DNA from: Anaerolineales bacterium
GTDB lineage: Bacteria; Chloroflexota; Anaerolineae; Anaerolineales; Villigracilaceae
Assembly (NCBI GenBank): GCA_013140605.1
Contig: JABFSL010000015.1
Location: 1 to 46,213 of the forward strand
Length of the DNA: 46,213 nt
Direction: 5' to 3'
The position numbers and the translations under genes were made by a program. Positions 1-46,213 of this stretch are shown here, piece after piece; the first letter of the stretch is position 1, and each line of letters starts with the position of its first letter. The notes beneath the pieces are model-generated. The model worked only from the letters and a program-made list of their open reading frames with translations. It had not been told where the DNA came from and searched no databases.

Positions 1-1485
1 CCACCACCTCCGCCTCCTCCAGTATTGGCAAAATACCGCGTCACCGCCACATCGTTAAATGTCCGCGAGGGACCGGGAACAACTTATAAATCTCTTGGCT
101 TTGTGCGTCTCAATGAAATTGTGGAAGAGATCGGCGCAAACGCAGACAGAACCTGGTTAAACATCCGCAAGATGGATGGGACTCTGGTCGGCTGGAGTTC
201 TGCAACATATTTACAAAAGATCGAATCTCCCACAGACCCAGTTGGACAGGGAACGTACCGGGTCACAACTTCCTCATTAAAAGTTTTCGACGGGCCGGGC
301 TTATCGTATGGATCCATCGGTTATGTTTACTTTGGAGAATACGTGGAAAAAATAGGTGCAACTTCAGACCAGGCCTGGTTGAACATCCGCAAACTGGATG
401 GAAGTTTGACCGGCTGGAGTCAGGCAGAATTCTTCATAAACGCCGACGGCCAAATTCCCACCGACCCTGAAGACCCAATTCCGCCGATCCCAAGTTATGA
501 AGATAAAAACTGGTATCGGGTAAACGCCGCGACCCTCAACGTGCGCGAAACGCCAAGCACAACTGCAAAAGTCATTGGAACAGTTTATAAAAATGATACT
601 CTTCCGGCGCTGGATGATTCAACCAGTCCGGACTGGGTACAGATCGAACGATTGGACGGGTTATCAGGCTGGTGTTCCAAAAGCTATCTGGTTCCGTTAG
701 GGACGCCCCGCCCCATATCAGTGCAACAAAACTTATTTACCGGGATCACATATTTCCGCAAGGTTTTGACCACGCCTCGTCCAATCGTTATGCATGTGGC
801 GGTTATCGATCTGCGAACGCCCAAATTTGAATTCCTGGTTACGCCGACTTCAAACCCGGAAGGGATCATATGCACACGCACAACATCCAAATTCCTGAAT
901 GATTTCAAAATGCACTTCGCTGTCAACGGGGATGGGTTCGATTATTTACCGGCCAACTATGTACCCATTGTGTATTGTCCCAACGGCGGCGACCCTGTCA
1001 AGACCCAGGGATTCGCTGCGTCACGCGGAAAAATCTACTCGCCTCAAAATACAGTCCAGCCCGAAGTTTATATAAATCCGCGCAATCAGATGAGCATAAA
1101 TATCAAGCCGAGTACAATATTTAATGCCGTTAGCGGCGACCGTATGGTAGTGGAAAAAGGCGTCATGGTGAAAAATCTGGCCGCCGCATTGCCTAATCCG
1201 CGTACCGCATACGGCTTGAATCAAAATGGACGCTGGCTTACCATTATGGTCATAGACGGACGCCAGCCCGGATATAGTGAAGGTGTCACCTTCCCGGAAC
1301 TCGCAAATATATTAATTTCCTACGGCATCTATACCGGTGTTAACATGGACGGCGGTGGTTCGTCCACAATGGTGATGAAAGGCGTTGACGGGAAGCCGCG
1401 CGTGCTGAACTCCCCCATTGACTTGAACATCCCAGGTAAAGAACGCGCGGTTGCAAACCATCTGGGTTTATTCATCAAACCATAG
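1..1485 (+). CDS. SH3-repeat phosphodiester glycosidase-family protein (5'-truncated)
   Basis: The reading frame is open to the first base of the window. It begins inside a proline run (seven Pro), so the true start lies upstream and the TTG at 25 is not a credible start. Three SH3-like repeats follow, each with a YRV...LNVR.xPxT pattern and a closing 'GW' (roughly window residues 10-72, 85-148 and 170-232). The C-terminal half is a NAGPA/DUF2233 phosphodiester glycosidase domain with the motifs 'AVNGDGF' and 'NMDGGGSSTM'. Proteins of this layout are usually secreted and bind or cleave cell-wall or glycan material; the polyproline stretch probably links this part to a missing N-terminal signal or anchor. 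The substrate cannot be read from the sequence. Confidence 0.85.
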   Translation, partial: PPPPPPPVLAKYRVTATSLNVREGPGTTYKSLGFVRLNEIVEEIGANADRTWLNIRKMDGTLVGWSSATYLQKIESPTDPVGQGTYRVTTSSLKVFDGPGLSYGSIGYVYFGEYVEKIGATSDQAWLNIRKLDGSLTGWSQAEFFINADGQIPTDPEDPIPPIPSYEDKNWYRVNAATLNVRETPSTTAKVIGTVYKNDTLPALDDSTSPDWVQIERLDGLSGWCSKSYLVPLGTPRPISVQQNLFTGITYFRKVLTTPRPIVMHVAVIDLRTPKFEFLVTPTSNPEGIICTRTTSKFLNDFKMHFAVNGDGFDYLPANYVPIVYCPNGGDPVKTQGFAASRGKIYSPQNTVQPEVYINPRNQMSINIKPSTIFNAVSGDRMVVEKGVMVKNLAAALPNPRTAYGLNQNGRWLTIMVIDGRQPGYSEGVTFPELANILISYGIYTGVNMDGGGSSTMVMKGVDGKPRVLNSPIDLNIPGKERAVANHLGLFIKP

Positions 1486-1506
1486 ATTATTCCTCCCAGG
1501 AATCTC

Positions 1507-1548
1507 AAAATAAAAACAGCCCAACAAAACCTGGGCTGTTTTTATTTT
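1507..1548 (+). terminator. Rho-independent terminator
   Basis: A perfect 17-bp inverted repeat (1507-1523 and 1532-1548) has a GC core CAGCCCA/TGGGCTG and an 8-nt loop. Because A-rich flanks pair with the T tract it can act in both directions, but it sits 21 bp after the stop of the SH3/glycosidase gene. Confidence 0.9.
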
Positions 1549-1611
1549 GAAGTTATTGAATTATGTTGTTTACCAACGTCAAAGCAATATCATTATTTGC
1601 AAGCATATATG

Positions 1612-1634
1612 TGCTCCCAACGCCGCTGGGAGCA
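1612..1634. terminator. Short hairpin between convergent genes
   Basis: An 8-bp perfect stem TGCTCCCA/TGGGAGCA with a 7-nt loop lies 19 bp beyond the 3' end of the minus-strand sensor-domain gene. It is followed on the plus strand by GGGTTTTT. No T tract is seen on the minus strand, so its use as that gene's terminator is uncertain. Confidence 0.4.
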
Positions 1635-1653
1635 GGGTTTTTACTCACTACAA

Positions 1654-2544
1654 CTAATCCTGCTCACTTACCAATAACCATTTAGCCATCTTTCCATGCA
1701 ATTGACCAACGCCCCGCGCAATGTTCATGAAGGTTGTCCACAAGAGAATACCGCCTAAAACCAGAAGCGGATATGACCATACGGGGAAGAAAAAGCGCAA
1801 TCCATTATTGTATATCGCACCCTGCCCAAACCATTCCTGCAATACCGGGATGGCAATGAACGAAAGTGAAAAGCTCAATACGGTAACAATCGAGACAAAG
1901 TATACGACTCCCAAAACGAATTGAATGATCATATAAACCAGCATTAACCAGGTGGCTTTATCTGTTAAAAGCGCCTTGAGCCTGTCAAACCATTTCATAC
2001 CCTGATGTGAAAACAACGGACGGCGCGGCATACGCACTCCGAGCAATGCTTCCACGAGGCGGCCTTCGAGCAATGCCAATCCGCGCACCGAGAGCAGGAA
2101 CAATAGCGCAAACGGAAAGCCAAAGATGAAGATCAAAAAGGAGACGGAAACTGAGACGCCAGTTATTGCCCAGGTGAAGTAAAACACACCCGTAATAAAA
2201 GCAATGAACATATAAAACAACCCGCCCCATGCGCGCGGATCGGTATATACGCCAAAAAAACGTCCCAGCGCCGAACGCGGTTTGACAGCCTGCTTCAATA
2301 AAGGAGATGTACGTCTTTCCACTTCTTTATAAGCAGATGCAGTTTCCTCAGGCGAGCCATATTCTTCGATTATTTTCTTAAGCGCATTGGGTTCACTGGT
2401 ATCAGGGTTGGATTCCCGAGCAACCACTAAAGCAGTGGACAAATGCTCCCGCGCATCGGCCTGCGCATCCTGCACCAAAGCGGGATCGGCATCCTTCATT
2501 TCAGTTTTCAAAGCATCGAGATATTCTTCAATAGTATTAAACAT
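1654..2544 (-). CDS. HAAS/sensor-domain integral membrane protein
   Basis: This is a 296-residue protein. The first about 80 residues form a soluble helical HAAS/DUF1700-like domain (MFNTIEEYLDALKTEM..., then 'IIEEYGSPEETASAYKE'). The rest is hydrophobic, with two related halves that each start near 'LxTDxxxW' and carry paired membrane helices. That layout fits the 'putative sensor' membrane family often encoded beside PadR regulators. The start is 4 bp past the PadR stop, with AAAGGATG as a plausible ribosome site, so the two genes are co-transcribed. The family is thought to sense membrane or envelope conditions or to modulate a regulator; no enzymatic motif is visible. Confidence 0.75.
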   Translation of the reverse strand: MFNTIEEYLDALKTEMKDADPALVQDAQADAREHLSTALVVARESNPDTSEPNALKKIIEEYGSPEETASAYKEVERRTSPLLKQAVKPRSALGRFFGVYTDPRAWGGLFYMFIAFITGVFYFTWAITGVSVSVSFLIFIFGFPFALLFLLSVRGLALLEGRLVEALLGVRMPRRPLFSHQGMKWFDRLKALLTDKATWLMLVYMIIQFVLGVVYFVSIVTVLSFSLSFIAIPVLQEWFGQGAIYNNGLRFFFPVWSYPLLVLGGILLWTTFMNIARGVGQLHGKMAKWLLVSEQD

Positions 2545-2548
2545 GATT

Positions 2549-2905
2549 TCATCCTTTCAAAATTGCATCTACGAATTTTTTGGTTTGCTTCCAGGTTTCA
2601 AGCCATTCTTCCAAAGCACCGCGGCCATCGCTTGTAATTTTATAATATCTGCGCGGCGGACCTGAAACAGAGGGTTCCACAACACTCTCCAACAACCCAT
2701 TCTCTTCAAGTGAACGAAGCACGGGATACAGGGTGCCCTGCTTCATCATCGGAAAATCGGGATCACTCTCTTCAAGCAATTTCGCGATCTGATAGCCATA
2801 CATCGCCTGCTTGCTTCGACTCAGAACACTCAACAATACGAGTGAAGATGTGCCTGAATTCAACTCCTTCTGAAACTTCTTGGTTTGTGCGGTAACTTCA
2901 GCCAT
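2549..2905 (-). CDS. PadR-family transcriptional regulator
   Basis: This 118-residue protein has the PadR winged-helix fold: 'LVLLSVLSRSKQAMYGYQIAKLLEE', the wing-side 'MKQGTLYPVLRSLEENGLLES', then 'RRYYKITSDGRGALEEWLETW'. Length and motifs match the short PadR subfamily, which dimerises through its C-terminal helix. A strong ribosome site AAGGAGA precedes the ATG. It is the first gene of a two-gene operon with the HAAS/sensor protein, a pairing in which PadR normally represses its own operon. The ligand is unknown. Confidence 0.9.
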   Translation of the reverse strand: MAEVTAQTKKFQKELNSGTSSLVLLSVLSRSKQAMYGYQIAKLLEESDPDFPMMKQGTLYPVLRSLEENGLLESVVEPSVSGPPRRYYKITSDGRGALEEWLETWKQTKKFVDAILKG

Positions 2906-2950
2906 ACTTTCTCCTTAAGCTAGCATCAAATTCATACTACTAACAAATCA

Positions 2951-2979
2951 ATAATAGTATCAAATTGACATTATGTCAA
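2951..2979 (-). promoter_or_regulatory. Promoter of the padR operon with overlapping palindrome
   Basis: Read on the minus strand, TTGACA (2979-2974) and TATTAT (2956-2951) are separated by exactly 17 bp. A palindrome TGACAT-T-ATGTCA (2966-2978) covers most of the -35 box and the start of the spacer. This is the expected place for a PadR autorepression site. Confidence 0.7.
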
Positions 2980-2990
2980 GGGTGAGAATA

Positions 2991-3017
2991 GAAAAAGTCC
3001 CGCCTCACGACGGGACT
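2991..3017 (-). terminator. Terminator of folD
   Basis: On the minus strand a 7-bp stem AGTCCCG/CGGGACT with an 8-nt loop is followed directly by TTTTTC. It lies about 35 bp after the folD stop and upstream of the padR promoter. Confidence 0.85.
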
Positions 3018-3052
3018 GATAGCTGATCTGTGCTCTTTGAGTTTTCCCTGGC

Positions 3053-3964
3053 TTACGGTTCCTGGATCTCCGCGGCACGCAATGTATTGTTCATCAACAT
3101 TGCAATCGTCATGGGGCCAACGCCGCCGGGCACAGGAGTAATAAAGCCCGCAACTTCCTTCGCTTCTTCGTAGCAGACATCGCCAACAAGTTTCTGACGT
3201 GGTTTACCAGTCTTCTGGCTGATGAGCGGGGTACCGTCAGAGTTGAGCATCGGAATCCCGTTGATGCCCACGTCAATGACAGCACAACCGGGCTTAAGCC
3301 AATCGCCGCGTACCATTTCCGCGCGCCCAATCGCAGCGATGACAATATCCGCCTGACGCAATACTGCGGGGATATCCTTCGTGCGCGAGTGAACGACTGT
3401 GACTGTGGCATCTTCCTTTACAAGCAATAAAGCCGCTGGCATACCGACAATATTTGAACGACCCAACACCACTGCATTAGCGCCCTTTATTTGTACACCG
3501 GCTTCTTTGAGCAGATAAATGCATCCAAAAGGTGTACACGGAACAAAGAGCGGTTCCCGTCCCTTCTGCGCAAGGCGGCCAAGATTGATCGGTGAGAAAC
3601 CATCCACATCCTTCTCGATGCTGATGAGCTGCAATACGCGTTCTTCATCAAGATGTGACGGAAGGGGTAGTTGTACCAAAATGCCGTTGACCATTGGATC
3701 TGCGTTCAATTCCTTGATTAATTTCTCAAGGTCTTCCTGATTAATATCCGCAGGCACGGGATGATGATACGAGGTCATGCCCAATTCCGCGCACGCTTTT
3801 TGCTTCATGCCCACATACGCGGCAGAATCAACACGGTCACCGACCAGCACGGTTGCCAGCCCCGGCTGCGACTTTCCAGCCGCGATCCTCGCCGCAACCT
3901 TTTCCTTAACTTCATCACGAACCTTCTGTGCAATGGCAGTTCCATCAATTATTTGGGCCGTCAT
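3053..3964 (-). CDS. folD: Bifunctional methylenetetrahydrofolate dehydrogenase/cyclohydrolase
   Basis: FolD interconverts 5,10-methylene-THF, 5,10-methenyl-THF and 10-formyl-THF in cytosolic one-carbon metabolism. The 303-residue protein has the full family length. The catalytic Y-x-x-x-K motif is Y50-V-G-M-K54. 'NGILVQLPLP', the NADP-site stretch 'VVLGRSNIVGMPAALLL', 'DVGIN' and the C-terminal 'GFITPVPGGVGPMTIAMLMNNT' region are all intact. AAGGAG precedes the ATG. The gene is single, with its own upstream promoter candidate and a downstream terminator. 10-formyl-THF feeds purine synthesis, but nothing here links it to the catabolic island further right. Confidence 0.97.
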   Translation of the reverse strand: MTAQIIDGTAIAQKVRDEVKEKVAARIAAGKSQPGLATVLVGDRVDSAAYVGMKQKACAELGMTSYHHPVPADINQEDLEKLIKELNADPMVNGILVQLPLPSHLDEERVLQLISIEKDVDGFSPINLGRLAQKGREPLFVPCTPFGCIYLLKEAGVQIKGANAVVLGRSNIVGMPAALLLVKEDATVTVVHSRTKDIPAVLRQADIVIAAIGRAEMVRGDWLKPGCAVIDVGINGIPMLNSDGTPLISQKTGKPRQKLVGDVCYEEAKEVAGFITPVPGGVGPMTIAMLMNNTLRAAEIQEP

Positions 3965-4033
3965 GTTTTGCTCCTTCTATATTTTGTGAATGTTGGGAAA
4001 CATTTAATTTCTGTTGTGAATTAATGCACGAGT

Positions 4034-4062
4034 ATTATACAATCCATCCCCCATTTCGTGAA
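4034..4062 (-). promoter_or_regulatory. Probable folD promoter
   Basis: On the minus strand TTCACG (4062-4057) and a perfect TATAAT (4039-4034) are 17 bp apart, giving a leader of about 60 nt before the folD ATG. The -35 box is weak (4 of 6). Confidence 0.5.
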
Positions 4063-4083
4063 AGTGACACTTATCCCGACTTC

Positions 4084-4224
4084 ATGGCTTTCTCAAAGTT
4101 CAATTTATGTCGCTCTGAGGGAGCGTGTTCGCCGCGACCGAAGAGTCTCTTAGCCGTCGTAGAGACCCTTCGCTACGCTCAGGGCGACAATTTTCGTTTT
4201 GTAAACGTACTTTGAGAAAGCCAT
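4084..4224. repeat. 141-bp MITE-like element with 16-bp perfect terminal inverted repeats
   Basis: ATGGCTTTCTCAAAGT (4084-4099) is the exact reverse complement of 4209-4224. Inside, TGTCGCTCTGAG (from 4109) pairs imperfectly with CTCAGGGCGACA (to 4189), and AGAGTCTCT pairs with AGAGAC, so the whole unit can fold into one long hairpin. A core of the inner repeat recurs near 31,431. There is no coding capacity. Confidence 0.7.
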
Positions 4225-4295
4225 AATCCCAACTTGACAGACCTAAGACGAGGATGGAAAGATGATAATCATCCATCGTCCATGTATTTCGTTGG

Positions 4296-4949
4296 TTATG
4301 GCTTCAACACCACAAAATTATCAAAAACCACATCCACGCCGGGTTGAGCGAATGTGCCAGCCAACAGACCGACATCCCCTGATTTCAATGTCGCATCCTG
4401 CACAGAGGCGATTTCAAAGCCATTTACATAAAATGTAAGTTTGTCGCCAGCGCAATCAGCGCGGAGGTGATTAACAGCCAACCCAGTTTTGATAATGTCA
4501 CTTGCCTGCAATTCACCATCACCAAGCAACACAGCCTTCTTACCTGAAAAGATACCGATACCGTAAAAACCGTCGCTTGTGATCATGAAGAAATAATAAT
4601 CATTTCCCGTATAACGACAGATCAAACCGATGCGATTCTCATCCGGGCCGCCCAGTTTGCCCGCATCCACTTCCAGACGAGTATCCGCAAAATTCTTGTG
4701 CGGTGTTGACCAAAAATTCGTCTCGGGTGAATTAACCAGCAAACGATATCCGCCCGCATCGTAATCAATGGTGCCCTCAGCGGCCATGTAACGATCCCAG
4801 CCAGTAACAGGCCTGGCAAAATCATCTTGAAATAACACGCTTCCCGATGGCGCATTCAGGTCTTGCGGCGCGGGGGTTGTCGCTGTTGTTGTGGAACAGG
4901 CAAGAGAAAGAACGATCAAAGATGTGAGTAATATCGGCAGGCGATTCAT
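4296..4949 (-). CDS. Lipoprotein with concanavalin/LamG-like beta-sandwich domain
   Basis: This 217-residue protein begins with a lipoprotein signal peptide ending in the lipobox 'LSLAC', followed by a Thr/Pro-rich linker. The mature part starts 'VLFQDDFARPVTGWDRY' and continues with alternating beta-strand patterns ('NRIGLICRYTGNDYYFFMITSDGFYGI', 'GDVGLLAG', 'VVFDNFVV'). This resembles the laminin-G/DUF1080-like sandwich found in secreted Chloroflexota lipoproteins. Such domains bind carbohydrate or serve structural roles, and no catalytic residues can be assigned. It lies between folD and the TPR gene on the same strand but about 50 bp from the latter. Confidence 0.7.
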   Translation of the reverse strand: MNRLPILLTSLIVLSLACSTTTATTPAPQDLNAPSGSVLFQDDFARPVTGWDRYMAAEGTIDYDAGGYRLLVNSPETNFWSTPHKNFADTRLEVDAGKLGGPDENRIGLICRYTGNDYYFFMITSDGFYGIGIFSGKKAVLLGDGELQASDIIKTGLAVNHLRADCAGDKLTFYVNGFEIASVQDATLKSGDVGLLAGTFAQPGVDVVFDNFVVLKP

Positions 4950-5002
4950 AATTGTGATTTTATCATGAGGGAATATTAATTCTTCGCAACAAAAGAAAAG
5001 TT

Positions 5003-6397
5003 TTACGGAAAATATTTATCAAGTAATTGGCTGGCAAATAAACCATCGGAACCATTCAAATCTGCATCGCGCACAAAAGTCAATTCATTGAATGCGGCCG
5101 CGCGATCATCCTGCGCGAGATATGTCATCGCAAGATGAATATGTGCGGGCAAATGATCTGGAAAGCGCTTCGTCACATCAAACAAAATTATCGCGGCATT
5201 GGCATACCTTCCAGAAGCGAGGAAAGTCCAGCCCAACGTATCCAACGCAAAGGGATCGTCAGGCGCAAGCTCCACCGCCTTCTGCGCGGCGGGCAAACCA
5301 ATATCTTCCACATGAACATTGTTATCGGCACAAAAGACCGCCAACAATCGCCAATAAGTTGAGTCGGTTGGCGCAATATCTGTGGCCTGTTGATAAGCTA
5401 TCAGCGCAGCGGAAATATCACCGCGTTTGAAATATGCATTCCCGATTTCCGCCGGCCATGCGGGGTTGGTCGGATCGTATTCCGCGGCCAATAAATATTC
5501 AGCCAGCATTTGCGAATATTTTTGCTGACGATTCCAATATAGCCCGCGCAACGCCCGAACGGTGATGGATGTGTGATCGAGAGTCAATGCCCGATCAAGC
5601 TCCACGCTTCCATCCTGGCCCGTCTGCTGTTTCGCTTCGCCGAGCCAGGCCCATGCCTCGGCATTTTCAGCGTTAAGCGTAATGGCTTTCTCAAATGCCG
5701 CAATGGATAGATCCCATTCCTGAACCAAACCCAATGCGCGGCCAATCGTCACAAACTGTGCGGAGGGCTCGGGTTGTGCGGCGGAAATGTTCAAAGCGGA
5801 GCGCAATGTCTGCACAGCAGAATCAGTTTGAGGGTCCAGAGAAGAAGCGAGCATTAATTCAGTAAGAGCCTGCTCGGGCTCAAGAAAAGATAACAAGAGG
5901 CCGAGTCTGTAATGGGCGTAGACACCCCCCGCGTCCAGACGAACTTGATTCTTCAATGCGTCCATTTCAGCAGACCAATTTTTTTGTTGGCGATACATAT
6001 AAGCAAGCCCCGCATATAAAGAAGGAGAATCAAAAGATCGCAATCCTTGTTGATATGCATTAAGCGCGGATGGAATATCGCCTGATGAAAAATGGGAATA
6101 CGCCAGCATCAACCAACCTTGTTCAGAAAGTTGAGGAGCACGCTTTAAGAAAATGATCGCGCGGGATGTGTCTCCGCCATTACCCGCGGCAATGCCCGCC
6201 TGCTCCCATAGATCATCGCGCCAGGGTAATAAACGCGCGGCTCGCGAAAACGAATCAGCCGCGGCTGCGTATTTTTGCGCGGCGAGTTCATCCTCTCCAT
6301 GTTTGATGGAGGAATAGCCAATGTAGATTAGCGGCAAAAAAATCGCCGCGAGCAGGGTCGTTAGTATTATCGGAACAAGCCATTTGTTATTGTGCAT
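5003..6397 (-). CDS. Membrane-anchored TPR-repeat protein
   Basis: The chosen ATG at 6397 gives 464 residues (MHNNKWLVPII...) with an N-terminal membrane helix at about residues 5-27. A longer frame upstream adds a non-conserved segment that would overlap the divergent gene. The rest is TPR units of about 34 residues, with repeated patterns such as 'AAADSFSRAARLLP', 'AIAAFEKAITLNAENAEAWAWLGEA' and 'ALIAYQQATDIAPTDSTYWRLLA'. It probably displays a protein-interaction surface outside or along the membrane. It is divergent from the histidine-kinase-like gene, and both appear to have promoters in the same short interval. Confidence 0.75.
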   Translation of the reverse strand: MHNNKWLVPIILTTLLAAIFLPLIYIGYSSIKHGEDELAAQKYAAAADSFSRAARLLPWRDDLWEQAGIAAGNGGDTSRAIIFLKRAPQLSEQGWLMLAYSHFSSGDIPSALNAYQQGLRSFDSPSLYAGLAYMYRQQKNWSAEMDALKNQVRLDAGGVYAHYRLGLLLSFLEPEQALTELMLASSLDPQTDSAVQTLRSALNISAAQPEPSAQFVTIGRALGLVQEWDLSIAAFEKAITLNAENAEAWAWLGEAKQQTGQDGSVELDRALTLDHTSITVRALRGLYWNRQQKYSQMLAEYLLAAEYDPTNPAWPAEIGNAYFKRGDISAALIAYQQATDIAPTDSTYWRLLAVFCADNNVHVEDIGLPAAQKAVELAPDDPFALDTLGWTFLASGRYANAAIILFDVTKRFPDHLPAHIHLAMTYLAQDDRAAAFNELTFVRDADLNGSDGLFASQLLDKYFP

Positions 6398-6407
6398 CGT
6401 AATTGTA

Positions 6408-6450
6408 ATTATACGTTGACTACTCAATAATTTTGAACTGGCATTATAAT
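6408..6450. promoter_or_regulatory. Divergent -10 elements very close to both start codons
   Basis: A plus-strand TATAAT (6445-6450) lies 9 bp before the kinase-like ATG at 6460. A minus-strand TATAAT (6413-6408) lies 10 bp before the TPR ATG, with a weak TTCAAA upstream of it. Transcripts starting 6-8 nt after these boxes would be nearly leaderless. No good -35 box is seen for the plus-strand gene. Confidence 0.4.
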
Positions 6451-6459
6451 CATGGAAAC

Positions 6460-8811
6460 ATGAGCGCATTTTCCAGTTTAATCCTCACGCAACTCACTGT
6501 CCCCCCGGGTGACTTAATTTATTATGTTGTGCTGGTATTTGCCGTCGCCAGCGCGCTTCAATCGGCGTTTAACCATTGGCGTGCCAGCGAGTTCCCGCAG
6601 GCCCGCCGCGCCTTTGTGGGTCTGGGCATTATCCTTATTGTCCAGGTGGTGATGTTCATTTTCAGCGGACTTGGCTGGCAGCACATCTTCGACCCAAAAA
6701 CCATTCTGCCGCCCATGGACCGCGCTTTTATTATCTTTGGAATTATCTGGATCACATGGCTGTACGCCTTCCCGGAACCCAGCCGCCTGGCAGACGGCGC
6801 AGCAACTTTACTAAGTTTGCTGGTAATCACAGTGCTTGGATTAAGTTTGCTAACCTGGCAGCCGCAGATTCCCTTTGTTAGTTACAACCAAACTCCAGAT
6901 GATTGGTACTGGCAAATCGGTTCTTTAGTTGCCGCGGTGCTGGGTATTATCACTTTATTCATTCGCAGACCAGATGGGATGTGGAACGGTATTCTCCTGC
7001 TGACCATTGGAATACTCGGTCATATCGGCCATTTGGTATTCCCAATTGATGGAAATTATTCAGGCATTGTGCGCCTCGCTTACATGGCAGGGTATCCAAT
7101 ATTACTGACATTACCGCAGCGATTTTCATTCCCATCTCAGGCGGTTAGCCATACTCGCTCTACACCTGTGGCAATACCAGCAAAACAGGATACTGGAACA
7201 CAGGAACGCAGACGGTACAGCACGGACCCCAAGACCTTTCACGCCATGCTTGCGCTTGCGGCAGAATCAAACCCGACCAAGGTCAGTCAGGCCATTACCC
7301 GCGCCATCGCGCAGACGATGCTTGCTGATCTATGTTTTATGATCTACCTGACGGACAACAACAACCAAATGGTAATCGCCGGCGGATATGATCTGATCCG
7401 CGAAGATAATTTGGAAGGCGGTTCACTTAAGAAAAGCTCGATCCCCATGCTGGCAAATTCACTCCAGCGCGGACGTCCACTGCGCATGCCATCCAGCAGT
7501 ACATCCGCGGACATTAAGGGGTTGGGCGATATTCTCGGTTTGACCAACCCCGGTCACTTATTGAGCGTGCCGATCCTAACGCCCGAAAAAGAATCCCTTG
7601 GCGGCGTGCTTTTGCTCTCTCCATATTCAGACCGCACATGGACAGCAGAAGATCAGGCCTATCTTGCAAATATCGCTTCAGCGTTGGTGCCGATCATTAA
7701 GCGCAGTCAAAAAGTAAATAAACTGGAAGTACAAACCGACCGCGCACGCATGCAAGTGGAGGAACTGGAACGCCGCAATCAGGAACTTGCACAGCAATTG
7801 GATGCGGCGCACACAGAATCACAAAAAGGCGGAACAGTGGAATTAGCCTCCCTGCGAATCGCGCAGGAAGAGTCACAACGCATCATAGAACAATTACAAC
7901 TTGAAAACGGGGAACTGCGCGCAGGTAAAAATCTGGAGCCTACGGCATCCAATATTGCGGTGGAGCATGAGTTAAAGAAGACTTTGCAGGAAGTGGCTCA
8001 TTTGCAAAACCAACTCATGGAAGCCAACATGAAAACACATGAGATCGAAAAGGGTCATGTGGCAGTCAAGAGCACCGAACAGGCGGAAGTTATCGCTTCG
8101 ATTTCGCAGGAATTGCGTCAGCCGTTATCTTCGATCGTCGGATACACAGACTTGCTTCTGGGCGAATCGGTGGGCATCCTTGGCGCATTACAGCGCAAAT
8201 TCGTGGAGCGTGTTAAAGCATCCACGGAACGAATCCGCAGTTTGACGGATGACATGATCCAGATCACGACACTGGAAACGGAGCTGAACGATCTCAAAAC
8301 TGAATCAGTGGATTTGAATTCCATTATTGACAACGCCATGTCCTACACGAGTACACAGGTGCGCGAGAAGAATATTTCCATGCACCTCGAACTGCCGAAA
8401 AGACTCCAGCCGATTCAGGCTGACCGTGAAGCGTTACAGCAGATACTCATTCATCTTTTGCAAAATGCAGGGGCCGCGACTCCCTTCGAAGGCTCGGTCA
8501 GGCTCACGGTCCAGACACGAAACGAGGATGATATGGATTTCATTCTCATTCAAGTGACAGACTCCGGCGGAGGAATCCCCGCAGAAGATCTTCCGCGTGT
8601 TTTCACCCGTCTCTATCGCGCGGATAATGTTCTTATTCAAGGCGTTGGCGATACTGGCGTGGGTCTTTCCATCGCAAAGACTTTGACCGAAGCGCAGCAC
8701 GGAAGAATTTGGGTGGAAAGTGAACCGGGCGTCGGCGCGGCTTTCAGCGTGTTATTGCCAATCGCCGGCACGAGTTCCGCAGAGAAACAAAAAAACAAAG
8801 GAAGTAATTAA
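6460..8811 (+). CDS. Membrane GAF-histidine-kinase-like protein lacking the phospho-acceptor His
   Basis: This protein has 783 residues. Residues 1-230 contain about seven hydrophobic helices, residues about 260-416 look like a GAF domain ('VSQAITRAIAQTMLADLCFMIY', 'SVPILTPEKESLGGVLLL'), and residues about 430-540 are coiled coil. A HisKA-like helix follows at about 540-610, then an HATPase_c domain to the end with an N-box-like 'HLLQNAGAAT', G1 'DSGGGIP' and G2 'GVGDTGVGLSIAK'. The HisKA motif reads S-Q-E-L-R-Q-P-L, so the normal His of S-H-E-L-R-T-P is Gln at residue 550. ATP binding may persist but His autophosphorylation should not occur at this site. The ATG at 6460 is preferred over an upstream TTG. 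The stop overlaps the next ATG (TAATG). Confidence 0.85.
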   Translation: MSAFSSLILTQLTVPPGDLIYYVVLVFAVASALQSAFNHWRASEFPQARRAFVGLGIILIVQVVMFIFSGLGWQHIFDPKTILPPMDRAFIIFGIIWITWLYAFPEPSRLADGAATLLSLLVITVLGLSLLTWQPQIPFVSYNQTPDDWYWQIGSLVAAVLGIITLFIRRPDGMWNGILLLTIGILGHIGHLVFPIDGNYSGIVRLAYMAGYPILLTLPQRFSFPSQAVSHTRSTPVAIPAKQDTGTQERRRYSTDPKTFHAMLALAAESNPTKVSQAITRAIAQTMLADLCFMIYLTDNNNQMVIAGGYDLIREDNLEGGSLKKSSIPMLANSLQRGRPLRMPSSSTSADIKGLGDILGLTNPGHLLSVPILTPEKESLGGVLLLSPYSDRTWTAEDQAYLANIASALVPIIKRSQKVNKLEVQTDRARMQVEELERRNQELAQQLDAAHTESQKGGTVELASLRIAQEESQRIIEQLQLENGELRAGKNLEPTASNIAVEHELKKTLQEVAHLQNQLMEANMKTHEIEKGHVAVKSTEQAEVIASISQELRQPLSSIVGYTDLLLGESVGILGALQRKFVERVKASTERIRSLTDDMIQITTLETELNDLKTESVDLNSIIDNAMSYTSTQVREKNISMHLELPKRLQPIQADREALQQILIHLLQNAGAATPFEGSVRLTVQTRNEDDMDFILIQVTDSGGGIPAEDLPRVFTRLYRADNVLIQGVGDTGVGLSIAKTLTEAQHGRIWVESEPGVGAAFSVLLPIAGTSSAEKQKNKGSN

Positions 8812-9623
8812 TGCAAGGCCTGCGCGATCTTGGAAACGCGCTGGTGGTGGCTCTGATCTCAGTCGGATTGATGATCGGGGCGTTGTCGATCTCACTGGTG
8901 GAATTCGTGCCGGAAGCGGCTCCCACTGTGACCGATAGCCTGTTCGCATCTCCCATACCTTTGACGGCCACGCTCGTCCCAACGCTTGGGCCCGAATCGC
9001 CAACCCCGAGCATTACCCCGACATTCACGATCACACCCACTCCCCCCTCATCATGTTTACCGCCAGCAGGGTGGATTCAGATCACCGTTCAAATCAGTGA
9101 AACGCTTGATAGTCTTGCGGCGCGGTATCACACTACCAAGGAACAATTACGCGCTGCCAATTGTTTATTTACCGATAATCTTATTGCAGGTTCAATATTA
9201 TATGTTCCGCCTACCGCCACCAGTGTGCCGGCGGTTTGTATACCGGGCGTGTTGAACTGGACAAGAAGTTATGTTGTGCGACCTGGCGATACCTTATACC
9301 GCATTGGGTACAATTATTTTACAACAACACGTGAGATGATGAACGTCAATTGCCGCACGAGCGAGCTTATCCGCCCCGGAGAAATCCTATGGGTTCCAAA
9401 TGTCACCCCACGCGTACCATCCCCAACATCATTACCTGCTGTTACTGTATTCCCAACAGACCCGACCCCAGCAACGGCAATACCATTCACATCCACATTT
9501 ACAGCCACAAGCACGCCAAGCGATACGCCCATTCCGCCTACTTCTACAACAGCGCCCACCGATACGCCTGAGCCAATATTTACATTGACAGCCAGCCCCA
9601 CGCCCTTTCCTGTAGTTCCTTAA
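8811..9623 (+). CDS. Membrane-anchored LysM-repeat protein
   Basis: The ATG overlaps the last base of the preceding stop, so translation is probably coupled, with GGAAG as ribosome site. The 270-residue product has an N-terminal hydrophobic helix (about residues 10-32), a Pro/Thr-rich stretch and two LysM domains. The first is 'QITVQISETLDSLAARYHTTKEQLRAANCL' and the second 'YVVRPGDTLYRIGYNYFTTTREMMNVNC'. A long Thr/Pro/Ser tail follows. LysM domains bind peptidoglycan or other N-acetylglucosamine polymers, so the protein probably sits at the cell surface. Co-transcription with a sensor-like protein and an LCP protein points to an envelope function. Confidence 0.85.
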   Translation: MQGLRDLGNALVVALISVGLMIGALSISLVEFVPEAAPTVTDSLFASPIPLTATLVPTLGPESPTPSITPTFTITPTPPSSCLPPAGWIQITVQISETLDSLAARYHTTKEQLRAANCLFTDNLIAGSILYVPPTATSVPAVCIPGVLNWTRSYVVRPGDTLYRIGYNYFTTTREMMNVNCRTSELIRPGEILWVPNVTPRVPSPTSLPAVTVFPTDPTPATAIPFTSTFTATSTPSDTPIPPTSTTAPTDTPEPIFTLTASPTPFPVVP

Positions 9624-9679
9624 CGGGCCGTGGAAAAAACATCCTGTAAAAATCCATCGGTATATCTTCAAACTTCTGC

Positions 9680-11179
9680 ATGAAATCATCCCGGCACCCA
9701 TTAATTCTGCTTTTCATTTTTATATTCGTATTATCTGCCTGCGGACCCGCGCCTCAAGCTGCCGTACCTGAGGCGCTGCCATTTATCTTAATTACCTCGG
9801 CGCCAAACGCTTCCCCCACTCCCACTCCATTTCAGCCATCGCTTTATACGCCGACACAACCATCTCTTTTATCTTTTGATAACAACTCACAGTTAAATCT
9901 TCCATCTGAAACACCGTCCCCATCACCAACACCGCCCATAGATGCAACCGCCACAGTTGACATCAATCAACTATTCCCAACTTCAGCCGCGCCACCCGCC
10001 GCTGATTCACTGGCGGGAAACCCCACACCATTACCACCGCTCACTGACAACGAGACGATTAACTTCCTGCTGATCGGTTCAGATAAACGACCAGGTTCAT
10101 CGTATCGCACAGACACAATTGTCGTTGCAATTGTCTGGCCGAAGGAGGGGCAGGTTTCGCTGATCTCAATTCCGCGCGACTTGTGGATCTACATCCCCAC
10201 CGTTGGTATGCAGCGAGTCAATACCGCTTATCAAAGCGGAGAGTTGGCTGGCTACCTCGGCGGCGGGCCGGGCTTATTAAAAGATACCATCTCCTATAAT
10301 CTCGGCATTCGCATTGACCATACCGCCATGGTGGACTTTGACGGTTTCCGTCGCATCGTAGATACCCTTGGCGGAGTGGAAGTTCCGATCGCATGTTCCT
10401 ACACTGATTGGCGTTTGATCGATCCCTCTTACGATCAATATAACGAAGATAACTGGTGGCTGTACACTGTCGGCCCCGGACAAATTCACATGGATGGCGA
10501 CCTCGCCTTATGGTATGCGCGCGCGCGTTCCAAATCCAACGACTTTGATCGTGGCCGCCGTCAGCAGGAAGTGATCCGCGCCATTATTGGGCAGGCATTG
10601 CAAACCAGCACCTTTGCCAAGATCCCCCAGCTTTATAACGATCTCTCCAGCACGGTCATCACCGACCTTGGGCTTGCAGATGTCATCCGCATGGCGCCCT
10701 ACGCGCTCAACTTTACCAACGCAAATATTCGCGGATATTACATCCGACCGCCTTACGTCAGCTCGTGGATGACGCCCGGCGGCGCGGCGGTGCTTTTGCC
10801 GAACGAAGCCGAACTGAGTCAAATGCTGATCGAAGCAACGACCCTCTCCACGTTTGCGGTCGAACGGCAATCCGTCAAAGTGGAAGTGCAAAACGGCGTG
10901 ACCTTCGACACATGGGATGCGCTCGCTGCTTCGCGTCTCAACTACGCGGGTTATCAAACCATACTTTCGAATGCCGACCGCCGCGACTATGGAGCCTCCG
11001 TTCTAGTGGACTTCACACCCGGGCAGGATCCAAACCAACGGCAGACGATCCTATCCACCCTCAACCTGTTCTCTGCAAATGTAGTTTCGCAACCCGACGC
11101 AAACAGCCCCGTGCAATACCGCGTCATCCTCGGCTATGACTACGAACCATGCTTCCAGCCGCAGGATCTTTCACATTAA
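9680..11179 (+). CDS. LytR-CpsA-Psr (LCP) family lipoprotein
   Basis: This 499-residue protein has a lipoprotein signal ('FVLSACGP') and a Pro/Thr-rich linker of about 90 residues. The LCP catalytic domain spans about residues 125-330, with 'INFLLIGSDKRPGSSYRTDTIVV', 'SIPRDLWI', 'DFDGFRRIVDTLGGVEV', 'YARARSKSNDFDRGRRQQ' and the conserved Asp/Arg residues that bind the polyprenyl-pyrophosphate substrate. A LytR_C-like domain follows near residues 395-490 ('VKVEVQNGV...'). LCP enzymes attach glycopolymers to the cell wall or to surface proteins. It follows the LysM gene by 56 bp and probably belongs to the same envelope operon. Confidence 0.92.
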   Translation: MKSSRHPLILLFIFIFVLSACGPAPQAAVPEALPFILITSAPNASPTPTPFQPSLYTPTQPSLLSFDNNSQLNLPSETPSPSPTPPIDATATVDINQLFPTSAAPPAADSLAGNPTPLPPLTDNETINFLLIGSDKRPGSSYRTDTIVVAIVWPKEGQVSLISIPRDLWIYIPTVGMQRVNTAYQSGELAGYLGGGPGLLKDTISYNLGIRIDHTAMVDFDGFRRIVDTLGGVEVPIACSYTDWRLIDPSYDQYNEDNWWLYTVGPGQIHMDGDLALWYARARSKSNDFDRGRRQQEVIRAIIGQALQTSTFAKIPQLYNDLSSTVITDLGLADVIRMAPYALNFTNANIRGYYIRPPYVSSWMTPGGAAVLLPNEAELSQMLIEATTLSTFAVERQSVKVEVQNGVTFDTWDALAASRLNYAGYQTILSNADRRDYGASVLVDFTPGQDPNQRQTILSTLNLFSANVVSQPDANSPVQYRVILGYDYEPCFQPQDLSH

Positions 11180-11251
11180 GAGAGATCGACCCGTAGATTT
11201 TGCTGATTTACATCTGTAATGACCTCACATGTTTTGAAATGGTTTTAGATT

Positions 11252-11279
11252 TTGCACACGGGGAATTTTGTGCTACAGT
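11252..11279 (+). promoter_or_regulatory. Promoter of the TIR-STAND gene
   Basis: TTGCAC (11252-11257) and TACAGT (11274-11279) are 16 bp apart, with a TGC extended -10 in front of TACAGT. The implied start is about 25 nt before the ATG at 11310, so the gene has its own promoter. Confidence 0.55.
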
Positions 11280-11309
11280 AGAGACATCACATCAATAAGG
11301 GAAACGAAT

Positions 11310-14063
11310 ATGGCGGATTTCAAATACGATGTTTTCATTTCATACAGCCACAAAGATGAAAAGTGGGCTGACAAAGTTTTGCGCCAACGGCTTGATGATG
11401 CTGGATTGAAAGTCTGTATTGATTACCGTGATTTTGAAGCGGGGAAAATGGCAATACTCAATATGCAGGATGCCGCAAAAGAAAGTAAACATGTTGTCTT
11501 GGTCATAACTCGAAATTGGCTAAACAGCGAATGGTCGCTCTTTGAAGCATTGATGGGCGGAACAGAAGACCCTGCTGGCTTGCAGAAGAAATTGATTCCT
11601 TTGCTTTGTGAAGATGGAATTCAAAAAGACATCAATCCTTTTATTGCCATGCGAACGTGGGTAGACTTTACCCGCAAAGACCGTGAAGAGATTGCCTGGA
11701 AACAACTTTCTGATGCTATCGGCAAACCTGCGACCTTCGAGATTCGACCTGCAACTGTGAAATGGTTCTTCGGTCATCGCTACGGTGACATCGAAAATTT
11801 TACAGGTCGCGCCACTGAACTCAAAATGCTCGATGAATGGTTGAGCAATGACAAAGATAATTTGTTAGTCCTTCGCGCACTTGGGGGATTTGGTAAATCC
11901 ATTTTGACCTGGCAATGGTTCAATAACCACGTTGATAAAACAAAATGGCAGACTGCGGTCTGGTGGTCGTTCTACGAAAAGGAATCGGGCTTTGAGAGTT
12001 TCCTGTCCGAGACACTGAAACATCTCGGCGTGGAGGTCAAAGAGTCGGCGCGGCAGCAGGTCAATGATCTGCTGGAAGCCATGCGCGGGACGAACATCCT
12101 GATCGTGCTGGACGGCTTCGAGCGCTTGCTGCGCCAATACGGAAAGATGGATGCAGCTCTGCAAAGCGATGACGAGGATGCCGACATTGACCCATCCCAG
12201 CGCGATTGCTCCTCCCCGCTGACGGAAACCTTCCTGCGCGGATTGAGCGGCGCGGGCACGAAGTCCAAAGTCTTGATGACCACACGCCTATGTCCGCGTG
12301 TGTTGGAGAGCGCCGACGGCAAACTGCTCAAAGGCTGCCGCGATGAGGCGCTCTCCGCCTTCTCGCCCGAGGACGCGGTGACGTACTTCCACAACGAAGG
12401 GATAAAAGCCACGCGCGCGGAGATTCTCGCTGCCTGTTCCGCGTACGGCTATCACCCGTTGAGTTTGAGCCTGCTGGTCGGTTTGATCAACGAAGACCAC
12501 GAACATCGCGGCGATATTGCGGCGGTGAAGAATCTGGAAATCTTCGAGGATGTGAAAGCCAGGCGACATCACGTGTTGGAACGCGCCTACGAAAGTTTAG
12601 CCCCCGAGCGCAGGGATTTGCTGAGCAAGATTTCCTGCTTTCGCGGCTCGATGGAATACGCGGTGCTCAAAAAGGTGTTCCCCAGCCCCGACCTGGACAA
12701 AGCCCTGCTCGACCTGCGCAAGCGCGGACTGCTGCAATACGCGGGCGAGACTCAACGCTACGATATGCACCCGATCGTGCGGCATTATGCTTATGACCGT
12801 TTCACTGACTCGGAACGCAAAACAACTCACAAGAATCTTGTGTTTTACTTTATTGACGTGATGATTGATGCCATGCCTACTCCAAACACGAAAGTGAAAA
12901 CGCTGGAAGACCTCGCGCCCGTCATCGAACTGTATCATCATATGGTCAGGGCGGGGAATTTGGACGAGGCATTGAAACTTTACTCTGAACGCTTGGCAAA
13001 TCCACTTTACTTTCAATTTGGTTCATATCACCTAGAAATTGAACTTTTACGCGTTTTGTTTCTTGACGGCGAGGATAAGCTGCCGCGTTTGAAAAATGAA
13101 AGCGCCCAAGCATGGACTCTCAACACGCTTGCAACATCCTACTCCCTGAGCGGACAGCCACGCCGCGCCGTTCCGCTGTTTGAAATGGTAAATGCCTTAA
13201 AGGGCGACAAGAAAAATCTCGCCAGAAGGCTGGGGAACGTGGCGACACAACAACTGGTCATCGGCTCGCTGAGCGCCGCAGAGCGCAACAATCGTCGCCG
13301 CATTGAACTGACCCGCGAGATTGTGGATGAATATAGCGAAGCTATCGGTCATCAGGAATTGGGTCGGGTTCTTTCCTATCGCGGCGTGTGGCAGGAAGCA
13401 GGGGAAAATTTATTGATAGCACAGAAGGTATTTGAAAAAGAAGGACCAAGTACTAATTTTGGTTCTGTAAATTTGTCTTATTTGGCTTTGAGAGACATGC
13501 TTTTATTACGCACCGAATCTACAAAACAGCAGTATCTCTTATCTGCTCTCAATTTTTGTAAGCGTGCTTTAGAATGGTCAGACAACACAACAAAAATACG
13601 AATGGAAATTCCCCGTGATTATGTTCGCGCTCACTGGCTGCTCGGTGCGGCATATCGCGCCAACAACGAATTGACTCTGTCAGAAGAAAACCTGTCCAAA
13701 GCGCTCAACCTTTGTCGGCAAATCAATATGGTTGACCATGAAGCCGACATCCTGCTCGATCTGGCGCGGTTGCATTACTTCCAGGGAGATTTCAAGGACG
13801 CTCAGGAAAAAGCGTCCGAGGCGCTGATGATCACGGAGCGCAGCGGGTATGTCTTGCAGGGGGCAGATGTTCACTTATTGCTCGCTACGCTCGCGTTGGA
13901 AGGGTTCAGGTCGGAAAGTTTGAAGGTTTTGAGTGATAAGGATGCGGCGATTCATCATGCCAAAGAAGCCTTGAGACTCGCGAACTGCGACGATGGTCCG
14001 CCGTATTATTACAAGGTCGCATATGAAGAGGCAGAGAGAATGTTGGAACGTTTGAAGGTTTAA
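11310..14063 (+). CDS. TIR-STAND (NB-ARC-like)-TPR protein, probable immune receptor
   Basis: The ATG at 11310 follows AAGGG and gives 917 residues. Residues 1-150 form a TIR domain ('YDVFISYSHKDEKWAD'), with the helix 'NSEWSLFEALMG' placing the putative NADase glutamate at E79. A STAND NTPase follows, with Walker A 'ALGGFGKS' (K196), Walker B 'NILIVLDGFERL' (D268), 'VLMTTR' and the 'GYHPLSLSLL' motif. A winged-helix segment and then TPR-like repeats run from about residue 540 to the end. This is the sensor-switch-effector layout of bacterial anti-phage NLR-like proteins: TPRs sense, the NTPase oligomerises, TIR degrades NAD or makes a signal. It stands alone and ends in a repeat island. The function is inferred; the catalytic motifs are seen. 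Confidence 0.85.
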   Translation: MADFKYDVFISYSHKDEKWADKVLRQRLDDAGLKVCIDYRDFEAGKMAILNMQDAAKESKHVVLVITRNWLNSEWSLFEALMGGTEDPAGLQKKLIPLLCEDGIQKDINPFIAMRTWVDFTRKDREEIAWKQLSDAIGKPATFEIRPATVKWFFGHRYGDIENFTGRATELKMLDEWLSNDKDNLLVLRALGGFGKSILTWQWFNNHVDKTKWQTAVWWSFYEKESGFESFLSETLKHLGVEVKESARQQVNDLLEAMRGTNILIVLDGFERLLRQYGKMDAALQSDDEDADIDPSQRDCSSPLTETFLRGLSGAGTKSKVLMTTRLCPRVLESADGKLLKGCRDEALSAFSPEDAVTYFHNEGIKATRAEILAACSAYGYHPLSLSLLVGLINEDHEHRGDIAAVKNLEIFEDVKARRHHVLERAYESLAPERRDLLSKISCFRGSMEYAVLKKVFPSPDLDKALLDLRKRGLLQYAGETQRYDMHPIVRHYAYDRFTDSERKTTHKNLVFYFIDVMIDAMPTPNTKVKTLEDLAPVIELYHHMVRAGNLDEALKLYSERLANPLYFQFGSYHLEIELLRVLFLDGEDKLPRLKNESAQAWTLNTLATSYSLSGQPRRAVPLFEMVNALKGDKKNLARRLGNVATQQLVIGSLSAAERNNRRRIELTREIVDEYSEAIGHQELGRVLSYRGVWQEAGENLLIAQKVFEKEGPSTNFGSVNLSYLALRDMLLLRTESTKQQYLLSALNFCKRALEWSDNTTKIRMEIPRDYVRAHWLLGAAYRANNELTLSEENLSKALNLCRQINMVDHEADILLDLARLHYFQGDFKDAQEKASEALMITERSGYVLQGADVHLLLATLALEGFRSESLKVLSDKDAAIHHAKEALRLANCDDGPPYYYKVAYEEAERMLERLKV

Positions 14064-14069
14064 AAGTTG

Positions 14070-14410
14070 GAAGGTTAAAGTAAATAGTGAACTCCGCTGG
14101 TTGAGTAGCCCCGCATGTACTTCGCGGGGCGTATCGAAACCAGCAATTAAAAGTAAACATGAAATTCAGAGGTGTGGTTTCGACACCGCACTTGCGTTCG
14201 GTGCAAGTGTACGCCGCTATCGCGGCTACTCAACCACCGTATGGGATGGAGCTTTTATTTGGAAGTTAAAGTAATAATGAACCCTGCTGGTTGAGTAGGC
14301 GGTGTTCGTCTGCCGTATCGAAACCAGTAATGATAGGTGAACTTGAGATACAGCGGTGTGGTTTCGATACGCCTTGCGAAGAACGCGCAAGGCTACTCAA
14401 CCACCGTTTG
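14070..14410. repeat. Two tandem copies of a paired-hairpin intergenic repeat
   Basis: Each copy begins with an AGTTAAAG-like stretch, then a hairpin CTGGTTGAGTAG...CGTATCGAAACCAG (14097-14143; 14287-14327). A second hairpin follows, running GGTGTGGTTTCGA...CTACTCAACCACCG (14171-14239; 14355-14406). Stems are conserved while loops differ, which suggests selection on structure or recent mobility of the unit. Confidence 0.75.
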
Positions 14411-14419
14411 CCATTTTAT

Positions 14420-14512
14420 ATGTCGCTGCGAGGCGCTCTTGTTCTTTGCCGAAGCAGTCTCTTAGTCACATGAGGTTGCTTCGGGCGAAAAATCATCGCC
14501 TTCGCAATGACA
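14420..14512. repeat. REP-like hairpin repeat
   Basis: The unit begins TGTCGCTGCGAGGCG and ends CGCCTTCGCAATGACA, with GAAGCAGTCTC and GAGGTTGCTTCG inside that pair with each other. This GTCATTGCGAG...CGAAGCAATCTC style of repeat is widely scattered between genes in many bacterial genomes. Confidence 0.7.
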
Positions 14513-14525
14513 TGGTTTATCTCAT

Positions 14526-14572
14526 TTGACATCCTCCCCTTTTTTTGCTACACTAGAAGTTGTCAGACAACT
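14526..14572 (+). promoter_or_regulatory. Promoter and GntR-type operator of the 8-oxoguanine deaminase gene
   Basis: TTGACA (14526-14531) and TACACT (14549-14554) are 17 bp apart. A perfect palindrome AGTTGTC-A-GACAACT (14558-14572) covers the expected transcription start. The same core TTGTC-N-GACAA recurs in the promoter before the permease gene at 31,628. Confidence 0.75.
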
Positions 14573-14653
14573 ACGAGCGCTCTGCGCGAAGTGCTGGTGT
14601 TTTTCAGCAGACGAACTAGATCAAAGCTAACCGCTAAAGGCTAAGAGCTAACC

Positions 14654-16033
14654 ATGACAACTCTCCTCATAAAAAACGCACACATAGTCACCATGGACGA
14701 CCATCTGCGGGAAATTCCCGAGGGTGGTCTCTTTATTCGACGCGGACTCATCCAAGAGGTCGGCCCGATGCGCGAACTTCCCGAAACCGCCGATGAAGTC
14801 CTCGATCTCAAAGGCCACATCGTTTTCCCGGGCCTCGTCAACACCCACCATCATTTTTATCAAACCCTCACGCGCGCCGTCCCAGCCGCGCAGGATGCCA
14901 ATCTTTTCAACTGGCTTAAAACTTTATATCCCATTTGGGCGCGCCTGACCCCCGAGGATATTTTCATTTCGACTCAGACCGCACTGGCAGAACTGGCCCT
15001 TTCGGGATGTACCACCGCAGCGGATCATCTCTACCTTTTTCCAAACGGATCAAAACTTGACGATGAAATTGGTGCGGCTTCCGAAGTCGGTTTACGCCTG
15101 CAGGCATCGCGCGGCTCGATGAGTCTCGGCGAATCCCAGGGCGGGTTGCCGCCTGATTCAGTGGTGGACACCGAAGACAACATCCTCAAAGATTCACAGC
15201 GTCTCATTGAAAAATATCACGACGCAAAAGCTGGCGCGATGACTCAGATCGTGCTCGCGCCGTGTTCGCCATTCAGTGTGACTGGTGAGTTAATGAAACA
15301 GTCCGCAAAGTTGGCGCGCGAATATGGTGTGCATTTACACACGCACTTGGCAGAGACCGAAGACGAAGAACAATTCTGCCTGGATAAATTTGGATATCGC
15401 CCAGTCGGTTACATGCAATCAGTGGATTGGATCGGCGATGATGTTTGGTTCGCACATGCGGTCTGGGTCAACCACGAAGAGATCAGTCTCTTTGCCAAAC
15501 ACAAATGCGGAGTAACACACTGCCCCACTTCCAACATGCGGCTCGCCTCAGGCATTGCACCTGTCAAGAATTATCTCAAGGCTGGCGTGAATGTCGGCCT
15601 CGGCGTGGACGGTTCCGCCTCCAACGATGGCTCGCATCTTCTGGCCGAAGTCCGCAACGCGATGTTGGTCTCCCGCGTCAACGACGGCATGACAGGTTTC
15701 TCGCTATCGGATGATCCCTCCCGCAAGTTGATGACCGCGCGCGAAGCGCTTCACCTCGGCACAGTTGGTGGAGCGGCTGTACTAGGCCGCAAAGATATTG
15801 GAAGTTTGGAAGCTGGAAAATGCGCCGACTTCTTTGCTGTAAATCTTAATCGTATCGGGTATGCAGGTATGCACGACCCTGTTGCCGCTGTTGTCTTTGG
15901 TCAACCCGCGAATGTGGATTACACCGTCGTCAACGGGAAATTTATTGTGAGGGAAGGTCAGCTCGTTACAGTTGACCAACGCAAGCTGGTTGAAAAACAT
16001 AACAAAGCCGCAAAACGATTATTGTTGGGTTAA
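14654..16033 (+). CDS. 8-oxoguanine deaminase (amidohydrolase)
   Basis: This 459-residue member of the amidohydrolase superfamily closely resembles 8-oxoguanine deaminases (8-oxoguanine to urate plus ammonia) and the SsnA/AtzB-like group. Metal-site residues are visible: H65-x-H67 in 'VNTHHHFYQ', H231 in 'HTHLAETEDEE' with catalytic E234, H268 in 'WFAHAVWV' and D319 in 'GLGVDGSASND'. The segment 'QTLTRAVPAAQDANLFNWL' and 'LSGCTTAADHLY' are typical of the 8-oxoguanine group. It is the first gene of the purine island, with its own promoter and palindromic operator. Guanine or another aminopurine as substrate cannot be excluded; in E. coli the positional equivalent is ssnA. Confidence 0.85.
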   Translation: MTTLLIKNAHIVTMDDHLREIPEGGLFIRRGLIQEVGPMRELPETADEVLDLKGHIVFPGLVNTHHHFYQTLTRAVPAAQDANLFNWLKTLYPIWARLTPEDIFISTQTALAELALSGCTTAADHLYLFPNGSKLDDEIGAASEVGLRLQASRGSMSLGESQGGLPPDSVVDTEDNILKDSQRLIEKYHDAKAGAMTQIVLAPCSPFSVTGELMKQSAKLAREYGVHLHTHLAETEDEEQFCLDKFGYRPVGYMQSVDWIGDDVWFAHAVWVNHEEISLFAKHKCGVTHCPTSNMRLASGIAPVKNYLKAGVNVGLGVDGSASNDGSHLLAEVRNAMLVSRVNDGMTGFSLSDDPSRKLMTAREALHLGTVGGAAVLGRKDIGSLEAGKCADFFAVNLNRIGYAGMHDPVAAVVFGQPANVDYTVVNGKFIVREGQLVTVDQRKLVEKHNKAAKRLLLG

Positions 16034-16040
16034 TTGCCGA

Positions 16041-16343
16041 ATGTTATTTCCAATTCTTTTCTGGATCTCCATCCCTGCTTCGCTGATATGCTCCGTCATC
16101 GGGGTTCTGAAAAATAATTACTGGCTGGTGCTTGGTGGCGCGGCGCTGCTCTTTCCATTATCTTATTACTTTAATGGTTCCCCCAATTTTTATGGATACG
16201 GCCTCTTCATGCCAGTCTTTCAGGTCATCTCTGCCGCCGCAGTAAGGAAAGGGAATAAATTATGGGCATGGCTGTTCTTACTGCCCGCGTTCCTGCTCGT
16301 TTTCTGGTTCATTTTCGTTGCGGTGTTTAATCAATTTTCATGA
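16041..16343 (+). CDS. Small membrane protein A (tandem pair)
   Basis: The ATG at 16041, 7 bp after the preceding stop, gives 100 residues with about four hydrophobic segments. The central stretch 'YYFNGSPNFYGYGLFMP' and 'LWAWLFLLPAFLLVFWFIF' recur in the next gene, so the two are tandem paralogs. Its place between two purine deaminase genes suggests a membrane-associated helper or a small transporter-like role, but no known family is recognised. A frame start further upstream would lie inside the deaminase gene. Confidence 0.65.
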   Translation: MLFPILFWISIPASLICSVIGVLKNNYWLVLGGAALLFPLSYYFNGSPNFYGYGLFMPVFQVISAAAVRKGNKLWAWLFLLPAFLLVFWFIFVAVFNQFS

Positions 16344-16364
16344 TCGGCTTATTTAGAGAAAACC

Positions 16365-16691
16365 ATGCCTGACTATCTTATTCCAACAATTCTAAGCCCG
16401 CAGTTTGTTGTGATCTTTTTGGTGATATCCGGGGTCGTATCGGGTATTGGAATCACCAACAATAAAGCCTGGCTGGTGCTTGCTGGGACTATATTCATCA
16501 TTCCGTTTTGCTTTTACCTGAATGGCACAAGGATGTTTTACGGGTTCGGACTTCTGCTGCCGATCTTTCATGTGGCATCCGCATGGGCAGTCATTGAAGA
16601 GAGCGATCTGTGGGCATGGTTGTTTTTAGTGCCCACAACTTTTATAGGTATGTGGCTGCTTGTGATCGCATTGATCGCGGATTTTGTGTAA
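16365..16691 (+). CDS. Small membrane protein B (tandem pair)
   Basis: This 108-residue hydrophobic protein lies 21 bp after its paralog. It shares 'WLVL.G...FP..FY.NG...FYG.GL..PIFxV.SA.AV' and 'LWAWLFLVP' with protein A, consistent with a local duplication. Four membrane segments are likely. It ends 23 bp before the adenine deaminase start, so all three genes are probably co-transcribed. The function is unknown. Confidence 0.65.
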   Translation: MPDYLIPTILSPQFVVIFLVISGVVSGIGITNNKAWLVLAGTIFIIPFCFYLNGTRMFYGFGLLLPIFHVASAWAVIEESDLWAWLFLVPTTFIGMWLLVIALIADFV

Positions 16692-16714
16692 GTCCTTCCA
16701 ACGGAGAAACTCTC

Positions 16715-18505
16715 ATGCCTGCCTCTACAAAGCTCACCCGCTCTCTCGTTGATGTCGCCATGGGGCGCGCTCACGCCGACCTTGTGATTCGCGGTGGGAA
16801 ATGGGTTTGTGTGCAATCAGGGGAGATCGTTCCGAATACAGACATTGCCATCGTGGATGGTCATATCGCATATGTCGGCTCGGATGCGAGTCATACCATT
16901 GGAAAAAAGACAAAGGTTATTGATGCTAAAGGACGTTTCCTTGTCCCTGGACTTCTCGACGGACACATGCATGTTGAATCGGGCATGGTGACTGTCACAG
17001 AGTTTGTGCGTACGGTCGCCGTGCGCGGCACAACCGGTATGTTCATTGACCCGCATGAGATCGCAAATATCTTTGGTCTCAAAGGTGTCAAGTTGATGGT
17101 GGATGAAGCGCAAAAGCAGCCCATCCATGTTTGGGTGCAAATGCCTTCGTGTGTGCCATCCTCACCGGGCTTTGAGACTCCGGGCGCGTCGCTTGGCCCA
17201 AAGGAAGTAGCCGAGGCGATGAAATGGAAAGGCATTATCGGTCTCGGTGAGATGATGAATTTTCCCGGCGTGTATATGAGCGACAGGAAAATGCTCGACG
17301 AAATGTCTGCAACTCACGCGGCAGGGAAAACCATCGGCGGTCATTACGCCTCCCCCGATCTTGGTTTGCCGTTTCATGGATATGTCGCTGGCGGCGCGGA
17401 AGATGACCACGAAGGCACGCGGGTTGAGGATGCAATTGCGCGTGTACGACAGGGCATGAAGGCTATGCTGAGATATGGTTCCGCTTGGCACGATGTAGCG
17501 AATCAAGTTCAGGCGATCACTGAAAAGAAATTGGATTCGCGCCGTTTCATTTTATGTACAGATGATTCTCACGCGGAAACATTGACCAACGAAGGCCACA
17601 TGGACCGCGTTCTGCGCCATGCCATTTCAGTAGGCTTGAGTCCCATGACGGCCATCCAAATGATGACGATCAATACCGCCGAACATTTTGGCCTCACCAA
17701 AGAGATGGGCATGATCGCGCCCGGCCGCTGGGCCGATGTGTTGCTGGTGGAAGACCTGAAGAATTTCAAAGCGGATGTGGTGATCGCAAAGGGGCAAGTC
17801 ATTGCCGAAAACGGAAAGCTGCTAATTAATTTGCCAGCCGTGAAATATCCCAAGTGGGTCACCAAATCCATGCATTTGAAGCGGACTCTCAAGGCTGAGG
17901 ATTTTGCCCTTCGGACGAGAGCAGTCAACGGGTCCGAAGTTGAAGCGCATGTTATCGGTGTGATCGAGAATCAGGCGCCGACTCGTCATCTCAGAATGAA
18001 GGTCAAGGCTGAGGATGGAGAAGTCAAGGCGGACCTGAAGCATGATATCGCAAAGATCGCGCTGGTGGAACGCCATCGCGCAACGGGGCAGGTCACGGTG
18101 GGATTGGTAAACGGATTTGAATTTACAAGGAACTGTGCAATCGGGTCAACGGTGGCGCATGACAGCCATCATATGATCGTGGTCGGCACGGATGATGAGA
18201 GCATGGCAATCGCCGCGAATCAATTGGCGAAGTGCGGCGGCGGTCAGGTTGTGGTGATGGACGGAAAAGTGATTGGTCTGGTGGATTTGCCGATTGCAGG
18301 TTTGATGTCGAATGAGTCCGCGGATATCGTGGCAAAGAAAGCTGGGACGGTGCTGGATGGTTTCAAGATGTGCGGAAGTGAATTGAATAATCCGAACATG
18401 CAATTGAGCTTGCTTGGTCTGGTTGTGATTCCCGAGTTGCGCATTTCCGATAAGGGACTTGTGGATGTGACGAATTTTGATTTTATTTCAGTATTGGACG
18501 ATTGA
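16715..18505 (+). CDS. ade: Adenine deaminase
   Basis: Ade converts adenine to hypoxanthine and ammonia. The ATG at 16715 is chosen because ACGGAGAAA precedes it, and the resulting 596 residues match the family (E. coli Ade is similar in size). The N-terminal strand 'ADLVIRGGKWVCVQSGE' leads to the metal motif 'PGLLDGHMHVESGMV'. 'GTTGMFIDPHEIANIFG', 'GLGEMMNFPGVY', 'HYASPDLG' and 'LCTDDSHAETL' are further conserved sites. The C-terminal region carries the long extension with 'GFEFTRNCAIGSTVAHDSHHMIVVGTDD', typical of bacterial Ade. The gntR gene begins 6 bp downstream. Confidence 0.95.
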   Translation: MPASTKLTRSLVDVAMGRAHADLVIRGGKWVCVQSGEIVPNTDIAIVDGHIAYVGSDASHTIGKKTKVIDAKGRFLVPGLLDGHMHVESGMVTVTEFVRTVAVRGTTGMFIDPHEIANIFGLKGVKLMVDEAQKQPIHVWVQMPSCVPSSPGFETPGASLGPKEVAEAMKWKGIIGLGEMMNFPGVYMSDRKMLDEMSATHAAGKTIGGHYASPDLGLPFHGYVAGGAEDDHEGTRVEDAIARVRQGMKAMLRYGSAWHDVANQVQAITEKKLDSRRFILCTDDSHAETLTNEGHMDRVLRHAISVGLSPMTAIQMMTINTAEHFGLTKEMGMIAPGRWADVLLVEDLKNFKADVVIAKGQVIAENGKLLINLPAVKYPKWVTKSMHLKRTLKAEDFALRTRAVNGSEVEAHVIGVIENQAPTRHLRMKVKAEDGEVKADLKHDIAKIALVERHRATGQVTVGLVNGFEFTRNCAIGSTVAHDSHHMIVVGTDDESMAIAANQLAKCGGGQVVVMDGKVIGLVDLPIAGLMSNESADIVAKKAGTVLDGFKMCGSELNNPNMQLSLLGLVVIPELRISDKGLVDVTNFDFISVLDD

Positions 18506-18511
18506 GGTATT

Positions 18512-19225
18512 ATGGCAAACTTTCCTTTTCAACGTTTACAAAGTGACCTTGCGGCATTGATCGCCCGCACACCAGCAGGGCAGCGCCTGCCTTCGGAACC
18601 TGATCTTGCAAAACAGCTTGGAGTTTCCCGCGCGACCCTGCGCGAAGCGATGCGCGCATTTGAGACACAAGGTCTCATTCGCCGACGGCAGGGTTCGGGT
18701 ACTTTCGTGGTCGGCAAGGTTCAGGCACTGGACAGCGGACTGGAGGTGCTCGAAAGCCTTGAGACGATGGCCAAGCGCCTTGACCTTGAGATATCGGTCA
18801 GTGACCTGCATGTGGAGCAGGTAATTGCAGATGAAGACCTTTCTGCAGGATTGAACGTGGCTGTTGGGTCGCAGTTGTTGCGAGTGCGGCGCGTAGTCCG
18901 TACGGATGGCAGGCCTGTTGCTTATCTTGTGGACACATTGCCCGAGGATATTCTGCATGTTGAGGATTTATCCGCTGATTTCCACGGCTCTGTTCTGGAC
19001 TATTTGCTTGGTCGCGGCGATCCTTTGAAAACTTCCCGCGCGAATGTCAGCGCCATTGGCGCAACCGCTGAGGTTGCCAAGGCGCTTGAGATCCAGCGCG
19101 GCGATGTGTTACTGCATTTTTATTCGCAGTTGTTCGATGTCAATAACAAGGTTGTGGATTATTCGTTGAGCTACTTTATCCCGGGCTATTTCCACTTCCA
19201 CGTTGTGAGGCGCGTGGGTAACTAA
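18512..19225 (+). CDS. GntR-family regulator with UTRA domain (HutC type)
   Basis: This is a 237-residue protein. The winged-helix DNA-binding domain spans about residues 10-70 ('GQRLPSEPDLAKQLGVSRATLREAM', 'LIRRRQGSGTFVV'). A UTRA ligand-binding domain runs to the end ('LLRVRRVVRTDGRPVAYLVDTLP', 'DYSLSYFIPGYFHFHVVRR'). It follows adenine deaminase by 6 bp and is almost certainly in the same operon, so it is the natural candidate to control the island. The palindromes TTGTC-N-GACAA at 14559-14571 and 31567-31577 are its likely operators. The effector may be a purine or a breakdown product; that is inference. Confidence 0.9.
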   Translation: MANFPFQRLQSDLAALIARTPAGQRLPSEPDLAKQLGVSRATLREAMRAFETQGLIRRRQGSGTFVVGKVQALDSGLEVLESLETMAKRLDLEISVSDLHVEQVIADEDLSAGLNVAVGSQLLRVRRVVRTDGRPVAYLVDTLPEDILHVEDLSADFHGSVLDYLLGRGDPLKTSRANVSAIGATAEVAKALEIQRGDVLLHFYSQLFDVNNKVVDYSLSYFIPGYFHFHVVRRVGN

Positions 19226-19256
19226 TTAGCCACTGAGACACAGAGGCGCAGAGATT
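19226..19256 (+). repeat. Left inverted repeat flanking the GxxExxY gene
   Basis: This 31-bp sequence begins TTAGCCACTGAGACACAG. It matches the reverse complement of 19707-19737 at 26 of 31 positions and lies directly after the gntR stop. Confidence 0.75.
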
Positions 19257-19274
19257 TTTTTGTGGAGTATTGTG

Positions 19275-19682
19275 ATGTCGTTGAACTATCCCGTTCGAAA
19301 AATTCCAGACAATATACCTGAGAATGCAATTACACAACGGATAATTAAATGTGCTATTGAAGTGCATAAGCAATTAGGACCTGGTTTGCTTGAGAACATG
19401 TATGAAAACGCACTGACAGTTGAGTTTGAGTTGGAAGGTTTATCTTGTAAACAACAATTGGCGATACCAGCAATTTACAAAGGCAGGAGCTTGGGTGATT
19501 ATCGTCTTGACTTGCTTGTGGAAGATATGGTTATTGTTGAGGTTAAAAGCGTTGAACGTTTTGATCCTGTTTTCGAAGCGCAGCTATTAACTTATTTACG
19601 CCTGACAAAAAAGAGAGTTGGCCTTCTTATTAACTTTAATACCCGTCTTGTAAAAGATGGAATAAAAAGGTTTATTCTCTAA
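19275..19682 (+). CDS. GxxExxY protein (PD-(D/E)XK-like small accessory protein)
   Basis: This 135-residue protein has the diagnostic 'LGPGLLENMYENAL' (G-x-x-E-x-x-Y) near its N-terminus. It also has 'DYRLDLLVEDMVIVEVKSVE' and 'QLLTYLRLTKKRVGLLINF', which follow the D...E-x-K arrangement of PD-(D/E)XK nuclease folds. The ATG at 19275 is chosen because conservation starts there. It lies between gntR and the ygeY-like gene, and 31-bp imperfect inverted repeats bracket it. Such genes occur as dispersed accessory genes near similar repeats. The biochemical function is unknown. It appears to be an insertion into the operon and not a purine enzyme. Confidence 0.85.
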   Translation: MSLNYPVRKIPDNIPENAITQRIIKCAIEVHKQLGPGLLENMYENALTVEFELEGLSCKQQLAIPAIYKGRSLGDYRLDLLVEDMVIVEVKSVERFDPVFEAQLLTYLRLTKKRVGLLINFNTRLVKDGIKRFIL

Positions 19683-19706
19683 CGCTTTATTGGAAATACC
19701 AACAAG

Positions 19707-19737
19707 AATCTCAGTGCCTCAGTGGCTCTGTGGCTAA
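19707..19737 (-). repeat. Right inverted repeat flanking the GxxExxY gene
   Basis: This stretch ends TGGCTCTGTGGCTAA. Read on the minus strand it matches 19226-19256 at 26 of 31 positions. It lies just ahead of the ribosome site of the ygeY-like gene. Confidence 0.75.
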
Positions 19738-19756
19738 ATTCAAATAGGAGAAAATA

Positions 19757-20959
19757 ATGACGGACAAAATACAAGAAATTCAAAAGCGTGTGGAATCATC
19801 CCGTGAAGACATCATCAAATTCATGCGCGAGATCTGTGCCATTCCTTCAATGGAATCGCAGCTCAAGGGTGTGGGTGATCGCATCGCAGCGGAAATGAAC
19901 AAGCTCAGCTTCGATGAAGTCCGCTTTGACAAGATGGGCAATATCATGGGACGCATCGGCTCAGGCAAGCGCGTCATTGTCTATGATTCGCATATTGATA
20001 CTGTTGGTGTTGGCGACCCTACAGAGTGGGAATGGGATCCGTTCGTCGGCAAGGTCGAAGATGGCATCCTTTATGCGCGCGGCGCTTGCGATGAAAAAGG
20101 CTCCACGCCCGGCATGGTTTATGGTCTGGCAATGGCGCGTGATCTCGGCCTGCTCGAAGGCTGGACAGCTTACTACTTCGGCAACATGGAAGAATGGTGT
20201 GACGGCATCGCGCCAAACACTTTTGTTGAAGTTGATCCGAAAGTCAAACCTGATTTCGTTGTCATCGGCGAACCGACCAAGATGAATGTCTATCGTGGTC
20301 ACAAAGGCCGCCTTGAAATGAAAGTCACCGCCAAGGGCAAGTCCGCGCATGCCGCGAGCAATCACCTCGGCGAGAATGCCATTTACAAATTACTGCCCGT
20401 TATCGCAGGCATCCGCGACCTCGAACCCAAACTTGGCGACCATGAATTTTTGGGACATGGCAAGATCACAGTCAGCGACATGAAGGTGCAGACTCCCTCC
20501 ATCAATGCTGTTCCCGATGAAGCCGTCATCTTCATTGACCGCCGCATGACCTTCGGCGAAACCAAGGAACAGGTCAAGAAACAGGTTGAAGATTTAATTC
20601 CCGCCGAGTTCAAAAATTCCGTCAAAGTGGAGGAACTTTTCTACGATGAACCATCCTACACTGGCTTCGTTTTTCCCGTCGACAAATATTTCCCCGCCTG
20701 GGCTTTGGAAGAGGAACATCCGCTCGTGCAAGCTGGACAATTGGCACGCACAACAATTGGATTGAAAGATGCCCCAAGCAGCAAGTGGAATTTCTCCACG
20801 AACGGCATTTACTGGGCTGGTAAAGCAGGCATTCCGTCCATTGGGTTTGGTCCCGGCGACGAAGAGACTGCTCACACTGTGAGAGATTCCGTCTCCCTGG
20901 CTGACATGGTCAAGGCGACTGAGTTTTACGCCATACTGCCGAGTCTGATTGCCAAGTAG
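19757..20959 (+). CDS. ygeY: YgeY-like M20-family hydrolase
   Basis: This 400-residue zinc peptidase-family protein has the length of E. coli YgeY. Metal-site motifs are 'YDSHIDTVGVGD' and 'YARGACDEKGSTPGM' (the metal-bridging Asp region), the Glu pair in 'GNMEEWCDGIAP', 'VVIGEPT', and a late His in 'DEETAHTVRDSVSL'. The insertion domain holds 'GHKGRLEMKVTAKGKSAHA'. A good TAGGAG precedes the ATG. YgeY is a conserved member of anaerobic purine-degradation clusters and probably hydrolyses an amide or carbamoyl intermediate of ring breakdown. The exact substrate is not deducible. It lies upstream of the YgeW-like transferase and carbamate kinase, as in purine clusters elsewhere. Confidence 0.85.
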   Translation: MTDKIQEIQKRVESSREDIIKFMREICAIPSMESQLKGVGDRIAAEMNKLSFDEVRFDKMGNIMGRIGSGKRVIVYDSHIDTVGVGDPTEWEWDPFVGKVEDGILYARGACDEKGSTPGMVYGLAMARDLGLLEGWTAYYFGNMEEWCDGIAPNTFVEVDPKVKPDFVVIGEPTKMNVYRGHKGRLEMKVTAKGKSAHAASNHLGENAIYKLLPVIAGIRDLEPKLGDHEFLGHGKITVSDMKVQTPSINAVPDEAVIFIDRRMTFGETKEQVKKQVEDLIPAEFKNSVKVEELFYDEPSYTGFVFPVDKYFPAWALEEEHPLVQAGQLARTTIGLKDAPSSKWNFSTNGIYWAGKAGIPSIGFGPGDEETAHTVRDSVSLADMVKATEFYAILPSLIAK

Positions 20960-21030
20960 TCGCTAGTCTTGTAGTCTGCTGGTTTGCTAGTCTGACAAGC
21001 GACTATCAGACTAAAGACTACCAAACAAAA
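20957..21030. repeat. GACTAG/CTAGTC-rich intergenic hairpin region
   Basis: Repeated AGTCT, CTAGTC and GACTA words fill the gap between the ygeY-like and phosphatase genes. TAGTCGC (20957-20963) pairs with GCGACTA (20999-21005). It shares its vocabulary with the gaps at 21563-21610, 21999-22030 and 23038-23130. Confidence 0.65.
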
Positions 21031-21037
21031 ACCATCC

Positions 21038-21562
21038 ATGAAAATTCTCGAAATTCGCCGCCACTCCATCCGCTCGCCATTGAGCGATCACCTGAATCAA
21101 ACAGGTGTAACACTTGCGCGTTTGGTCGGCCAGAACATCGGTCCGTTTGACCGTGTGGTGACATCCACGCTTCCACGCGCATTTGAGACCGCCATTGCCA
21201 TGGGCTTTGCCGTGGATGAGCAAAGTGAATTGATGAATACCTACGGAAGCGCTGTGGAAAAGGAAGCTCCGTGGCCTCAATCCTTTGCGGAGTACGCGGC
21301 AATCGTCAAACGCAGCGGCGCATCTGCAAAATATGCCAGCAAATTAAAAGAATACTTTGCGAATATCATGAACTACATCGCCGAAGGCCGCTCCGCGTTG
21401 GCAATCAATCATGGTGGAGTTGTTGAATTGAGCGTAGTTGGCTGTCTGCCTCACATTGACTTTTCCGCCTGGGGTGACTCGGTCAGTTACTGCGAAGGCG
21501 CAAGGTTATTTTGGGATGATGATAAGTTTGTAAACGCAGAAGTATTGCGAGTGAAGGTGTGA
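21038..21562 (+). CDS. Histidine phosphatase family protein
   Basis: This 174-residue protein shows the histidine-phosphatase signature 'LEIRRHSIR' (nucleophilic His in R-H-S), then 'FDRVVTSTLPRAFETAIAMG' and a late 'ALAINHGGVVEL' with the second active-site His. The fold is complete but short. The substrate is unknown, and broad phosphomonoesterase activity is possible. It sits between the YgeY-like and YgeW-like genes, an unusual neighbour for purine degradation. No clear ribosome site is visible in the GACTA-rich gap before it. Confidence 0.85.
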   Translation: MKILEIRRHSIRSPLSDHLNQTGVTLARLVGQNIGPFDRVVTSTLPRAFETAIAMGFAVDEQSELMNTYGSAVEKEAPWPQSFAEYAAIVKRSGASAKYASKLKEYFANIMNYIAEGRSALAINHGGVVELSVVGCLPHIDFSAWGDSVSYCEGARLFWDDDKFVNAEVLRVKV

Positions 21563-21610
21563 GTCTGCTGGTCTCTTGTCTTCCAGTCTACTAATCTTTT
21601 AGTTCAGATA
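21563..21610. repeat. AGTCT-rich repeat upstream of the four-helix gene
   Basis: The words AGTCTGCTGGTCTC, CAGTCTACTAAT and TTTTAGTT resemble the other GACTAG-type gaps of this operon. Here the fold is less clear. Confidence 0.5.
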
Positions 21611-21632
21611 ATAATATATCGAAGAGAAATTG

Positions 21633-21998
21633 ATGACAACGATTAAAAACTTTGAAGATTTGAATGCCTGGCAAAAAGCACGGGAGTTGGCTGGATATGT
21701 CTATTCGCTGACCCGCAAGGAAAAATTTTCCCGCGACTTTAGGCTACACAACCAAATTCAGGAAGCGGCTGGCTCTGTCACGCACAATATTGCCGAAGGG
21801 TTCGAGTCTGGTTACGACCCTGAATTTGCGAGGTTTCTAAAGATGGCGCGGCGCTCCGCTGGCGAAGTCCAATCGGAATTGTATTTAGCGCTTGATGTTG
21901 ATTACATTACACAGGAGGAGCTTAAACGAGCTTATGAATTATCAATAGATGCCAAAAAACTTATTAATGGCATGATCTCATATTTAAACAAGAAATAG
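21633..21998 (+). CDS. Four-helix bundle protein (23S rRNA intervening-sequence family)
   Basis: This 121-residue protein begins 'MTTIKNFEDLNAWQKARELAGYVYSLT'. It has 'FSRDFRLHNQIQEAAGSVTHNIAEGFESG', 'FARFLKMARRSAGEVQSELYLAL' and a C-terminal 'AYELSIDAKKLINGMISYL', the hallmarks of the four-helix/IVS family. GAAGAG precedes the ATG at 21633. These proteins are small accessory factors of unknown function that occur scattered in genomes and within rRNA intervening sequences. The gene interrupts the purine operon and lies between two GACTAG-rich gaps, so it looks inserted and not part of the pathway. Confidence 0.9.
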   Translation: MTTIKNFEDLNAWQKARELAGYVYSLTRKEKFSRDFRLHNQIQEAAGSVTHNIAEGFESGYDPEFARFLKMARRSAGEVQSELYLALDVDYITQEELKRAYELSIDAKKLINGMISYLNKK

Positions 21999-22030
21999 CC
22001 GACTATTGACTAGTTGACTAGTCGACAATA
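21999..22030. repeat. GACTAG-rich repeat downstream of the four-helix gene
   Basis: The stretch GACTATTGACTAGTTGACTAGTCGAC is a near-tandem GACTAGT(T) array with overlapping palindromes. It sits just before the ribosome site of the ygeW-like gene. Confidence 0.65.
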
Positions 22031-22048
22031 AAACAAGGAGACTAAAAA

Positions 22049-23038
22049 ATGCAAACCAATTTTAGAGGCCGCGATTTCATCGGCGACCTGGATTTCACAA
22101 AAGAAGAAGTCGAAACAGTTTTGGAAGTAGCCTGGGATTTGAAGCGCAAACGCGCGCTTGGCGAACCGCATCCGTACCTGCGCGACAAAGTGCTGGCGAT
22201 GCTGTTCTTCTTCTCATCCACCCGCACCCGTGGATCATTCGAAGCGGGCATGGCGCAGCTTGGTGGACACGGCGCATTCATTGACAGCAATACCACTCAA
22301 ATTTCACACGGCGATACCCCTGTGGAAATTGGCGAGATCTTTGGCCGTTACTTCGACGGCATTGCCATCCGTCATTGTGACTATGGTGATGGTAACAAAT
22401 ATCTAAACGCAGTCGCCAAGAATTCCCGCGCGCCTGTGTTGAACATGCAATGCGACATTTACCATCCCTTCCAATGTCTCGCCGACTTGATGACCATTAT
22501 GGAAAAGAAGGGCAAGGATCTGCGCAAGAAGAAGATCGTTGTCTCGTGGGCGTATGCCGCTTCCTACCTCAAGCCGATCTCTGTCCCGCAATCATTGATT
22601 CTTCAGATGCCGCGCTTCGGCATGGATGTGACTCTGGCGTATCCGCCCGAGTTTCCACTCATGCCTGAGATCGTGGAGCAGGCCAAGGAGCAGGCAAAGA
22701 TCGCAGGCACCAACTTCGAAATTATTGATACCAAAGACGGCATGACCGAAGCCTGCAAGGACGCTGATGTCATCTACGCAAAATCCTGGGGCCCGCTCCT
22801 GACCACGACCGATAAAGTCGAAGGCAAGAAACTTCAGGATATGTACAAGAACTGGCTGATGGATGACGAGAAACTAAAAGTCGCCAAACCCGGCGCGATC
22901 TACATGCACCCATTGCCCGCTGACCGTGATGTTGAAGTTACCAGCAGCGTTTTGGATGGCCCGCAGTCCGTGGTATTTGACGAAGCCGAGAATCGCCTCC
23001 ACGCGCAAAAAGCCGTGATGGCATTGACGATGAGTTAG
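22049..23038 (+). CDS. ygeW: YgeW-like carbamoyltransferase
   Basis: This 329-residue aspartate/ornithine carbamoyltransferase-family enzyme has the carbamoyl-phosphate motif 'SSTRTRGSF', 'LNMQCDIYHPFQCLADLMTI' and 'MHPLPADRDVEV'. The stretches 'VSWAYAASYLKPISVPQ' and 'RFGMDVTLAYPPEFPLMPEIVEQAKEQAK' closely follow the YgeW group. It is markedly shorter than E. coli YgeW (396 residues) and lacks the long insertion ahead of the HxLPA motif, so it may be a distinct subgroup. AAGGAG precedes the ATG. With carbamate kinase next door it probably runs in the catabolic direction, transferring a carbamoyl group to phosphate. The partner substrate is unknown. Confidence 0.8.
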   Translation: MQTNFRGRDFIGDLDFTKEEVETVLEVAWDLKRKRALGEPHPYLRDKVLAMLFFFSSTRTRGSFEAGMAQLGGHGAFIDSNTTQISHGDTPVEIGEIFGRYFDGIAIRHCDYGDGNKYLNAVAKNSRAPVLNMQCDIYHPFQCLADLMTIMEKKGKDLRKKKIVVSWAYAASYLKPISVPQSLILQMPRFGMDVTLAYPPEFPLMPEIVEQAKEQAKIAGTNFEIIDTKDGMTEACKDADVIYAKSWGPLLTTTDKVEGKKLQDMYKNWLMDDEKLKVAKPGAIYMHPLPADRDVEVTSSVLDGPQSVVFDEAENRLHAQKAVMALTMS

Positions 23039-23130
23039 TAGTCAGCTAGTCTGTTAGTCTGCTGGTCGGCTGGTCAAGACCAGTTAACTAGCAGACTGGC
23101 AAGCAAGAAGACTAGCGGACTAATACACTA
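23038..23130. repeat. CTAGTC/GACTAG hairpin region before carbamate kinase
   Basis: AGTCTGCT (23056-23063) pairs with AGCAGACT (23090-23097) and encloses CTGGTC-AA-GACCAG (23070-23083). GACTAGCGGACTA and GGAGACTAC follow, the last overlapping the ribosome site of the kinase gene. Confidence 0.7.
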
Positions 23131-23139
23131 GGAGACTAC

Positions 23140-24090
23140 ATGACAAAATTAGCTGTAATCGCCATTGGCGGTAACTCACTGATAATTGATGAAAAACATG
23201 TCACCGTTGAAAGTCAGTACAAGGCCGCAAAGGAAACAGCTCTGCACATCGCCGATATGATCGAACAAGGCTGGGAAGTGGCCATCGGTCACGGCAACGG
23301 CCCACAGGTTGGCTTTATTTTGAGGCGCTCTGAAATCGCCGCGAGAGTCGAAGGGATGCACGAAGTCCCGCTCGATGTTTGCGGAGCAGACAGTCAGGGC
23401 GCGATTGGCTATGCGCTCCAGCAGAATCTGCAAAATATTCTTTATCAGCGCGGCATCAAAAAGAAAGTGGTGACCATCATCACGCAGACCCTTGTGGACA
23501 AGGCTGACCCAGCCTTTGCGAAACCATCCAAACCGATTGGCGGATTCATGACCAAGGAAGAAGCGGAGCGCCGTCAGCGTGAACAAGGCTGGAGCGTGGT
23601 CGAGGATGCAGGTCGAGGCTGGAGACGAGTCGTCGCTTCTCCCCTTCCAAAAGAAATCGTCGAGTTGGAAACTGTCGAGACTCTGCTCGAAAGAGGCATC
23701 GTCACGATCACGGTCGGTGGCGGCGGTATTCCAGTCGTTGACCCCGGTGACGGCAATTACGAAGGCATTGCGGCGGTAGTGGATAAAGATTACGCATCTT
23801 CGTTGCTGGCGCGCGAGATCAAAGCTGACCTATTCGTCATCTCCACTGCCATTGAAAAAGTCGCGGTCAACTTTGGCAAGCCCGATCAAAAATGGCTGGA
23901 CAGGATCACGCTCGCCGAAGCCAAAGCCTATCTCGCCGAAGGGATTCACTTTGCCAAAGGCTCAATGGCTCCAAAAATTCAAGCTGTGATCTGGTATCTT
24001 GAGAATGGCGGCAAGGAAGCGCTCATTACAAACCCTGAGAACATTGGCCGCGCGCTCAAAGGCGAAACAGGCACCTGGATCGTTGCCTAG
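23140..24090 (+). CDS. arcC: Carbamate kinase
   Basis: This 316-residue protein has the carbamate kinase motifs 'IAIGGNSLI', 'IGHGNGPQVGFILRR', 'GAIGYALQQNLQN', 'TVGGGGIPVV' and 'AVVDKDYASSLLAREIKADLFVISTAIEKVAVNFGKP', and the end 'HFAKGSMAPKIQAVIWYLENGG'. It makes ATP from carbamoyl phosphate and ADP and is the energy-yielding end of catabolic carbamoyl transfer. It follows the YgeW-like transferase, the same order as ygeW...yqeA in purine clusters, so the symbol yqeA would be equally fitting. The ribosome site AGGAG lies at the end of the GACTAG-rich leader. Confidence 0.95.
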   Translation: MTKLAVIAIGGNSLIIDEKHVTVESQYKAAKETALHIADMIEQGWEVAIGHGNGPQVGFILRRSEIAARVEGMHEVPLDVCGADSQGAIGYALQQNLQNILYQRGIKKKVVTIITQTLVDKADPAFAKPSKPIGGFMTKEEAERRQREQGWSVVEDAGRGWRRVVASPLPKEIVELETVETLLERGIVTITVGGGGIPVVDPGDGNYEGIAAVVDKDYASSLLAREIKADLFVISTAIEKVAVNFGKPDQKWLDRITLAEAKAYLAEGIHFAKGSMAPKIQAVIWYLENGGKEALITNPENIGRALKGETGTWIVA

Positions 24091-24095
24091 CATTC

Positions 24096-26114
24096 ATGAA
24101 AAAAATTATCGGACGATTGGATGAAATAAAATTTACCTCACGCAGTGTCGTGTGGTTCATGCTATTAATCGCCGCGCTAACCTATGGCTTATTCTTTTGG
24201 AAGCGCGGCTTTTATTGGGACGAGTATCCCTGGGCCTGGATCTATTATCGCCTCGGCCCCGATATGCTGACAAAAACTTTTTCAACCAGCCGCCCATTTT
24301 GGGGAATGATCTATCAATTAACAATGCCAGTAATTGGCCCCAATCCGTGGATCTGGCAATTACTGGCAATGATCTTACGCTGGGTCACGGCCTTATTATT
24401 CTGGTTGATCCTGCGCGTGTTATGGCCTGAACATCCACGACCCGCATTGTGGGCCAGTTTATTTTTTCTTGTCTATCCTGGTATGGGACAGCACTTCATC
24501 TCCATGATGTACAGTCATTTCTATATCGTGCTGTCCTGCTATTTATTATCGCTCTACCTCTCCCTGCTGGCTCTGCGCTCTGAAAAAAATCGCGTAATTT
24601 TATTCATTGCATCGTATCTATTTGCCGCAGTTAATTTATTGACGATGGAATATTTTTACTTCCTCGAATTTGCACGACTCTTCCTGTTTTGGAAAATGTT
24701 TGCTGGAACAAATAAAGTCCGCGCGCAAAAAACAGCTCTTTATTTTGCGCCATATTTATTTATCTTCCTCGGTGTAACATTTTGGCGCATGTTCTTTTTC
24801 ACCTTTCAAAACGCCAGCTACAAATATGTTCTGCTGGATGCGCTTCGCAGCAATTTTCTCTCTGGCTTATTATTGCTGATTAATAATATTGCCCTGAGTT
24901 TCTGGCGGACAATATTTGAAGTGTGGATGTATCCCTTCGCCACCCTCGGCTTGACAGGTTTCGGTCCGCTCACGCTGACTTTGATGCTGGTCCTGTTATT
25001 CTCTGTCATTTTGTTAGTCGGATTGTTTCTCTTCAAGTTCCAAGCGCCTGCCGATTCAAACGACCGCGACTTTGCCCGCAAAGCTGGTTTCATCGGATTG
25101 GTTTTCTGGGGGCTATCAGGTGGATCTGTTTGGCTGATCGGGATCGTCCCGCAGCTCAATTTTTCAATTGACCGCTTCATGCTGCCCTTCATGCTTGGGT
25201 CAAGTTTAATTCTCGCCTGTCTTATCGCGTTGATAAAGAATCAGCGTACACAAATGATCCTGCTCGCTCTGTTGATCGGTTTTGCTGTCAGCCGTCAATT
25301 TCGCGTTGAAGAAATATTTCGCAGCGACTGGACCACCCAGCAAAATTTATTCTGGCAAATGACATGGCGAATACCCGCCCTCGAAAAAGGTACGATTCTA
25401 ATTTCCAATGACCTGCCCGTCACATACTTTTCAGATAACTCATTGACCGGGCCGCTAAACTGGATATACAGTCCGCCCGGCGAAATGAACTCCATTCTAT
25501 ACTTCGCCACCGTTCGTATTGGAAAAACTTTGCCCAGTCTCGCACCCGGTCAACCGCATGAGCATTATTATGTCGGCCCCACATTTTATGGGAACACATC
25601 CGACATGGTTTTATTCAACTATGAACCGCCCGCCTGTCTTCATGTAATAGACCCTGAAATAGATGAAGTAAATCGGCTCCTGCCGGAGCTGTTACGCGAT
25701 AACGCAAAATACTCAAACCAAAATGTGATCTTGTTTAACAATGAGGCAGTCCTGCCAAGGCAGTTTTATCCCAACGAACCACAGCATGGATGGTGCTATT
25801 ATTTTACGAAAGCAGAACTGGCCCGCCAGCAGAATGATTGGGAACAAGTCATTCAACTAGGCGACAAGGCTTTTGCATTGAACGATTATCCCAACGACCC
25901 TGCGGAACGATTTGTTTTTATTGAAGGCTACGCCCACATGGGAGATTGGGAAAAAGCAATGGAATTATCCCAGGTCTCTTATAAGATATCGAAAAACTTT
26001 GTCGGTCCGCCGCTTTGCAAACTTTGGGATCGAATTGCCAGACAAACAGATGGCACACAGGAGCAGAAAGTCACTCTGGATAAGGTACGAAATAAATTTG
26101 AGTGTCCACCTTAA
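24096..26114 (+). CDS. Polytopic membrane protein, GT-C glycosyltransferase-like
   Basis: This 672-residue protein has about eleven hydrophobic segments over residues 18-410. The first extracytoplasmic loop holds 'FYWDEYPW' (D42-E43), the acidic pair typical of GT-C/PMT-like glycosyltransferases. A soluble domain follows from about 430, and a helical TPR-like end runs from about 570 ('LARQQNDWEQVIQLGDKAFALND', 'YAHMGDWEKAMELSQVSYK'). It starts 5 bp after the carbamate kinase stop, but no clear ribosome site is seen. A role in purine breakdown is not evident, and it may simply be carried in the operon. The lipid-sugar donor and acceptor are unknown. Confidence 0.65.
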   Translation: MKKIIGRLDEIKFTSRSVVWFMLLIAALTYGLFFWKRGFYWDEYPWAWIYYRLGPDMLTKTFSTSRPFWGMIYQLTMPVIGPNPWIWQLLAMILRWVTALLFWLILRVLWPEHPRPALWASLFFLVYPGMGQHFISMMYSHFYIVLSCYLLSLYLSLLALRSEKNRVILFIASYLFAAVNLLTMEYFYFLEFARLFLFWKMFAGTNKVRAQKTALYFAPYLFIFLGVTFWRMFFFTFQNASYKYVLLDALRSNFLSGLLLLINNIALSFWRTIFEVWMYPFATLGLTGFGPLTLTLMLVLLFSVILLVGLFLFKFQAPADSNDRDFARKAGFIGLVFWGLSGGSVWLIGIVPQLNFSIDRFMLPFMLGSSLILACLIALIKNQRTQMILLALLIGFAVSRQFRVEEIFRSDWTTQQNLFWQMTWRIPALEKGTILISNDLPVTYFSDNSLTGPLNWIYSPPGEMNSILYFATVRIGKTLPSLAPGQPHEHYYVGPTFYGNTSDMVLFNYEPPACLHVIDPEIDEVNRLLPELLRDNAKYSNQNVILFNNEAVLPRQFYPNEPQHGWCYYFTKAELARQQNDWEQVIQLGDKAFALNDYPNDPAERFVFIEGYAHMGDWEKAMELSQVSYKISKNFVGPPLCKLWDRIARQTDGTQEQKVTLDKVRNKFECPP

Positions 26115-26175
26115 AAGCTTATAATGTAATCATCCTATACAAAGTTGTCTCTTTTCTGTAGAATGGTTCAGACAA
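26098..26175 (+). promoter_or_regulatory. Promoter and possible split operator of the first Bmp transporter
   Basis: TTGAGT (26098-26103) and TATAAT (26120-26125) are 16 bp apart. Downstream, TTGTCT (26145-26150) and AGACAA (26170-26175) form the two halves of the GntR-type palindrome with their centres 25 bp apart. The promoter is reasonable; the split operator is speculative. Confidence 0.45.
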
Positions 26176-26254
26176 ATTGAAAAGGAGGCTTCAGCCAAAA
26201 ATTTGATTTTGCAAGTTTTGTGCGTAAAGTTCAAAATTCATAAGGAGAAGAAGA

Positions 26255-27535
26255 ATGCATAAAAATATATCCCGCCTCGCGATCATCGCGCTGGCACTCA
26301 TGCTCGCCCTATCAGCTTGTGGTGGCGCTAAACCCGTCGCAACCGAGGCCCCAGTTACAAGCGCAACAGAAGCCCCTGTCGCTGCGACAGAAGCGCCCGT
26401 CGCAACCGAAGCGCCTGTTTCAGAAGGCTTTCAGATCCCCGAAGTCGTTGATGGAAAATTCAATGTCGCCATGGTACTCATTGGACCACACGATGACGGC
26501 GGTTGGTCTCAGGCTCATTACGAAGGCCTCGTCTACATCGAAGAGAATGTGCCAAACGTTCACACTGCCTATATCGAAAACGTCCCCGAAGGCGCAGATT
26601 CCGAACAGGTATTCCGCAGCCTTTCCCGCAAGGGTTTCAACCTGATCTTCGGCACATCCTTTGGCTTCGGCGACCCAATGGAAGTTGTGGCGGGCGAATT
26701 CCCCGACACGATGTTCATTCATCTCACCGGCATCAAATCCAACTTCACGAACTTTGGCAACCTGATGGGCGCCATGGAAGACATGAAGTATCTGGCCGGT
26801 ATGCTGGCTGGTGCGCGCGCCAAACAGGATGGCAATCCCAAACTTGGTTATATGGCCACCTTCCCGATCCCCGAAGAAATTCGCCTCGGTAACGCCATTG
26901 CATTGGGTATGAAGAAGACCTGCCCCGAATGTACTTTGGATGTCCGCTGGATCAACACCTGGCACGACCCCATTATCGAAAAAGAAGCAGCCGCTTCTCT
27001 TTTTGACGCTGGCGCGCAAGTTGTCTTCACCGGTGCGGATACCCCTGCCGTTGCTGACGTTGCCCAGGAAAAAGGCAAATGGGGCGTGACCTATGACTGG
27101 TACGGCTCCTGCAAAGTGGATGCTTGTCTGACGGCCCCCTACTGGGTCTGGGGACCAATTTACTCAGGCATCACTGAAAAAGTGATCGCAGGGACTTACG
27201 TACCTGGTTACGATTACTTCGATGCTGAGACCGGCGCTTTAGGACTGTACGGCTTCATGGAAGGCCAGACAATGCAGCCCGGCGTAGCTGACCTCGATCC
27301 TGAAGTACTCGCGATGGTGAATGATACCCTTGCTCAGATGCTCGCTGGTGAATTCACCCGCTTTGATGTGTTCACTGGCCCGATCAATGACAATCAGGGC
27401 AACGTTGTTTTGCCCGCCGGCCAGGCCCTTGAACAGGTTGACCTTGATGCGTTCCCTGAATTTGGTCTGCCATGCAGTATTGATGTTTGTATGAAATGGT
27501 GGGCTGAAGGCATTACCGCCGAGCTGCCCCAATAA
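26255..27535 (+). CDS. Bmp-family ABC transporter substrate-binding lipoprotein (system 1)
   Basis: This 426-residue protein has a lipoprotein signal ('MLALSACGG') and then a linker of repeated ATEAPV units. The Bmp/PnrA-type domain begins 'KFNVAMVLIGPHDDGGWSQAHYEGL' and continues with 'LIFGTSFGFGDP', 'LGYMATFPIPEEIRLGNAIALGMK' and 'GAQVVFTGADTPAVADVAQEKG'. The family binds nucleosides or related purine compounds, in keeping with the surrounding genes. GGAGAAG precedes the ATG. It has its own promoter region and is followed by a strong hairpin, then the ATPase and two permease genes. The ligand cannot be fixed from sequence; a nucleoside or base is most likely. Confidence 0.9.
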   Translation: MHKNISRLAIIALALMLALSACGGAKPVATEAPVTSATEAPVAATEAPVATEAPVSEGFQIPEVVDGKFNVAMVLIGPHDDGGWSQAHYEGLVYIEENVPNVHTAYIENVPEGADSEQVFRSLSRKGFNLIFGTSFGFGDPMEVVAGEFPDTMFIHLTGIKSNFTNFGNLMGAMEDMKYLAGMLAGARAKQDGNPKLGYMATFPIPEEIRLGNAIALGMKKTCPECTLDVRWINTWHDPIIEKEAAASLFDAGAQVVFTGADTPAVADVAQEKGKWGVTYDWYGSCKVDACLTAPYWVWGPIYSGITEKVIAGTYVPGYDYFDAETGALGLYGFMEGQTMQPGVADLDPEVLAMVNDTLAQMLAGEFTRFDVFTGPINDNQGNVVLPAGQALEQVDLDAFPEFGLPCSIDVCMKWWAEGITAELPQ

Positions 27536-27546
27536 TCGTTAATTTA

Positions 27547-27583
27547 AAAATGGGTCAGGACTTCTTAAGTCCTGACCCATTTT
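27547..27583 (+). terminator. Strong hairpin after the system-1 binding protein gene
   Basis: ATGGGTCAGGACTT (27550-27563) pairs perfectly with AAGTCCTGACCCAT (27567-27580) across a 3-nt loop, with AAA/TTT extensions and then ATAAAA. It can act as a terminator or as a 3' stabiliser that raises binding-protein mRNA over the rest of the operon. Confidence 0.85.
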
Positions 27584-27642
27584 ATAAAACATCATAGTGA
27601 CATTATTCATAACTTATTTTGATTTATCGCAGGAGTAACCCG

Positions 27643-29232
27643 GTGACCAATCAAGCCCCCTCAACTTCTGAAATACCACTTATTGTGGAAATGCGCGGAA
27701 TTGTCAAACGTTTTCCCGGCGTACTGGCAAATGACCATGTTAATTTCGAGCTGAAGCGTGGCGAGATCCACGGTTTACTTGGCGAGAATGGTGCGGGCAA
27801 AAGTACCTTGATGAATGTCCTGGCTGGCTTGTATCGTCAGGAAGCGGGCACAATACTAGTCAATGGCGAGCCGAAGGTTTTCTCCTCGCCGCGTGATGCC
27901 ATCAATGCAGGCATCGGCATGGTGCATCAACATTTTATGTTGGTGCCTTCACAAACAGTCACTGAAAATATCTTGCTTGGTCTGGACGATCCACGTTTCT
28001 TCCTGCGCCTGCCCGACTATGATAACAAGATCGCAGAGTTGGGAGAAAAATTTGGGTTGAAGGTGGACCCGCGCGCAAAGATCTGGCAATTATCCGTGGG
28101 GGAACAGCAGCGAGTTGAAATTCTTAAAATGCTTTATCGCGGCGTGAATGTGCTCATCATGGATGAGCCAACCGCCGTCCTTGCGCCTCAGGAGATCGAA
28201 GGTTTATTTGAAACCTTGCGAGCCATGATCGCCCAGGGAAAATCCGTTATTTTCATCAGTCATAAATTACAGGAAGTCAGCGCCATCGCAGACCGTGTCA
28301 GCGTTTTGCGGCGCGGCGTCGCCACAGCCTCCGGCGTAGCTTCGAAGGGCGTCTCGCGTCAGGAATTGGCGCGCTTGATGGTTGGGCGTGACATTGTTTT
28401 TGCGCTTGACAAAAAGCCCTGCCAGCCCGGAGATGTTGTTTTGGATGTTCGTGACATTCACGCTGAAAATGACAAGGGATTGCCAGCGTTGCGAGGCCTC
28501 TCGCTTAACGTTCGAGCGGGAGAGATCGTCGGCGTGGCCGGCGTGGCTGGCAATGGTCAGAGCGAACTCTCGCAGGTTATTTCCGGGATGCGTGAATGTA
28601 AAAAGGGACAAGTTCTGCTCGGTGGAGATACTGTCAGCAACCACACCACTTTATACGGCATTCAACACGGCATGGCCTATGTGCCCGAAGATCGCACCCA
28701 CGTCGGCAGCGCTCCCAACTTGAGCATTACCGATAATGTTATTATGAAAAAATATCGCAAGCCGCCTATTTTGAAAAACGGCTTGCTCGATATGAAAGCG
28801 GCCGCAAAACTTGCCAATGAACTTAAAGTGGCCTATGACATTATTGTTCCCAATGTATCCACACCCGTTCGACTTCTTTCCGGCGGCAATCTTCAACGTG
28901 TGATCCTTGCGCGCGAAATATCAGGATTGCCCGCCTTCATGGTTGCGGTTCAACCTACCCGTGGGCTGGATGTTGGCGCGATAGAGGGAGTCCACCGATT
29001 GCTGCTTGCTCAACGTGAGGCTGGCGCGGCCGTTCTGCTTGTTTCTGAAGAGCTGGAAGAATTGCTTTCGCTCAGTGACCGTGTATATGTGATCTATGAA
29101 GGAAAGATCATGGGCGAAGTAAATATCGGGGGCGAGACACCGGATGAAAGTCTGGTTGAAACGATCGGTCAAATGATGACGGGCACTCCGCTCGATCAAA
29201 TCCAAAAAGAAGGAGTCGCCGCACATGACTGA
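27643..29232 (+). CDS. ABC transporter ATP-binding protein, two ABC domains (system 1)
   Basis: The GTG at 27643 is chosen because AGGAG lies 7 nt upstream, giving 529 residues. The first ABC domain has Walker A 'GLLGENGAGKSTL', signature 'LSVGEQQRVEILK' and Walker B 'VLIMDEPTAVLAP'. The second has the altered P-loop 'GVAGNGQSEL', signature 'LSGGNLQRVILAREI' and 'FMVAVQPTRGLD'. This double layout with a degenerate second P-loop is standard for nucleoside and sugar importers of the Bmp/Rbs type. It energises import through the two permeases that follow; its stop overlaps the first permease start by 8 bp. Confidence 0.95.
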   Translation: MTNQAPSTSEIPLIVEMRGIVKRFPGVLANDHVNFELKRGEIHGLLGENGAGKSTLMNVLAGLYRQEAGTILVNGEPKVFSSPRDAINAGIGMVHQHFMLVPSQTVTENILLGLDDPRFFLRLPDYDNKIAELGEKFGLKVDPRAKIWQLSVGEQQRVEILKMLYRGVNVLIMDEPTAVLAPQEIEGLFETLRAMIAQGKSVIFISHKLQEVSAIADRVSVLRRGVATASGVASKGVSRQELARLMVGRDIVFALDKKPCQPGDVVLDVRDIHAENDKGLPALRGLSLNVRAGEIVGVAGVAGNGQSELSQVISGMRECKKGQVLLGGDTVSNHTTLYGIQHGMAYVPEDRTHVGSAPNLSITDNVIMKKYRKPPILKNGLLDMKAAAKLANELKVAYDIIVPNVSTPVRLLSGGNLQRVILAREISGLPAFMVAVQPTRGLDVGAIEGVHRLLLAQREAGAAVLLVSEELEELLSLSDRVYVIYEGKIMGEVNIGGETPDESLVETIGQMMTGTPLDQIQKEGVAAHD

Positions 29233-30349
29233 ATCAACTACTGCAAATAAAAAGCGTGGATCTTTCCGAATTCGTGTCGAACCCCGTTTAAATGTACCGC
29301 CCGCATGGTATCCGGCCGCAGTAACATTTGGCGCGCTTATCGTAGCCTTGATCCTGGGCGGCGTCTTAATTTCATTCGCGGGCGGCGACCCCATTAAGTC
29401 CTATCTGCATATTGCCAACGCTTCCTTTGGTGATATTGGCGTGCTTTCAGATACGATCGTAAAAGCAACGCCGATCATTTTGGTAGCTCTTGCATGTTCG
29501 GTCGCGTTCCGCATGAAATTATGGAACATCGGCGCCGAGGGGCAATTCATCATGGGCGCGTTCGGAGCCAGTACAATCGTGCTTACTCCCGTACTCTCCG
29601 CAGAAACTCCGCGTTGGATCTTTATTCCAGTGATGATGATCGCAGGTATGGCCGCTGGCGCTTTGTGGGGATTTATACCCGGCTATTTAAAAGCCAAATT
29701 CAATGTTAATGAGATCATCAGCACCTTGATGTTGAATTACGTGGCTGTGGCATGGGTAAACTTCTGGATCTTCGGCGTGTGGACTGAAGGCGGTTTCCAA
29801 ATGTCGCCCAAGTTTCCAGATACCGCCAGCCTGCCCCGTTTGTTGGATTACGCGAAGACTTTCCCGATCCTTCGCGGTCTTACCACCCATTTGGGTCTGG
29901 TCATCGGAGTTGTGGCTGCGATCATTTTGTGGTTCATCATATTCCGCAGCCGTTGGGGGTATGAAATACGCTTAATCGGTGACAACCCCCAAGCCGCAAA
30001 ATATGCCGGCATTAACATTACAAAGAATGTTATCTGGGTCATGATGCTTTCAGGCGCACTTGCCGGCCTTGGCGGCATGTCTGAAGTAACCGGTGTCGTT
30101 CATCGCTTGCAAACCGCTCCCATCGCTGCGGGATACGGTTTTACAGGCATTATCGTGGCGTGGCTGGCGAAACTAAATCCGCTGGTCATTATTGTGGCGT
30201 CCATATTGTTTGGAGCATTGATCCTTGCGGGCCGTGAAATTCAACCTTCCGGTGTACCCAAGATGATACAGGGAATTATCCTAGTCTGCCTTATCGCGAG
30301 TGACTTTATGCTTCGTTATCGCATCGTCATTGAACGAGGGGAGGAATAA
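29225..30349 (+). CDS. ABC transporter permease (system 1, first subunit)
   Basis: This 374-residue inner-membrane protein of the BPD_transp_2 (RbsC/LivH-like) family has about nine to ten hydrophobic segments. Conserved family stretches include 'IGAEGQFIMGAFGAS', 'GALWGFIPGYLKAKFNVNEIISTLMLNYVAV', 'GDNPQAAKYAGINI' and 'GYGFTGIIVAWLAKLNPL'. The start overlaps the ATPase gene by 8 bp, with AAGGAG inside the end of that gene. It forms the heterodimeric channel with the next gene product. Confidence 0.93.
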   Translation: MTESTTANKKRGSFRIRVEPRLNVPPAWYPAAVTFGALIVALILGGVLISFAGGDPIKSYLHIANASFGDIGVLSDTIVKATPIILVALACSVAFRMKLWNIGAEGQFIMGAFGASTIVLTPVLSAETPRWIFIPVMMIAGMAAGALWGFIPGYLKAKFNVNEIISTLMLNYVAVAWVNFWIFGVWTEGGFQMSPKFPDTASLPRLLDYAKTFPILRGLTTHLGLVIGVVAAIILWFIIFRSRWGYEIRLIGDNPQAAKYAGINITKNVIWVMMLSGALAGLGGMSEVTGVVHRLQTAPIAAGYGFTGIIVAWLAKLNPLVIIVASILFGALILAGREIQPSGVPKMIQGIILVCLIASDFMLRYRIVIERGEE

Positions 30350-30352
30350 GCC

Positions 30353-31321
30353 ATGGACTTTACCATTATTCTACAGGCTGGCATCGCAAGCGGAACTGTT
30401 CTGTTGTTCGCAACAATCGGAGAATTATTTTCCGAACGCGCCGGCGTTCTCAACCTTGGCGTTGAAGGCATGATGCTGATCGGAGCGATGAGCGCCTTTA
30501 GCACAACCATTGCAACAGGCAATCCCTGGCTTGGTGTGTTGGTGGCCATGCTCTTTGCGGGGCTTATCAGCCAGATCCATGCTTTCATTGTAATCACTCT
30601 GCAAGCCGATCAAGTTGTCAGCGGCCTCTCGCTCACTTTTCTGGGAGCAGGCATCAGCTTGGTATTAGGCGAAGGCTTAAGCAAGGCTGGGACAGTTGCT
30701 CTTCTTCCCAATTTTTCGATCCCGCTGCTTACCTTGATCCCAATCCTTGGAAAAATATTTTTTACCAATCAAAGTGTTCTTGTATACATTGGCTACCTGC
30801 TTGTTCCCCTCTCATGGTATTACATCAACCGTACACGCCCGGGGCTGCACTTGCGCGCAGTGGGCGAATACCCCTCCGCCGCGGATGCGCTGGGCATTAG
30901 CGTTTTTCGGATGCGCTATTTCTATGTTTTTGTGGGCGGCATGCTGGCTGGGCTGGCAGGCGCAACAATCAGCCTCGCTGTTTCACCGGGCTGGTTCAGT
31001 GAGTTGACTACCGGCGGGCAGGGCTGGATCGCCATTGGTTTGGTTATTTTTGCCCAATGGGATCCGATCCGTGCGGCGGTGGGCGCGTATGCCTTTGGTG
31101 CGCTGCGCCGCCTCATACTGGACATTCAAGGGCCGCTCGTTTTATTGGGCTTTGACAACCCCTTTTATTACAATCCATATCTTGGCTTCTTCCTGCAAAT
31201 GTTGCCGTACCTCTTTACAGTGACTGTGCTTGTGATTGGCTCGCGCGAAGCCATGCGAAAGCGCATCGGCGCGCCCGCCGCATTGGGCAATCCCTATATC
31301 CGTGGGGAACGCGGAAAATAA
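30353..31321 (+). CDS. ABC transporter permease (system 1, second subunit)
   Basis: This 322-residue partner permease has 'GELFSERAGVLNLGVEGMMLIGAMSAF', 'QADQVVSGLSLTFLGAGISL', 'VGEYPSAADALGISVFRMRY' and 'GGQGWIAIGLVIFAQWDP', all typical of the shorter permease subunit of nucleoside importers. A strong GGGGAGGAA precedes the ATG, 3 bp after the stop of the first subunit. The transporter operon ends at the hairpin at 31,361. Confidence 0.93.
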   Translation: MDFTIILQAGIASGTVLLFATIGELFSERAGVLNLGVEGMMLIGAMSAFSTTIATGNPWLGVLVAMLFAGLISQIHAFIVITLQADQVVSGLSLTFLGAGISLVLGEGLSKAGTVALLPNFSIPLLTLIPILGKIFFTNQSVLVYIGYLLVPLSWYYINRTRPGLHLRAVGEYPSAADALGISVFRMRYFYVFVGGMLAGLAGATISLAVSPGWFSELTTGGQGWIAIGLVIFAQWDPIRAAVGAYAFGALRRLILDIQGPLVLLGFDNPFYYNPYLGFFLQMLPYLFTVTVLVIGSREAMRKRIGAPAALGNPYIRGERGK

Positions 31322-31360
31322 TCAGGTTTCTGAATAAATTTATTCGATCTTTTCAAGACA

Positions 31361-31394
31361 CGCGCTGGTTATCCAAGGATAACCAGCGCGTTTT
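31361..31394 (+). terminator. Terminator of transporter operon 1
   Basis: CGCGCTGGTTATCC (31361-31374) pairs perfectly with GGATAACCAGCGCG (31377-31390), followed by TTTT. The innermost pairs must open to form a loop. Confidence 0.88.
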
Positions 31395-31430
31395 GATTCA
31401 TTAACTCACCCTACGCACCCGACCGTGATT

Positions 31431-31500
31431 CCCTGAGCGCTAGCGAAGGGTCCTGAGGCAATCATAGTGGTTCTCACCGCACTGGCGCGCGGAGCGACAC
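31431..31500. repeat. REP-like repeat sharing a core with the element at 4.1 kb
   Basis: CCCTGAGCG, one extra C, then TAGCGAAGGGTC (31431-31452) matches the reverse complement of 4164-4184. The remainder (to CGGAGCGACACTGCG) is a degraded second half. Confidence 0.55.
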
Positions 31501-31566
31501 TGCGTAACGTGAGCATATAAATCAACCAACGATTCTGGATAAAAATCATGCTATTCCTGTTACAAA

Positions 31567-31600
31567 TTGTCTGACAACATTCGGCAGCATTCAGTATACT
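31567..31600 (+). promoter_or_regulatory. Promoter and GntR-type operator of the second transporter
   Basis: The palindrome TTGTC-T-GACAA (31567-31577) overlaps a -35 box CTGACA (31571-31576). An 18-bp spacer leads to TATACT (31595-31600). A bound repressor would block polymerase. The same core lies in the promoter of the 8-oxoguanine deaminase gene. Confidence 0.75.
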
Positions 31601-31627
31601 GTGTTAACAGGAGACAGGTAGCTGCCC

Positions 31628-32782
31628 ATGAAAAAACTATTTCAGAGTGAATGGATATCCCGCCTGATCGATGCGTCCCTGCCCGTTTTTGCGGCAATGG
31701 CCGCTCTGCTTATCGGCGCAGTCATGTTATTCCTGTTGAAGGTCAATCCTGTTGAGGCGTACAAGGCTCTTTGGGATGGAGCCTTCGGCAGTTCCAATGC
31801 CTTTGCGGAAACTCTTGTCAAGGCGACCCCATTGCTGTTGGTGGGAATTGGGATCTGTATTTCCTTCCGCGGTGATGTGATCAATATCGGCGGCGAAGGG
31901 CAAATGATCATCGGCGCGATTTTGGCAACATGGGTTGGACTTAACTTTACAGGTCTGCCGGGCTGGCTGGTAATTACGATTTCCATGCTTGCAGGGTTTT
32001 TAGGGGGCGCAATCTGGGGCGGCATACCGGGCGTGTTAAAAGCCTATTTCAGCGTAAATGAAATTTTAAGTACCGTGATGATGAATGCCATCGCCGTCCA
32101 AATGATGAATTTCTTTTTACGCGGACCGATGATCGATCCTTCTCAGGCCGAGCTTGCTTCTAAAATCCCTCAAACAGCCCGTCTCCTTGAAATTTTCCGA
32201 CTACCCCGCCTGGCACCGACCCGCCTGCATCTTGGCGCTTTGATCGCTGTCATCCTTGCAATTCTTGTATATATTCTTTTATGGCGTACCACACTTGGCT
32301 ATCGCATCCGCGCTGTGGGACAAAATCCGCACGCTTCGCGTTATGCCGGGATCAAGGTTCAGCGCTATGTTGTTTTAGCTTTGTTGTTGAGCGGCGCTTT
32401 CGCAGGCCTGGCAGGCGCAACCCAGGTATTTGGTGTCAACTATCGCATGATCACAGATGGTTCATCTTCGGGCTTTACAGGAAGCGCCGGGTTCAATGGG
32501 ATTGTGGCGGCCCTGTTCGGGCAATTACATCCGATCCTGACCATTCCTGCTTCGATTCTCTTTGGTGCGCTTTTGGTGGGCGCGAATAGCATGCAAAGAG
32601 TTGTGCAGGTTCCATCCGCGCTGGTCACTGCCTTGAATGGTTTGGTTGTGGTCTTTGTCGTGAGCAGTGAATTTTGGCGGCGACGTAGACAACGAAGAAG
32701 GTTGGCCGCTGCCAAACAGAATGATGAATCTCCTCCCCAACCTGAGCCTGAAAAATTACAGCAATTGGAGACAGGCGCATGA
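31628..32782 (+). CDS. ABC transporter permease (system 2, first subunit)
   Basis: This 384-residue BPD_transp_2 permease is paralogous to the one at 29,225: 'INIGGEGQMIIGAILATWVGL', 'GGIPGVLKAYFSVNEILSTVMMNAIAVQ', 'GQNPHASRYAGIKVQRYVVLALLLSGA' and 'GFTGSAGFNGIVAALFGQLHP'. The C-terminal tail is charged (RRRRQRRR, then Pro/Glu-rich) and probably cytoplasmic. It opens a second transporter operon with its own promoter and palindromic operator. Its stop overlaps the next start (ATGA). Confidence 0.93.
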   Translation: MKKLFQSEWISRLIDASLPVFAAMAALLIGAVMLFLLKVNPVEAYKALWDGAFGSSNAFAETLVKATPLLLVGIGICISFRGDVINIGGEGQMIIGAILATWVGLNFTGLPGWLVITISMLAGFLGGAIWGGIPGVLKAYFSVNEILSTVMMNAIAVQMMNFFLRGPMIDPSQAELASKIPQTARLLEIFRLPRLAPTRLHLGALIAVILAILVYILLWRTTLGYRIRAVGQNPHASRYAGIKVQRYVVLALLLSGAFAGLAGATQVFGVNYRMITDGSSSGFTGSAGFNGIVAALFGQLHPILTIPASILFGALLVGANSMQRVVQVPSALVTALNGLVVVFVVSSEFWRRRRQRRRLAAAKQNDESPPQPEPEKLQQLETGA

Positions 32783-33711
32783 TCTCTGAATTATTTACTG
32801 TCACCGTTTTAATTGGCATTCTCGCATCCGGGATCCGATTGGCAACTCCGTATTTATACGCATCGATTGGAGAAATGTTTGGGCAGCGCAGCGGCGTGCT
32901 TAACCTTGGCGTTGAAGGTCAGATGCTGCTCGGCGCTTTTGCCGCTTTTTATGTTGCTTTGACAACCGGAAATTTGTGGCTGGGCATACTGGCCGCCATG
33001 ATCGTCGGTGCGTTGATGGGATTAATGATGGCGTTCGTCACCGTTAATTTACATGCGCAACAAGGCATCAGCGGAATCGGTTTTTATCTATTTGGTCTGG
33101 GAATGAGCGATCTGTTATTCCAAAAATTGATGGGCACAGTGGAAACCGTAAAAGGTTTTCCGCCCATCAAGGTTCCATTACTAAGTAACATTCCGGGGAT
33201 CGGTGAAATTTTCTTTAGTCAAAATTTACTGGTGTACGGCGCGTATTTGCTTGTGCCAGCCGCATGGTTTGTTTTGAACAAGACCACGCTTGGGCTGAAG
33301 ATCCGCTCTGTTGGCGAGAACCCGGATGCGGCGGATTCATTAGGCGTGAGCGTGGCGCGCGTCCGCTACTTCACCATCATCCTCGGCGGGACTTTATCCG
33401 GGGTGGCAGGCGCATCTCTTTCCATCGCACTCTTGAATGTTTTTCAACAAAATATGACCAGCGGACTTGGATTTATTGCGGTCGCGTTGGTCTACTTCGG
33501 CGGGTGGCGTCCATGGGGAGTTTTGGGCGGCGCGCTGTTGTTCAGCATGGTCAACTCATTGCAGTTATGGATCCAGGTTTTGGGGATTCCAATCCCTTCC
33601 GAAATTGCGGTGATGATGCCTTACGTGCTCACGATTTTAGTTTTGGTAATTACTGTCTCAAGGGTCCGTGCGCCATCTGCGTTGACGAAACCCTTCGAGC
33701 GGGAAGATTGA
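32779..33711 (+). CDS. ABC transporter permease (system 2, second subunit)
   Basis: This 310-residue partner permease begins by ATGA overlap. Typical stretches are 'GEMFGQRSGVLNLGVEGQMLLGAFAAF', 'LHAQQGISGIGFYLFGLGMSDLL', 'GENPDAADSLGVSVARVRYF' and 'SGLGFIAVALVYFGGWRP'. It is followed by the binding-protein and ATPase genes, an order different from system 1. Confidence 0.93.
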   Translation: MISELFTVTVLIGILASGIRLATPYLYASIGEMFGQRSGVLNLGVEGQMLLGAFAAFYVALTTGNLWLGILAAMIVGALMGLMMAFVTVNLHAQQGISGIGFYLFGLGMSDLLFQKLMGTVETVKGFPPIKVPLLSNIPGIGEIFFSQNLLVYGAYLLVPAAWFVLNKTTLGLKIRSVGENPDAADSLGVSVARVRYFTIILGGTLSGVAGASLSIALLNVFQQNMTSGLGFIAVALVYFGGWRPWGVLGGALLFSMVNSLQLWIQVLGIPIPSEIAVMMPYVLTILVLVITVSRVRAPSALTKPFERED

Positions 33712-33812
33712 TCTTTTTTGAAGGAGGTACTTTGCATCGAATAATCCTGAAACATGTTCGCACCAAAATATTTGAAACCTTTGATAATCACAATTGAAAC
33801 AAGGAGAAGAAG

Positions 33813-34883
33813 ATGAAGAAATTTGCATGGTTATTGACTTTGGTTGTCGCGTTATCCATGATCCTCACTGCCTGTGGCGGCGCCGCACCCGCCACCGAAG
33901 CACCCGCTGTTGCCACCGAAGCACCCGTCGAAGCAACCGAGGCTCCCGCAGCCACTGAGCCGCCCGCCGCGCCGGCTGAAACGTTCCGTGTCGCTGTCAT
34001 CATGCCCAGCGCCATCAATGATCTGGCCTTCAGTCAGAGCATGTACGATGCCCTTGTCCGCATTCAGGAAGAAATGGGCGGACCCGATGCCTTTGAGTTC
34101 GTGTACTCTGAAGGTATGTTCAATGTGGATGATGCGGCTGCCGCCATCCGTGACTATGCATCACAAGGCTATAACCTCGTGATCGCTCACGGCTCGCAAT
34201 ACGGTTCCTCCCTGCAGGAAATTGCTCCTGATTTCCCAGAGACCAGCTTTGCCTGGGGCACCACAGCCGAAACTTTCGGCCTGCCCAATATTTTCGCTTA
34301 TGAAGCGGCTTCACAGGAAGGCGGCTATGTCAATGGCGTGTTGGCTGCGACTCTCTCCACCAGCGGCGTGGTCGGCGTAGTTGGTCCCATCGAAGTCGGT
34401 GATGCGAAACTGTATGTTGATGGTTTCAAAGCTGGCGCATTGGCGACCAATCCTGATGTTCAGGTGAACGTAAATTATATCGGTTCATTCTCCGACGTTG
34501 CGCTGGCTTCTGAAGCTGCGACGACTCACATCTCCGCTGGCGCCGATGTCTTGACCGGCTCCGCCCAGATGGTTGTGGGCGCGATCGGAAAAGCCGAAGA
34601 AGCCAATGCTCTTTGGTTCGGTACGCAATCCAATCAGTCCTCCCTGGCCCCCACCATCGTAGTTGCCTCACAGGTCTATCACTGGGAAGTTGCGCTCAGA
34701 GAGATTATCAGCCTCATTAATACTGGTACTCTCGGCGGACAGTCCTTCAAGGCCGATCTTGCCAACGGTGGTGAGGTTGTGGAATTCAACGCGGACTATG
34801 CCCTTTCCGATGAAGCCAAAGCTTTGGCCGACTCAACCATTCAAGGGATCATTGACGGAACCATCACAATTACCCTTCCGTAA
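33813..34883 (+). CDS. Bmp-family ABC transporter substrate-binding lipoprotein (system 2)
   Basis: This 356-residue lipoprotein (lipobox 'MILTACGG', then an ATEAP-rich linker) has a Bmp domain beginning 'TFRVAVIMPSAINDLAFSQSMYDAL'. It continues with 'LVIAHGSQYGSSLQEIAPDFPETSFAW', 'EGGYVNGVLAATLSTSGVVGVVG' and 'GADVLTGSAQMVVGAIGKAEE'. It is clearly diverged from the system-1 binding protein, lacking for example the long Cys-containing C-terminal part, so the two importers probably take up different ligands. AAGGAGAAG precedes the ATG. A hairpin separates it from the ATPase gene. Confidence 0.9.
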   Translation: MKKFAWLLTLVVALSMILTACGGAAPATEAPAVATEAPVEATEAPAATEPPAAPAETFRVAVIMPSAINDLAFSQSMYDALVRIQEEMGGPDAFEFVYSEGMFNVDDAAAAIRDYASQGYNLVIAHGSQYGSSLQEIAPDFPETSFAWGTTAETFGLPNIFAYEAASQEGGYVNGVLAATLSTSGVVGVVGPIEVGDAKLYVDGFKAGALATNPDVQVNVNYIGSFSDVALASEAATTHISAGADVLTGSAQMVVGAIGKAEEANALWFGTQSNQSSLAPTIVVASQVYHWEVALREIISLINTGTLGGQSFKADLANGGEVVEFNADYALSDEAKALADSTIQGIIDGTITITLP

Positions 34884-34904
34884 TTAGTTACTGACGTTAT
34901 ATAC

Positions 34905-34957
34905 CGTCCCGAAGGTTTTCTTGAAAACTTTGTTTAGCAGATCAAACCTTCGGGACG
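34905..34957 (+). terminator. Long hairpin between binding-protein and ATPase genes (system 2)
   Basis: CGTCCCGAAGGTTT (34905-34918) pairs perfectly with AAACCTTCGGGACG (34944-34957). An alternative inner hairpin GTTTTC-TT-GAAAAC (34915-34928) shares its first bases. CTTTCTTC follows, a weak T tract. Attenuation or 3'-end protection of the binding-protein mRNA is more likely than full termination. Confidence 0.65.
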
Positions 34958-34976
34958 CTTTCTTCAGGATGGCGCA

Positions 34977-36539
34977 ATGACTGATTCAAATAAACTTCCT
35001 TCAGGCCAAACCCGTATTGACAGCATTGAGATGCGCGGCATTTCAAAAAGATTCCCCGGTGTGCTTGCCAGTGACCATGTTGATTTTGACGTGAAGTCCG
35101 GCGAAGTCCATGCCTTGCTTGGCGAGAACGGCGCAGGCAAAAGCACGTTGATGAAGATTCTCTATGGCATGTATCACCCGGATGAAGGCCAAATTTTATT
35201 GAACGGCAAGCCGATCACCATTACCTCGCCAACCGATGCGATCAATTATGGAATTGGCATGATCCACCAACACTTCATGCTTGTGCCGTCGCTGACAGTC
35301 GCGGAGAACGTCGCCCTGGGATTGCCATCCTCCCGCGGCCCGTTGACCGACCTTGACCGTGTATCAAAACGAATTTTGGAATTGGCAAGTATCTACGGTT
35401 TGAAGATCGACCCCGATGCTTACGTGTGGCAGTTGTCCGTTGGTCAGCAGCAGCGGGTTGAAATTATCAAGGCGCTTTATCGCGGCGCAGCATTGCTCAT
35501 TCTCGACGAACCAACCGCCGTCCTTACCCCGCAGGAAGTGGATGAATTTTTTGTCATCATGCACCAGATGGTAAAGGATGGGTACGCTCTTATTTTCATT
35601 TCTCATAAATTGCACGAAGTCGTTGAGATCAGCAACCGCGTGACCGTCCTGCGCAATGGAAAGAAGATCGGCACACGCCCGACATCGGAAACCACGAAAC
35701 AGGATTTAGCAAATTGGATGGTCGGCCGTGATGTTGATTTTGTTCCTGATCGCGGAAATATTCAACGCGGCGAAGTCCGTCTGAAACTGGATCAGGTATC
35801 GTGTGGCAGTGACCGTGGAACGCCTGGCCTGCGTGAAGTCAGTCTTGAGATCCATTCGGGCGAAATCCTTGGCGTGGCTGGTGTCTCTGGCAACGGTCAA
35901 CGCGAATTGGCAGATACCATTGCCGGCCTGCGAAAAGTATCCAGCGGACATATCTTCCTTGAAGATAAGGATGTCACGAACTTTGCGCCCGGCGAACTGA
36001 CCGAACGAATGTTATCCTACATCCCCGAAGAAAGAATGCGCGACGGCATGATCAAGGATTTTACCGTCGCTGAAAACATGATCCTGCGTGAACATCATAA
36101 AATGCCTTTCTCCAGTTCAGGCTTCTTGAAATTAAAAGACATCTCCATACACACCGACAAATTAATTTCACAGTTCCATGTAAAGACCCCTTCGCAGGAA
36201 ACTCTTGCCAAGAATCTTTCAGGCGGCAACATTCAAAAGATCGTCCTTGCCCGTGAGATCTCCAGAAATCCGCGCGCCATTATCGCCGCCCAGCCCACCC
36301 GCGGACTTGACATCGGCGCGACGGAATATGTCCGCGAGCAACTGCTTGGCCAGCGTAAGCGAGGCGCGGCTGTCATGCTCATCTCCGAAGACCTCGATGA
36401 GATCCTCGCCCTTTCAGACCGTGTCGCGGTCATCTACGAAGGCAAGGTTATGGATATTCTTTCCCGTCAGAACGCAACCCGCGAAAGGCTTGGTTTATTA
36501 ATGGCAGGTGTGCATCCTGAAGAAAGAACTCCTGCTTAA
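34977..36539 (+). CDS. ABC transporter ATP-binding protein, two ABC domains (system 2)
   Basis: This 520-residue protein is paralogous to the system-1 ATPase. The first domain has 'ALLGENGAGKSTL', 'LSVGQQQRVEIIK' and 'LLILDEPTAVLTP'. The second has the altered P-loop 'GVSGNGQREL', signature 'LSGGNIQKIVLAREI' and 'IIAAQPTRGLD'. It powers the system-2 importer, whose permease genes lie upstream. It starts 20 bp after the long hairpin, so its expression may depend on read-through. Confidence 0.95.
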   Translation: MTDSNKLPSGQTRIDSIEMRGISKRFPGVLASDHVDFDVKSGEVHALLGENGAGKSTLMKILYGMYHPDEGQILLNGKPITITSPTDAINYGIGMIHQHFMLVPSLTVAENVALGLPSSRGPLTDLDRVSKRILELASIYGLKIDPDAYVWQLSVGQQQRVEIIKALYRGAALLILDEPTAVLTPQEVDEFFVIMHQMVKDGYALIFISHKLHEVVEISNRVTVLRNGKKIGTRPTSETTKQDLANWMVGRDVDFVPDRGNIQRGEVRLKLDQVSCGSDRGTPGLREVSLEIHSGEILGVAGVSGNGQRELADTIAGLRKVSSGHIFLEDKDVTNFAPGELTERMLSYIPEERMRDGMIKDFTVAENMILREHHKMPFSSSGFLKLKDISIHTDKLISQFHVKTPSQETLAKNLSGGNIQKIVLAREISRNPRAIIAAQPTRGLDIGATEYVREQLLGQRKRGAAVMLISEDLDEILALSDRVAVIYEGKVMDILSRQNATRERLGLLMAGVHPEERTPA

Positions 36540-36550
36540 CTTTAAAGTAG

Positions 36551-36645
36551 TACAATCACAATCCATCGGTTCGGTGGTCGCTCGCTGCGCGTGCAATGCG
36601 CAGAAGCGGCGTTGGACAAAACCATCGAAAAGTGCCGCCGTCCCA
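36551..36645 (+). ncRNA. Candidate structured leader of the molybdenum hydroxylase operon
   Basis: A -10-like TACAAT (36551-36556) is followed by a GC-rich segment. TTCGGTGG (36570-36577) can pair with CCATCGAA (36622-36629). Within that, CGCT (36579-36582) can pair with AGCG (36605-36608) around a 6-bp hairpin CTGCGC/GCGCAG (36585-36603). A ribosome site GGAAGGA follows. I do not recognise a known riboswitch class. It could also be a degenerate intergenic repeat. Confidence 0.4.
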
Positions 36646-36665
36646 AAAAAGGAAGGACACCACCT

Positions 36666-37541
36666 ATGAACCTATGGCAAGCATATAAACGGCCCGCTTC
36701 CGTCACGGAAGCAATTCAAGCTCTTACAACTGCATCTGGTACTGTCATGCCCATCGCGGGCGGAACCGATCTATTGCTCGACTTGAAACAAGGCCGCCAC
36801 GCCCCCGTCCACACATTAATTGATTTGACCTTTGTCCCAGAGATGTCCCTGCTCGAATTGAGAGGGGATGAACTCTACATCGGAGCCGCCGTCCCGGTCA
36901 ATCGCGTCGCACTTGACCCGCTAACTGGTACGCACGCCCAGGCATTGGTCGAAGCCTGTAACTTGATCGCAGGCCCGCAAGTCCGCAACACAGCCACGCT
37001 CGGCGGCAACGTCGCCCACGCCCTCCCCGCCGCAGACGGCACCATCGCCCTGACTGCTCTCGAAGCGCAGGCTGAAGTTGCCAGCCCTACCGGGACTCGC
37101 CGTGTACCGTTCACTTCCCTCTTCCTCGGCCCAGGTAAATCTGCGCTCAATAAAAACGAAGAAATCATCGTTGGCTTCTACTTACCACTTACCACTTACC
37201 ACCAGGCTTCCTGCTTCAAACGCATTATGCGTCCGCAGGGTGTGGCTTTGCCTATCTTGAATTGTGCTGTCTGGCTTGAACGCGATGGGGATATTGTCAA
37301 AGACATTCACATCGCAGTTGGCCCCGGCAGTTCAATTCCCTTCCGCGCCACCGAAGCAGAATCTACTTTGTGCGGACAATCAGTAAACAGCGACGCCCTA
37401 AATCGCACCATGGAATCTCTTCTTGGTCAGGCTCATTTCCGCACCAGCGCCCGCCGCGCCAGCGCAGACTACCGCAGGCATATTATCGGCGGATTATTTA
37501 GTGATACTTTTGAAACTGCGTGGTCAAGAGCATTTAAATAA
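36666..37541 (+). CDS. xdhB: FAD-binding subunit of a xanthine dehydrogenase-type molybdenum hydroxylase
   Basis: The ATG at 36666 (after GGAAGGA) gives 291 residues beginning 'MNLWQAYKRPASVTEAIQAL', the usual family start; a longer in-frame extension is not family-like. FAD-site motifs are 'MPIAGGTDLLLDLKQG', 'IGAAVPVNRVALDPL' and 'GPQVRNTATLGGNVAHALPAADG'. The C-terminal CO-dehydrogenase-flavoprotein domain has 'CFKRIMRPQGVALPILNCAVWL'. It passes electrons from the Mo and Fe-S centres via FAD to NAD or another acceptor. Its partner is the fused subunit at 38,734, but a lipoprotein gene is wedged between them, overlapping this stop by one base. Confidence 0.93.
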   Translation: MNLWQAYKRPASVTEAIQALTTASGTVMPIAGGTDLLLDLKQGRHAPVHTLIDLTFVPEMSLLELRGDELYIGAAVPVNRVALDPLTGTHAQALVEACNLIAGPQVRNTATLGGNVAHALPAADGTIALTALEAQAEVASPTGTRRVPFTSLFLGPGKSALNKNEEIIVGFYLPLTTYHQASCFKRIMRPQGVALPILNCAVWLERDGDIVKDIHIAVGPGSSIPFRATEAESTLCGQSVNSDALNRTMESLLGQAHFRTSARRASADYRRHIIGGLFSDTFETAWSRAFK

Positions 37542-38719
37542 TGAGAACCAAACACCCTCGATTTTCTCTATTGCTTCTTATTGGAATAACATTTTCATTT
37601 CTATCCGCTTGTGGTCCGCCCGGATATAATTTTATTGTAGTGAAAAAAATCAGCGTAAGCAAAAACATTGTTTATGTTCGCGCCTCACAAGACTGTAACA
37701 ATTGTCAAACTATTGAGGGTTTTGTCTATTATGCCAGCCATGATAATGGTCAAACTTGGGAGGAAGTCACATCACCGACAAATGAGGTATTACAGATATT
37801 AAAGCAAAAACAGAATAAACAATCTCCTGTTTGTATTTTGGTTGAAACGAAAGTTTGTTACAGAATAACTTACAAAGAACAGGTTGAAATCTCTAATGAT
37901 GGTGGTGTTACCTGGCAAAGCGATTGGCAAATCCCTGCTGGTCGTAAAGACTATATGCAAATGCTTTTTGTCGGTCCTGGTCCAACCATTATTCCATTTG
38001 ATATACAAGTAACCGAATCTGCTATTGGGCATTTTGTTGTTGTTGCAATGGGAAATCAGGGTGTGCTTGTCAAATCGCCAGATGGGAATTGGAATAGGTA
38101 CGCTGTTGGATTGGCAGTACCAACTCCCTATCAAGCGGCGAATTTCCGGGAGGCGACGGATGTGTTGTCTTCAGAGCTTTATTCAACAATCCTAATAGCG
38201 TTCTGTAGTTTTCTGTTATTATCCTTCTGGGCTTGGGTCACGATTTATATAAAATCAGACAAAATGCTTCGCAAAAAAATTCTGACATCTTGTTTGGTGT
38301 TTCTTTTTTCCATAGTAATTTTGCCATCTTATTATATTTTTCTCTCTTCATCTCCAAATATAGGGTGGCTTGAAAGTCTACATTATTACATAATCTCGCA
38401 CTTTCGTTATATTATCGCCGGTGCGCGAATTATTATCAATATTCTACCGTTTATAAGCTTTTGGGTTACATGGTTGATGGTTATTCGCATTTCATTAAAC
38501 AAGGATTTAGGCTTATTGACTCTGCTTTTGAGTGTAGTTTTTTCTGTTATCTTATATTTTTGTATATTGTTGCCATTTCAACTTTGGGCGTTGGGGACAA
38601 TTTCAGTTTATGAAACGGCCCTCGTGATTTCATGGCTCGTTGGAATTATTGTTGTACTAATCGCATTAATAAGTGAATTCCGAATTGCCGTTTTGGCAAT
38701 AAGACCTATTAGCAAATAA
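37541..38719 (+). CDS. Lipoprotein/membrane protein of unknown function, inserted between hydroxylase genes
   Basis: This 392-residue protein starts by TAATG overlap with the FAD-subunit gene. It has a lipoprotein-like signal ('ITFSFLSACGPPG') and an extracytoplasmic domain with BNR/Asp-box-like 'YYASHDNGQTWEEVTSP' and 'EISNDGGVTWQSDW'. About five membrane segments follow from residue 205 on, including 'TILIAFCSFLLLSFWAWVTIY' and 'ILTSCLVFLFSIVILPSYYIF'. Its base composition is clearly more AT-rich than both neighbours, suggesting recent acquisition. No link to molybdenum hydroxylases is known to me. Confidence 0.7.
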   Translation: MRTKHPRFSLLLLIGITFSFLSACGPPGYNFIVVKKISVSKNIVYVRASQDCNNCQTIEGFVYYASHDNGQTWEEVTSPTNEVLQILKQKQNKQSPVCILVETKVCYRITYKEQVEISNDGGVTWQSDWQIPAGRKDYMQMLFVGPGPTIIPFDIQVTESAIGHFVVVAMGNQGVLVKSPDGNWNRYAVGLAVPTPYQAANFREATDVLSSELYSTILIAFCSFLLLSFWAWVTIYIKSDKMLRKKILTSCLVFLFSIVILPSYYIFLSSSPNIGWLESLHYYIISHFRYIIAGARIIINILPFISFWVTWLMVIRISLNKDLGLLTLLLSVVFSVILYFCILLPFQLWALGTISVYETALVISWLVGIIVVLIALISEFRIAVLAIRPISK

Positions 38720-38733
38720 GAAGGTAATTAACT

Positions 38734-41532
38734 ATGAACAATCAGATCTCATTTACAGTTAACGGCACCAAACATACCATTGACCCCGTTGCGGGCGAGA
38801 CTTTATCCACCCTCCTCCGCGAGCGGCTGCGGCTTACCGGCACCAAGATCGGCTGTGAAGAAGCCGAGTGCGGAGCATGCACCGTCCTTGTGGATGGCGA
38901 GCCGATGATGTCTTGTGTTTATCCTGCCGAGCGCTCGGATGGCAAGACCATCGTTACGATTGAAGGACTCGCACAGCGCGTTCACGAAGAGATGAAACTG
39001 CACCCGTTACAGGAAGCCTTTATTGAACAGGGCGCAGTCCAATGCGGATTCTGCATCCCCGGCCAGATCATGACCGCGTATGCTCTGCTCAAGCGCAACC
39101 CAAATCCAGACAGCGCGGATATTCGCTTTGCACTCAAAGATACGCTTTGCCGCTGTGCAGGCTATCCATCCATTGAAAATTCCATTATCGCCGCAGCCGA
39201 AGCCCTGCGGACTGGCGAAGCCGTTCAGAAGCCAACTCATATTCCCGATTCAATTCATAATCACAAGACAGTCGGTCACAGTCACTTGCGCCCGGAAGCT
39301 GTGGAAAAAGTAACTGGCGAAGCCATTTATACCGATGACTTGAAATTCGACGGTATGTTGTATGCCAAAGCCCGTCGTGCGATGATCCCGCACGGATTTT
39401 TAACGAAACTTGATGTCTCCAAAGCAAAAGCTCTCCCCGGTGTAGTCGCGGTTCTAACCGCCGAAGATATTCCCGGTGAACACAATCATGGACTAGTCAT
39501 TTACGACTGGCCGGTAATGGTTGGTATTGGCGAGCGTATCCGCTATGTGGGCGACGCTCTTGCCATCGTTGCAGCCGAAACTCAGGATATCGCCGAACAG
39601 GCGTCCGCGTTGATCGAAGCGGAATTTAACCTCCAGCCTGTCATCACGAATCCAGTTCAGGCGCGTGAAGAGGGCGTCCAGCAAATCCACGAAAAAGGCA
39701 ATTTGCTCAAGCACATCAAAGTCCGCAAGGGTGACATGGATGCGGGCTTTGCGAAAGCTGATCTCGTTTTTGAGCACACTTTCCACACCCCGACCACTGA
39801 CCACGCCTTCATCGAACCTGAATGCAGCATCGGCGTGCCACTGCCCGATGGCCGCATGGAAGTTTATGTTGGCTCACAAATTCCGTATCAGGATAAGACT
39901 CAAGTTGCGCGCGCGTTGGGTTGGGACGAGTCGCGTGTCCGTATTGTGGGTCAGCTCATGGGCGGCGGCTTCGGCGGCAAGGAAGACATTATGGGACAGA
40001 TCCATGTTGCCCTGCTTGCGAACGTAACTCAGCGCCCGGTGAAACTGCTCTTTGATCGCCATGAAAGTTTGCTTGTACATCCCAAGCGCCATGCCACGCA
40101 GATCCGCGTTAAGATGGGCGCGATGAAAAATGGCCGTCTCGTTGCAGTGGATACCGAACTGTACGGCGACACCGGCGCGTATGCGTCACTCGGCGAAAAG
40201 GTGATGACCCGCGCCACCACGCACGCAGCAGGTCCCTATGATGTCGAGAATGTCCGCGCTGATTGCTATGCCATGTACACTAATAATCCGCCCGCGGGCG
40301 CGTTCCGTGGTTTTGGCGTAACGCAATCTGCGTTTGCGGTTGAGTCGATGATGGACATGCTCGCTGAAAAATTAAATATTGAACGTGTTGAGCTGCGCCG
40401 CATGAACGCGCTTCACGTTGGAAGCATCACCAACACAGGACAGGAATTGAAAGAGTCGGTTGGCTTGCTGGAATGTATCAACCGCGTGGATGCGGAGATG
40501 CGCAAGCACAACCCGTATCCCTTCACGCCGATAGTTGATTCTGCCAATTCGAATTTGATTCGCGCCTGGGGTTTTGCCTCGGCCTACAAGAACACAGGAC
40601 TCGGCGGCGGCGCTCCTGATAAATCTGGCGCGGATGTGGAACTCTACGAAGACGGTACATTCCAAGTCCGTAGTTCTGCGGCTGAACTCGGTCAGGGACT
40701 TGTGACCGTCATGCGTTTGATCGTTTCCGAAGAAATGGCAGTCGCTCCTGAAAAAGTGCGCGTGCTCGTCATGGACACCGACCTGACTCCCAACGGCGGA
40801 CCAACGACTGCTTCCCGCCAGACCTTCGTCACAGGCAATGCCTCACGATATGCCGCAAAGACTCTGCGCGATGAGATCACTGCTTCGATGGCTGAAAAAT
40901 ACGATGTCCGCCCCGAACAGATTCGCTTCGCGGATGGTATTGTCCATGTCAACGGGCATTCGATGACCTACGCTGAAATTTACAAAGAAATGAAAGCGGC
41001 TGGAAAAAATCCGCTTGTGCGCTACATGTATGAAGCGCCCAAGACCAAACCACTCGGTGAGGGCGGCGACATGCATTTTGCCTTCTCATTCGGCGTGCAG
41101 GCTGCCGAAGTTGAAGTCAACAAGTTGACGGGCGAAGTGCGCGTTCTGAAAGTCATCTCAGCCAATGATGTGGGCATGGCGGTCAATCCGCTCGGCTTGC
41201 AGGGACAGATCGAGGGCGGCGTGATGATGGGACTCGGCAACTGTCTCACCGAAGAATTCATCGTCGAGAACGGCAACGTGGTCACAGACCATCTCGCCCG
41301 TTATCGCGTGCCAGGCATCATGCTCACACCAGAGATCACCTCCATCGTCGTTGAACATCCCATTGAAGCAGGTCCGTACGGCGCGAAGGGTGTTGGCGAG
41401 GTGTGCAGTATCCCGACTACGCCCGCCATCACGAACGCCATCTACAACGCTGTCGGCGTGCGGATCGATAAGACGCCTGTGGATCAGGAGTTGATTGCGA
41501 ATGAGTTGTGGGAGAGGGAAAATAAGAATTAA
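38734..41532 (+). CDS. xdhD: Fused 2Fe-2S and molybdopterin subunit of a xanthine dehydrogenase-type hydroxylase (XdhD layout)
   Basis: This 932-residue protein starts with a 2Fe-2S ferredoxin domain (C41, C46, C49, C61) and the second 2Fe-2S helical domain (C104, C107, C139, C141). Two molybdopterin-binding domains run from about residue 185 to the end, with 'GGGFGGKED' (410-418), 'GAFRGFG' around R525, 'ELGQGLVTVM', 'TTASRQTF' and the catalytic Glu E889 in 'GAKGVGEV'. The fusion and length match E. coli XdhD (956 residues), which lies in the E. coli purine cluster. It should hydroxylate a purine, probably hypoxanthine or xanthine; a nicotinate-type substrate cannot be excluded. A bidirectional terminator follows, and its 3' end is duplicated at 42,278. 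Confidence 0.92.
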   Translation: MNNQISFTVNGTKHTIDPVAGETLSTLLRERLRLTGTKIGCEEAECGACTVLVDGEPMMSCVYPAERSDGKTIVTIEGLAQRVHEEMKLHPLQEAFIEQGAVQCGFCIPGQIMTAYALLKRNPNPDSADIRFALKDTLCRCAGYPSIENSIIAAAEALRTGEAVQKPTHIPDSIHNHKTVGHSHLRPEAVEKVTGEAIYTDDLKFDGMLYAKARRAMIPHGFLTKLDVSKAKALPGVVAVLTAEDIPGEHNHGLVIYDWPVMVGIGERIRYVGDALAIVAAETQDIAEQASALIEAEFNLQPVITNPVQAREEGVQQIHEKGNLLKHIKVRKGDMDAGFAKADLVFEHTFHTPTTDHAFIEPECSIGVPLPDGRMEVYVGSQIPYQDKTQVARALGWDESRVRIVGQLMGGGFGGKEDIMGQIHVALLANVTQRPVKLLFDRHESLLVHPKRHATQIRVKMGAMKNGRLVAVDTELYGDTGAYASLGEKVMTRATTHAAGPYDVENVRADCYAMYTNNPPAGAFRGFGVTQSAFAVESMMDMLAEKLNIERVELRRMNALHVGSITNTGQELKESVGLLECINRVDAEMRKHNPYPFTPIVDSANSNLIRAWGFASAYKNTGLGGGAPDKSGADVELYEDGTFQVRSSAAELGQGLVTVMRLIVSEEMAVAPEKVRVLVMDTDLTPNGGPTTASRQTFVTGNASRYAAKTLRDEITASMAEKYDVRPEQIRFADGIVHVNGHSMTYAEIYKEMKAAGKNPLVRYMYEAPKTKPLGEGGDMHFAFSFGVQAAEVEVNKLTGEVRVLKVISANDVGMAVNPLGLQGQIEGGVMMGLGNCLTEEFIVENGNVVTDHLARYRVPGIMLTPEITSIVVEHPIEAGPYGAKGVGEVCSIPTTPAITNAIYNAVGVRIDKTPVDQELIANELWERENKN

Positions 41533-41555
41533 TAAGTAACGGGTAAAAAGTAAGA

Positions 41556-41600
41556 ACCAAAAAGGACTCTCGGATTTCAAGTCTGAGAGTCCTTTTTGGT
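41556..41600. terminator. Bidirectional terminator between the hydroxylase and DUF2442 genes
   Basis: ACCAAAAAGGACTCTC (41556-41571) pairs perfectly with GAGAGTCCTTTTTGGT (41585-41600). A/T tracts on both sides serve the converging genes. The GGACTCTC...GAGAGTCC core recurs at 42395-42430. Confidence 0.9.
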
Positions 41601-41603
41601 TTG

Positions 41604-41945
41604 CTACTTTATTGCAGCACGCACTTTTGGGAGTTTCTTTTTCTGAACAGCCGCCACAACTAAATTCTTCTTTTTCCCATGAGTTGTCTTGCTCTGCGAT
41701 GAAGCTGCTTTTACAGCCTTGCTTTCAAGATAAAGCGTGTCATAACTCAAGTCAATTTCACCTTGCCATTCCACTGAGCCAGATATCACACGCGCGGTTT
41801 TGAAAAGGGCGGCATTTTTCAAACGCGCAAATACAGGTTTATTGAAATATGGACTCAAGTCAAAGGTACGTTTTTCACCGTTTTCAAATGTCAATAACAG
41901 GCAGTAGTCATTCCTAAACTGGATGGATTTTACATAAGGATTCAT
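41604..41945 (-). CDS. DUF2442 domain protein
   Basis: This 113-residue protein opens 'MNPYVKSIQFRNDYCLLLTFENGEKRTFDLSPYF' and has 'ISGSVEWQGEIDLSYDTLYLESK', the DUF2442 pattern, with a Lys-rich C-terminal tail. GGAG precedes the ATG. It lies 8 bp downstream of a DUF4160 gene on the same strand, a common pairing that resembles two-gene toxin-antitoxin-style modules, though activity has not been shown to my knowledge. The strand is opposite to all neighbouring island genes. Confidence 0.88.
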   Translation of the reverse strand: MNPYVKSIQFRNDYCLLLTFENGEKRTFDLSPYFNKPVFARLKNAALFKTARVISGSVEWQGEIDLSYDTLYLESKAVKAASSQSKTTHGKKKNLVVAAVQKKKLPKVRAAIK

Positions 41946-41953
41946 TTGTACTC

Positions 41954-42223
41954 CTATTTCAAGGGGTCAATCTTGAAAACTTCTTCTCCGTTTACCGCCA
42001 ACTTCCAATCAGCGTTCAATTCTTCGCGGCGGATTTCAATCCATGCTTGCACAAGGCGGGTTTTGTTGTTGGGAAATTTTCCTACAAGTAATTTTCCGTC
42101 TGCAATGCTGAAAACGGCCTTATCTCCTCCATACTCTACATGAATGTGAGGGACATGGTGTTGTTTATTGTCTGTGTAATACATGCGGACGATAATGCCG
42201 TAAAACATGGATAGGATTGGCAT
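41954..42223 (-). CDS. DUF4160 domain protein
   Basis: The ATG at 42223 is chosen because GGAGAGGAGAAA precedes it. The 89-residue product 'MPILSMFYGIIVRMYY', with 'HHVPHIHVEYGGDKAVFSI' and 'LVQAWIEIRREELNADW', is a typical DUF4160 protein. It forms an operon with the DUF2442 gene. The two genes sit between the intact hydroxylase 3' end and a duplicate of it, so they appear to mark an insertion. Confidence 0.88.
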   Translation of the reverse strand: MPILSMFYGIIVRMYYTDNKQHHVPHIHVEYGGDKAVFSIADGKLLVGKFPNNKTRLVQAWIEIRREELNADWKLAVNGEEVFKIDPLK

Positions 42224-42277
42224 GTTATTTCTCCTCTCCAAATTATATCCCGACTTTTGGCGGGATAAACAAATCAC

Positions 42278-42379
42278 ATTCCGAGTGCTGTCTATAACGC
42301 AGTCGGCGTGAGGGTTGACAGGACGCCTGTGGATCAGGAGTTGACTGCGAATGAGTTGTGGGAGAGGGAAGAGAGGTAA
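42278..42379 (+). pseudogene. Duplicated 3' end of the hydroxylase Mo-subunit gene
   Basis: Positions 42291-42370 match 41441-41520 at 72 of 80 bases, and weaker similarity extends left to 42278. The frame is kept and reads YNAVGVRVDRTPVDQEL, then a slightly different tail and TAA. Most changes are conservative, so the copy was probably once under selection as the end of a second Mo-subunit gene, or it was duplicated with the inserted module. Confidence 0.85.
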
Positions 42380-42394
42380 CCAGTAATTAGTAAA

Positions 42395-42430
42395 ACAGGA
42401 CTCTCAAGCCTTTCAGATTGAGAGTCCTGT
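42395..42430. terminator. Duplicate of the hydroxylase terminator hairpin
   Basis: ACAGGACTCTCAA (42395-42407) pairs perfectly with TTGAGAGTCCTGT (42418-42430). It shares the GGACTCTC core with 41556-41600 but lacks a long T tract. Confidence 0.7.
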
Positions 42431-42469
42431 GATATAAAAGGGCGTAAGATAAATTATCCGGGAGTGGAC

Positions 42470-44026
42470 ATGAAAAAGAAAAATTACTTCAACATTATTG
42501 TTTTGATCGTTACAATTCTTTTATATGCGTGTGGCAAAGCGCCTGCGGCGACAGATGTACTGTCAACGCCATCATCAACGACAACACTTATGCCTTTTCC
42601 CACTTTTGCGCCTATCTCCACTTTGCCTGGCGGTGTTACTCCTACATATCCACCATACTATTCTCCTACGCCTACAGACACGGCGACACCCACCTCCACA
42701 CCAGATTACGCTGCGCTTGGAATTCCTTCTCCAACTCCAACGCCGACGTTTGATTATGACGGACTGGCATCTTATTATTTGACGCCATTTACGCCTATTC
42801 CCACAATGACTGGTTTTGCGCCTCAAATACCCACAGTAAATGTGAAAGATTTGTTGCCTAATGTTGAGATACGTAAAGCGACTCCCCAATTTCCACCTGT
42901 TAGTGAGGTGGGGAGTTCTGCCAATCAAGATAATTCTGAATGGTTGCTCACTTATATCCAAAGCGCAACAGATTTGATTAATTATGTGGATGGAAACCAA
43001 GAACTTTATCTTCAATATGTCGAAGACTGGCAGCCAATCGCATTTAAATATTCGCCTGATGATTGGTTCATAGAAAAGGATTTCGATGATGATGGGCAAG
43101 TTGAATGGCTTGCAAGTATTCCCGTTCGATTTGAAGATGACGGAATAAATCGTTGTGGATTTGAGTTTAGCCATTTTGGATATTGCCCTCGCTTTTTCTT
43201 TATTTTCGAGAAAATTGATAGTTCGTATTACCCAAAGCAGGCTTGGGGTCCAATCCCAACCAGTTGGAATGTTGCAGAAAGCAGGGTAGCACTTATAGAT
43301 GATCTTAACAATGATGGCATACAAGAAATGGTTTTCAGGGCGGACCCGTGCGGCGCTGCCGTTTGTAGTACATATTTGTCTGTTGGGCGATGGAACGGAC
43401 AAATATGGGAATGGATTGGTCATATCGTCAATGACTATGCCGAAGTTACATTTGCCGATCTTGATGGCAATGGAACCATCGAGATTACGGTTGCTTACCC
43501 AACCTATGCCGCCAGCCGATACAACTCTCCTTATTCAGGACGAGATGTTGTAGATATTTATGGGTGGAAGAATAATCGGTACGAACTCGTAGATCAAATA
43601 TACCCGCCTACCGGAAGCGTTTTTGAAACCATCTTCGATATTTCCAGTGCGCTTGAATATAAAAACGCCGAACTGGCGTTTAGACGCATAAATCCCGTCA
43701 TTGAAACTCTCGACCAATCCTGTGACCGAATGAAAACCTACGTAGGCATTCAAGCCATGCTGGCGCATGCGCTTCAAGGAGATGCAAACGGGATGAAGTC
43801 CACATTGGCGAAACTGGAAAAATATTGCGACTTTCCCCGCAACGCTTACCTGCCTGCTGCAAAAATTTTATGGCTGGCGTATGAGAAATCCCGTGATCCC
43901 ATCGGCGCATGTCAGGCAATGGAGCGTTTTTTGTGGAAGGAATACACGCGGGAAAATGGTCGGTGGGAGGAAACCTTTTTTATTGAGTGGCGTTCTACGA
44001 ACAGACCTTCTTGTCCGCAAGAATAG
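42470..44026 (+). CDS. Lipoprotein with integrin-like FG-GAP/VCBS-type repeats
   Basis: The ATG at 42470 (GGAG 5 bp upstream) is preferred over a GTG that overlaps the ribosome site, giving 518 residues. A lipobox 'ILLYACGK' is followed by a long Thr/Pro linker to about residue 100. The mature domain has Asp-rich 'KDFDDDGQVEWLASIPV', 'LIDDLNNDGIQEMVFRADP' and 'FADLDGNGTIEITVAYP', which resemble calcium-binding FG-GAP/VCBS units. A helical C-terminal part follows. It is probably secreted and surface-bound. The composition is somewhat AT-rich compared with the purine genes. The function is unknown. Confidence 0.75.
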   Translation: MKKKNYFNIIVLIVTILLYACGKAPAATDVLSTPSSTTTLMPFPTFAPISTLPGGVTPTYPPYYSPTPTDTATPTSTPDYAALGIPSPTPTPTFDYDGLASYYLTPFTPIPTMTGFAPQIPTVNVKDLLPNVEIRKATPQFPPVSEVGSSANQDNSEWLLTYIQSATDLINYVDGNQELYLQYVEDWQPIAFKYSPDDWFIEKDFDDDGQVEWLASIPVRFEDDGINRCGFEFSHFGYCPRFFFIFEKIDSSYYPKQAWGPIPTSWNVAESRVALIDDLNNDGIQEMVFRADPCGAAVCSTYLSVGRWNGQIWEWIGHIVNDYAEVTFADLDGNGTIEITVAYPTYAASRYNSPYSGRDVVDIYGWKNNRYELVDQIYPPTGSVFETIFDISSALEYKNAELAFRRINPVIETLDQSCDRMKTYVGIQAMLAHALQGDANGMKSTLAKLEKYCDFPRNAYLPAAKILWLAYEKSRDPIGACQAMERFLWKEYTRENGRWEETFFIEWRSTNRPSCPQE

Positions 44027-44114
44027 ATGAAAAGGGCGCACAAAGCTTCCGGACTAAGAGTCTTTTTTTGCCTGCGTTCTTATCGGGTAAAATCAAGCCC
44101 AACAAGAGGCGACT

Positions 44115-45383
44115 ATGAACAAATTCACTGGCTATCGCTGTTCACTTTGTGGGACCGAATACCTGCCGGGTCAGGTCACTTATACCTGCCCGAAGGATGG
44201 CGGCAACCTCGATGTCATCCCTGATTATGAATTCATCAAGAAGAAATTCCAGCCCGAAGACATTACTTCGCGGACTGAGTCTTCGCTTTGGAGATATCTG
44301 CCTCTCCTGCCTGTGGATGAACCTGAGGGTGACTCCACTCCCCTGCACGCCGCAGGCTGGACGCCGGTGTTTGCTCTGCCGCGATTGGCAGAAAAACTCA
44401 ACCTCAAGCATCTCTGGCTAAAAGACGAGTCACGCAACCCCACAGCTTCATTCAAAGACCGCGCCAGCGCAATCGTTGTCACACGTGCGCGTGAGATCAA
44501 AGCAGAAGTGGTTGTGACAGCATCCACAGGCAACGCGGGCGCGGCGCTGGCAGGCATGTCTGCTGCGGTGGGACAGAAGGCTGTCATCTTTGCGCCCAAG
44601 TCTGCTCCGCAGGCCAAGGTGGCGCAACTGCTCGTCTTTGGCGCGAAAGTCATTTTAGTGGACGGAACATATGACGACGCATTCGACTTGAGCATCAAAG
44701 CATCCAATGAATTTGGATGGTATTGCCGCAACACTGGCTACAATCCATTTACGCTGGAAGGCAAGAAGACTGCCGCGTTTGAAATTTGGGAATGGTGGCT
44801 GGAAGCGCACCGCGAGTGGCATCAAAAAGATAAACAACTTGATGATCATGCACCTCTCACGATCTTTGTTTCAGTGGGAGATGGAAATATTATTTCCGGT
44901 GTGCATAAAGGATTTAAGGATTTATTTGCATTGGGCTGGCTCCCCAACATGCCGCGTATCATCGGCGTGCAGGCGGAAGGTTCTGCGGCAATTGCAAACG
45001 CGTTTAACGCGAACACAGAAATCATCACGCCTGTCTCTGCCACAACAATCGCGGACAGTATTTCAGTTGACCTGCCGCGAGACGGTGTCCGCGCGGTGCG
45101 CGCGGCGAAGGAAACTGGCGGGACGTATATCACGGTATCCGATGATGAGATCGTCAAGTCCATCGCGGAACTTGGCAAAATGGGAGTCTTCCCCGAACCT
45201 GCCGGGGCGACATCCTATGCCGGTCTGGTCAAAGCAGCAGGCCTGGGCGTAGTTCGAGGCGATGATCCTGTCCTCGTATTGAATACCGGCAGCGGACTCA
45301 AAGATGTCCGCGCGGCGATGCAGGCTGTCCAGTCTGCTCCGATCATTGAACCAACCCTGGAAGCGGTCAAAAAGATTTTATGA
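44115..45383 (+). CDS. thrC: Threonine synthase-like PLP enzyme
   Basis: This 422-residue fold-type II PLP enzyme has an N-terminal zinc-ribbon-like segment ('YRCSLCGTEYL...YTCPKDGG', Cys pairs). The PLP lysine lies in 'NPTASFKDRAS', the phosphate loop in 'TASTGNAGAALAG', and the conserved end is 'VLNTGSGLKD'. Threonine synthase makes threonine from O-phosphohomoserine. The symbol is provisional: the purine cluster elsewhere uses YgeX, a different fold-type II PLP lyase, and this enzyme lies close to the island, but its sequence favours threonine synthase. Its stop overlaps the next start (ATGA). Confidence 0.8.
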   Translation: MNKFTGYRCSLCGTEYLPGQVTYTCPKDGGNLDVIPDYEFIKKKFQPEDITSRTESSLWRYLPLLPVDEPEGDSTPLHAAGWTPVFALPRLAEKLNLKHLWLKDESRNPTASFKDRASAIVVTRAREIKAEVVVTASTGNAGAALAGMSAAVGQKAVIFAPKSAPQAKVAQLLVFGAKVILVDGTYDDAFDLSIKASNEFGWYCRNTGYNPFTLEGKKTAAFEIWEWWLEAHREWHQKDKQLDDHAPLTIFVSVGDGNIISGVHKGFKDLFALGWLPNMPRIIGVQAEGSAAIANAFNANTEIITPVSATTIADSISVDLPRDGVRAVRAAKETGGTYITVSDDEIVKSIAELGKMGVFPEPAGATSYAGLVKAAGLGVVRGDDPVLVLNTGSGLKDVRAAMQAVQSAPIIEPTLEAVKKIL

Positions 45384-46213
45384 AAAACAATCAGTGGAGT
45401 CTTTCTTTTCGTTACGTAGTGGGCATCATCGTTTTCGTTGCTGTGGTGGCCCTGCTGATCTATGCGCGCGAAGCAATCAAGATGCTGGTCATTGCGGCGT
45501 TCGTTGCATATTTGATCAGCCCCGCCGTGACGTTGTTGACAAATAGCACAAAATTGTCGCGGACAGCCGCGGTTAATGTTGTGTATTTTTCTTCGTTGAT
45601 CGTATTGGTCGGTGTGCCCGCAACATTGACGCCGATCTTTTTCGATGAAATAAAAATCGTAGCCAGCGATCTGCTCGATCTTTCAAGACAAACGAGCGCC
45701 ATGCTCACCCAGCCCGTACAGTTTGGCGGCATGGTATTTCATTTTGAGCAGTTGGGGCAAAGCCTTGGGCAATTGCAGGAATCGGTTCTAACGCCATTGC
45801 CTGAACAGGCGCTGGCCTTGCTTGAGACAACGTCCGTCAATGTCTTGTGGTTTTTAGTGATCCTGGTCAGCGTGCATTTATTTATGAGCGAATGGCCGAA
45901 GATGCGACAATGGATGATCGCTCTGGCTCCCGAACCGTACCATCAGGACATGCATGAGTTGTACAAACGCCTTCGTAATGTATGGATGGCTTATCTGCGC
46001 GGTCAAATTGTTCTGATGGTGGTGGTTGGAATCGTATTCACAATTGCGTGGCTGATCCTTGGCATTCCTGGCGCGTTGGTTTTGGGAGCGCTGGCAGGCT
46101 TATTTACCCTTATCCCCGATGTGGGACCTTTCCTGGCGGCGATGCTTGCAATGGGCGTGGCTTTACTGGAAGGCTCCAGTTGGATTCCCCTTCCTAATTA
46201 TGGGGTGGCTCTT
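45380..46213 (+). CDS. AI-2E/UPF0118-family transporter (3'-truncated)
   Basis: The frame begins by ATGA overlap with the preceding gene and stays open to the end of the window, giving 278 residues. Hydrophobic pairs at the N-terminus (about residues 10-55) and 'LRGQIVLMVVVGIVFTIAWLILGIPGALVLGALAGLFTLIPDVGPFLAAML' mark the AI-2E transporter family. Members export or exchange small molecules or act in Na+/H+ balance; the substrate is unknown. The C-terminal membrane segments lie outside the window. Confidence 0.9.
   Translation, partial: MKNNQWSLSFRYVVGIIVFVAVVALLIYAREAIKMLVIAAFVAYLISPAVTLLTNSTKLSRTAAVNVVYFSSLIVLVGVPATLTPIFFDEIKIVASDLLDLSRQTSAMLTQPVQFGGMVFHFEQLGQSLGQLQESVLTPLPEQALALLETTSVNVLWFLVILVSVHLFMSEWPKMRQWMIALAPEPYHQDMHELYKRLRNVWMAYLRGQIVLMVVVGIVFTIAWLILGIPGALVLGALAGLFTLIPDVGPFLAAMLAMGVALLEGSSWIPLPNYGVAL

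Follow-up and report, generated by a model that had tools for sequence, protein, structure and literature searches.

A predicted toxin–antitoxin operon between two copies of a hydroxylase gene end: probable insertion with duplication of the target

The window, a 46,213-nucleotide stretch of Anaerolineales DNA, carries at positions 38734 to 41532 (plus strand) a full-length open reading frame whose domain matches mark it as a fused [2Fe-2S]/Mo-subunit hydroxylase gene. The name coxSL is used for this gene here, and its protein belongs to the xanthine-dehydrogenase superfamily. The 3′ end of coxSL is present twice, as a left copy within the gene (41427–41520, plus strand) and a right copy further downstream (42277–42370, plus strand). 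Together these form an ungapped direct repeat of 94 nt that is 85% identical, with its members about 850 bp apart. The preliminary description of this DNA had reported an 80-bp recurrence of 90% identity with an intact frame and stop. This core (41441–41520 and 42291–42370) is indeed recovered at 90% identity, with an E value of 9e-28 in a within-locus search, and the frame of the right copy runs to a stop codon at 42377–42379 (..YNAVGVRVDRTPVDQELTANELWEREER*); this copy is part of no listed open reading frame of at least 50 aa. In a gapped local alignment the repeat spans the coxSL end plus a hairpin, with 118 of 155 aligned columns identical and copy 1 reaching from −88 to +64, counted from the last sense codon of coxSL. 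Because the two copies have diverged (85%), the length of the original duplication is uncertain.

Hairpins with a GGACTCTC core adjoin both repeat copies, as had been described. The left hairpin (41555–41601) is terminator-like and doubles as the 3′ boundary of a minus-strand gene pair, and the right hairpin (42395–42430) is followed by resident downstream DNA. Their stabilities are −35 and −22.5 kcal/mol, respectively, and none of 200 shuffles equalled either value. The pattern GGACTCTC-N3to25-GAGAGTCC is absent from the rest of this 3.93 Mb genome (G000) outside the locus, and we therefore set aside the idea that the hairpin is a dispersed repeat or an att site. The exact pattern is found in 21 of 57 same-genus genomes, at one or two copies per genome (forward strand).

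Between the repeat copies, on the opposite strand as previously stated, lie a DUF2442 gene (41604–41945, 113 aa; PF10387, 53.8 bits) and a DUF4160 gene (41954–42223, 89 aa; PF13711, 82.6 bits), each above its Pfam cut-off. A TATAAT sequence found by eye on the same strand (42242–42247), close to the insert edge, is a candidate −10 box for the pair. The insert consists of 620 bp of coding DNA and approximately 60 bp of flank. It contains no recognised transposase or recombinase according to a profile scan of its two minus-strand reading frames, which match DUF2442 and DUF4160 only; plus-strand reading frames of 63 and 65 aa overlap these genes. The two palindromic hairpins pair mutually, and no other inverted repeat connects the two edges of the insert. 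Two neighbours, a lipoprotein gene (42464–44026) and the reading frame at 37541–38716, were considered as further duplicating insertions and rejected, since no ungapped direct repeat of at least 16 nt surrounds either of them.

Judged from its sequence, the pair is a DhiTA-type, type II toxin–antitoxin (TA) system. DhiTA is a type II TA system tested in Dickeya dadantii, and the available text of that report describes the same domains in the same order, with the DUF4160 toxin gene upstream and the DUF2442 antitoxin gene second (PMC8198452). Both window proteins score below the NCBIfam equivalog cut-offs, the DhiT-type toxin slightly (88 bits against 100) and the DhiA-type antitoxin by far (27 bits against 200), and neither was matched by PADLOC. 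The terms ‘direct repeat’ and ‘flank’ are absent from the main text of the DhiTA paper, as far as that text is available (PMC8198452).

Orthologues of coxSL are present in 38 of the 57 same-genus genomes that served as the comparison set, and the C-terminal part of the gene has a single match in every one of them (E 1e-120 or better; some contigs end nearby). An empty site of the kind that the preliminary description had proposed to look for exists in 11 of these 38 genomes. There, a PALP-family gene, the counterpart of the one at 44115–45383 (plus strand) in the window, is the resident right neighbour and directly follows coxSL at a spacing of 93–136 bp. In four genomes (G000, G008, G036 and G064) a copy of the coxSL end lies beyond a TA-like pair, and three different pairs are involved. 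The DNA past the right hairpin of G008 runs directly into the PALP gene, as does the DNA past the sole hairpin of G016, whose site is empty. A DUF433/DUF5615 pair occupies the site in G064, where the coxSL-end copy is identical at 82 of 84 nt, and a DUF2281-PIN-like pair occupies it in G036, where the first 44 nt of the copy are identical. The repeat structure, its empty counterpart and its recurrence with other pairs at coxSL are all direct observations.

The coding DNA of G000 and G008 is 86.6% identical in coxSL and 85.8% identical in the toxin gene, and this equal divergence fits one old insertion shared by both genomes. In the coxSL tree, the partner of G000 is G016, whose site is empty, and that of G008 is G073, which has another insert; a shared insertion therefore requires at least three losses or one transfer. 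A transfer of DhiTA between G000 and G008 was rejected because the divergence of the toxin matches that of coxSL; it could still have occurred, given that the DhiT tree lacks resolution.

The same structure exists at other targets. A DhiTA pair in G036 (L069), 80% identical at the DNA level to the window pair, lies beside the duplicated start of a diacylglycerol-kinase gene, an 89-nt duplicate of its own target. The preliminary description had proposed to look for the module elsewhere next to a duplicated gene end, and here a close relative of it stands next to a gene start. Because this relative is flanked by the start of another gene, the repeat derives from the target, and to say that the module arrived with a copy of the gene end is not the most apt description. 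At two other loci, L075 and L079, a common module of approximately 600 nt (79% identical) lies beside different gene ends; in L075 the homology ends within 1–5 nt of the insert edges, and in L079 it ends inside them, by 20 and 37 nt. A second target site is empty at 28 of 30 loci and holds BrnTA between duplicated gene ends at the other 2. Duplicated gene starts and lone hairpins also occur at other sites. Recurrence at these targets, the target origin of the repeat and the operon size of the inserts are likewise seen directly.

An integration strategy for a small two-gene module, as first envisaged, is supported as far as insertion goes, but it is not confined to DUF4160/DUF2442, since BrnTA, DUF2281-PIN-like and DUF433-DUF5615 pairs show target duplication too. 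A MazE-like/ParE-like pair is a further insert. In the 1.2 Mb of G026 that was scanned, several repeat pairs that are unique to their locus and overlap gene ends enclose non-TA cargo, such as reading frames of 519 and 131 aa, and the process may therefore not be TA-specific. A short inverted repeat was noted by eye at the insert junction of L110, the sole junction checked for one.

Within the genus, direct repeats bracket 10 of 30 DUF4160 loci and 14 of 30 BrnT loci, compared with 0 of 30 NUDIX loci, 2 of 30 glyoxalase loci and 18 of 600 random positions used as controls. Under a stricter criterion, 20 of 60 TA loci are bracketed versus 2 of 60 in the control families (Fisher p 2.5e-5) and 6 of 600 random positions (p 9e-18). 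There is no repeat at 36 of the 60 TA loci of the genus. Brackets surround 10 of 25 BrnT loci in other genera of the order and 3 of 22 DUF4160 loci outside Chloroflexi, one of the latter (L276) having flanks that look like integron attC sites. The loci are partly non-independent, L064 and L070 being a single site and L091 and L093 likewise. For all 34 bracketed TA loci, the median span inside the tightest bracket is 720 bp, with 29 loci at or below 1000 bp, and repeat length ranges from 25 to 299 nt with a median of 71.5. Some brackets, such as those of L098, L104, L116 and L076 with inserts of 1190–1856 bp, are wide or weak. Repeats of different loci have no sequence in common unless they share a target gene, apart from a single 14-nt match.

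Very probably, then, a single addiction operon entered the genome at the 3′ end of coxSL, and this event duplicated its target over a stretch extending from about 90 nt before the coxSL stop through the terminator. The earlier proposal of an insertion that preserves the resident gene gains from the empty sites, from the inserts of G036 and G064 with their own coxSL-end copies, and from the cases at other genes. The left copy would complete the resident coxSL, and the right copy would be a remnant by which the downstream side is re-established. The target may have been nicked twice, at a distance of some tens to approximately 170 bp, whereupon operon DNA would be joined in and the gaps filled, doubling what lies between the nicks; an identical product could come from a template switch that runs into the operon and returns. 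Post-segregational killing would let the operon keep its place, and recombination between the repeats could excise it cleanly. Ku-type end joining was discarded as the mechanism because Ku is found in 1 of 57 genomes, where the match is partial and lies at the edge of a contig, and in 0 of the 32 best genomes; Ku-dependent joining is unlikely. Neither an enzyme nor an intermediate of the insertion process was seen. Single addiction operons in general, both TA and restriction–modification, may travel as bare units of one operon through a so far undescribed mode of insertion, in which a target of some 30–170 bp is opened and duplicated and the genes next to it stay intact, without need of a transposase, an integrase or Ku, or of a DNA endonuclease in the cargo. 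This generalization is tentative, and we would sooner expect it to fail than to hold.

A different view is that any small gene can insert with long target duplication and that the TA excess reflects survivorship, TA pairs being over-represented because cells that lose them by repeat recombination are poisoned. The G026 repeat pairs around non-TA cargo speak for such general capture. Against it, TA brackets are mostly about one operon wide, unlike random fragments, and the control families yielded the low counts given above, though their members are possibly not recent arrivals. We consider this view a serious contender whose chances fall not far short of even. Homologous integration is improbable by comparison. 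DNA of a related strain, already with a coxSL end and a TA pair, would have recombined once by homology with the resident coxSL, either in circular form or with its other junction made illegitimately, and the product would have two coxSL ends. A circle or one-sided entry would yield an identical repeat structure, and the available text of a study of Arabidopsis transposed genes proposes a circle model (PMC2869330). The first arrival beside coxSL would nevertheless go unexplained, as would members of the family that stand next to other genes and have copies of the ends of these, and the equal coxSL and toxin divergence between G000 and G008 favours vertical descent of this copy.

The other option in the preliminary description, a deletion by which the module took the place of most of a second tandem hydroxylase gene, is compatible with the frame and stop retained in the right copy. 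It is hardly credible given that coxSL is matched once in every one of the 38 genomes (some contigs end nearby). The TA-like pairs at the site also vary, as do the ends of their repeats; elsewhere, duplicated gene starts and lone hairpins are found; and the recent insertion in G064 has a near-identical partial copy with no trace of a remaining second gene. We give just as little credence to a site-specific cassette, either an integron or a gene-end integrase element with an att site in the coxSL end or hairpin. Hairpin or coxSL-end copies do lie beside several different pairs at this site, and TA genes are frequent on integrons according to the accessible part of one source (PMC3874152), but the insert has no recombinase-sized reading frame, the repeats of unrelated targets have no common sequence beyond one 14-nt match, their length is variable, and the exact hairpin pattern is missing elsewhere in the genome.

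The best reading is insertion with long target duplication, which is in print for restriction–modification systems and is described here for single TA operons. Restriction–modification insertions have direct repeats of variable length on the order of 100 bp, to judge from the portions available of three papers (PMC3874152, PMC3031569, PMC1643837), in one of which (PMC3031569) PaeR7I was released from a plasmid subject to conditional loss, and passages in citing papers credit the long target duplication to Nobusato et al. 2000 and Furuta et al. 2010. Those insertions, as portrayed there, resemble ours in the small addiction operon, in the long variable repeats and in relatives with an empty site and one copy of the repeated stretch, as at coxSL and the second target. 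They differ in that the cargo here comprises type II TA-like pairs of several families, the hosts are Anaerolineales and relatives, the window insert has no recognised DNA endonuclease, and one site (coxSL–PALP) is taken by several unrelated pairs. Transposed genes of Arabidopsis likewise are single genes with long direct repeats on both sides, and these repeats are often found at the orthologous target site too, but the host is a eukaryote and the available text of PMC2869330 makes no link to addiction modules. The available parts of PMC4615327 and PMC2654758 hold nothing on long duplications around TA pairs. Among the matches listed in our literature searches, which covered few subscription journals, we recognised no TA pairs with long target duplications. 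Integron cassettes resemble the coxSL site in that a single hot spot takes up small TA pairs one after another, but the window insert has no integrase and no common att site, and its duplicates are target DNA, namely coxSL coding sequence plus hairpin. In contrast to a DNA transposon, there are no terminal inverted repeats beyond the hairpins, and duplication length is variable.

For annotation, a gene-end fragment beside a TA pair may be the scar of an insertion and not what is left of a tandem copy. This genome group offers about two dozen bracketed TA loci together with empty sites and target copies of differing age, and the unit of movement, the target rules and the rate of loss are therefore measurable. 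How chromosomal TA pairs reach new sites without a mobile element is a long-standing question, and the pattern hints at how they spread without a transposon. In restriction–modification systems the restriction enzyme could account for the cutting. BrnT is a ribonuclease family, and the presence of the pattern with pairs such as this one argues against a need for the cargo to cut DNA.

Behind the full-length fused [2Fe-2S]/Mo-subunit hydroxylase gene coxSL (38734-41532), the window carries a DUF2442 gene (41604-41945) and a DUF4160 gene (41954-42223), both on the minus strand, between two copies of the coxSL 3′ end (41427-41520 and 42277-42370) that match over 94 nt with 85% identity. The preliminary description had reported this repeat, and our analysis confirms it (E value of 9e-28 for its 80-nt core), together with the stable hairpin, with the stem GGACTCTC, that follows each copy. 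A genome-wide search found this exact hairpin pattern nowhere else in the genome. The nearest NCBIfam families of the gene pair are the antitoxin DhiA and the toxin DhiT, with scores under the equivalog cut-offs; the DUF4160/DUF2442 pair dhiTA of Dickeya dadantii has demonstrated type II toxin–antitoxin (TA) function, as stated in passages of PMC8198452. The ends of the insert are linked by no inverted repeat other than the two palindromic hairpins, and neither ORF listing nor a domain scan revealed a recognizable recombinase encoded in it.

The preliminary description proposed that the module either arrived with a copy of the gene end or replaced most of a second tandem hydroxylase gene. The latter idea finds no support among relatives, since the C-terminal part of coxSL has a single match in each of the 38 same-genus genomes (of 57) in which it was found. 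Empty sites, with the resident gene PALP directly behind coxSL, do exist: in 11 of the 38 genomes PALP starts 93-136 bp downstream, usually with one hairpin in between. The distance is 817-5666 bp in 16 others, and PALP was not found on the examined stretch in the remaining 11. One relative, G008, carries the DhiTA pair and the coxSL-end copy as in the window and then proceeds straight to PALP, which places the 520-aa FG-GAP-like lipoprotein gene between the right hairpin and PALP of the window (42464-44026; not in G008) outside the insertion. On the other side of coxSL, the FAD subunit gene lies anywhere between a few bases and about 950 bp away among relatives, and thus this junction also gains DNA; in the window it holds a 392-aa ORF (37541-38716), around which no bracketing repeats were found.

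Other relatives hold different cargo at the same site. The series behind coxSL in G036 starts with a DUF2281 gene followed by a PIN-like gene (named from its resemblance to that of G001). Next comes a coxSL-end copy, identical over its first 44 nt, and beyond it two hairpins enclose a second small pair of minus-strand genes, which were named only by eye. The PIN-like gene of G036 (locus L050, 6250-6670) appears by eye to be stop-interrupted, without a full ORF, despite the near-identical coxSL-end repeat. G064 has a DUF433/DUF5615 pair and then a coxSL-end copy identical at 82/84 nt, with PALP outside its stretch; here the duplicated segment starts at nearly the same codon as in the window, which may reflect a preferred breakpoint or chance. 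A BrnT pair is flanked by two hairpin copies in G019 and located behind the hairpin in G080. G001 has two pairs, one of DUF2281 with a weak match to PIN and one MazE-like with ParE-like, among three copies of the hairpin plus downstream DNA. The remaining filled sites showed no coxSL-end repeat; of these, G002, G009 and G073 have short repeats, of 21-38 nt, that match the downstream hairpin region.

The idea that the module arrived with a gene-end copy holds only in part: the resident gene was kept and empty sites exist, but the repeat is the target's own. A DhiTA pair elsewhere in G036 (L069), 79.8% identical to that of the window over 668 nt, has at its flanks an 89-nt duplicate of the start of a diacylglycerol kinase gene rather than of coxSL. 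Likewise, a module of 602 nt (79% identical) is common to L075 and L079, which lie beside different gene ends; in L075 the homology reaches to within 1-5 nt of the insert's edges, and in L079 it stops 20 and 37 nt short of the edges. Across all 34 bracketed TA loci (a direct repeat with one copy on each side), repeats have sequence in common only at the same target (L064/L070; L091/L093; L065/L088/L101), plus 14 nt in one further pair. Judged from sequence comparison, the repeat therefore belongs to the target.

The 3′ end of a long ORF often forms the repeat in the 23 cases inspected closely (for example L075; L079, pyrroline-5-carboxylate reductase; L091 and L093, R3H-domain AAA protein; L110, peptidase C69; L119, cation ATPase; L243). 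In others it is a 5′ end with upstream DNA (L069; L102, an ABC ATPase; L252; L261) or a hairpin only (L090, L120), and part of the 23 could be given no class. The R3H gene (end ..HVRIFRE*) is present in 50 of the 57 genomes; of 30 loci fetched, 28 show a single gene end with no BrnT gene behind it on the stretch, and in G026 and G033 two gene ends enclose BrnTA. L065, L088 and L101 hold DUF4160 or BrnT pairs inside repeated ends of one gene, TIR-like by eye, their repeats being long and multiple, with sequence common to all three. In L110, reading by eye shows a 9-nt inverted copy of the duplicated segment's end after that end at the left junction (near 1280-1310; AACCAGAAG..CTTCTGGTT), an arrangement expected from a fold-back template switch.

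Bracketing was scored as a direct repeat of at least 25 nt and 75% identity (E 1e-3 or better) whose two copies lie on opposite sides of the locus, within about 1.5 kb. Among the best-scoring loci of the matches listed, 10/30 DUF4160 loci of the genus (window and G008 included) and 14/30 BrnT loci were bracketed, counts that contig ends depress and that include shared insertions (L064 with L070, L091 with L093), so that loci are partly non-independent. Control values were 0/30 for NUDIX, 2/30 for glyoxalase, and 18/600 and 18/381 for random positions in 1.2 Mb of G026 and near coxSL loci, respectively. A stricter rule, asking for 30 nt, 80% and a spacing of at most 1300, left 20/60 TA loci versus 2/60 control-family loci (Fisher p 2.5e-5), 6/600 random G026 positions (p 9e-18 versus TA loci) and 6/381 near coxSL. 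In other genera of the order, 10/25 BrnT loci were bracketed (8 under the stricter rule). Of 22 DUF4160 loci without a Chloroflexi label, 3 were bracketed (2 under the stricter rule). One of these three, L276 of bacterium isolate Yes70-08, has 109-nt repeats (95%) ending in GTTAGGC. These repeats resemble integron attC sites, which would put the same toxin family in an integron-like setting.

The tightest brackets of the 34 loci span 527-1856 bp (median 720; at most 1000 bp in 29). A same-strand ORF pair lies inside 18 of 19 hand-picked clean cases, with upstream margins of 14-150 nt and margins past the stop codon of at most 21 nt in 9/18 (maximum 247 nt). Given such tight brackets and margins, the inserted unit approximates one operon.

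How such a unit enters can be proposed only tentatively. The likeliest course, to which we give slightly less than even chances, would start with the opening of a target stretch of between some tens and about 170 bp; the operon would be inserted there and the remaining gaps filled in. Less probably, replication would switch template into the operon and later return to an upstream position. Canonical end joining by Ku is improbable: Ku was found in 1/57 genomes, as a partial match at a contig edge, and in none of the 32 best genomes.

The window genome and G008 are 86.6% identical in coxSL and 85.8% in the DUF4160 gene, and this equal divergence is expected if the insertion predates their split. 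A coxSL tree built from 37 of the 38 genomes, however, joins the window genome to G016, whose site is empty (support 89), and G008 to G073, a genome carrying another insert (support 99); G002, G069 and G080 fall in the same group of seven. This scatter implies at least three losses of the insertion, or one transfer, and the DhiT gene tree is compatible with either history. Recombination between the repeats would remove the insertion cleanly, allowing repeated losses. Read by eye, the DUF4160 gene of G008 (L035, about 6070-6100; homologous to 42200-42223 of the window) meets an in-frame stop behind its seventh codon, and its detected ORF is 76 aa; judging by these reading frames, the insertion shared by the two genomes may encode a dead or truncated toxin in G008, while the window copy is open. 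Elsewhere, G006 and G002 are 94-96% identical at a DhiTA locus that lies between SDR-like and Lon-like genes (by eye; L267/L268, also L061 and L062), and their DhiT coding DNA does not differ; this would reflect either a recent transfer or the misplacement of a contig.

Insertion with long target duplication has been described for restriction–modification (R–M) systems, some with variable duplications on the order of 100 bp (passages of PMC3874152, citing Furuta 2010 and Nobusato 2000) and including genes of H. pylori (passages of PMC1643837); the same pattern is seen here with TA pairs. A literature search of partial coverage found no such report for TA pairs, which therefore appear to be a newly noted cargo of a known insertion type. 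Addiction would guard an insertion against loss via its own repeats, and killing of cells that lose such genes has been argued to favor gene maintenance (parts of PMC3874152 and PMC3031569). In 1.2 Mb of G026, many of the 30 repeat pairs listed lie within one ORF or represent paralogues or multi-copy repeats. At 382-388 kb (L151-L210 joined), five copies of a repeat of about 65-100 nt lie between several small genes, among them a pair that by eye looks HigBA-like, and possibly record serial insertions with the same target copy. Because several locus-unique pairs in G026 enclose non-TA ORFs beside gene ends, long target duplication may be a general route of gene gain in these bacteria, in which TA pairs may be enriched or better kept.
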